From the IMG/VR virus record IMGVR_UViG_3300025308_000349, positions 1 to 28,204 of that record: a stretch of DNA of 28,204 bases; one strand, 5' to 3'. Below are positions 1-28,204 of the stretch, piece by piece. Position numbers and translations under genes: made by a program. The notes beneath the pieces are model-generated. The model was not told the DNA's origin. It did not search any database and saw only the letters and a list, made by a program, of their open reading frames with translations. How positions within the stretch are numbered: position 1 is the first letter of the stretch; every line of letters starts with the position of its first letter. This stretch comes from a virus.

Positions 1-138
1 TCAGATCCTGTTGGCCAGCTCAAGGCAGTGCGCCACGGCGCGCGCTTCCAGCAGACGCCCCGCCTTGAGCAGCCGGGCGCGATAGGCCTGCAGGCGGGCG
101 GCCAGGTCAGTTCTTGACGTCGTACGGCAGCCTCTCAT
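1..138 (-). CDS. Small hypothetical protein, last gene of lysis cassette
   Basis: A 45-codon ORF whose ATG (136-138) overlaps the stop codon of the Rz-like gene in an ATGA junction; its own TGA is the first three bases of the window. The product is basic and probably a single amphipathic helix (LAARLQAYRARLLKAGRLLE and onward), with two cysteines and no signal peptide or membrane segment. The translational coupling to the spanin gene is the main reason to accept it. No family is recognised and no function is proposed. Confidence 0.5.
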   Translation of the reverse strand: MRGCRTTSRTDLAARLQAYRARLLKAGRLLEARAVAHCLELANRI

Positions 139-665
139 GGCACTGCGCCGGCCGCGCGGCGCATCAAGTCGGCCCGGCAACTGGCGTACGCGATGTTGAT
201 CTGGTCGGCCTCTGTCAGTCGCGTTTGAAGTAGTCCAGAAAGCTCTGCAGAAAGTAGCCCGCCGGTTTCGGCTCCGTCTGCCGGACGATCTGTGGCGCCG
301 GTTGCGGGCGCTCCCTGGGCGCCACCACTACCGCACCCACGTCCGGGCTGGGCGTTGGGGTCCCGCAGCTGGCCAGCAGGGCCAGCAAGAGCACGCAGGC
401 GGCCCTGCAGGCCGGCCACGGTGTTGAGGTTCTTGGCATCTCGTTTCTCCTGTTCAGCAAGTAATTCGCGGGCGCGGCGCTCGGCCTCGTTGGCACGGGC
501 TGTCTCGGCGGCCAACAGCCTGGCGGCATCTACCTTTTGCTTGGAAAGCGCGATTTCGTAGCGATCGGTGGCGCGCTGTTCACCGATGGCCTGCTGGTGG
601 TCGACAAAGGTCTGATAGCCCAGCACGATCGCGCCGGCCAGGGCGAGATAGAGCAACCACTTCAT
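135..665 (-). CDS. Rz: Rz-like inner-membrane spanin (i-spanin)
   Basis: Predicted 176-aa i-spanin, the inner-membrane half of the complex that disrupts the outer membrane in the last step of lysis. The chosen start (665) gives an N-terminal signal-anchor, MKWLLYLALAGAIVLGY, followed by a long charged helix with likely coiled coil (about residues 25-85) rich in A, E, R and K, then a Gly/Pro/Ala-rich linker and a C-terminal helix. This is the usual Rz layout. The start makes an ATGA overlap with the small membrane gene upstream. An Rz1-type lipoprotein gene lies entirely inside this ORF in another frame, as in lambda. Sequence identity to Rz families is low by nature; the call rests on topology, the nested Rz1 and the position after the endolysin. 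Confidence 0.82.
   Translation of the reverse strand: MKWLLYLALAGAIVLGYQTFVDHQQAIGEQRATDRYEIALSKQKVDAARLLAAETARANEAERRARELLAEQEKRDAKNLNTVAGLQGRLRALAGPAGQLRDPNAQPGRGCGSGGAQGAPATGATDRPADGAETGGLLSAELSGLLQTRLTEADQINIAYASCRADLMRRAAGAVP
215..439 (-). CDS. Rz1: Rz1-like outer-membrane spanin lipoprotein (nested in Rz)
   Basis: A 74-aa lipoprotein encoded wholly within the Rz gene in a different frame. From the ATG at 439 the protein has a basic N-terminus, a hydrophobic stretch (VLLLALLASC) and a lipobox L-A-S-C with Cys25 as the likely lipidated residue. The mature part is proline-rich (PTPSP, RPQPAP), a typical o-spanin feature. A GGAG Shine-Dalgarno lies 7 nt before the ATG, which favours this start over the longer upstream reading. 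It should pair with the Rz-like protein across the periplasm. The complete embedding of Rz1 in Rz is the lambda arrangement. Confidence 0.85.
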   Translation of the reverse strand: MPRTSTPWPACRAACVLLLALLASCGTPTPSPDVGAVVVAPRERPQPAPQIVRQTEPKPAGYFLQSFLDYFKRD

Positions 666-823
666 GGCGCAACCCCGAACAGGCCAACAAGTACCAGGAT
701 GGGCCAAAGCAGCACGGCCTTGAACTTGCCATTGCGCCAGGTGCGCACAGTGATATACGCCCAGACAGCGCCGACGGCATAGACGCATAAAAGGGCGAGG
801 ATGATGATCCAGTAGATGCTCAT
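662..823 (-). CDS. Small two-helix membrane protein of lysis cassette
   Basis: A 53-aa ORF with ATGA overlaps at both ends: with the small charged gene upstream (820-823) and with Rz downstream (662-665). The protein starts MSIYWIIILALLCVYAVGAV. It has two predicted membrane helices (about residues 3-23 and 34-50) separated by a short basic loop (RTWRNGKFK). Size, topology and position next to the spanins suit a small holin, antiholin or other lysis-accessory protein, but no family is recognised. The perfect coupling on both sides makes it very likely to be a real gene. Confidence 0.65.
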   Translation of the reverse strand: MSIYWIIILALLCVYAVGAVWAYITVRTWRNGKFKAVLLWPILVLVGLFGVAP

Positions 824-975
824 GGCTTGTACCTTTCTTGCTCAGGTTCTGGGAAGACGGAACGCCGCTCAAACCGCTCTTGCAGCTCGCGCTGTTGGCG
901 TTTCTGTGCACGATAGAGTTTGGTCTCGATCTCGCGGGCTGGCCGCTTGGCGGGCGTGGCGCGGCGGGATTTCAT
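820..975 (-). CDS. Small charged hypothetical protein
   Basis: A 51-aa ORF beginning MKSRRATPAKRPAREIETKL. Its ATG overlaps the stop of the DUF6527-like gene (ATGA at 972-975) and its stop overlaps the start of the next small membrane gene. The product is highly charged, Arg-rich and predicted helical, with no signal peptide or membrane segment. Function unknown. It is supported mainly by the two coupled junctions and by lying in an unbroken chain of lysis-region genes. Confidence 0.5.
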   Translation of the reverse strand: MKSRRATPAKRPAREIETKLYRAQKRQQRELQERFERRSVFPEPEQERYKP

Positions 976-1277
976 GGCGCAATCCATCCCTTCAAAATAT
1001 GACCATGCCACCCACATCGCGGCGCGTTATCGCAGCCGATGCTTGGTGTTATGGTCGGCTCTTCTAGGTTGCCGTCCCACCCGTGCTTAAATTCTTGTGG
1101 CTGCGCTGGACCACGCACGATGGGGATGTAGCACTGCTTGCCATTAGGAGGCTGGTTTGGCCCACGGCAGCGGAATTCGATCGCAGTCGGCTCACCATTT
1201 CCACCAACGCGAAACCCAAACTGGTCTATATCAAGTTGGTTCCCGTTCAGCGAGCACGGATATGGTTTGAGTTTCAC
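972..1277 (-). CDS. Small Cys/His-rich protein, DUF6527-like
   Basis: A 101-aa protein with Cys residues near the N-terminus and centre (PYPCS, EFRCRG, KQCYIP) and a C-terminal block GNLEEPTITPSIGC followed by CGWHGHILKGWI. The PT-x-x-PS element followed by Cys, then W-H-G-H and a G-x-I ending, resembles the DUF6527 family, small phage-associated proteins with probable metal ligands. That resemblance is from memory and not tested. The start overlaps the endolysin stop (ATGA at 1274-1277). Function is unknown; the location inside the lysis cassette says only that it is expressed late. Confidence 0.6.
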   Translation of the reverse strand: MKLKPYPCSLNGNQLDIDQFGFRVGGNGEPTAIEFRCRGPNQPPNGKQCYIPIVRGPAQPQEFKHGWDGNLEEPTITPSIGCDNAPRCGWHGHILKGWIAP

Positions 1278-1732
1278 GCCAACCCCACAATGCCGAGCAC
1301 CGTGCCGGCGTCGGTGATGGTGAGCACCCGGTTAATGGCTTTCTCAGGCGTGTGGGTGGAGACATGCACCCACTGTTTGCCTTTGACGCCCTCCAGGATG
1401 AGCTGGCCGATGCCCAGCACGCTGACCAGCGGGGCCAACAAGCGGGCCAGCTCGGTGGGGGAGCCGAAGCCAGGCGCCAGGATGTCCGCCGCATGGCCCT
1501 GGGTGTGGTCTGACGACGTGCGGCCGCCAACGGCCCGGTTGACCACGTCGCACCTGTAGCCACTGGTGACGACGACAGGCACGCCCACCGTGGAGCGGAT
1601 GCGCTCCAGCAGCTCGGCCGTGCGCACCAGGCGGGGCAGCATCTCTTGCGGCGGTGTATTGGCAACACCCAGGCGCTGCGCGGCGGTGCTGCGCGTCAAC
1701 TCATCCAGGGTGAAATGCTCGGTGAGTTTCAT
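1274..1732 (-). CDS. Endolysin, peptidase M15 family (D-Ala-D-Ala carboxypeptidase-like)
   Basis: A 152-aa single-domain enzyme predicted to cut the peptide part of peptidoglycan. Visible peptidase M15 motifs: SGYRC (57-61), the zinc motif in GGRTSSDHTQGHAADI with ligands His76 and Asp83, and WVHVS with the third ligand His123. The N-terminal FTLDELTRS element is typical of small M15_3 phage lysins. There is no signal peptide, so release should need a holin; the two membrane proteins just upstream are candidates. A strong Shine-Dalgarno (AAGGAGGGG) precedes the ATG, and the gene sits 3 bp after the stop of the upstream membrane protein. Confidence 0.88.
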   Translation of the reverse strand: MKLTEHFTLDELTRSTAAQRLGVANTPPQEMLPRLVRTAELLERIRSTVGVPVVVTSGYRCDVVNRAVGGRTSSDHTQGHAADILAPGFGSPTELARLLAPLVSVLGIGQLILEGVKGKQWVHVSTHTPEKAINRVLTITDAGTVLGIVGLA

Positions 1733-1735
1733 GGC

Positions 1736-2056
1736 CTACCCCTCCTTCACACGGGTTCGAACGATCAGGACAGCAAAACCAAACAGCACGGCCGTTTCGG
1801 CCAGCGTGGGGCGCTCCAGGCGCAACAGGTGCGTGGCACCGCTCGGCACGCCCATGGCAAGCAGCACAGGGGCAGCAACGGCGCCGGCAGCGCCCAGGGC
1901 CAGGAAGAACCACGCTACCGCCTTGAGCCAGGCCAGCAGGCGCTCATGTGCGCTAAGCCCTACGGCCAGCGGGCAGGTGCGCTCCGCCTTATTGAGGGCC
2001 TCTGCCAGCACCACGAAACCGGCCAGCCAGTGGATGATCTGCAGCGCGTCCATCAT
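1736..2056 (-). CDS. Small membrane protein, holin partner candidate
   Basis: A 106-aa protein with about three predicted membrane helices: near residues 5-20 (IIHWLAGFVVLAEAL), 43-68 (LLAWLKAVAWFFLALGAAGA, then more hydrophobic residues) and 86-100 (ETAVLFGFAVLIV). Its start overlaps the stop of the upstream holin-like gene (ATGA, 2053-2056) and the M15 endolysin follows at once. Tandem small membrane proteins ahead of an endolysin are often holin/antiholin pairs. That role is inferred from position and topology only. Confidence 0.6.
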   Translation of the reverse strand: MMDALQIIHWLAGFVVLAEALNKAERTCPLAVGLSAHERLLAWLKAVAWFFLALGAAGAVAAPVLLAMGVPSGATHLLRLERPTLAETAVLFGFAVLIVRTRVKEG

Positions 2057-2475
2057 GGCTGCCCCTCCTGCCCGGGTTTTGCCGGCAGGCTTTGCGACCC
2101 CTTTCCACTCAGGCGGCCTATCAGGAAGGTCAGCACCGGCTTGGCACCGCCGCCAACAGCGAAGGCGCCGCTCAGCATGAGTGCTTCAGGCACATTGGCA
2201 ATCAGCAACGCGAGCGGGGTGAGATAGCCCGCCGTGGCGCTGCTGGCCAGTGCCCAGGCCATGCGCCGCAGCGTGGTGCGCACGAGGTGCACCCATGTGT
2301 CACCCATGGCCGGCACGGTATTTAGCAGGATGATGGCAACCAGCGCGCCAGCAAAACCGGCCACCAGCAGGTCAACGCGCAGGCCGAGCGGCACGCCGAG
2401 AATGGTCAATACCGGTATGGTGGCCGTGGCAGCAATGAAGGTGACGCCGGCAGTGGTTGACGCTGGTTCGGCCAT
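2053..2475 (-). CDS. Putative holin / phage membrane protein
   Basis: A 140-aa hydrophobic protein with about four predicted membrane segments: residues 9-30 (GVTFIAATATIPVLTILGVP), 33-53 (VDLLVAGFAGALVAIILL), 73-93 (MAWALASSATAGYLTPLALL) and 97-120 (ALMLSGAFAVGGGAKPVLTF). The tail is short and charged (LSGKGSQSLPAKPGQEGQP). It resembles Burkholderiales phage proteins usually labelled putative holin. It is the first gene of the lysis cassette, with a GAGGA ribosome site just before the ATG and a 48-bp gap from the fibre-assembly gene. It would set the timing of M15 endolysin release. Confidence 0.68.
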   Translation of the reverse strand: MAEPASTTAGVTFIAATATIPVLTILGVPLGLRVDLLVAGFAGALVAIILLNTVPAMGDTWVHLVRTTLRRMAWALASSATAGYLTPLALLIANVPEALMLSGAFAVGGGAKPVLTFLIGRLSGKGSQSLPAKPGQEGQP

Positions 2476-2523
2476 GGTGTCCTCACTGGTTGTAGGAACT
2501 TGAAAGGATCAATGCCTGGCTGA

Positions 2524-2991
2524 TCACACCGGCCAGTCCAGAACTGGCAGTTCGGCCGCAAAGTCGGCAATGCTCGCCGGCGCCGGCCGCTGGCTGCTGA
2601 GCACTTCGCCCAGGATGCGCTCACCAACAGCCCAGGTCTGAGCAACCTTGAGCAGCAGGTGGCGGCACTCGGCCCTGTAGCGCAAGGCTGCGGCCTGATC
2701 GGCTTGCGGGAGCGATGCGATCTCTGTATCAGTGAGGCTGGTGTATTTGGACAAGCTCACCACGTTGTCGTACTTTCGCGTGGCCGCGAAGTCATCGAGC
2801 CGTTTTTGAATCTCGGTACTCAGTCGGGTGATGAGCAGACCAGTCTCAACAATCACATCCTGCGCGGCCACGAGTTGCCAGTCGATCGTGATCTCATCCC
2901 CATTCGCATCCCAGGCGTGGATGTCGACCTGATCGTCGCCGTTTATGACGACTGCCCCAGGGTAGGCCTTCCTGATGGCATCGTGGTTCAT
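2524..2991 (-). CDS. Tail fibre assembly / fibre-associated protein
   Basis: A 155-aa protein that starts on the stop codon of the fibre gene (ATGA at 2988-2991). The C-terminal half contains a pattern common in proteins encoded right after phage fibres: KRLDDFAATRKYDNVVSLSK, a Tyr/Arg/Cys-containing helix (ALRYRAECRHLLL), and the ending PASIADFAAELPVLDWP. That ending resembles the C-terminal region of DUF4376-type fibre-assembly proteins. By position and pattern it is a fibre chaperone or fibre accessory protein. The family assignment was not tested by search. Confidence 0.65.
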   Translation of the reverse strand: MNHDAIRKAYPGAVVINGDDQVDIHAWDANGDEITIDWQLVAAQDVIVETGLLITRLSTEIQKRLDDFAATRKYDNVVSLSKYTSLTDTEIASLPQADQAAALRYRAECRHLLLKVAQTWAVGERILGEVLSSQRPAPASIADFAAELPVLDWPV

Positions 2992-4127
2992 GCGTCGATC
3001 TCCAGCAATGTCAGAGTTGAAATTCCACGGCCGTTGTCGGCGTTGTCGGCATCGTTTTGCGAGCGGTTCACATATGCCGTTGTCCCTCCTTGGCCCGTCA
3101 TAGCCTGAACCTTGTAGGTCAACTCAGACGTAGAACCTGGAGAGTGAAGAAAGTGCGCAGTATGCGAGCCATAAACATAACTCGCATTGCCCACAGAAGT
3201 GATGGTCGATCGAGTGCGGGCGCTGGCGGCATCACCAATTCCAATTGCCGATACTCCGCTCAGGACAAGTTGCGCGTGTGCACTAACGGTTGACTGACCG
3301 TTGAGGGCGATGGACAGGATCGCCAGGATCTTGTTAGATGACTTTCTCGGCGTGATGGCAACCGACATGCCGGTGACGTCTACCATGCTTGTTGACGACG
3401 TGGAGAAGGTGTCCGTTTTAGTGACGGAGACAACCTGCACCACCTGGCCGGTGAGGTACGAGCCGCTGGCGGATGGAAGCGGATTGAGCAAAACCCAATC
3501 TGTCCCGTCATCCATGAACGCGCACAACTGGCCGGCCAGCCAGGTGGGGTTCGTCTTGGCGCCCGCGCTGGTGTACTGCTTGACTGACTTGGCGGTATCG
3601 CCATTCACAGCCAGTGTTGCCGCCACGCCAGCATTGGCGGCGTGCATCGTGGCATGCACGATCTTTGCGCCGCTGGTCGCCGGCGCCTGCGTGGCCACGA
3701 AGGCCGGCGCAGTGCCGGTGGTAGTGCAGGCGGTGGCTGCCAGCATCTGTGAATTTGCCGCAGTTGCAGAAGCGACGTTCGACCCGTCGCAAAAGAGAAC
3801 ATCAGAGGTGCCCTGCTTCAGGAATACCCCGGCGCCCGCAGATGTTTTGATCTTCAGGGAATAGGCGCCAGTGGTTCCGTTCACGATACGCCACTGCATA
3901 CCAGACGTCGGAACGATGACGTTGATGTTGGCCGTGAGAGCGCCCGTCAGGTTGATGATGCCGTTGTTTGCCTCGGCCGCCGAGAGCGTGACGTCGGCGC
4001 CGCCGGCCACGCTCTTGTTGAGCACGCCGCCGATGTTCTGCTGCAGCGAGTCGAAGCCCGCGTTGACGGCATTGGCCATGGCCAGGCCGCCGACGGTACC
4101 AGTGACTGGTACATGAATGTCTTGCAT
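2988..4127 (-). CDS. Tail fibre / receptor-binding protein candidate
   Basis: A 379-aa protein encoded between the gpJ-like hub gene and a fibre-assembly gene. The N-terminal section (MQDIHVPVTGTVGGLAMANA) probably attaches to the tail tip. The middle is Ala/Thr/Gly/Asn-rich and beta-structured (NNGIINLTGALTANINVIVP, GTSDVLFCDG, TDWVLLNPLPS). The C-terminal 150 residues start at VVQVVSVTKTDTFSTSST and include DVTGMSVAITPRKSSNKILA, a module recurrent in phage fibre tips and likely to bind the receptor. An AAGGA ribosome site 6 nt before the ATG overlaps the end of the upstream gene. The C-terminal coding part has lower GC (about 55% in the stretch counted by eye) than its neighbours, as expected for exchangeable host-range modules. 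Confidence 0.72.
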   Translation of the reverse strand: MQDIHVPVTGTVGGLAMANAVNAGFDSLQQNIGGVLNKSVAGGADVTLSAAEANNGIINLTGALTANINVIVPTSGMQWRIVNGTTGAYSLKIKTSAGAGVFLKQGTSDVLFCDGSNVASATAANSQMLAATACTTTGTAPAFVATQAPATSGAKIVHATMHAANAGVAATLAVNGDTAKSVKQYTSAGAKTNPTWLAGQLCAFMDDGTDWVLLNPLPSASGSYLTGQVVQVVSVTKTDTFSTSSTSMVDVTGMSVAITPRKSSNKILAILSIALNGQSTVSAHAQLVLSGVSAIGIGDAASARTRSTITSVGNASYVYGSHTAHFLHSPGSTSELTYKVQAMTGQGGTTAYVNRSQNDADNADNGRGISTLTLLEIDA

Positions 4128-4136
4128 GATGGTTCC

Positions 4137-7115
4137 TTAGTAGCCCTGAATTTGGACATTGACCGTGCGCATGACGCGCGCGCCGGTGTTGTAAACATCG
4201 ATAGCGCAGCCGCTGAGCGTGGGGCTGCTGATGACGATGTCGTCACCCGCCATAGCGCCAACAATCGTGCACTGCACGAGCGGAAGGCCGCCAGCACCAG
4301 CACCCCCGTTGAACGGCTTGCTGTAGGTGATTGGCGTAGCTGCGGACGCAGAGGTGACGGCTTGGTAGGGGTCGATCCGGTCCGGCACATCCACGCTGAA
4401 ATTGAGCGAAGTGATGAAGCCAGTGACCTGCGGATCGCTCGATGCCACCAGCAGCCGCGCCTTGAAATACCGGGCGTTGTAGAGGCCGGGCTGGTAGTTC
4501 AGCCACGGGCCGTAGACCGCGTCGTCACCTGCGGTGGCGATCTGCGCCTGGATGCCGATCTTTGCGCCCAGCGACGCGCCAAACAAATCCGACACGCCGA
4601 GCACGTCGGCCATGGCGAGGAAGTTGTCGTAGATGGACTGGCCGCGCGCCGTGTAGCTGATGCTCACCTGGCATGGTGCAACGCGGCCGATGTCCACCGT
4701 GTGCCCGGCCGGCAGGGTGTAGCTGCCGGAGGAGGCCACGCCGCCGAACCACAGCACATCCAGCAGCCCCAGGAAATCTGCCACACCCAAAATGTCACCG
4801 GCAGCGCCCAGCATAAGCTCGCCACCAACCAGATCGAGATTGCTGCGCGTGCCAGACCAGCTGGTGGCCGCCTCGTCCCACACGGCCACCACGTTGCGCG
4901 CCAGGGTCGCACCGGTGACCACTACTTGCGTGGGGTTGAGAGAATAGGCGCTGACGCCGCCGCTGGTCATGTAGTGCGCCGCTACCCAGTAGGTGCCATT
5001 GCCAGGCGGCGTGAAAGTTGGCAGCGGCGTGCGACCCAGAACTGTCGAACCGTCCCACGTGGCGCCGGCGCGGATCTCGTAGTTCACATCGGGCTGGCGG
5101 AAGTCACTCACTGCGTCCCAGTAGATCTGCTGCTGGCCACCCACGTAATTGGTGCCCACGCCGGTGAGGTCAGGCAGCGGCGACTGCAGGGCCGCGCCGG
5201 TGGGCGTGTAGGTGATGGCGCTCACGTCGGCCAGCGACTGCTGGGCGCCGCCATAGATGTTGCTGGCCGGCAGCTTGATGTAAAACTTCTGCCCGATCTG
5301 CGCTGCCGTGAATGGCAGCTTGAAGAACGCCTCGTCCACACGTGTGAACGAGGCCCCCACCGGATGGCTGACCACCGCCGTGTTATAGGCGCCACGGCGC
5401 AGGTAACTCAGCTCGTAACGGTTGGCGGCCACCAGGTTGGCGGTCTGGTAGCTCAACAACTCACCCTCCAGCACGCACAGGGTGGTCAGGCTGTCGGCGT
5501 CGGCCTGGCTGCCGCTAAGCAACTGGCCACGGCTCATGGACATGTCTGCCGTCAGGGTGTTGGTCACATCCGGGTCATCGCCGGCAGCCAGCGCCACCGC
5601 CAGCACGCCTTGGCGGGCCGGGCCGGGAATGTCGCCCACCTGGCGGTAGGTGGCCCCGTCCTGCGACACCCACACCTGCGCGCCGCCCCACAGCGGCCCG
5701 CCGCTGGTACCGATCCAGATCTCCAGGCCGTTGGTGGTCAGCGTGTCCGGCGCCTCGAATACGGTGGGCGGATTGCTGTCGCCCGGATTCGCGTTGTAGT
5801 TGTGCGAGAAGCCGCTACCGGCCGGCGCTCCGTAGGCCGGCGAGCTGGCCAGGCCAACTGGGCAATCCTCGGCCTCGATCTCGAAATCGCCTGCATCGGT
5901 CTCTGTGATGGTGTTGATGCGCACCGGCACGCGCGTCAGCGCCAGGTAGGCGTCTGTCACGCTCACCAGGTCCAGCGGCTCCAACAGCGCGAACGTCCAT
6001 GGCAGCGTGAATTTGTAGAGGTTGCGCACCCCCATCTCACGCTGCAGCAGCAGTGAGGCCAACAGCTCGGCCACGGCGGCATCACAGATGGCGTGCGCCT
6101 CAACGGTTTTCTTGGTGCGCAGCCCACGCACATCGATATCGGCGGCGTCCTTGCGCTCGGCGATCTCGGTGTTGTAGTCGTTGCCTCGGTTTGAATACTC
6201 GATGCGCACGTGGTTGTACACGTCATCTGGCGGCCGGCGCTCTGGGCGAAGGGGATCGGCGTCTGCGCTGTCGACGAGGAAGTGATCTTCCGTCAGGTCG
6301 TACACCGGCGTTGTGTTGGGTGTGTAGGTGGCGCCGTTGGCGGCACAAGCTGCATCGCCCAGGGGCACATACTTGAGCACGCCCTGCGACCAGGTCACAT
6401 CGGTGTTGCTCAGATCGAGCAGGTAGCGAAGCCACTCGGCGGCCGGCTTCTGCTGCAGCAGCGCGGGGCTGCCCACCAGGTTCTGCGCCAGGCAGTAGTT
6501 GGCCCAGGCGGAGAAGTCCCCCGCCTGGCCGGCCGGGAAACTGGCGCCAGCGCGCTGGTTGGTCAGCAGGTCCTGCGCAACCAGGGCCAGGTTGGCGTCT
6601 CCGGTGCTGACGGCCTCCCAGGCGGTACTGACCTCGAAGCTGTGGTTCTCGATCGACGCGTCGCCGCCCAGATCGTAGGCCGGCGTGTACATGTAGGCCA
6701 TGCCGCTGTAGCCCAGGGCCTGGGCCGGGTAGTTGGTGCTGAGGTAGCCCCATACCGGCTGCCCCAGTGCGCCGCCCACCAGGCTGAGCCCGCTGCTGGC
6801 GCTGTCGCCCGCCAGCTTGGCCTTGCCGCGCCAGACGGTGCGCACTGCGCTGACGGGGCCTTCGCCCAGCGCCATCATCACGGCGGCTGTGTAGGTGTAG
6901 GTGGTGTTGCTCTGCGTGATGCCGCCGCCACCCTTGCCGCCGCTGCTCTGCGTGGTGGTGTGCGGTATGGCCGCAAAGCCGCCGTACCAGAGCAGGTTGC
7001 CGCTGACGCGCAGCCGACCATAGAGCAGTGCGATGGCCGAGCCATAGACGGAGCTTTGTACCCGCAGGTTACCTGCTGCCGGCTCCACCGTGCTGATGGT
7101 GCTGCCGCCACTCAT
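4137..7115 (-). CDS. gpJ-like central tail tip / host-specificity protein
   Basis: A 992-aa protein, the largest in the window, in the place of lambda J after the NlpC/P60 gene. It starts MSGGSTISTVEPAAGNLRVQ and overlaps the stop of the NlpC/P60 gene (ATGA, 7112-7115). The N-terminal half has the features of phage hub proteins with a Phage-tail_3 type core (GSAIALLYGRLRVSGNLLWY, RYLLDLSNTDVTWSQGVLKY, AEDCPVGLASSPAY). The C-terminal half carries fibronectin-III-like and beta-rich segments (YWDAVSDFRQPDVNYEIRAG). It should form the tail tip below the tube, contact the outer membrane and hold the fibre encoded next. The alternative GTG/ATG start at 7214 would overlap the neighbour deeply and lacks support. 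Confidence 0.85.
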   Translation of the reverse strand: MSGGSTISTVEPAAGNLRVQSSVYGSAIALLYGRLRVSGNLLWYGGFAAIPHTTTQSSGGKGGGGITQSNTTYTYTAAVMMALGEGPVSAVRTVWRGKAKLAGDSASSGLSLVGGALGQPVWGYLSTNYPAQALGYSGMAYMYTPAYDLGGDASIENHSFEVSTAWEAVSTGDANLALVAQDLLTNQRAGASFPAGQAGDFSAWANYCLAQNLVGSPALLQQKPAAEWLRYLLDLSNTDVTWSQGVLKYVPLGDAACAANGATYTPNTTPVYDLTEDHFLVDSADADPLRPERRPPDDVYNHVRIEYSNRGNDYNTEIAERKDAADIDVRGLRTKKTVEAHAICDAAVAELLASLLLQREMGVRNLYKFTLPWTFALLEPLDLVSVTDAYLALTRVPVRINTITETDAGDFEIEAEDCPVGLASSPAYGAPAGSGFSHNYNANPGDSNPPTVFEAPDTLTTNGLEIWIGTSGGPLWGGAQVWVSQDGATYRQVGDIPGPARQGVLAVALAAGDDPDVTNTLTADMSMSRGQLLSGSQADADSLTTLCVLEGELLSYQTANLVAANRYELSYLRRGAYNTAVVSHPVGASFTRVDEAFFKLPFTAAQIGQKFYIKLPASNIYGGAQQSLADVSAITYTPTGAALQSPLPDLTGVGTNYVGGQQQIYWDAVSDFRQPDVNYEIRAGATWDGSTVLGRTPLPTFTPPGNGTYWVAAHYMTSGGVSAYSLNPTQVVVTGATLARNVVAVWDEAATSWSGTRSNLDLVGGELMLGAAGDILGVADFLGLLDVLWFGGVASSGSYTLPAGHTVDIGRVAPCQVSISYTARGQSIYDNFLAMADVLGVSDLFGASLGAKIGIQAQIATAGDDAVYGPWLNYQPGLYNARYFKARLLVASSDPQVTGFITSLNFSVDVPDRIDPYQAVTSASAATPITYSKPFNGGAGAGGLPLVQCTIVGAMAGDDIVISSPTLSGCAIDVYNTGARVMRTVNVQIQGY

Positions 7116-7564
7116 TCCGGCGCTCCTGCAGCGGCGTCGATGCCATTGACGCACCAGTACTGCACCGACCGCTCGGCCAGCGCGCTTTCGCTCAGATTGC
7201 CAAGCACCACGCAACCGGCGTCCATGTAGGCGTGCACGATGGTGCCATCAGCGTCCACCACAATGGCGCCGTGGCTGTAGGTGCGCCCGAAGCGCCACAC
7301 AGCCACATCACCCGGTTGCGGGCTTTGCACCTGGGTGCCGTACTGACGCAGCCAGCCCAGGAACTTCTCTTCGCTTCGGTGCAGGTGCCAGTCGTGCGGG
7401 TAGGGGCGCGGGTCCAGCGCAGGGGGCACCAGGCCAACCGCCTTGAAAACGCTGACCAGCAGCATGGCGCAGTCCACCCCCACACCCTTGACGGCCGCCT
7501 GGTGGTGGTATGGCGTCTTGAGCCAGGCGCGGGCTTCTGCCACGACTTGCGTGCGCAGCGTCAT
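7112..7564 (-). CDS. NlpC/P60 family tail tip peptidase (gpK-like)
   Basis: A 150-aa cysteine peptidase of the NlpC/P60 superfamily. Catalytic elements visible: Cys32 in VGVDCAMLL, His98 in YSHGAIVV, and a possible third polar residue near His111. The PQPGDVAVWRFG segment before the His is the standard GD-x-hydrophobic strand of the family. In siphophages this gene lies between the M/L-type tip genes and J, and the product trims peptidoglycan or takes part in tail-tip assembly. ATGA overlaps occur with both neighbours (7561-7564 and 7112-7115), so it is translated as part of a coupled tip block. Confidence 0.88.
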   Translation of the reverse strand: MTLRTQVVAEARAWLKTPYHHQAAVKGVGVDCAMLLVSVFKAVGLVPPALDPRPYPHDWHLHRSEEKFLGWLRQYGTQVQSPQPGDVAVWRFGRTYSHGAIVVDADGTIVHAYMDAGCVVLGNLSESALAERSVQYWCVNGIDAAAGAPE

Positions 7565-8430
7565 GTCACCGTCTCCGGCACCGGAATGTAGGGCTGCCCG
7601 CGAAAGCGCAGCAGGTTGGCGAACTTGCTCTGGCAGGTGCCAACAGCTTTGTCGCACCCAGCTGTGAGCGTGAAGGCATCGCCCACGGTCACAGCAAACG
7701 GGTACGGACGCGAGAACTGCAGCACCAGCCCGGTGCCGACGCCAGCCTGGATCTGCACCGTGCGGCCCAGGCCGGCATTGGCACCCGTGGTGAACCTAAG
7801 AACGCCCAGCTCAGCCCAACGCGCAGGCACGGCCGTGGCCAGCGTGACAGTGAGCGCCGGGTTGTTACCTGCCGCCACGGCGCTGACGGTGCCAGTTACC
7901 GTATGGGCTGCACGGTTGAGGGCGCAATTGCTGTCGTACAGGTCGTTAAGGCAGCCGGCCTGGTAGAGGTTGCGCGGGGTCTGCTGGTTGAGTTGCGTGA
8001 GTGGGCTCTTGACCACCAGCTCGCAGCCCATGCGACTTGGCAGCACGTCAGCCACCACGCCAGTGAACCACACCAGAGTGCCCTGCACCACGCCGGCGTC
8101 ATTGAGGTACACGCGCTCCAGCGCCACGCTGGCGGCATCAAAGCCACCGGCCGCTGAGAATGCCGGCAGCGGCTGGCCGTCTACCAGGACCACCGGGCCG
8201 CTGAGCGTGGCCTTGAGCTGGCCGACCTCGATGCCGCGCGTCCACTTGACCTTGTCGCGGGTGATGATGGGGCTGCGCGTGAAGGTGCGCGTGTCGATCT
8301 TGATGTCCACGTCGGCATCGGTCCAGCGGTACACCGTGCCGGAGGCCAGGGTGAACGTCCACAGGTCGAACTGCAGCGCCTGGCGCGCTGTGTTGAGGAA
8401 TGTGACCAGGGCAGGGGCTGCGGTTTTCAT
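7561..8430 (-). CDS. DUF2163 / BR0599-family tail tip protein
   Basis: A 289-aa protein of the DUF2163 type (phage conserved protein with BR0599 C-terminal region). Visible family features: N-terminal ALQFDLWTFTLASGTVYRWT, middle VLPSRMGCELVVKSPLTQLN, then NLYQAGCLNDLYDSNCALNR, and C-terminal LTAGCDKAVGTCQSKFANLL with RFRGQPYIPV. The spaced cysteines (GC-x-NDLYD-x-NC and GCD-x-x-x-GTC) are typical, and they suggest a metal site or disulfide arrangement at the tail tip. It occupies the lambda L position, directly after the DUF2460 gene with an ATGA overlap (8427-8430). Confidence 0.86.
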   Translation of the reverse strand: MKTAAPALVTFLNTARQALQFDLWTFTLASGTVYRWTDADVDIKIDTRTFTRSPIITRDKVKWTRGIEVGQLKATLSGPVVLVDGQPLPAFSAAGGFDAASVALERVYLNDAGVVQGTLVWFTGVVADVLPSRMGCELVVKSPLTQLNQQTPRNLYQAGCLNDLYDSNCALNRAAHTVTGTVSAVAAGNNPALTVTLATAVPARWAELGVLRFTTGANAGLGRTVQIQAGVGTGLVLQFSRPYPFAVTVGDAFTLTAGCDKAVGTCQSKFANLLRFRGQPYIPVPETVT

Positions 8431-9020
8431 GGGCGGAAGGTGCGGAACTCGACCGACTTGGCGCTGTACAAGTTGGCCAGGAACTGCTCGAAGGTGATCT
8501 CGTCTTGCAGGAAGCGGCAACGGAAATAGAAGGTTCCGCTCCAGGTGAGCTGCGCACCGATAGTGGGTGGTGCTGCGAAGGTGACCTGTGCTAGGTCGGC
8601 GCTGAAGGTGACGGCTGTGGTGACGCCTGCCACCTTGACCACGGCAGTGCCGGTGTCTACCGCGCCCACTGGCTCGATGAAGCCGCCCAGGGAGCGGGCG
8701 AGCGGCCAGGTGACGGTGGTGCCGTCACCCACACCAAACACTTCATCTGTGGCGGTGTTATCGCGGGCATCGAGGTACAGCCAGTCGTCATAGCGGCCTC
8801 GACGGGCGTTGATGAAGCCCACCAGCTGCTGCCACTCGGTGAAGCCGCCCGAGGCGCGTAGCACCTCGAACGGCAGCTTGAAATGCCAGAGCGGGTACAG
8901 GCGCTTGCCCAGGGTGTACTGGCGGCCGCTGGCGGCATCGCGCACCTGCGTGGCCCACATGGGGTTGCGCATGATGCCCCAGGCCACGCCGGGCAGCGCG
9001 GGGAAGATTGCGTTGGACAT
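8427..9020 (-). CDS. DUF2460 family distal tail protein (gpM-like position)
   Basis: A 197-aa protein matching the DUF2460/TIGR02217 pattern. It opens with FPALPGVAWGIMRNPMWATQ, has an LPFEVLR-x-SGG-x-TEWQQL region, then the hallmark FINARRGRYDDWLYLDARDN. Family members form the first layer of the tail tip below the tube and always accompany DUF2163, as here. It starts 6 bp after the tape-measure stop with a GAGG ribosome site. Confidence 0.87.
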   Translation of the reverse strand: MSNAIFPALPGVAWGIMRNPMWATQVRDAASGRQYTLGKRLYPLWHFKLPFEVLRASGGFTEWQQLVGFINARRGRYDDWLYLDARDNTATDEVFGVGDGTTVTWPLARSLGGFIEPVGAVDTGTAVVKVAGVTTAVTFSADLAQVTFAAPPTIGAQLTWSGTFYFRCRFLQDEITFEQFLANLYSAKSVEFRTFRP

Positions 9021-9026
9021 GCAGCC

Positions 9027-11468
9027 TCAGAATGCGAAGTCGCGCTTGCGGCTGGCCAGGACCTTAACCAAGGCGTCGCCGTTGTCGCGGAATAGCCGGG
9101 CCACGCTCTGCGCGTCGGTTGCGTGAACGTGGAGGGTGATGCCGCCACCCACGCCAGCACCTTCGCCACCATCGGCCAGGCCACGGATCACATCGGCATG
9201 CTTGGCTGGCAGCACCATCTCTTGCTCGTGCAACTGGGTCAAGGGGTTGAGGCCGGCCGGGATGTCGAAACCCTGGGAGGCGCTGGCCACTGGGGCAAAA
9301 GCCATGGCGGCAGCGGCCATAGCTGCACCGAAAGCGGGGGCGGATAAATTCAGTGGGAACGGCGCTGCGGCCATGGAAGCAACGCCGCCGGCCCCGGCTT
9401 TCGCGGATTCCTCAGCGATCTTTCCTATCGCCAAGGCTTTTCCGAAGACCTTCATCAGGAGCTGCTGCACCATCCACTTCGCGGCCATCTGAGCCAGCAT
9501 GCCGATCACGGCATCCGTGACAGCCTGGAACATGTTGCGAATGCCCTGCCCCAAGCTTTGCGTGCCCTTGGCCATGCCTGCCATGGCATTGGCCCAACCA
9601 CTCTCGATGTTGCCGAACATGCCCCGCAGCCGCGCCGTGTCTTCCAAGGTCTGCTGGTTGCGCAATTGGCTGATCTGCAGCTGGTGCTGTTGCTCCAGCT
9701 GGAAGATCTCGTTCTTGATGCGGGCGTACTCGACCGGGTTGAGGTTCGGGTCCACCATAGCCAGCCGTTGATCCAGGGCTGCGGACTGAATGGCGTATTT
9801 CTGCTGCTCGAACTGGCGCTCGCCTTCCAGCAGCTCGGTGCGGTTGATCAGCCCGGCGTCGTACAGAAGTTGCAGGTGCTGGCGCTCCAGCTCAACCTTT
9901 TGTGCATTCGCCGCCGCGGTTTCGGCAATCTCGATCTCGCGCAACTGACGGCGCTGGTCGCGCGCGGCGCGTTCGATGTCTTCGATCTTGCGCTGGGCGT
10001 CCTGGGCGGCTTTGCTCTCAGCCCCAAAGCGCTGGGTAACCAGCGCCAGTTCGCGGCGGGCCAGATCGGCCTTGAGGGTGAAGTTCTGCTCGGCCTCGGA
10101 CTGCTCGCGGTGCAGCTCTGCCAGGCGGGTCTCGAAAGCTGCCTTCTGAATCTCCAGCGTGGCAGCGGTGATCTTGGCCTGCACGCCGAAGGCGTCTTTG
10201 CTGCCGGCCGTAACGATGGCCTTCTTGGCATTCCAGAAGGCCAGCTCCTGCGCCTTGCTGAACTCGTAGTAGGTACCTTCGGCGGCGTTCTTGGCCGCAT
10301 GGGCCTGTTTGAGGGCGTTGAGCTCAGCGTCCCACTTGGCGAGCTGGGAGTCGGACTGCATGAGGCCCTTGGCGCTTTTCCCGCCCGCGCCTTTGGGGGC
10401 AGCGGCAGCCGTGGGCTGGCCCCACAGGTTGCTCACCTCTTTGAAGGTGCGCGCGCTGTCGGCCTTGACTTTGTCCCACACACCGGAGAGCTGGTCGCCC
10501 CAGCTGGCGAAGATGCCGCGCATGTCGTTGGCGGCACCTGTCATGTCGCCGCTGATGAGCTTGCGGATTGCGCTACCCAACACAAAGAGCGGGTCGGCCA
10601 GGGCTCGCAGAACATCCCACACGATCTTGAGCACCAGCAGGACGCCTTGCAGGGCCGTAGCCAGGGCGTTCACAGCCACCTTGAATGCAAATACCGCCGC
10701 CGGCATGGCGGCGGCGAACATTTCAGCCAGTTGGGTAAGGATGGGCATCAGCGCATCGCCCAGCACCTTCTTGATGGCGAGCATGACGTCACCCACGTCG
10801 TTCATGGCTGCGTTGTAGGCCTTGCTGGCCTCGACGTTCTCTTGTCCAACAACCAAGCCCAGCTCTTGCTGCTTCTGGCGGGCAGCCTCGATGACTTCGG
10901 TGTTGAGCTTGAGCAGGGATGACGACTCTTCAGCTCCCTTGCCCCACATCTGCTGGGCTGCGATATTACGGTCTAAGCCCTGCTTGTAGCTGTTGACAAC
11001 CTTGATGGAGTCCAGCATCAGGTCATTGAGAGGCCGCAGGTTGCCAGCGCTGTCGCGCGTCTGTAAGCCCATGCCCTGCAAGGCAGCCTCGTTGGTGCGC
11101 AGCTCCTTGGCCAGCTTACCGGCAGCGGCGGTGAAAGTGGCGACGTCGGCGGCGGTGGCGTCGGCGTCAGCGTTGATATCGCCTAGAGCTACGCTCAAGG
11201 CGCTGGCCTCGGTGGCGGTGGTGCCCAGCACGCGGGCGAGTTTGTTGGACTCGGCGGTGAATTTCTGAGTGGCATCTACCGACGCCTTGAGCATGGCACC
11301 GCCAGCCAGGCCGGCAGCGGCCACGGCCAGTGCTTGATTCATCTTACCGAAGACACCGGCCAGTTGTCCCTGCGCCGTGCTGGCCGCATCAACCATGCGG
11401 CGCATGGCAACCTCGAACGGGTTGATGTTGGCACCAACCTGGAAGCCTGTGGCTTGCGATTGACTCAT
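9027..11468 (-). CDS. Tail length tape measure protein
   Basis: An 813-aa protein in the lambda H position after the tail assembly chaperones; the start overlaps the T-frame stop (ATGA, 11465-11468). Features: N-terminal helical region with VGANINPFEVAMRRMVDAAS; a tape-measure core at about 70-240; a hydrophobic block at about 241-301 (ALMPILTQLAEMFAAAMPAA and LQGVLLVLKIVWDVL) that could enter the host membrane; a long charged coiled coil at about 400-620 (LARRELALVTQRFGAESKAA, QQHQLQISQLRNQQTLEDTA); and a Gly/Ala-rich C-terminus ending RDNGDALVKVLASRKRDFAF. By the usual 1.5 angstrom per residue rule the tail would be roughly 120 nm (estimate). The Gly/Ala-rich C-terminus also resembles lambda-H-type C-terminal regions. 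Confidence 0.9.
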   Translation of the reverse strand: MSQSQATGFQVGANINPFEVAMRRMVDAASTAQGQLAGVFGKMNQALAVAAAGLAGGAMLKASVDATQKFTAESNKLARVLGTTATEASALSVALGDINADADATAADVATFTAAAGKLAKELRTNEAALQGMGLQTRDSAGNLRPLNDLMLDSIKVVNSYKQGLDRNIAAQQMWGKGAEESSSLLKLNTEVIEAARQKQQELGLVVGQENVEASKAYNAAMNDVGDVMLAIKKVLGDALMPILTQLAEMFAAAMPAAVFAFKVAVNALATALQGVLLVLKIVWDVLRALADPLFVLGSAIRKLISGDMTGAANDMRGIFASWGDQLSGVWDKVKADSARTFKEVSNLWGQPTAAAAPKGAGGKSAKGLMQSDSQLAKWDAELNALKQAHAAKNAAEGTYYEFSKAQELAFWNAKKAIVTAGSKDAFGVQAKITAATLEIQKAAFETRLAELHREQSEAEQNFTLKADLARRELALVTQRFGAESKAAQDAQRKIEDIERAARDQRRQLREIEIAETAAANAQKVELERQHLQLLYDAGLINRTELLEGERQFEQQKYAIQSAALDQRLAMVDPNLNPVEYARIKNEIFQLEQQHQLQISQLRNQQTLEDTARLRGMFGNIESGWANAMAGMAKGTQSLGQGIRNMFQAVTDAVIGMLAQMAAKWMVQQLLMKVFGKALAIGKIAEESAKAGAGGVASMAAAPFPLNLSAPAFGAAMAAAAMAFAPVASASQGFDIPAGLNPLTQLHEQEMVLPAKHADVIRGLADGGEGAGVGGGITLHVHATDAQSVARLFRDNGDALVKVLASRKRDFAF

Positions 11469-11833
11469 GGCGTTGCCTCTGTGCTTGCGGGTGCGGGTGG
11501 GATCAGGTCAAACATGGGGTCGTTGGGGCGACCTGCGAAGGCCGGCATGCCGGCCATGGCGGCAGCTGTGGCGATGTCTTGCTCGCTACTGGGCGAACCG
11601 TGCACAGGCCCGTTGCTCATGCGCGGGGCGCCGGGTTGCGCGTTTTCTTTCAGGCCCAGGTACTGGGCAATGCGCCGCAGCTGAATGGCGGGTGGTGGGA
11701 CTTCCCGCCACCAGTCGCACAGGGCGAAGTAGGTGGGCAGGTCGCAGTGGTGCCGGACGTGTTGCCACGTCCAGCCCGTGCCGCTCACGATGTGGGCGAC
11801 GATGCGGTCCCAGTCGATTCCCCCAGCTTGCCG
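11465..11833 (-). CDS. T part of GT tail assembly chaperone (made by -1 frameshift)
   Basis: This is the -1 frame reached from the upstream G gene at the GGGGGGC site (11839-11833). The fused GT protein would be about 244 aa: 122 residues from G, then RQAGGIDWDRIVAHIVSGTG followed by WTWQHVRHHCDLPTYFALCD and WWREVPP. The segment with I-x-WD-x-I-V-A-H, G-W-T-W and W-R-x-x-PP is a familiar T-domain pattern in siphophage chaperones. The natural protein sequence continues well upstream of the GTG at 11788, which argues that frameshifting and not independent initiation is the main route. GT recruits tube protein to the tape measure during tail assembly and is not in the virion. The stop overlaps the tape-measure ATG. 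Confidence 0.82.
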   Translation of the reverse strand, partial: RQAGGIDWDRIVAHIVSGTGWTWQHVRHHCDLPTYFALCDWWREVPPPAIQLRRIAQYLGLKENAQPGAPRMSNGPVHGSPSSEQDIATAAAMAGMPAFAGRPNDPMFDLIPPAPASTEATP

Positions 11834-12198
11834 CCCCCCTGGGCGGCGCTGCCGACGGCCTGCGCCTGGAGCTGCTTGCGGATGAGGCCAGAGACGTCCA
11901 ACGCAGCCTGGAAGAATTCGACCATGGTGTCCACGCCTACGTGTTCTGCCAGCGCCTCTGCGCTGATTTCTGGGTAGTTGCGGGCCAGCGCCTCGGTGAG
12001 GACAGCAATGATGAGGTCGACACCTTCACCGGAGAGCTCGATCTGGCCGCCGGCCTTGGTGGCAAACTTGTCGATACCGGCCGAGTGGCGCTTGAGCGTG
12101 GCCAGGCTGCACGGCGGCAAGATATAGGTCTGCCCGCCGAGCTGGATGGGGATGCCTTCCAGCGCGGGGGTGCCCGTGGGTTGCGGGAGTTGAAGCAT
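11785..12198 (-). CDS. Tail assembly chaperone G
   Basis: A 137-aa acidic-to-neutral helical protein starting MLQLPQPTGTPALEGIPIQL, located between the tube protein and the tape measure. The start at 12198 lies 2 bp after the tube-protein stop, so it is probably reached by re-initiation. The sequence GGQTYILPPCSLATLKRHSA is typical of short tail chaperones that begin with a small beta unit, followed by helices (VDLIIAVLTEALARNYPEIS). The last 15 codons, after the slippery site, are low-complexity (GKLGESTGTASSPTS), as expected of a frame-0 tail that matters little. The longer form is GT. Confidence 0.83.
   Translation of the reverse strand: MLQLPQPTGTPALEGIPIQLGGQTYILPPCSLATLKRHSAGIDKFATKAGGQIELSGEGVDLIIAVLTEALARNYPEISAEALAEHVGVDTMVEFFQAALDVSGLIRKQLQAQAVGSAAQGGGKLGESTGTASSPTS
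11833..11839 (-). other. -1 ribosomal frameshift slippery site GGGGGGC
   Basis: On the minus strand the heptamer GGGGGGC is phased as G-GGG-GGC relative to the G frame (codons 120-122, CAG GGG GGC). Both tRNAs can re-pair with GGG after a -1 slip. Frame 0 stops 15 codons later (TGA at 11787-11785), while the -1 frame opens into the conserved T domain. This is the X-XXY-YYZ form and the location used for G/GT synthesis in lambda and most long-tailed phages. Confidence 0.82.
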
Positions 12199-12200
12199 GG

Positions 12201-12968
12201 TCAGTACTGGCAGATGTAGCCCACGCTGCCGGAGGCGTCGGCAAAGGCCTCGGCGTCCATGTCGTTGGTGGTGAAGTCGTCGTTCTTGAACGGCAGGGCC
12301 AGCTTGCCGAGCACGCACTGGTTGAGCTTCATGGCCAGGGTTTTGCCAGCGTACTGGTTGTAGAAGATGGCACTGAAGGTGGGGGTGTAGCCCATCAGGT
12401 TGTTGCTGATGGCAAACAGATTGCTGGTGGGGCTGCTGGCGATGCTGTACTCGTAGCTGATGAGCACAGCCATGCTGGCGTCTGCCGCTGCAAAGGTGTA
12501 CACACCGGTGGCAACGTTCAGGCTGTATTGCCCCGTGGCCGGTGCGCTGGCCACGCGGGTCATGGGCACGCCCGTGGCTGCGTTGATGACGCCCAGATCT
12601 GCCACAAACACACCACTTGACGGCGGCGTGATGGTGACGGTGTACGGACCTGCAGCAGCGGGGACGGTCTTGGCCTCGTCGATCACAGCGGCCTTGCGGC
12701 TGGCAGTGGGGTTGCTACCCAAGAAGAGTGACCCGAGCGCGGCGCCGTTGAAGTCGCCACTCTTGGCCTTCCAGCCGATCTTGGCCTTGCCGCGGGCGAC
12801 CGCCACCGGGAACTGTTTTTCGCCGTGCAGGATCTTGGTCTCGAAGTCGAAGTCGACCGAGACGTCCTGCAGGATGGCGATGGCCACCGGTGTGGGGTTG
12901 GCGATAACAGCGCCCGACGCATCTTGCGTGGGCACGGCAATGAGCTTGCCTGCTCCAAAAGTGATCAT
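12201..12968 (-). CDS. Major tail tube protein
   Basis: A 255-aa, beta-rich protein in the lambda V position. It starts MITFGAGKLIAVPTQDASGA with an AGGAG ribosome site 8 nt upstream of 12968. The N-terminal part has the tube-fold pattern LQDVSVDFDFETKILHGEKQ and AVARGKAKIGWKAKSGDFNG. The central section (VFVADLGVINAATGVPMTRV then TGVYTFAAADASMAVLISYE) is typical of phage tail tube subunits of Burkholderiales prophages. The C-terminus (KLALPFKNDDFTTNDMDAEA) probably faces the next ring. About 200 copies would polymerise around the tape measure. The upstream reading to 13106 has no ribosome site and poor composition. Confidence 0.87.
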   Translation of the reverse strand: MITFGAGKLIAVPTQDASGAVIANPTPVAIAILQDVSVDFDFETKILHGEKQFPVAVARGKAKIGWKAKSGDFNGAALGSLFLGSNPTASRKAAVIDEAKTVPAAAGPYTVTITPPSSGVFVADLGVINAATGVPMTRVASAPATGQYSLNVATGVYTFAAADASMAVLISYEYSIASSPTSNLFAISNNLMGYTPTFSAIFYNQYAGKTLAMKLNQCVLGKLALPFKNDDFTTNDMDAEAFADASGSVGYICQY

Positions 12969-13006
12969 GATGAATGCTCCTGTGAACGCAGATGCGTTGG
13001 GGTGGA

Positions 13007-13474
13007 TTACTGGGGCGCGAGCAGGTTGTGCTCGCGCATGGCGAGGGTGATCTCGTAGGTGTGGGTGGCCCAGCCGGCGGTGCCGTCGGCGCTTTCCGCC
13101 CGCCAACTGGCCCGGCGCCAGCGCACGCGCACCGCCAGGCCGCCCAGGGTGGGGTCGGCCATGAGGCGGGCGTGTGCGCTGGCCCAGATGGGGTTGGCGA
13201 GCTTGCGCGCCGGCAGCTCCACACCCGCGCTGTCCATGGCGGCGCGGGTGTAGATGGCCAGCTCGACCTGCAACACGGTGTTGACCAGGCTGCGCAGAGG
13301 CGAGTTGTCACCAAAGGCCTGGCTGTCAGCCTCACGCAGGTTGATCTCGATGGCCTTGTCGTCGTCAACGGTGAAGGCCTGCCGGCGATCTTCGAAGACA
13401 CCGCCAACGGCTTCAGGCGTACCGGTGACGGAAGCCACGAAGGCGTCAACCGCCTGGTCGATCAGCGTGGTCAT
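13007..13474 (-). CDS. Tail terminator / minor tail protein (gpU-like position)
   Basis: A 155-aa protein starting MTTLIDQAVDAFVASVTGTP. Its ATG overlaps the stop of the head-tail attachment gene (ATGA, 13471-13474) and the tube gene follows 38 bp later. Gene order and size match the lambda Z/U slot, so it is likely a ring protein that caps the tube at the head-proximal end. The internal pattern LQVELAIYTRAA and later RVRWRRASWRAESADG with a beta-rich C-terminus (THTYEITLAMRE) suits the tail-terminator fold. The assignment is positional with moderate pattern support. Confidence 0.68.
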   Translation of the reverse strand: MTTLIDQAVDAFVASVTGTPEAVGGVFEDRRQAFTVDDDKAIEINLREADSQAFGDNSPLRSLVNTVLQVELAIYTRAAMDSAGVELPARKLANPIWASAHARLMADPTLGGLAVRVRWRRASWRAESADGTAGWATHTYEITLAMREHNLLAPQ

Positions 13475-13776
13475 GCGCGAGCCTCTTGCAGGGCGGCGCG
13501 GCTGAAGGTGCCGTCACCCTGCTTGCGCGGGGCGTTTTGCACGCGGTAGGCCGTGCCGCCGATGGTGAGGCTCTCGCCGACGGCGAGCGCGGGAGCGTCA
13601 GCGGTGGCGTATTCGATCTCGATCTGCGCGGTGTGCACCGCTTCGCCCAGGATGAGGTCTTCCGGGCGGACGAAGCCCACCACGAAGCCGGTATCGCCCG
13701 GCACCGCGGTGCGCACGGCGCGCGTGGCCAAGCCGTGCGCTTCAAACACACCCATGAAGATCGAGGGGTCGAACAT
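13471..13776 (-). CDS. Head-tail attachment protein (lambda gpFII-like)
   Basis: A 101-aa protein that resembles the gpFII/phage-attach family: short N-terminal helix (FDPSIFMGVFEAHGLATRA), central beta region with FVVGFVRPEDLILGEAVHTA, and the SLTIGGTAYRVQNAPRK strand pair near the end. FII-type proteins sit below the gpW ring and form the docking surface for the tail. No good Shine-Dalgarno precedes the ATG; it begins 21 bp after the stop of the decoration-like gene and may rely on coupled translation. Confidence 0.72.
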   Translation of the reverse strand: MFDPSIFMGVFEAHGLATRAVRTAVPGDTGFVVGFVRPEDLILGEAVHTAQIEIEYATADAPALAVGESLTIGGTAYRVQNAPRKQGDGTFSRAALQEARA

Positions 13777-13797
13777 GTCAGCCGTCAGACGTCAGGA

Positions 13798-14130
13798 TCA
13801 GCGGGTGGCGCCGTCGAGCAGCACCGTGCCCAGCGCGCTGGGGTTGGAGGCCGCTACCGCCGCCACGCCGACCAGCGTGTTGCTGGTCAAGGTGGTGGTG
13901 AACACCTTGGCGGTGTTGTCCCAGTAGATCTTGGCGCCAACGGTCCAGGCTTCGGCCGAGTTCTTGGCGTGCTCGAATACGCCGGTACGCTTGATCTCGA
14001 CTTCGGCGCCCGAGAGGGCTGTGTTGACGGCAATACCGAACAGGCTGCCCACCAGCACGCCGCCACCGGAGGTGACGTTGGCCGGGGCGGTGACGGTGAC
14101 GGTGTCACCGTCTTGCTTGAAGTTCTTCAT
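13798..14130 (-). CDS. DUF2190-like capsid decoration (cement) protein
   Basis: A 110-aa protein with a strong GGAG ribosome site 6 nt upstream of 14130. The sequence MKNFKQDGDTVTVTAPANVT, then GGVLVGSLFGIAVNTALSGA and WTVGAKIYWDNTAKVFTT, is the DUF2190 pattern: small beta-rich proteins encoded next to the major capsid gene that probably act as decoration or cement proteins. The gene directly follows the capsid fusion in the transcript and is preceded by a strong hairpin, which may help set the high expression needed for a capsid-stoichiometric protein. Confidence 0.8.
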   Translation of the reverse strand: MKNFKQDGDTVTVTAPANVTSGGGVLVGSLFGIAVNTALSGAEVEIKRTGVFEHAKNSAEAWTVGAKIYWDNTAKVFTTTLTSNTLVGVAAVAASNPSALGTVLLDGATR

Positions 14131-14164
14131 GAGGTACTCCAGAAAAGTTGAAGGGTTCGGAAAC

Positions 14165-14192
14165 GACAACGCCCCCGGGCGGGGGCGTTGTC
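14165..14192 (-). other. Strong intercistronic hairpin after the capsid gene
   Basis: A perfect 12-bp inverted repeat (GACAACGCCCCC at 14165-14176 and GGGGGCGTTGTC at 14181-14192) with a 4-nt loop lies between the stop of the capsid fusion and the next start. On the minus strand it is followed by GTTTCC and no run of T, so it is not a standard intrinsic terminator. It may stabilise the 3' end of capsid mRNA or partially attenuate the late operon. Confidence 0.75.
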
Positions 14193-14208
14193 ATGGGGGT
14201 GGCGTCAA

Positions 14209-16401
14209 TCAGGCGCCGGGGTTCTTGTACAGGCCGCGATGGTCGATGGCCTTGGCCGCGAAGACGTGGCGGGCCTTGATGAGCAGACCGTCCACTTCGA
14301 AGCCTTCCTTGCGCTCGGTGAAGAGGCCCTCTTCGCCTTCGAGGTAGGCATACTCGATGGTGTCCACCCGGCTCGGCGTGGCGGCGAGGTACCAGGTGTT
14401 GCCGCTGATGCGGTTGTCCACCACCACTTCCAGCGAGGTGTTGAACGCGGGGTTGATGTCCACGCTCTTGGCCGCGACGAACTGGGCGCTGGTGTACTTG
14501 TTCGCCTCGACTTCCTTGTCCGGGCCGACGATCAGGAAGTCCGGCGCCAGGTTGAGCACGCGGCCCTGCGGGCCGGTCTGCTTGCGCATGGCGGCGCGGC
14601 CGGCGCCCAGCGTCACGTCCGTGATGGCGGTACCGGAGCCGGCCAGGTTGGCGTGGGTGCTGTGGAACAGCGCCACGGTGTCGGACAGTGCGGCATTGGC
14701 GCTAAGGATGCCGTACACGATGTCACCCTCGTTGCCGGCAGCTTCTTCGGCGATCATCAGCGGCAGGCGGTCGAAGGCGGACATGTCGTCGTTGACCAGC
14801 GACTCCCAGGTGACGGCGATGATGCCGCCGTACTTCGCCAGGCTGTACTTCTCGGCCGAGTCGCCGAAGGTGAGGTACTTGTACTCACCGCTCTCGTTGA
14901 CCTTCTGGAATTTGCCCAGTTCGGAGAGCTGGGTAACGGCCTTCTCGCGGAAGTCCTTGTTGCTGGAACGGCGCGCCCAGCCGGTGAAGGTGCGCGGCGA
15001 AAGCTGGTAGGCAGCGCGCAGGCTGCGGTTGATGGTGGAGGCCAGCACATTGGGGAAGTCGCTGGTGCCGTGCATGCCGGCAGAGCGGCGGGCGTCGCTG
15101 TCCAGGTTGAGCGCGGCCAGGGCGATCTCGCGGCGGCTCAGGCCGTCGGCATTGCCGCCGGCCAGCTGGATGCTGCGGCGGGCCATGTCGATCAGATCCA
15201 TGCCGCGGAAGGCGCGAGCACCCTCGGCATCGATCGCGGTATCGCCCAGCCGGGTGCGGCCGGGCTGGGCGCGCAGGGCGATGGCATCGACCATGCGGGC
15301 GCGAGTGGTCTCGACTTCGTCACGCTCGGTACGGATCTGCGCCTGGCCACGCGTGGCGGTGGCAGCGCTGCGCTGGCTCAGCTGCTCCAGCACTTCGCGG
15401 CGGGCTTCGTCCACGCCGACGCCCGCGTCGATCAGGCGCTGAGCCAGGGCGTCCGCGTCCGCGCCGAGCGTGGAACGGGCGGCCTGCACGGCGCTGCGGA
15501 TGTCGGCCTGGCGCGTGCGCTCGGCCTGCATGCCGGCCTGGCGGGCGGCTTCAGCCGCGTCGGGCGCGGCTGCGGGTTGCGGCGCCGGAGCGGCGCCGCG
15601 GGTTGCATCGGCGGAGGCAGGGGCGCCGCCGCCATGGGCTTGCTGCTGTTGAGCTGCATTGGGCATGGTGGTTCCTTCAGAGTTACGGGTTTCGGCTTGT
15701 GCCCCCGCCGCGGGGGTTTCTGGCGTCGCTGCGGGTGCAGCGGCGCGCTGTTCGGTGGTGGTAATGGCGCAGGGGAATGCGCGAAGCTGGCGACCTTCAC
15801 GGTCGACCAGGTGGCCGCCTTCGCTGCGGATGTCGCAGTCCATGTCGGCCGGAATCGCGACGGGAGACACCTCCAGGGGCGTCCAGCGGGTCACGCGGTA
15901 TTCCCACATGCCGTTTTCTTCGCTGGGCGCGATCATCTCCATGGCATCACGCGAATAGCCGACCGACACGAAGCGGATGACACGGTCTTCCATGTCCTGC
16001 ACGATGCCGCGCACGCTCTCGCGCCGGCTCAGCTGGGCCTGGGCGGTGCCGATGCCGTTGGCAACCTCGGGTTGGTCGACGATGCCGATGATGTCTTCCA
16101 GCGTCCAGGACCAGTGTGAATTGAGGAAGGACACGCCGCGCTGCATGCGATCCAGATTGATGGCTTCGGGCGTGACCTCCAGCCGCTCCATGTAGTACCG
16201 GCCATTGGCCCAGTCGTAGCGGCGAACCGGAGCGCCGGCGGTGAAGACGATCTCAAAGCGAGCGGCCGGCGCGGCTGCGTCGCCGCCCTCACCTTCGCCG
16301 TCAGCGGCGCGGGTGAAGTTGCGCACGGCCATCTGCAGGCTGGCCAGTGGCATATCAGCCGTGCGCATCTGGCGCGGCTCGGGTGCGGTAGGGTTGGGCA
16401 T
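14209..16401 (-). CDS. Prohead protease / scaffold / major capsid fusion polyprotein
   Basis: A 730-aa protein combining three head functions in one frame. Residues 1-190 are a serine prohead protease: SFLNSHWSW with probable catalytic His96, RFVSVGYSRDAMEMI with probable Ser146, and the WTPLEVSPVAIPAD strand. Residues about 246-430 are Ala/Gln/Arg-rich and helical (scaffold or delta domain). Residues about 440-730 are an HK97-fold major capsid protein (FPNVLASTINRSLRAAYQLS, KYGGIIAVTWESLVNDDMSA, and C-terminal VDGLLIKARHVFAAKAIDHR). The start at 16401 has a GGAG site 6 nt upstream. Fusions of this type are known in prophages of proteobacteria. A second ribosome site inside the frame (see 15666) suggests that capsid can also be made alone. 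Confidence 0.88.
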   Translation of the reverse strand: MPNPTAPEPRQMRTADMPLASLQMAVRNFTRAADGEGEGGDAAAPAARFEIVFTAGAPVRRYDWANGRYYMERLEVTPEAINLDRMQRGVSFLNSHWSWTLEDIIGIVDQPEVANGIGTAQAQLSRRESVRGIVQDMEDRVIRFVSVGYSRDAMEMIAPSEENGMWEYRVTRWTPLEVSPVAIPADMDCDIRSEGGHLVDREGRQLRAFPCAITTTEQRAAAPAATPETPAAGAQAETRNSEGTTMPNAAQQQQAHGGGAPASADATRGAAPAPQPAAAPDAAEAARQAGMQAERTRQADIRSAVQAARSTLGADADALAQRLIDAGVGVDEARREVLEQLSQRSAATATRGQAQIRTERDEVETTRARMVDAIALRAQPGRTRLGDTAIDAEGARAFRGMDLIDMARRSIQLAGGNADGLSRREIALAALNLDSDARRSAGMHGTSDFPNVLASTINRSLRAAYQLSPRTFTGWARRSSNKDFREKAVTQLSELGKFQKVNESGEYKYLTFGDSAEKYSLAKYGGIIAVTWESLVNDDMSAFDRLPLMIAEEAAGNEGDIVYGILSANAALSDTVALFHSTHANLAGSGTAITDVTLGAGRAAMRKQTGPQGRVLNLAPDFLIVGPDKEVEANKYTSAQFVAAKSVDINPAFNTSLEVVVDNRISGNTWYLAATPSRVDTIEYAYLEGEEGLFTERKEGFEVDGLLIKARHVFAAKAIDHRGLYKNPGA
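15666..15677 (-). promoter_or_regulatory. Internal ribosome binding site and in-frame start within the capsid fusion
   Basis: Codon 246 of the fusion is an ATG (15666-15664) with an AAGGA Shine-Dalgarno (15677-15673) 6 nt upstream, better than most genuine sites in this operon. It lies exactly at the protease-scaffold boundary. Initiation here would give a 485-aa scaffold-capsid protein beginning MPNAAQQQQAHGGG. Lambda makes its scaffold Nu3 by an internal start in the protease gene C, so the logic has a precedent. Confidence 0.65.
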
Positions 16402-16423
16402 GGGGTGCTCCAGGTTGGGGGAA

Positions 16424-17923
16424 TCAGTTATCGGCCGTGTGCTTGAGGGCGTCAGCACCTGTAAGGCCGAGTTCGGTGACGATGGCGTCTGTGTCGACGA
16501 CGATGCCGGCGGTTTTGAGTTTGTCGATCTCGGTACGGCGTTCTTCGATGTAGGCGTCGAGCGTGGTGCCCTGCTCTCGCAGCCACTCGCTCAGCGTCAT
16601 GCCGCCGCCGCGGATGGCTTCCTTGGCGGTGAGCGTGTCCTTGAGCGGATCGACCTGGGCCTTGCGCGGCATGGACATCTTGTCTTTGGCGCGGTTGCCA
16701 ACCGGCACGCCGGCCAGGACAGCGGCCTCTTGCCACCAGCGGCGGATGGGTTGCAGAACCTGGGGCACCAGGGCCAGCCACTGTTCTTGCTCCACCATCT
16801 GGCGGAACTCGATCAGACCCATGCGGTTGCTGGCGAAATTGGCCTGGCTCATATCGCCGGTCAACTGGGCGTAGGTAATGCCGCTACCCACGGCCAGGGC
16901 GTGCAGCTGGTGCCGCGTGAACTCGCCACCGCCGGAGCTGGGGATGGGGTTGTTGAAGGTGACCTGCTCGCTGGCGCCGACGCGGCCGATCATGCCGGGG
17001 CGCATCTTCTCTACACCCTTCTCGCTACCTGCGAGGCCCAAGCCCTTATCAGGCTTGTCGCTGCTGATGATGGCCACCACACAGGCTTCCATCTTCTTGC
17101 GGATCAGCTCGGCGTCCAGGTAGTCGGCCAGGTCGCGGTAGCGCATCAGACTCACGGCCAGTTCGCTCACACCGCGTACGGCGCTGGGCCGGTCGCGGCG
17201 GCGGTAGTGGATGACCTCGCTGGCCGGCACGCGCCGGCTCTGGAAGCTGCGGGCGCGCCAGCCTGCCAGCTCGCCCGGATGCTCGGGGAAGAGCCAGTAG
17301 GCCACGCAGGTGCCGAGGGCGTCGTACTCCTTGCCGAGGATGCAGTAGTTGCCGCTGCTGCCGATCGGGCCAGTCTTGGACTCGTCCAGGAAGTCGGGCT
17401 CCAGCAGCTGGATCTGCAGCGGAATGGTGTAGCCATCCGACAGCCGGCGCCACCGGCGGCGGATCAGCACCTCGCCGGCACTGAAGCGCTCCGTCACGCC
17501 CAGGCGCATCAGGCCGCCCAGGTTGTCGGTGCCGTCGGCGTCGCAGTCCAGGCTGTCGCTCCAGGCCTGCCAGGATTCCGCCTCGCGCGCATTTTCGGGC
17601 GTGATGGTGATGCCGTAACCCACGACATTGCTGGCAAAGACGCTGGTAGCACGTTTGGCGTATTCGTTGTTGCGCACCATGTCGCGTGCGCGGTTGCGGA
17701 TGCGGGCCAAGCCTTCGGCCAGCTCGGCATTCGCGCTGCCACCCGTGGCCGACCAGCCGGCCGTGCGCCGGCCGCTCTTGGCCGCGTCGTAGCTGCGGGC
17801 GTACTCCAGGCCCATGCGAGCGATGGAGCGGCGCAGCGCCCAACCAGGGAAAGCGGCCTCAAGCGCACGCTCGAACCGGTTGGCCGGCGAGATGGGCGCG
17901 GCAGCGTGAGTGACGTGTTCCAT
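16424..17923 (-). CDS. Portal protein (lambda gpB family)
   Basis: A 499-aa portal protein of the lambda family. The start at 17923 is chosen because AGGA lies 5 nt upstream and it begins 7 bp after the gpW-like stop. Typical segments are AKRATSVFASNVVGYGITIT near the N-terminus, RFSAGEVLIRRRWRR, LLEPDFLDE, VIHYRRRDRPSAVRGVSELA, and GDMSQANFASNRMGLIEFRQ. Twelve copies form the ring through which DNA enters and leaves, where terminase docks. The C-terminal region ends with a helical segment (EERRTEIDKLKTAGIVVDTD) and ADALKHTADN. Order terL-gpW-portal-protease-capsid is the lambda order. Confidence 0.92.
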   Translation of the reverse strand: MEHVTHAAAPISPANRFERALEAAFPGWALRRSIARMGLEYARSYDAAKSGRRTAGWSATGGSANAELAEGLARIRNRARDMVRNNEYAKRATSVFASNVVGYGITITPENAREAESWQAWSDSLDCDADGTDNLGGLMRLGVTERFSAGEVLIRRRWRRLSDGYTIPLQIQLLEPDFLDESKTGPIGSSGNYCILGKEYDALGTCVAYWLFPEHPGELAGWRARSFQSRRVPASEVIHYRRRDRPSAVRGVSELAVSLMRYRDLADYLDAELIRKKMEACVVAIISSDKPDKGLGLAGSEKGVEKMRPGMIGRVGASEQVTFNNPIPSSGGGEFTRHQLHALAVGSGITYAQLTGDMSQANFASNRMGLIEFRQMVEQEQWLALVPQVLQPIRRWWQEAAVLAGVPVGNRAKDKMSMPRKAQVDPLKDTLTAKEAIRGGGMTLSEWLREQGTTLDAYIEERRTEIDKLKTAGIVVDTDAIVTELGLTGADALKHTADN

Positions 17924-17930
17924 GGATTCC

Positions 17931-18149
17931 TCAGTCGCGGCTGAATTCAGTGACCGTGGCCACACCACGTGTCGGCGTATCGGCCAGCAAGCCATTGGCG
18001 ATCAGTTCTTCGCGGATGACCTGGCGCGCATTCATGAGCGCCCCCATGTCCTGGTACTGGACTTCCTTGCCGTCGTAGCGCACCTTCAGGGTGCCGCTGG
18101 CGATGGCTTTCTCGATGGCTTCGAGCTGAGTGATGGTGAATCCGGCCAT
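17931..18149 (-). CDS. Head-tail joining protein gpW family
   Basis: A 72-aa protein between terminase and portal, the lambda W position. The start at 18149 (MAGFTITQLEAIEKAIASGT) has a GGAAG site and is 13 bp from the terminase stop. The LEAIEKAI-x-SG-x-x-x-V-x-Y-x-G-K-x-V-x-Y pattern followed by a helix (ALMNARQVIREEL) is that of the gpW fold, two helices packed on a beta hairpin. It joins the portal to the attachment protein and stabilises packaged DNA. Confidence 0.8.
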   Translation of the reverse strand: MAGFTITQLEAIEKAIASGTLKVRYDGKEVQYQDMGALMNARQVIREELIANGLLADTPTRGVATVTEFSRD

Positions 18150-18162
18150 GGTGGCGCTTCCT

Positions 18163-20154
18163 TCAAGAAATCCAGTTGTCGGGCACATCGGGCACCCAGT
18201 TGTCGTGCTCCTGCGTCTGCACCGGCGGCGCGGTCTGCTCCGTTGCCGGTGCAGACGCGTGCACAGCCGAGGGGACTTCCGTCACCAGTCCGGCCTGTTG
18301 AGTGAACATGTCGTTCACGCGCGGCTCCAGCAGACGCTCCAGTTCGTCCCAGTCCGCCGCCCGCGCCGTGTGAATGGCGATGCGCGGGTGGTGGGCTGCG
18401 GCGTAGGCGTAGCCCCAGGTGTCCAGGGGTTCGTTGCGCTTGCCCGGCCGCTTGATCCACTTGCCGGTGTCGGCGTCGTAGTACTCGCTCGTGATGCCCT
18501 CGAAGAAACTGGCTGGCAGCTCGGCGCTGTAGCGCACCATGCGATCGACCGGCTGCTCGTGCAGGGCATCGCCATCGATGCGGGCGAAGAGCGCGCTCTT
18601 GGCGGTATCGGTGCCGACCAGCCACAGATCCACGCCATTGCGGTCCATCGCGCCGCGCTCGTTCTTCACATCCTGTTTCGTCGGCCGGCCCAGGATCGGC
18701 TTGTTGGGCTTGCTGGCACCCTTGATAACGATCACATCGTCATGCCGGTATTTGCGCCCGTACTTGTAGGCCTCGTGTACCGTCACGCCGTCGCCCGAGT
18801 CGATCGCCGTCATGCTGATGCGCATGTCGATGCCGAACGCGTTGCGCACCGCGCGCCGTCGGTAGGTGGTGATCACCTCCCAGTCTTCGCTGCGCGACGG
18901 GTCGCCCGGTATCTCGGTGTAATCCACCGTATGGCACCGCTCGCCCCTGCCCCACGCCACCAGGTGCAGCGCGAAGTAGCCAGCGCGCTGCACGTCAACA
19001 CCCAGCGTCAGCACCAGGTAGCCCGGCAGTACCGTGCGCAGCTGGTAGGTCTCGCCGCGCTGCTGCAGGGCGCTGGCCTGGACGGCGTCCGAGTGATCCT
19101 CGTACGGCTCGCCCAGGTGTAGGTTCACGAAGGTCTGCAGCTTGACGGGGTCGCCCTTGGCCTCCAGGAATTTCTGCGCCCGCTCGGCCCAGCTGAAGCC
19201 CAGGCCCACCGGGCTGTAAAGGCCATTGATGTGGAAGCCGCGCTTGGCCCGCTCGGGGTGGCGGTGCCGCCACTCGCCACCGGCCAGCATGGCGGGCTTG
19301 AACCGCTCCTCGATCTCGCAGCCGCAGTGCTCGCACACGTAGGCCGCTGTCTCAGGCCAGTGGTGCGTCTTGCCGTCGGCGTCCTTGGTCTTCTTCCACC
19401 GCAGGTTCGGGAACTGCAGCACCTGCATCCCGCTGCAGTGCGGGCATGGCACCCAGTACTGGCCCATGCTGCTCGATTCGTACTCGTCGGTGATCACCGA
19501 CGCGCCGCGCACCTTCGGCGTGCTGCTCTTGAGAATCTTGCGCCGGGGGAAGTTGGCCGTGCGCTGCTCGGCCAGCTTGACGGGGCTGCCCTCGTCCTTC
19601 AGGCTGACCGGGTAACGGTCCACCTCGTCCAGCGCCAGCTTCTTGATCGGCTTGCTGGCCAGCTCGCTCGGGCTGTTGCTCCAACCCAGGTAGAGCACAC
19701 CGCCCGGGAAATTCTTCTCGGTGATCTTGTTGCCGCTGTCGCGCTTGCGCGCGCTGGGGATCTTCTCCAGCAGGCGCGGCATCATCAGAATTGCCGGGTC
19801 CAGGCGCTGGCTGACAAAATCCTTGACCGCCTTCTCGGTCGGCTGAACCACCATCATCGGGCCGGGGTCCTGGTCGATCGACTCGAACACCCAGTTCAGC
19901 AGCACCTCCGTCTTCATCACCTGGGAGGCGGCCATGATGACCACCTCCTGCGTGCGTGACATCGAACTCAATTCGTTCATCGGCTCGGCCGCATAGGGCG
20001 TGCGGCTGGTTCGCCACTGGCCAGCCTCCGGCGATGACTTGCTGGGCACCATGCGGTACTTGTCCGCCCAGTCCGAGATCCACAGCCGCTCGGGCAGCTC
20101 CCAGGCGCGGGCCGCGGCATCCATCACCGCTTGGTAACCGTCGCGCAAGTTCAT
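18163..20154 (-). CDS. terL: Terminase large subunit, lambda gpA family
   Basis: A 663-aa packaging motor and nuclease of the gpA type. N-terminal region LPERLWISDWADKYRMVPSK; a Walker A variant at about 77-82 (SQVMKT); Walker B LALDEVD at 173-179; coupling motif KSSTP at 209-213; a zinc-ribbon pair C237-P-H-C240 and C274-E-H-C277 typical of gpA; and a nuclease domain with LGVDVQ (Asp387) and IDSGDG (Asp452). It cuts concatemers at the packaging site with the small subunit and pumps DNA through the portal. The 4-base overlap with terS couples the two. Membership of the gpA family predicts cos-type packaging (inference). Confidence 0.95.
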   Translation of the reverse strand: MNLRDGYQAVMDAAARAWELPERLWISDWADKYRMVPSKSSPEAGQWRTSRTPYAAEPMNELSSMSRTQEVVIMAASQVMKTEVLLNWVFESIDQDPGPMMVVQPTEKAVKDFVSQRLDPAILMMPRLLEKIPSARKRDSGNKITEKNFPGGVLYLGWSNSPSELASKPIKKLALDEVDRYPVSLKDEGSPVKLAEQRTANFPRRKILKSSTPKVRGASVITDEYESSSMGQYWVPCPHCSGMQVLQFPNLRWKKTKDADGKTHHWPETAAYVCEHCGCEIEERFKPAMLAGGEWRHRHPERAKRGFHINGLYSPVGLGFSWAERAQKFLEAKGDPVKLQTFVNLHLGEPYEDHSDAVQASALQQRGETYQLRTVLPGYLVLTLGVDVQRAGYFALHLVAWGRGERCHTVDYTEIPGDPSRSEDWEVITTYRRRAVRNAFGIDMRISMTAIDSGDGVTVHEAYKYGRKYRHDDVIVIKGASKPNKPILGRPTKQDVKNERGAMDRNGVDLWLVGTDTAKSALFARIDGDALHEQPVDRMVRYSAELPASFFEGITSEYYDADTGKWIKRPGKRNEPLDTWGYAYAAAHHPRIAIHTARAADWDELERLLEPRVNDMFTQQAGLVTEVPSAVHASAPATEQTAPPVQTQEHDNWVPDVPDNWIS

Positions 20155-20801
20155 GCTGAGGCCGTCGTATGCTGAGTCGCCAGCTTCTGCAACTTGTCGC
20201 GCAGGTCCTCGCAGACCCGCACCACTTCGACCTCGATCATTCCGTACACCTTGCCGGGGTCCGTCTCAGGCGTCACCAGAGGCGTCAGCCTGTCGGGCAA
20301 TGCCAGCAGCTCGGAGCGGGCTGAAACCATCGCATCGAATACAGCGCGAATCACGGGTTCGATCTCGGCGACTGTCCCCTTGAGCCTGGCCAGTTCGATC
20401 TGTTCACGCTCGGCCCTGGTCTGCTCGCTCAATGTGCGAGCGGCTAGCAGCGGTGTGTGGGCATTACCCCTGCCTCCACCGACGGCCATGCCGCTGGACG
20501 TTTGGCTGCCGATGCCTGGCAGGGCGAACAGCTCTGAACTCCCGCCGCTCGATTCAGCAGATCCGACCACCGGCGCCGTGGGTACAGCACCGAACACGCC
20601 AGCCTCGCGCTGGCCACCGCGGAACGGGTCCGCCGTCAGGCTCATACCCTGGCGAACCGCCTCGACATCCACCGACTTATCGGGATGCCGCGAGCAGCGC
20701 CCCGCCTTGATCGCCTTGTGAATCGCTGTGTCGCTGACGCCGAGCTGGCGCGCGCATTCCTTGACCGACACACCGATCAAGTTACGCGCCAACCTGCCCA
20801 T
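20151..20801 (-). CDS. terS: Terminase small subunit (Nu1-like)
   Basis: A 216-aa DNA-recognition subunit. The N-terminal winged-helix part reads VSVKECARQLGVSDTAIHKA followed by IKAGRCSRHPDKSVDVEAVR, as in Nu1-type proteins. A Gly/Ser-rich linker follows (about 60-110), then a helical C-terminal part (RTLSEQTRAEREQIELARLK) that should oligomerise and contact the large subunit. The start has an AGGTG site 4 nt upstream. The ATGA overlap with terL is the usual coupling for this pair. Confidence 0.86.
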   Translation of the reverse strand: MGRLARNLIGVSVKECARQLGVSDTAIHKAIKAGRCSRHPDKSVDVEAVRQGMSLTADPFRGGQREAGVFGAVPTAPVVGSAESSGGSSELFALPGIGSQTSSGMAVGGGRGNAHTPLLAARTLSEQTRAEREQIELARLKGTVAEIEPVIRAVFDAMVSARSELLALPDRLTPLVTPETDPGKVYGMIEVEVVRVCEDLRDKLQKLATQHTTASA

Positions 20802-20923
20802 TCAGCACCTATTCAAACTAAACCAAACCAATTAAAAAACTCTGCAAACCCGCAAACCACGGGGTCCGAATTACCCGCAGTGGGGCTGGGTGGGGGGAGG
20901 ACCCGCGAGAGTTGATGTCCGGA
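20802..20923. other. Non-coding segment upstream of terS; possible cos region
   Basis: This 122-bp gap lies where lambda-like phages carry cos or the terminase binding site. It contains an AT-rich stretch with repeated AAACC/AAACT units (20811-20845), a GC-rich part, and an inverted repeat GGGTCC (20862-20867) / GGACCC (20899-20904). No start codon context or clear promoter was found. The cos idea depends on the gpA-family terminase and on position; no known cos sequence is recognised. Confidence 0.3.
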
Positions 20924-21718
20924 TCAAAGTAGCTTCATCTGCTGCCTTGGGATGGCGGTTCGCTTGGCTTGAGCAACCGCCAACCTGAGTTCTTCGGGAA
21001 AGCGTTCCAGGATCACCCGCTTGGCGATGCCAGGAACATCGAGCCGCTGTCGATACGACACCTTGGAAACAAAGATGATCACCGGCTTGATGGCCGAGCC
21101 AGCAGCGCCGAAGTTTGTACGTTGCCACACACCAAGTGGTAGACGTCCATTGCCCGGCTTACCAACAAAATAGGCGATGCCCCGCTTTCCCGTACGCTTA
21201 CCGCCCCTCGCAAGGCTGGCCCGTTTCTTGTCCGTCATGTTGGCCGAGTAGCCTTGCTCGCCAAACGCTTTGAAGTAGGACAGGATCTGCACAATCTGGC
21301 TCTGCGCCATGTTGCCGTAAGCATCCAGCTTTGCAGCCGATCCCGGCAGCGCAACGAATTGCGACGGCAGCAGCCCCGTACCAGCCAGTGATCTCTCGAA
21401 TGCCTTGAGCTTGCGCTCACCACCGTAGACAAGAGGCGCCAGGTAATCACGGGCCGATGTGCCCTTGCCGAATGCCGGCCGGAAGTCCACCTCGGCTACC
21501 AGCTTGCGCTTGGTAGCCGGGTAGAGGCGGAAGCCTCGCATGGTGTAGGGAGTTGGCCGGTCGATCAGGCTGGGCAATTGCCGCTCGATCTCTTCCTTCG
21601 CTGCCTTGGCTGTCCGGGTCAAGGCCACCGCGGTGGCATAGGGCATTTGATCCCCGGCGACCCGAGCCCATCGTGAAACCGTGGCTTCCAGATCGCTCTT
21701 GATGCTGATCTGGATCAC
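20924..21718 (-). CDS. Conserved phage protein of unknown function
   Basis: A 264-aa protein that starts with GTG (21718), with an AAAGGA ribosome site 6 nt upstream that fixes the start. It begins MIQISIKSDLEATVSRWARV and contains MPYATAVALTRTAKAAKEEI, RPTPYTMRGFRLYPATKRKL, YLAPLVYGGERKLKAFERSL, and RLPLGVWQRTNFG. I recall similar proteins next to terminase genes in many proteobacterial phages, some labelled minor tail or HK97-gp10-like. The early VALTRTAK and later GVWQR patterns are characteristic but no biochemical role is established. It is the first gene of the late block after the Q-like gene. Confidence 0.72.
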   Translation of the reverse strand: MIQISIKSDLEATVSRWARVAGDQMPYATAVALTRTAKAAKEEIERQLPSLIDRPTPYTMRGFRLYPATKRKLVAEVDFRPAFGKGTSARDYLAPLVYGGERKLKAFERSLAGTGLLPSQFVALPGSAAKLDAYGNMAQSQIVQILSYFKAFGEQGYSANMTDKKRASLARGGKRTGKRGIAYFVGKPGNGRLPLGVWQRTNFGAAGSAIKPVIIFVSKVSYRQRLDVPGIAKRVILERFPEELRLAVAQAKRTAIPRQQMKLL

Positions 21719-21769
21719 TGTTTTTCCTTTGGGTGCACGCTCGCCACAGCGTACCTGGAATGTACCGAA

Positions 21770-21797
21770 AAGGTATATGTCGGAAAACCCCCGTCAA
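21770..21797 (-). promoter_or_regulatory. Possible late promoter after the Q-like gene
   Basis: On the minus strand a TTGACG hexamer (21797-21792) is followed 16 nt later by TACCTT (21775-21770), a weak -10. It lies just downstream of the Q-like gene and before the first late gene, the place of pR' in lambda. The -35 is good and the -10 is poor, so the call depends largely on context. Confidence 0.3.
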
Positions 21798-21800
21798 GCC

Positions 21801-22181
21801 CTATCTGGCCGCGCGTTGTTTTTCCGCTTTCTCCACCAGCCACGCCTGGATGGCGGCGTCCGCGTCCTCCAGGTTGCGCTTGATGGTGCTCTCGGCCCGG
21901 CACATCTCTCGTGCCACCTTGTGGATCTCCAGGCTTTTGGCGTAATGGAGGGTGAGAACCAGGTACAAGTGGGAGCGTGTGAACTGCAGCGACTTGACCG
22001 CCTCGTTGGTCTCGGCCGCTTCGATGTCGTTTGTCGGCACAACCGTCTCATACCCACTCCCACGCCCGGCCAGGCGGGCCAGTGTGTTGGTGGTGGGGTA
22101 GCCCAGCGCCCCACCCTCGCACTTGGCGCACCACCGCGCCCAGTTCTCCAACCGATGGCGGATGCCTTCAATGCGCGCCAT
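21801..22181 (-). CDS. Q-like late antitermination protein
   Basis: A 126-aa protein starting MARIEGIRHRLENWARWCAK, with GGGAG 6 nt upstream of 22181. The RLENWARW-x-x-x-x-x-GG-x-LGYP pattern, an acidic middle (TNDIEAAETNEAVKSL) and a C-terminal helix-turn-helix-like part (HYAKSLEIHKVAREMCRAES then TIKRNLEDADAAIQAWL) resemble phage antiterminator Q proteins of the smaller type. Position supports this: it lies between the replication genes and the late genes. It would load on RNA polymerase at a late promoter just downstream and let it pass terminators in the 21-kb late block. Family not confirmed by search. Confidence 0.68.
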   Translation of the reverse strand: MARIEGIRHRLENWARWCAKCEGGALGYPTTNTLARLAGRGSGYETVVPTNDIEAAETNEAVKSLQFTRSHLYLVLTLHYAKSLEIHKVAREMCRAESTIKRNLEDADAAIQAWLVEKAEKQRAAR

Positions 22182-22476
22182 CTGCAGCTCCCGTTTTATC
22201 CGGCTCGGCAATGAACCCGGCAAAGCTGCACCCCAGTTTCACTGCGAGCGCCTGGTGCTCTGCGATCGGGTGAGTTGTCGGGAATGGCGTGCCAAGGATG
22301 TGGCCGCGCTCGAAGGCATAGAACCGACCGGCCTCACCCTTGAGAGCTCGCCTGATGCAGTCGTTAACGTGCTCTGCGCCGTACTCGGCGCGCTTGGCAT
22401 CAACCCACTCTGCCGTTTCGGGCATTTGGCTTCGAAGATCGAGCTTCGCTGCTGGCTGGCTGGCTGGTCTGCTCAT
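22168..22476 (-). CDS. Hypothetical phage protein
   Basis: A 102-aa protein beginning MSRPASQPAAKLDLRSQMPE; an AGGAG ribosome site 7 nt upstream decides the start at 22476 against a longer frame to 22545. The body reads TAEWVDAKRAEYGAEHVNDC, then IRRALKGEAGRFYAFERGHI and LGTPFPTTHPIAEHQALAVK. I recall similar short proteins in Burkholderiales phages but know no function. It overlaps the Q-like gene by 14 bp and follows the putative origin, so it belongs to the end of the early block. Confidence 0.6.
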   Translation of the reverse strand: MSRPASQPAAKLDLRSQMPETAEWVDAKRAEYGAEHVNDCIRRALKGEAGRFYAFERGHILGTPFPTTHPIAEHQALAVKLGCSFAGFIAEPDKTGAADGAH

Positions 22477-22512
22477 GGTTGAACTCCTCGGGATGTGAGA
22501 TCGTGGTCGGGC

Positions 22513-22768
22513 GGTGGACGCTGGATGGACGGCGCAAACCCGCATGAACGCTCATTCCGTCCATCCGTCCACCCTGTCCACCTAGGCATGGGTAAATTGC
22601 GCCCGCGCGTGCGCACGCAGACACGCGCCCACCCGTGTCTGCGCATGTGCATACGTGTGAACAAACCGGGTGGAGGGGTGGACGGGTGGACGGATGCCCA
22701 TTTCCTTAACAGAATCAACAGCTTGCGCCGTCCACCAGGGGTGGACGGCAGGTGGACGGGATGGACGG
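22513..22768. repeat. Iteron-like array of GGTGGACGG units, putative replication origin
   Basis: Twelve copies of a 9-bp unit (GGTGGACGG with one or two changes at most) occur in both orientations. Plus orientation: 22513, 22524, 22668, 22677, 22685, 22740, 22751, 22760. Reverse orientation: 22557, 22565, 22574, 22728. The pair 22727-22736 / 22740-22749 is a perfect 10-bp palindrome with a 3-nt centre. An AT-richer stretch lies inside the array. Clustered direct and inverted repeats beside a replicative primase-helicase gene are typical of a phage origin bound by an initiator. The role is inference. Confidence 0.6.
22616..22643. repeat. Perfect 10-bp inverted repeat with 8-nt loop inside the repeat array
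   Basis: CGCAGACACG (22616-22625) and CGTGTCTGCG (22634-22643) are exact complements around the loop CGCCCACC. It overlaps the end of a 12-bp palindrome GCGTGCGCACGC (22607-22618). No T-run follows on either strand, so it is not an intrinsic terminator. As part of the repeat region it may be a structural element of the origin, for instance a priming or initiator site. Confidence 0.65.
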
Positions 22769-22881
22769 CGGCGGCGACAGGACCGACCGCGCCAACGTCA
22801 GAACGTCGGCACAGGCGGGGCGTGACCAGCCAGCAGGGCGTCCGTGCGCCTCCACGAGCGTTGATCGTGCGGGAATGGGGG

Positions 22882-25308
22882 TTACAGCGGCAGGTCATCA
22901 TCCTCGCTCGCTTGAGGCCCAGTGAGGGCCTCATTGGGGTCCACAGGCGCGGTGTAAGGCACAGCCTTCGGGGGCGGCGGGGGCCGGCGTTTCCAGCCGC
23001 GCAGGCGCCCACCCGTGGTCTCTCTGTGCTTGTCGAAGCCCAGCGCCCTCATGGCGTTTCCAATGCGCGTGTCCATGTTGCCGGCGCCATCGATCCGGTC
23101 TGCCTTGATGAGCAGCGCTTTCTCGTAGATCTCCACCGTGGTGAAGAAGTCGCGCCTCGCGTTCACCGGCAGATCAGGGTTATCGTGCTTATCCGGCTTG
23201 CTCCGATTCACATACAGGTCGATCATGTCCTCCCAGGTGTCGGTGCGCTTGAAAGGCTCATGCTCGGGGAATACCAGCTCGTGTTCCTCTTCCTTGGTGG
23301 GCCAATAGCGTTCACCAGCTTCCAGGCGATGTAGGGCCTCAGCGAAGAGCTGCAGCCGTATGCCAGCCAGCACGTCTTCATTGACCACGTGCACCTCTAG
23401 CGGCCAGAAGCGCCGGTCGCCAGTAGCGTCCTTGAGGAAAGTGTCCGCATTGGTCGTGCCCACATTCACCGCGTGTCGCTTCGCCCTGATCAGCTGTGCG
23501 CCATAGGGTGGCCGGAACATGTCTTCCTGGGCCGACAGAAACTGCTTGATCTGCGTGGTTTCAGACTTATTGAGCGACTCCAGCTCAGCCGATTCCGCGA
23601 TCCATACCAGCTGCATAGCCATCAGCGAATCCTTGTCGCCCATGCGGATCGCGTTGTCTGTGAAGAACGGGTAGGCCAGCGCGCGGAAGGCGGTGGACTT
23701 CTTCAGGCCCTGCTCACCCTTGATGATGAGCATATAGTCGAACTTGCAGCCAGGCTGCAGCGCCCGCTTGACGAGGCCCATGATGAAGCACTTGCCGATC
23801 AGCCTGGTGTACGGCCGCTCCTCGATCTCGTACACATCCGTCAGCCAGTGCTCAAGGCGCTCCGTGCCATCCCATGGCTCGGCCCTGATCAAGTCATGTA
23901 CCGGGTTGTACTTAGCCGATCGCGCCGCCATCAGCACGCCATTGCGCAGGGTACTCGTGGCCTTGACGGCAAGACGGTGGGTCCGGAGCAGATATTCCCC
24001 CAGCATCAGATCGTCTTCCTCGTTCCACTCCCCTGCTGGATGGCCCCATGGGGTTGGCTTCACGCGCTCGATAAGGTGGGTGAAATCGTTCTGCCGCACC
24101 ATGCCCTGCAGGTTCGGGTCAAGCTGCAGGCAGTACATGACGTTCTCACGGCAATCCATCGGCCGCCCCCGGTGTTTGACCAGGTGCGCCAACACGTCCA
24201 CATCACCATCCGGGTCGTCGGCGCCTGGCGGCTCACCACCGCCGTGGCCACCGCCACCACCAGATCCTCCCGCGTGGTCCGCATCCCCAGCGGGAGCGGA
24301 ATCGTTCGCGCGTGATGGTTTTCGCTTGCGCGGCTCTGGCGGGGTCAGCTCGATCCCGAGACGCTGCGCAAGCCAGTGCAAGGCATCCTTCGGCTTCGAG
24401 GCCGGGAGCCACTCCATGACCAGGTCAATGGGTGTGCGCCCCCCTTGGCGCGCATCGTGCATGTCAGCCACACCGAAGTCCTTGATGCCCACAGGCATGA
24501 TGGACAGGTCTTCCTGCAGATCACGCCTCAGCGCCTTGCTGGTGACGCGGTAGCCCTGCCCTTTCGGGATCGCCTTGGGGAAGAGTGTCGGCACCCAGGC
24601 CTGCAGGGCTTGCATCGCCGCCTCATTCACGCGACGGAAGTCATCACTGCCTGACGGATCAGGCTGCGCCGCACGCGCCGATGCTGGTGCGCTTGCTGGC
24701 TTCGCAGCGGCCTTGCGCGACTCCTTTGCCTCCTCGATCGTTGCGTGCATGCGCCTCAGCGCCCCTTCGGGCGCCTGGCGCACCTCTGCAGGCGTGTTGG
24801 GCAGGTGTCGCCCCGTCACCGTGAAGTACTGCTTGTTGCAGAACATCTCCACGCCAATGTCGTTGCTCTTGGCCGTCTCGGTTTTGCCCAGTACGTAGAG
24901 GTGAAGCCCCTTGCCACTCGGGGATACCTCGGTGAAGGTATCGAAGGCCTCAACGATGCCCCGACACCGCGGCGACATCTCGCCCGTCTCGGCGTCGTAT
25001 TGCTTGTCGATGTCGATACCAATCAGCCCGTCGTCAGGCAAGAAGGCAAAGCCAATGCCGCTCCACCCTCCCCGTTCAAACACCCGGCGCACTACTTGCA
25101 GGATGGCCAGGCGCATCCTGTCGCGGTCAGAGCCCTGGTCACCAGCGCGCCGCCCGCCCATCGGGTAGTACGGCACCTTCAACCAGGACTCGCGTTTCTC
25201 ATCCCACTCGTACTTCCACAGCAGCCACTGCTGCCGCCCCGCCAGCTCGGCGGGGATGTTGTCCCACACCGGAGGCGCGACCACCGGAGCGATTTGCTTG
25301 TTTTCCAT
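22882..25308 (-). CDS. Primase-helicase replication protein, VapE-type
   Basis: An 808-aa protein with two parts. The N-terminal part is primase-polymerase-like: KVPYYPMGG, GIGFAFLPDDGLIGIDIDKQ with Asp99/Asp101 as candidate metal ligands, and SPSGKGLHLYV at 129-139, the SGKG-x-H signature of AEP-type primases. A Gly/Ala linker (about 330-370) joins it to a VapE-type superfamily-3-like helicase domain with Walker A GEQGLKKST (531-539), Walker B region LVWIAESAEL (567-576), and GTTNADTFLKDATGDRRFWP. It probably primes and unwinds at a nearby origin. The start at 25308 (MENKQIAP) is preferred because it avoids a 47-bp overlap with the upstream gene; neither start has a good ribosome site. Confidence 0.87.
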   Translation of the reverse strand: MENKQIAPVVAPPVWDNIPAELAGRQQWLLWKYEWDEKRESWLKVPYYPMGGRRAGDQGSDRDRMRLAILQVVRRVFERGGWSGIGFAFLPDDGLIGIDIDKQYDAETGEMSPRCRGIVEAFDTFTEVSPSGKGLHLYVLGKTETAKSNDIGVEMFCNKQYFTVTGRHLPNTPAEVRQAPEGALRRMHATIEEAKESRKAAAKPASAPASARAAQPDPSGSDDFRRVNEAAMQALQAWVPTLFPKAIPKGQGYRVTSKALRRDLQEDLSIMPVGIKDFGVADMHDARQGGRTPIDLVMEWLPASKPKDALHWLAQRLGIELTPPEPRKRKPSRANDSAPAGDADHAGGSGGGGGHGGGEPPGADDPDGDVDVLAHLVKHRGRPMDCRENVMYCLQLDPNLQGMVRQNDFTHLIERVKPTPWGHPAGEWNEEDDLMLGEYLLRTHRLAVKATSTLRNGVLMAARSAKYNPVHDLIRAEPWDGTERLEHWLTDVYEIEERPYTRLIGKCFIMGLVKRALQPGCKFDYMLIIKGEQGLKKSTAFRALAYPFFTDNAIRMGDKDSLMAMQLVWIAESAELESLNKSETTQIKQFLSAQEDMFRPPYGAQLIRAKRHAVNVGTTNADTFLKDATGDRRFWPLEVHVVNEDVLAGIRLQLFAEALHRLEAGERYWPTKEEEHELVFPEHEPFKRTDTWEDMIDLYVNRSKPDKHDNPDLPVNARRDFFTTVEIYEKALLIKADRIDGAGNMDTRIGNAMRALGFDKHRETTGGRLRGWKRRPPPPPKAVPYTAPVDPNEALTGPQASEDDDLPL

Positions 25309-25321
25309 CGATTTTTTTAAG

Positions 25322-25603
25322 TCAACGCCACCCAGCCATGCACCCTGCCAGCTCGTGCCAGCAGGCACCGTCGGCTAGGTCATCCAGCACACTGGCTGGC
25401 TCGTACACCGCTACCGGCCGGCGTGCATGCGGCCGGGGTTCGAGCTTGTATTTCAGCTCGCCCGAACGCACACAATCGCTCAGCACCTGGCGCGCCTTCG
25501 TGTAGTCCACTCCGGTCAGGCGCACCACATCACGCAACTCGGCCCGGCCCGTGGTCTGGATCGTGTCGACGATCGAGCGGCGGGCTTCACTTTGCGGTCG
25601 CAT
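25322..25603 (-). CDS. Small winged-helix DNA-binding protein
   Basis: A 93-aa protein with a winged-helix or MarR-like pattern: RRSIVDTIQTTGRAELRDVV, then RLTGVDYTKARQVLSDCVRS, then GELKYKLEPRPHARRPVAVY, where the last strand looks like the wing. The stop is 13 bp before the primase-helicase start and the start overlaps the upstream small gene. It may help loading or control of replication. Only the fold class is inferred. Confidence 0.6.
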   Translation of the reverse strand: MRPQSEARRSIVDTIQTTGRAELRDVVRLTGVDYTKARQVLSDCVRSGELKYKLEPRPHARRPVAVYEPASVLDDLADGACWHELAGCMAGWR

Positions 25604-25886
25604 GCGCCACCCCCATTCCCCATCGGTCCAGGTCTGCCTGGCGTCTCGCCTCCAGATCCTGTCGTTCTTTCACTCGTTGGCCCCACTGATGGGGGTGCCA
25701 GGCCAGCCGGCATCGATTGGCCACGACCGGTGACAGGGTGAGCTGGCCGTCTGGAACCTCGCGGGCCCGGTGCACGTCCACGTGGTGGAAAAGGCACTCG
25801 CCGGGGCTTTGCTCAAGAAGCAAGGCAAAACGGCCGCTGAGCAACCGGTAGACGCCGCCGACCTCAAGCGGGCTGGCGGGCTTCAT
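25587..25886 (-). CDS. Hypothetical phage protein
   Basis: A 99-aa protein beginning MKPASPLEVGGVYRLLSGRF, predicted beta-rich at first (RFALLLEQSPGECLFHHVDV) and helical and charged later (QRVKERQDLEARRQADLDRW). Its ATG overlaps the CII-like stop (25884-25888) and its 3' end overlaps the winged-helix gene by 17 bp. No family is recognised. It is co-transcribed with the early replication genes. Confidence 0.55.
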   Translation of the reverse strand: MKPASPLEVGGVYRLLSGRFALLLEQSPGECLFHHVDVHRAREVPDGQLTLSPVVANRCRLAWHPHQWGQRVKERQDLEARRQADLDRWGMGVAHATAK

Positions 25887-26272
25887 CAGCTGACTGCCCG
25901 AATGCCGCCACGCACCTGGATATGGTCGAGCGCCTTCATCGCTCGCTCCATGGTGCTTGCAGCGTTGTTGATAACCTCCACCAGCTTGACTGCTTCGTCC
26001 TCTGGCGCCTTGCGGTCTGGCCGAGCATGCAACGTATCGTCACAGGCGTGGTACAGCGGGTCGTACCTCTCGCAATACTTCATGAGCCGGAGCACCTGGC
26101 CAAACGTCAGGCGCTGATCACCCGTCGGGCTGCAACACTCCTTGAGCCGGGCGTAGGCCGACTCCGGCTTCATGTCCGGGAAGATGTGCGCCGCCACCAG
26201 CTTGAACGGCTTGCCACTCTCGCCAATCGCCGTAGCAATGGCATCAAATTCGTCGTCGTAGAACAGCTTCAT
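25886..26272 (-). CDS. CII-like phage regulatory protein
   Basis: A 128-aa protein starting MKLFYDDEFDAIATAIGESG, with a GGAGG site 5 nt upstream. The segment KPFKLVAAHIFPDMKPESAY followed by ARLKECCSPTGDQRLTFGQV resembles phage regulatory proteins of the CII/CP76 type: an N-terminal helix-turn-helix that expects paired helices, then a C-terminal oligomerisation helix. It is the first full gene of the leftward early operon after the Cro-like gene, the same slot as lambda cII. Activation of lysogenic promoters is therefore a reasonable inference. Its start region overlaps a 34-codon leader ORF and lies downstream of a structured RNA segment, which may control its translation. Confidence 0.62.
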   Translation of the reverse strand: MKLFYDDEFDAIATAIGESGKPFKLVAAHIFPDMKPESAYARLKECCSPTGDQRLTFGQVLRLMKYCERYDPLYHACDDTLHARPDRKAPEDEAVKLVEVINNAASTMERAMKALDHIQVRGGIRAVS

Positions 26273-26348
26273 CCAAGCCTCCGTAATTTTTAGGGGTGAT
26301 TAGGGGTGACCGTTTCGGGCAAAAAAAACACACTGCAGTCATGCACAT
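26244..26348 (-). CDS. Leader peptide ORF overlapping the CII-like gene (Ash/Icd-like tail)
   Basis: A 34-codon ORF starting MCMTAVCFFCPKRSPLITPK with a GGTGGG sequence 7 nt upstream; it overlaps the first 29 bases of the CII-like gene in another frame. Small ORFs with an aromatic-Cys stretch followed by a TP-rich end are familiar in phage control regions (Ash/Icd-like peptides); this resemblance is from memory. Its ribosome site lies in a segment complementary to an upstream part of the same transcript. It may act as a translational switch for the CII-like gene. Confidence 0.4.
   Translation of the reverse strand: MCMTAVCFFCPKRSPLITPKNYGGLDEAVLRRRI
26291..26310. repeat. Tandem 10-bp repeat upstream of CII-like gene
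   Basis: TAGGGGTGAT and TAGGGGTGAC stand directly one after the other, 19 bp upstream of the CII-like start and within the leader ORF. The spacing of one helical turn suits a protein-binding site, but the repeat is also coding for the leader peptide (SPLITP) and may simply reflect that. Confidence 0.45.
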
Positions 26349-26355
26349 GAAAAAG

Positions 26356-26460
26356 CCCACCCGCCACCCCGGCACACCAATGTCCGCGCACCTTCCCGCG
26401 CGCGGCCAGAGGGAGACAAACAACCGTTCGGGCGCGCCGGACTTGATGGCGGCGGGTGGG
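26356..26460 (-). ncRNA. Candidate C4/CI-type antisense riboregulator and its target
   Basis: In the leftward transcript the block CCCACCCGCC (26460-26451) and the block CCGGCGCGCC (26440-26431) are followed 52 nt later by GGTGTGCCGG (26378-26369) and GGCGGGTGGG (26365-26356). The blocks pair in proper antiparallel order: 10 Watson-Crick pairs, and 8 plus 2 G-U pairs. A further hairpin lies between them (26384-26389 with 26400-26405). The last block covers the ribosome site of the leader ORF at 26348. Two-block complementarity between an RNA and a downstream translation start is the design of phage C4 and P4 CI RNAs. Membership of either family is inference. Confidence 0.45.
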
Positions 26461-26493
26461 TGGAAATTGACGGCAGAGCATGGGATGACCTGG

Positions 26494-26760
26494 TTAGGTG
26501 GCCGCGCTTGTTTCACCGGACCCGACCTGCCGCGTCAGTTGCTCTGCCAGCTCGGGCCAGATCTCGCCGCCATCCCGACGGCGCAGCGCCAAGCGCAGAC
26601 CAACAATCCCGGCCTCACGCTCGACACGCACGGCGTCTGCCGGCTTCATGTCCTTTCGGCCAGACAGGCACTGGTACAGGTATGCAGCATTGACCCCCGT
26701 CTTTTCGACGATGACGCTGCGCTCTTCAGCACTGAATTCGGTCTTCATGTTCGCCATCAT
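26494..26760 (-). CDS. Cro/YdaS-like regulator
   Basis: An 88-aa DNA-binding protein with a helix-turn-helix of the YdaS/Cro type: EKTGVNAAYLYQCLSGRKDM followed by KPADAVRVEREAGI. The C-terminal third (RRDGGEIWPELAEQLTRQVG) is polar. It is the first gene of the leftward lytic operon, directly downstream of the three-operator region and opposite the CI-like gene, the arrangement of lambda cro. It probably represses the repressor promoter. Starts at 26760, 26757 and 26748 are possible; none has a good Shine-Dalgarno, and the first overlaps an operator. Confidence 0.75.
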   Translation of the reverse strand: MMANMKTEFSAEERSVIVEKTGVNAAYLYQCLSGRKDMKPADAVRVEREAGIVGLRLALRRRDGGEIWPELAEQLTRQVGSGETSAAT

Positions 26761-26819
26761 AGCGATTCGCTAAGACTTTGCAAGCGATTCGCTAGATGCA
26801 AATATATAGCGAAATGCTA
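26760..26819. promoter_or_regulatory. Three-operator control region between Cro-like and CI-like genes (OR-like)
   Basis: Three palindromic 13-mers with consensus TAGCGATTCGCTA lie at 26760-26772 (perfect), 26782-26794 (one change) and 26807-26819 (TAGCGAAATGCTA). Centre distances are 22 and 25 bp. A weak rightward promoter for the repressor fits TTGCAA (26778-26783) with AT-rich -10 candidates at 26801-26808; a leftward -10 candidate TATATT overlaps the same AT block. Each promoter would be covered by an operator, as at lambda OR. Confidence 0.82.
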
Positions 26820-26829
26820 GAAACTCGAT

Positions 26830-27300
26830 ATGGAAACAAAAGACGAGCGTCGACGCAGGAAACTCCAGCTACTTGTCGCTGGAGTTACAGGTGGTCTTGA
26901 GACCATTTCCGTGCGCTCAGAAACTAGCCCGCAGTACCTTCAGCAGATCATTAAAGGCGTATTGCTTCCGCCAAAGAAAGATGGCACCCGCAGCCCACGC
27001 AGCTTGGGCGATGCTGCGGCCGAGGCTATCGAAGACGCCTTTGATCTGGGACGCGGCTGGTTCGACTCAGACCGCCCGCTCCCTACCGTCGAGCCACCAA
27101 AGATCGCAGAACGCGCGCCCAGACCATACCCCAGCAAAGACTGGCCCTTTACAGAGTTCACCCAAGAGGAATATGCCCTGCTGGATACTCAGCAAAAGGG
27201 CCTTGTCGAGAGCATGATCGTTCAATTCATCAAGACCCGCGAACCCCCAGCAAAACATCAGCCGCCCGCGAACAACACCACCAAGGCCGGAGCAGCTTGA
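26830..27300 (+). CDS. CI-like phage repressor lacking an S24 peptidase domain
   Basis: A 156-aa protein divergent from the Cro-like gene. The N-terminal basic stretch ETKDERRRRKLQLLV is followed by a helix-turn-helix (ETISVRSETSPQYLQQIIKG) and the block SPRSLGDAAAEAIEDAFDLG with RGWFD, known from repressor DNA-binding domains in Burkholderiales phages. The C-terminal part (EEYALLDTQQKGLVESMIVQ) could be a dimerisation helix, followed by a Pro/Ala tail. There is no LexA/S24 self-cleavage domain, so induction cannot be by RecA-stimulated autocleavage of this protein. It should maintain lysogeny by binding the 13-bp operators on both sides. The start has no clear ribosome site. Confidence 0.75.
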   Translation: METKDERRRRKLQLLVAGVTGGLETISVRSETSPQYLQQIIKGVLLPPKKDGTRSPRSLGDAAAEAIEDAFDLGRGWFDSDRPLPTVEPPKIAERAPRPYPSKDWPFTEFTQEEYALLDTQQKGLVESMIVQFIKTREPPAKHQPPANNTTKAGAA

Positions 27301-27402
27301 GCTCTTCGGCGCCCAGATTTACTGCTTTCATACCTACAAGAGCAGCCGGGCGAGTCGTTTGGGAGAGAGAGTCCATAATCGAATTAATCAGGAGGAGATA
27401 CG

Positions 27403-27804
27403 ATGAATAAAGCCTTCGCCGCCTTACTGGCAACCGTCCTACTAGCCGGGTGTGCAGCATCAGGCGTCCAGGTCTCGAAGGACGCCGCCCTACAGTTCAA
27501 GGAGGGCGTTACTACCGAAGCCGAGATCTTGGAGAAAATGGGCCGGCCTACCACCATCATGCTGAGTGGAGATACCAAGGTCATCGCCTACAGCGGCATG
27601 CAGTACCAGGTTAAAGGCGCTACCTTCATCCCGATCGTTGGGGCCTTCGCAGGTGGATCAGACTTCAATCTCACATCAGTCACCTATGAAATCGACCCCA
27701 ATGGGGTGCTAAAGAAAGCGACATACGCCCAATCTAGCGGTGGCAATCGCATGGGGACTACTCCCGTTGAAATGTCGCCAACTGAGCCTCGGGCCGTCAA
27801 ATGA
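27403..27804 (+). CDS. BamE/SmpA-like lipoprotein in the immunity region (moron candidate)
   Basis: A 133-aa predicted outer-membrane lipoprotein. Signal peptide MNKAFAALLATVLLAGC with lipobox L-A-G-C (Cys17). The mature part FKEGVTTEAEILEKMGRPTT and a following beta hairpin (TKVIAYSGMQYQVKG, VTYEIDPNGVLKKATY) follow the BamE/SmpA-type pattern, where a helix pair packs on a small sheet. A strong AGGAGGAG site precedes it and a terminator follows, so it is a self-contained unit between the two operator clusters, in the position of lambda rex. Prophage lipoproteins here are often expressed in the lysogen; a role in superinfection exclusion or envelope change is inference. Confidence 0.72.
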   Translation: MNKAFAALLATVLLAGCAASGVQVSKDAALQFKEGVTTEAEILEKMGRPTTIMLSGDTKVIAYSGMQYQVKGATFIPIVGAFAGGSDFNLTSVTYEIDPNGVLKKATYAQSSGGNRMGTTPVEMSPTEPRAVK

Positions 27805-27820
27805 GAAACTGAATTCAACA

Positions 27821-27848
27821 AAAAAAACCCGCTACGGCGGGTTTTTTT
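27821..27848 (+). terminator. Intrinsic terminator after the lipoprotein gene, bidirectional
   Basis: CCCGC (27828-27832) and GCGGG (27837-27841) close on the loop TACG, giving the very stable C(UACG)G tetraloop. Seven A precede the stem and seven T follow it (27842-27848), so it can work on either strand. It separates repressor-lipoprotein transcription from the second operator-promoter. Confidence 0.92.
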
Positions 27849-27868
27849 GCGCCTCACTGAAAAATATT

Positions 27869-27914
27869 TAGCGAATTTGTAGCGATTCGCTTGACACGTT
27901 GTAGCGATTCGCTA
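27869..27914. promoter_or_regulatory. Second operator cluster (OL-like)
   Basis: Two clear copies of the 13-mer lie at 27880-27892 (one change) and 27902-27914 (perfect), centres 22 bp apart as in the first cluster; a degenerate half-site (TAGCGAATTTGTA) is at 27869-27881. The pair flanks the -35 and the spacer of the rightward promoter, so repressor binding would block it. Confidence 0.82.
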
Positions 27915-27918
27915 AACA
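27891..27918 (+). promoter_or_regulatory. Rightward early promoter (PL-like)
   Basis: A consensus -35 TTGACA (27891-27896) lies between the two operators. A -10 candidate TAAACA (27913-27918) follows after 16 bp and overlaps the second operator. The transcript would lead into the partial gene at 27962. The -35 is perfect, the -10 is mediocre. Confidence 0.65.
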
Positions 27919-27961
27919 ATCCACTCCAACCCGCCACCCACCGGCGGGCAAGGAGCGAAAA

Positions 27962-28204
27962 GTGCAGACATCCACACAACCGCGCGCCAGGCGCGGCGTG
28001 CCCCGGGGCCATAGCGCCCCGGTAGCTCTCAGCCCTGCAGCAACCAAGCTGATCCAGCAGATCGAGGCCGAAGCCCGGGCCAGGCTGCTCGAAGACTTAA
28101 GCGCCAAGGACGGCATCACCGTCCTGCACCCACTGGATGCCGACACCAAGCGTATCCACATCGAGGGTGACGACATCCACATCCGTGACGGCCGGGGCGG
28201 CAAC
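27962..28204 (+). CDS. Partial early protein of the second (rightward) operon, start of gene
   Basis: A GTG-started ORF, open for 81 codons to the right edge. An AAGGAG ribosome site lies 6 nt upstream. The protein begins VQTSTQPRARRGVPRGHSAP, then has LSPAATKLIQQIEAEARARL (helical) and IHIEGDDIHIRDGRGGN. No family is recognised. As first gene of the repressor-controlled operon it takes the place of lambda N or of the first recombination-side gene. Confidence 0.7.
   Translation, partial: MQTSTQPRARRGVPRGHSAPVALSPAATKLIQQIEAEARARLLEDLSAKDGITVLHPLDADTKRIHIEGDDIHIRDGRGGN

Follow-up and report, generated by a model that had tools for sequence, protein, structure and literature searches.

A new family of structured, terminator-ended phage RNAs at the CII junction

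Known RNAs of phage early regions and the present locus

The control of lysis and lysogeny is usually told through proteins and a few RNAs of enterobacterial phages (C4, P4 CI, OOP and sar). Phage P4 has a CI RNA, which undergoes processing and base-pairs with complementary sites of the transcript that it comes from, and phage lambda has a terminator, tR1, between cro and cII. The C4 RNA of phages P1 and P7 (Rfam RF01695) measures 77 nt in phage P1, where it has a UUCG hairpin, an a' loop and a single-stranded b' segment. OOP of lambda is a small phage RNA tied to cII, to which it is antisense (PMC12197685). In betaproteobacteria, certain sRNAs (double-hairpin RNAs, NmsR) place CU-rich unpaired stretches over ribosome sites (PMC5688073).

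What is described here is a structured RNA with overwhelming covariation, found ahead of CII-type genes in phages whose hosts belong to a different bacterial family. It lies in a viral stretch of 28,204 nt (IMG/VR record IMGVR_UViG_3300025308_000349; hereafter the window), in which an earlier note, made from the sequence, had placed a candidate antisense riboregulator with the logic of C4 and P4 CI between a Cro-like and a CII-like gene. There is indeed a real structured RNA at this junction, and a regulatory role for it is probable; it represents a new phage RNA family with a terminator-like end, and it is not C4.

The likeness to C4 is one of outline: both are phage RNAs of a control region with a long closing stem and two inner hairpins, and both contain an anti-ribosome-site segment. 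The element ends in a U-run of its own, whereas C4, an RNA characterised by release from a longer transcript by RNase P, has no terminator end in phage P1; C4 targets its own transcript, whereas the loop of the element has no preference for the cognate CII start, and no a' or b' segment was found that would match a translation start further along the transcript. The Rfam C4 model, named as a check in the earlier note, gave no match in the window (E ≤ 10) or in its relatives, and found C4 of phage P1, the positive control, at 68.8 bits; the new family model in turn had no match in the phage P1 sequence. With P4 CI the element shares the character of an early-operon leader RNA linked to premature termination, but no cognate pairing with the CII leader was found. 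Its position is that of lambda tR1 (promoter, cro, terminator, CII-type gene, replication genes), from which it differs by its large size, its covarying three-way junction and its conserved C-rich loop; no nut site was identified. Unlike OOP, it lies on the strand of the CII-type gene and upstream of it.

Rfam 15 gave no significant match in the window and holds no family that fits the element; the RNA family is uncatalogued there. The nearest entry is the anti-hemB sRNA of Burkholderia (RF02837), matched by a single family member, L052 (loci are given by such handles), at 30.1 bits (E 0.003–0.004), below the gathering threshold of 49.5 bits. The two RNAs share a hairpin with a CCUCCCUG loop (a CCUCCC-type loop in both), a second hairpin and a U-tail, and anti-hemB differs in having no enclosing stem and a different location. 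RF02278 (the ncS27 group) and NmsR resemble the element in that they, too, have unpaired CU-rich stretches able to pair with ribosome sites; they differ in that they are chromosomal and consist of two simple hairpins, and no Rfam match connects them with it.

Structure and covariation of the RNA

The two pairs of 10-nt blocks reported in the earlier note are complementary on the minus strand: positions 26460–26451 (CCCACCCGCC) pair perfectly with 26365–26356 (GGCGGGTGGG), and 26440–26431 (CCGGCGCGCC) pair with 26378–26369 (GGTGTGCCGG), two G-U pairs included. They had been read as an antisense segment and its target, but in fact they are nested arms of one hairpin, the second pair lying inside the first, which makes a single long closing stem (P1 + P2) interrupted by a 7-nt bulge (26447–26441). 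Extended inward, P1 has 13 pairs (26460–26448 with 26368–26356), and the segment 26365–26356, which had been taken for a ribosome site, is part of its 3' arm and not a conserved ribosome site. The third short hairpin that had been placed between the blocks is present (26405–26384). The closing stem encloses an RNA of ~115 nt with inner hairpins, and the six bases directly 3' of P1 are CUUUUU. The parts of the element are as follows.

26350–26460, minus strand: whole structured RNA (closing stem, inner hairpins, U-run); R1 model match, fold z, covariation over 36 distinct copies
26448–26460, minus strand: 5' arm of P1, partner 26356–26368; fold and covariation
26441–26447, minus strand: 7-nt bulge AUCAAGU between P1 and P2; alignment of members
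26431–26440, minus strand: 5' arm of P2, partner 26369–26378; covariation
26406–26430, minus strand: junction/P3 loop region, with CUCCC at 26415–26411; loop conservation, P3 covariation where the stem is present
26384–26405, minus strand: P4 hairpin, loop GGGAAG at 26397–26392; covariation and loop conservation
26369–26378, minus strand: 3' arm of P2; fold and covariation
26356–26368, minus strand: 3' arm of P1 (supposed ribosome site of the earlier note); fold and covariation
26350–26354, minus strand: U-run directly 3' of P1, terminator-like end; T-rich run common to members

When both strands of the 28-kb window are scanned, the nested double stem is found a single time, and none of 300 dinucleotide-shuffled versions of the 600 nt around it contains one. 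The 112-nt element has a predicted fold of -68.4 kcal/mol (z -4.15), and the R1 covariance model places it on the minus strand, with 93.9 bits (match at 26352–26458) vs 14.3 on the opposite strand. Folding together with covariation across homologues, a check that the earlier note had proposed, came out in favour of a structured RNA.

Copies were collected with the covariance model and DNA patterns in viral contigs and by genome searches. The collection comprises 39 copies, of which 36 are distinct; they lie in phages and prophages, and the host genomes are of the Comamonadaceae type. The mean pairwise DNA identity between members is 62%. A first alignment was made by sequence alone, with a hand-drawn structure (P1 of 11 bp, bulge, P2 of 10 bp, P3, P4); in this unfitted alignment, 19 of the 36 pairs are changed on both sides, and the double-change cells number 54, where shuffles give 16.4 and slid partners no more than 10. 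In the full set of 36 distinct copies, 92.4% of the cells pair and double changes occur at 33/36 pairs, amounting to 187 double-change cells vs 51.4 in shuffled alignments and at most 42 with partners slid; this second alignment was fitted to the model and leans towards it, which the first, 19-pair alignment does not. On this comparative evidence, compensatory changes at 33 pairs and 187 cells where shuffles give 51, the RNA structure of the family can be regarded as essentially proven.

The changes are spread over the stems: P1 (97.7% of cells paired) has double changes at 9 of its 11 modelled pairs, P2 at 10/10 and P4 at 10/11. The P3 stem covaries wherever it is present; in the window, L007 and L227 it is degenerate. 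The bulge between P1 and P2 is AUCAANN-like in members near the window and variable elsewhere.

The loops are conserved as well. The motif CUCC lies in the junction/P3 loop of 35/35 non-redundant members vs 11.4 in shuffled segments, and CUCCC in 27/35 vs 4.3; this is a CU-rich stretch, unpaired in the RNA, that could pair with ribosome sites. In 33/35 members the loop of P4 reads GGGAAG, GGGCAG or AGGCAA (pattern [GA]GG[AC]A[GA]). A kissing interaction between P3 and P4 (UCCC/GGGA), considered by inspection, was rejected, as it fails wherever the P4 loop reads AGGCAA. A possible resemblance of P4 to lambda boxB was considered as well.

Across members, P1 is followed by a T-rich run, and the element has the form of an intrinsic terminator, namely a G+C-rich hairpin with a U-run directly after it, between cro or the promoter and cII. 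A simple terminator scan, restricted to short loops, did not flag it, because its loop is far longer than the scan permits. Just after the U-run, most members have a CATGNNNGCAGTGT-like box, whichever type of regulator follows; in several CP76-type loci (e.g., L188, L181) this box folds into a small hairpin whose loop is of the AGUGU type.

The known spread of the family is a lower bound, since few candidates were scored per genome in the genome searches: an order-level search, with 9 candidates scored per genome, gave no members outside the genomes already found, which is weak evidence of absence. BLAST against isolated phages and plasmids gave no relative, only one chance-level match (E 0.8).

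Genomic context of the copies

In the window, the element is surrounded by the following features.

26494–26760, minus strand: small Cro-like gene just upstream; open reading frame, Cro-like by position and look
25886–26272, minus strand: CII-like gene, 128 aa, phrog_24214 (function unknown); CII-like by place and analogy
26273–26349, minus strand: leader of the CII-like gene; shared by nearly every homologue of the gene, whether or not the RNA is there
26328–26321, 26308–26300, 26298–26290 and 26282–26278, minus strand: parts of this leader, respectively T8, two CACCCCTAA repeats and the Shine-Dalgarno sequence GGAGG
26830–27300, plus strand: divergent repressor-like gene, phrog_5736 transcriptional regulator; phrog match

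Family searches with the small Cro-like gene gave no match. The window protein is called CII-like by analogy, because of its position, because Phage_CP76 genes occupy the corresponding place behind other copies of the RNA, and because of a weak match to a phrog of unknown function; a fold search with its model (pLDDT 75) returned nothing significant, the phage 186 regulator recurring among the weak matches.

With the CII-like protein as query, 45 loci were found in contigs of bacteria and viruses, few of which have a recognisable copy of the element immediately upstream of the gene (6/45, plus the window); the RNA is therefore accessory to the window-type CII gene. The earlier note had held that the proposal would fall if homologues kept the protein genes and lost the pairing without compensating changes, and the outcome is divided: most CII homologues are without the element, and the copies that exist keep their pairing by compensating changes.

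The element usually lies 64–83 nt upstream of the start of a CII-type regulator, and the regulators behind it belong to several protein families, assigned by tests on representatives and, for the remainder, by evident similarity. A Phage_CP76/phrog_101 CII follows the RNA in L087, L061, L227, L092 and others, the window-type phrog_24214 regulator also in L089, and other small helix-turn-helix proteins in L052 and L172; in L130 the gene behind the RNA is unclassified, and in L090 no CII-type gene was recognised there. The RNA is thus kept while the regulator protein differs. It is also present or absent as a unit: L043 and L033 have near-identical flanks, and L043 is without almost exactly the segment from P1 to the U-run.

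Two arrangements are found upstream. In the window (frame ending at 26494, element from 26460) and in L188, a Cro-like gene lies just upstream, while in 14 copies a divergent gene starts 69–78 nt before the element, leaving a divergent promoter region of ~72 bp. With the divergent start so close, the promoter should lie in this gap and the RNA should be promoter-proximal. The compact region of fixed length, with the opposite-strand start 69–78 nt before the RNA, is seen in L033, L051, L032, L048, L062, L029, L052, L227, L021, L087, L141, L172 and L159; it often has mirrored GAGNNCCCC...GGGGNNCTC ends. In L032 (1650–3405), a block of promoter, RNA and leader stands in tandem, 310 nt at 91.6% identity; the first copy runs into a short broken CII frame whose tail resembles a Cro-like C-terminus, and the whole looks like a recombination scar.

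The leader of the CII-like gene has features of its own. In most of the homologues L001–L045, the distance between a T7–8 run and the start codon is a near-constant 45–51 nt. Behind the run come two CACCCCTAA-like repeats, spaced 10 bp apart, and then a TTANGG-type element, which overlaps the Shine-Dalgarno sequence and can pair with the second repeat. The hairpin before the T-run is strong in about ten homologues and absent from others. A conserved leader peptide of 34 codons (26348–26244), which the earlier note had taken as the target, was discarded as a candidate: its frame, its length and even its ATG vary across homologues, some relatives alone have the frame open, L029 has an indel that closes it, and many homologues are missing the ATG or the frame.

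Possible functions of the element

The reading that we favour, while granting it slightly less than an even chance, is that the element is a terminator at the tR1 position that also releases a small RNA, whose anti-Shine-Dalgarno CUCC(C) loop acts in trans. The family would belong to the early (CII-type) operon of temperate phages. Transcription from the early promoter would make the RNA first, or right after Cro, and the closing stem with its U-run would end a share of the transcripts, so that less of the CII-type regulator and of the replication genes downstream would be expressed. The terminated product would be a small RNA of roughly 115–150 nt when promoter-proximal, and its loop could cover the ribosome-binding sites of other mRNAs. 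Termination in vivo, release of the small RNA and its pairing with ribosome sites are what we infer; for the small RNA, the conserved loop and the CU-rich sRNAs of betaproteobacteria (PMC5688073) point in this direction, and the weak anti-hemB match lends support in kind, not in homology.

Covariation, the U-run, CUCC in all 35 members, the fixed place, the clean absence in L043 and the 69–78-nt gap in 14 copies count for this reading. The absence of a target in the searches below, the negative terminator scan and the degenerate P3 of the window count against it. A fuller version, which we consider somewhat unlikely, would give the module two jobs, the stem terminating before the CII-type gene and the released anti-Shine-Dalgarno RNA acting on phage or host mRNAs, and would have it swapped between phages with unrelated CII-type proteins. 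If this were true, each termination event would withhold the CII-type regulator and at the same time yield a translational regulator. The family now has a working covariance model, and it raises the question whether early phage terminators double as regulatory RNAs.

In 28 loci, pairing of the loop with the cognate CII start was no stronger than with the CII starts of other phages (means of -12.5 vs -13.3 kcal/mol; p 0.94), and the cognate-pairing test with the whole leader, in the same number of loci, gave p 0.84. The loop showed no significant preference for the start of the divergent gene (p 0.056), and against all open-reading-frame starts in 12 loci its matches were strong ribosome sites of a generic kind. 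Both a gene that starts at position 22181 of the window and a relative in L172 came up in this last scan; they were considered as a target and found not convincing. Window positions 21801–22223 (minus strand) encode a small protein with the look, by eye only, of a late antiterminator, and its ribosome site ACGGGAG is among the better complements of the loop in the window, with no statistical support.

The main rival, because of the shared position with lambda tR1, is a conditional terminator or attenuator that acts only in cis, the inner hairpins serving folding, pausing or stability and no RNA acting in trans. The position, the U-run, the long and stable closing stem and the lack of a found target all agree with it, but a terminator of this kind needs neither a CUCC loop in 35/35 members nor a conserved P4 loop nor a covarying three-way junction, and we judge it rather unlikely. 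The conserved P4 loop also leaves room for a bound protein. The element would then be a site for antitermination (nut- or put-like) or for a regulator, with P4 or the junction recognised and read-through into the CII operon decided there. The P4 loop pattern in 33/35 members, on a covarying stem, fits such a role; no candidate protein was found, however, no boxA-like motif is seen by eye and the CUCC loop is left unexplained, so that this alternative appears improbable.

The view of the earlier note, an antisense RNA directed at the transcript to which it belongs, is largely refuted and in our estimate very improbable. The closing stem with two inner hairpins has the outline of C4, and the setting is the immunity or early region of a temperate phage; against this stand the lack of a C4 match with a working positive control and the terminator-like end that the element has of its own, and self-repression in the manner of C4 or P4 CI is unsupported because the 34-codon frame is unconserved and the loop shows no covariation with the CII ribosome site. 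Hardly credible, too, is a recombination linker in which the conserved block provides homology for module exchange and the RNA structure is incidental: the RNA does precede regulators of different families, and in L032 the ~310-nt block occurs twice with one copy entering a broken CII frame, but base pairs kept at a mean DNA identity of 62% indicate selection on structure.

The phage contig of L048, which carries a copy of the element, also has a strong match of 167 bits to the Rfam RT-15 RNA at positions 7220–7411 (plus strand); RT-15 is the RNA of a reverse-transcriptase system.

Follow-up and report, generated by a model that had tools for sequence, protein, structure and literature searches.

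The window analyzed here, 28,204 bp of DNA, is the entire virus record IMGVR_UViG_3300025308_000349. To the left of its regulatory region lie tail, head, portal and terminase genes together with a VapE-type primase/helicase gene, and these phage-type genes mark the source, by gene content, as a tailed phage or prophage, of which the record is probably an incomplete copy. No close DNA relative of the window was found in the phage collection. The regulatory region contains a gene for a Cro-like regulator of 84 aa (26494..26748, minus strand), a divergent gene for a CI-like repressor of 156 aa (26830..27300, plus strand), an accessory lipoprotein gene in the rex position (27403..27804, plus strand), an intrinsic terminator (27821..27848), and the first gene of a rightward operon (27962..28204, plus strand), which is cut by the end of the record. 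Several operators (OR1–OR3) lie between the divergent repressor and Cro genes, and a second cluster (OL1/OL2) with an outward early promoter (TTGACA) lies beyond the repressor operon, both being traits of lambda-type (lambdoid) immunity regions. A gene in the cII position after cro (25886-26272, minus strand, phrog_24214) shows 69% DNA identity to a gene in the equivalent place of Shewanella phage QDWS, and an ORF adjoining the VapE-type primase gene (25322-25603, minus strand) weakly resembles Ren-like exclusion proteins (phrog_142, E = 6e-6).

The sequence-only reading had described a 13-bp palindrome in two clusters, with three sites between the Cro-like and CI-like genes and a 22-bp spacing common to both clusters, and our analysis bears out each of these points. 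Exact copies of the palindrome (TAGCGATTCGCTA) are present at OR1 (26760..26772) and OL2 (27902..27914), and copies with one mismatch at OR2 (AAGCGATTCGCTA, 26782..26794), whose center lies 42 bp upstream of the cI start, and at OL1 (TAGCGATTCGCTT, 27880..27892), which runs into the −35 element of the rightward promoter. The third site between the two genes, OR3 (TAGCGAAATGCTA, 26807..26819), is degenerate and overlaps the predicted cI promoter. The sites are spaced by 22 and 25 bp in the OR cluster and by 22 bp in the OL cluster. Exact matches to the 11-bp core AGCGAWTCGCT number four in the window (at 26761, 26783, 27881 and 27903), and form two pairs with members 22 bp apart. For this core, a first-order Markov model predicts 0.017 exact sites and about 5e-8 pairs spaced 20–24 bp by chance.

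A search for further copies, as had been suggested, left the core at these four places only in the 28.2-kb record. Outside the five sites, position 25288 holds the only other copy of the core with one mismatch, and no further match to the 13-bp palindrome with ≤2 mismatches was found elsewhere in the record. Likewise, a 14.7-kb piece of the near relative (L009) contained none besides these four sites at ≤1 mismatch. Of the elements that the same reading had placed on the rightward promoter, the two clear sites stand; the additional half-site (27869-27881) has three mismatches, and is probably not functional, because it overlaps OL1 and is found otherwise only in the near-identical locus L006. 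All five full sites and the half-site are identical between the window and L006, over a divergence of 9% of bases in the cI and lipoprotein genes and 16% in the stretch from the lipoprotein gene to OL. OR3 is thus unchanged in L006, and has a degenerate equivalent in L021, L026 and L027. The palindrome was absent from the literature searched, apart from one unrelated plant CRISPR paper; the operator sequence is new relative to that literature, and the immunity layout is already known.

The Cro-like protein was assigned to the YdaS family by family profile and by fold comparison. The family profile retrieved YdaS of CP-933P (PDB 8co2/8c7k) with E about 1e-14 in hmmsearch, and the predicted structure had 8co2 as its best match, with a modest Z of 5.8 and 30% identity. 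Seven of the nine aligned relatives match Pfam YdaS (PF15943), the window protein alone being without a Pfam match. The repressor matches a transcriptional regulator family (phrog_5736, E = 9e-7) and consists of a HTH domain followed by short C-terminal helices. Its N-terminal HTH domain, predicted with good confidence, is most similar to SPC32H Rep (Z = 10.1, 22% identity over 72 residues) and also matches P22 c2 and the 434 repressor, which by structural modeling places it in the lambda/P22/434 class. A Pfam search revealed no Peptidase_S24 domain in the window repressor; the repressor of L026, which has the same operators as the window, retains one. The recognition-helix regions of CI and Cro have a common L..Q pattern (for example, QYLQQIIKG and AYLYQCLSG).

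A search of 50,697 phage records gave no match to the window repressor or the Cro-like protein. The repressor of the relative L023 matched only the lambdoid CI of Stx-phage/mEp506, with weak similarity (34% over 80 residues), and the mEp506 region showed no operator cluster of a comparable kind. The description of the proteins as unrelated in sequence to those of lambda is too simple in view of the YdaS-family Cro, the HTH fold and the CI similarity of L023.

To investigate the occurrence of this arrangement, 2.9 million viral contigs were scanned for the operator pair, yielding 14 stretches in 12 contigs. Homologs of the window repressor are present in 7 of the 12 contigs, including a near relative (96% identical). 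Two of the seven (L008/L024 and L012/L020/L025) have an identical immunity region and were counted once. Six further distinct loci, among them L021, which came from a protein search alone (see below), combine the same operators with repressors 42–49% identical to that of the window and a YdaS-type Cro. In L010 and L013, a clear YdaS-type Cro adjoins a longer repressor. L017, L018 and L019 match the operator pair without such a repressor/Cro gene pair. The pair in L019 (9857-9889) has the geometry of the cro promoter, adjoins another XRE-type regulator gene near a pilin-like gene, and is possibly a prophage remnant or edge. L018 contains an array of about seven related palindromes of the TAAGCGAAACGCTTA type (3146-3377) upstream of a ribbon-helix-helix-like gene, which looks like a separate repeat system.

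Most of the viral loci came from the scan for the operator pair, and count as evidence for the co-occurrence of proteins and promoters rather than for the presence of operators. A protein profile run against the viral contigs recovers the same seven, and this result is circular, the profile having been built from those contigs. Only L006, L021 and 28 distant homologs are independent of the operator pattern. A scan of the genome collection with the window protein alone returned nothing, and the protein profile returned one locus, L021, in a Methylibium MAG contig from this different collection. Relative to its cI, L021 has OR sites at −72, −49 and −24 and OL sites at +1399 and +1422, and these OR and OL pairs are the only pairs in its 4.2-Mb genome. 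The operator pair was found in none of the other 398 of 399 genomes searched in the order of L021.

A protein search of the same genomes gave 28 distant CI homologs, and in these the 180 bp before cI carry TAGC-N5-GCTA (one mismatch allowed) at 18 times the density found elsewhere, with sites recurring near −75, −49 and −25. About half of the 28 have no TAGC-type site upstream, and several are weak or partial matches. The window operator thus appears to belong to a broader TAGC-N5-GCTA class that would accompany this repressor superfamily. As a control, QDWS, which shares the gene after cro with the window but has a different repressor and Cro, carries no such operators at its switch.

The promoters are interlocked with the operators. 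A consensus scan identified the cro promoter (TTGCAA-16-TATGAT, 26756..26783, minus strand), with OR2 overlapping the −35 and OR1 the −10 element, and the rightward early promoter (TTGACA-18-AACAAT or 16-TAAACA, 27891..27920, plus strand), which occupies the matching position in relatives. In all eight loci, OR2 extends into the −35 element of the cro promoter, and OR1 into its −10 element. The outward promoter is arranged alike in all seven loci whose contig reaches OL: OL1 extends into its −35 element (CGCTTG), and OL2 into its −10 region. A predicted PRM-like cI promoter, read from the sequence, has an extended −10 element (TGCTAGAAA, 26815..26823, plus strand) that lies 6 nt before the cI start, with a weak −35. 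This element is common to the window, L006, L023, L026 and L027, and overlaps OR3 in the window. The terminator (hairpin −17.8 kcal/mol, z = −5.1, followed by a U-tract) closes the cI–lipoprotein unit ahead of OL. The lambda-like order of the region, proposed from the window alone, recurs in the relatives whose repressors are 42–49% identical, together with the outward promoters and the terminator that precedes OL.

The starts of both regulatory genes lie close to their promoters. The cI start is about 5–8 nt past a TAGAAA-type −10 element in most loci, and the cro start codon is 5–7 nt past the −10 element in 8/8 loci (7 nt in the window). The window cro most likely starts at 26748 rather than at 26760, because the latter falls within the predicted −10 element. 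Across the loci, no convincing Shine-Dalgarno sequence was found before cI or cro, the one five-of-six match, at L027 cro, lying inside the −10 element. The first OL gene does have a Shine-Dalgarno-like site in both the window (AGGAGC, 5 nt before a GTG) and L006. Given the short distance from −10 element to start, the cro mRNA is predicted to be leaderless, as is the cI mRNA. Leaderless mRNAs have been reported for both cI and cro of PY54 (PMC4488713) and for paaR2 of CP-933P (PMC8630535). The distance of 42 bp between the center of OR2 and the cI start in the window is not general: L023, L027 and L028 depart from a spacing of 42–44 bp, and cI autoactivation may therefore not be general among the relatives. 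The 42 bp of the window is also the value for OR2 and PRM of lambda.

The slot between cI and OL varies in content. The window lipoprotein (phrog_3135; lipobox LAGC judged by eye) has no solved relative by sequence, and an impression that it is a BamE-like protein found no support. A role in the envelope of the lysogen, superinfection exclusion for example, is plausible. In relatives, by inspection by eye, other genes occupy this slot: L026 has a lipoprotein-like ORF there, L023 has signal-peptide and membrane-like ORFs, and L024 has one of zinc-ribbon/membrane-like type. A small and apparently homologous protein, also recognized by eye and absent from the window, is encoded right after cI in L021 (3873-4133), L026 (4900-5157), L028 (4518-4796) and L023 (about 4547-4834).

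Beyond OL, no family match was found for the first gene of the rightward operon (27962..28204). Comparison of this gene (27962-28204) with its counterpart in L006 (7131-7538, a DUF7673 protein) shows that the identity, 84–97% upstream, collapses at the first codons, which places an apparent module boundary directly behind OL. Further along the rightward operon of L006, the ORFs at 9239-9853 and 11315-12271 are identical to each other over about 70 residues (QHCVEIYRPRSSAPP...GFQVNGK), with two similar ORFs between them, which has the appearance of a partial gene duplication.

The operators, the promoter geometry, their conservation and the protein families are established computationally, and with them we consider the region very probably to be a lambda-type immunity switch. 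In the mechanism that we propose, the CI-like protein (26830) would bind the AGCGAWTCGCT operators, presumably as dimers, occluding the cro promoter at OR1/OR2 and the rightward early promoter at OL1/OL2, so that both early operons would be off in the lysogen. CI would be expressed as a leaderless mRNA from its weak extended −10 promoter beside OR2, and the degenerate OR3, overlapping this promoter, would limit the CI supply. The YdaS-type Cro would compete for the same sites, probably occupying OR3 first and shutting off cI in lytic growth. The lipoprotein of the rex slot would be made in the lysogen, where it is probably an envelope or superinfection-exclusion factor. The absence of an S24 C-terminal domain means that the cooperativity, looping and RecA-induced cleavage of lambda cannot simply carry over, and induction would probably proceed through an antirepressor or another route instead of RecA-driven self-cleavage. 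We infer from sequence the DNA binding of each protein, the order in which sites fill, autoactivation, leaderless translation, the induction route and looping.

Three other readings of the palindromes were weighed. That they serve as iterons in replication or as targets of a regulator from the host, and are not operators of the phage, is very improbable: such elements can also be repeated palindromes at helical spacing, and the pair pattern does match the variant palindromes of the longer L018 array, but in all relatives the sites lock onto two opposed promoters beside a repressor/Cro pair, and the pair is missing from 398 of the 399 genomes searched in the order. We regard it as unlikely, yet far from negligible, that the CI-like protein is the sole user of the palindromes, with the Cro-like protein acting only at OR3 or elsewhere and no lambda-style competition for sites. 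The Cro of PY54 binds only OR3 (PMC4488713), the window Cro-like protein lacks its own Pfam YdaS match, and the overlapping PaaR2 and YdaS footprints in CP-933P leave the exact sequences open (PMC8630535); on the other side are the L..Q pattern common to the recognition-helix regions of CI and Cro, and the repression of PR, PRM and PL by CP-933P YdaS (PMC8630535).

The evidence is most nearly balanced, with chances slightly short of even, for OR and OL acting independently and without looping, in which case OL would just put a second early promoter under the same repressor. The window repressor lacks the C-terminal domain that mediates octamer formation in lambda CI, and the distance between OR and OL ranges from 993 to 1783 bp among relatives, both of which fit independent action. 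PaaR2, however, is another short repressor and forms octamers (PMC8630535), and the sites of a pair are 22–23 bp apart, roughly two turns of the helix, a spacing that suggests cooperative contacts side by side.

Within the lambda-type reading, we suggest, tentatively and at somewhat less than even likelihood, that these loci represent a distinct immunity group of temperate phages, present in at least part of the Burkholderiales. Its members would have a strictly conserved composite module at both early promoters (an operator fused to TTGNNN, then an operator fused to TANNAT) and leaderless cI and cro, and their repressors would have dropped the S24 domain or exchanged it for another, with a single operator code retained. 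If so, phages with different induction routes could share immunity, and cross-immunity between L026 (with S24) and the window (without S24), which share an operator, is directly testable. The operator sequence also offers testable predictions for environmental temperate phages, whose repressors are barely recognized by current family libraries. Immunity regions of this kind can be found by sequence alone, the pair having matched one of the 399 genomes searched in the order, at the right locus.

The results confirm that repressors unlike that of lambda also occur in the lambda layout. Like lambda, the window has the order cro, OR, cI, accessory gene(s), OL and outward early operon, and three OR sites; unlike lambda, it has two full OL sites, shorter operators of 11–13 bp, a YdaS-type Cro and no S24 domain in the repressor. 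The top structural match of the repressor HTH domain, Rep of Salmonella phage SPC32H, was solved with the antirepressor Ant (PDB 5d4z, 5d50); no antirepressor was identified in the window, and the confident comparison concerns the N-terminal domain only. In the Rac prophage, the repressor gene racR is also divergent from ydaS, with three palindromic repeats between them that are bound by RacR; the repeat differs (GCCTAA/TTAGGC), and the parts of that report consulted describe no OL-like cluster (PMC5700373).

The closest known systems are N15 immB and the PaaR2/YdaS region of CP-933P. Among the immB regions of N15, phiKO2 and PY54 (PMC4488713), that of N15 has 3 OR and 2 OL sites; these regions differ from the window in operator sequence, in the neighbor of OL (upstream of repA in N15) and in having a Cro of another group. 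In CP-933P of E. coli O157:H7 (PaaR2/YdaS/YdaT; PMC8630535), PaaR2 and YdaS have been shown by experiment to bind the same operators between their genes, and to hold PR and PL repressed. The operators are 18-bp inverted repeats (GTTTAGTAA), four in the OR region and three at PL, and the cargo is a toxin–antitoxin pair, unlike the shorter sites and the lipoprotein gene of the window. The repressor mRNA, leaderless in CP-933P, is predicted to be so in the window. The likeness is one of layout and of the YdaS Cro: in each, the gene of a short CI-like repressor diverges from that of a YdaS Cro, operators cover the two promoters, the cargo between the repressor gene and PL varies, and a second operator cluster lies with PL beyond the repressor operon.
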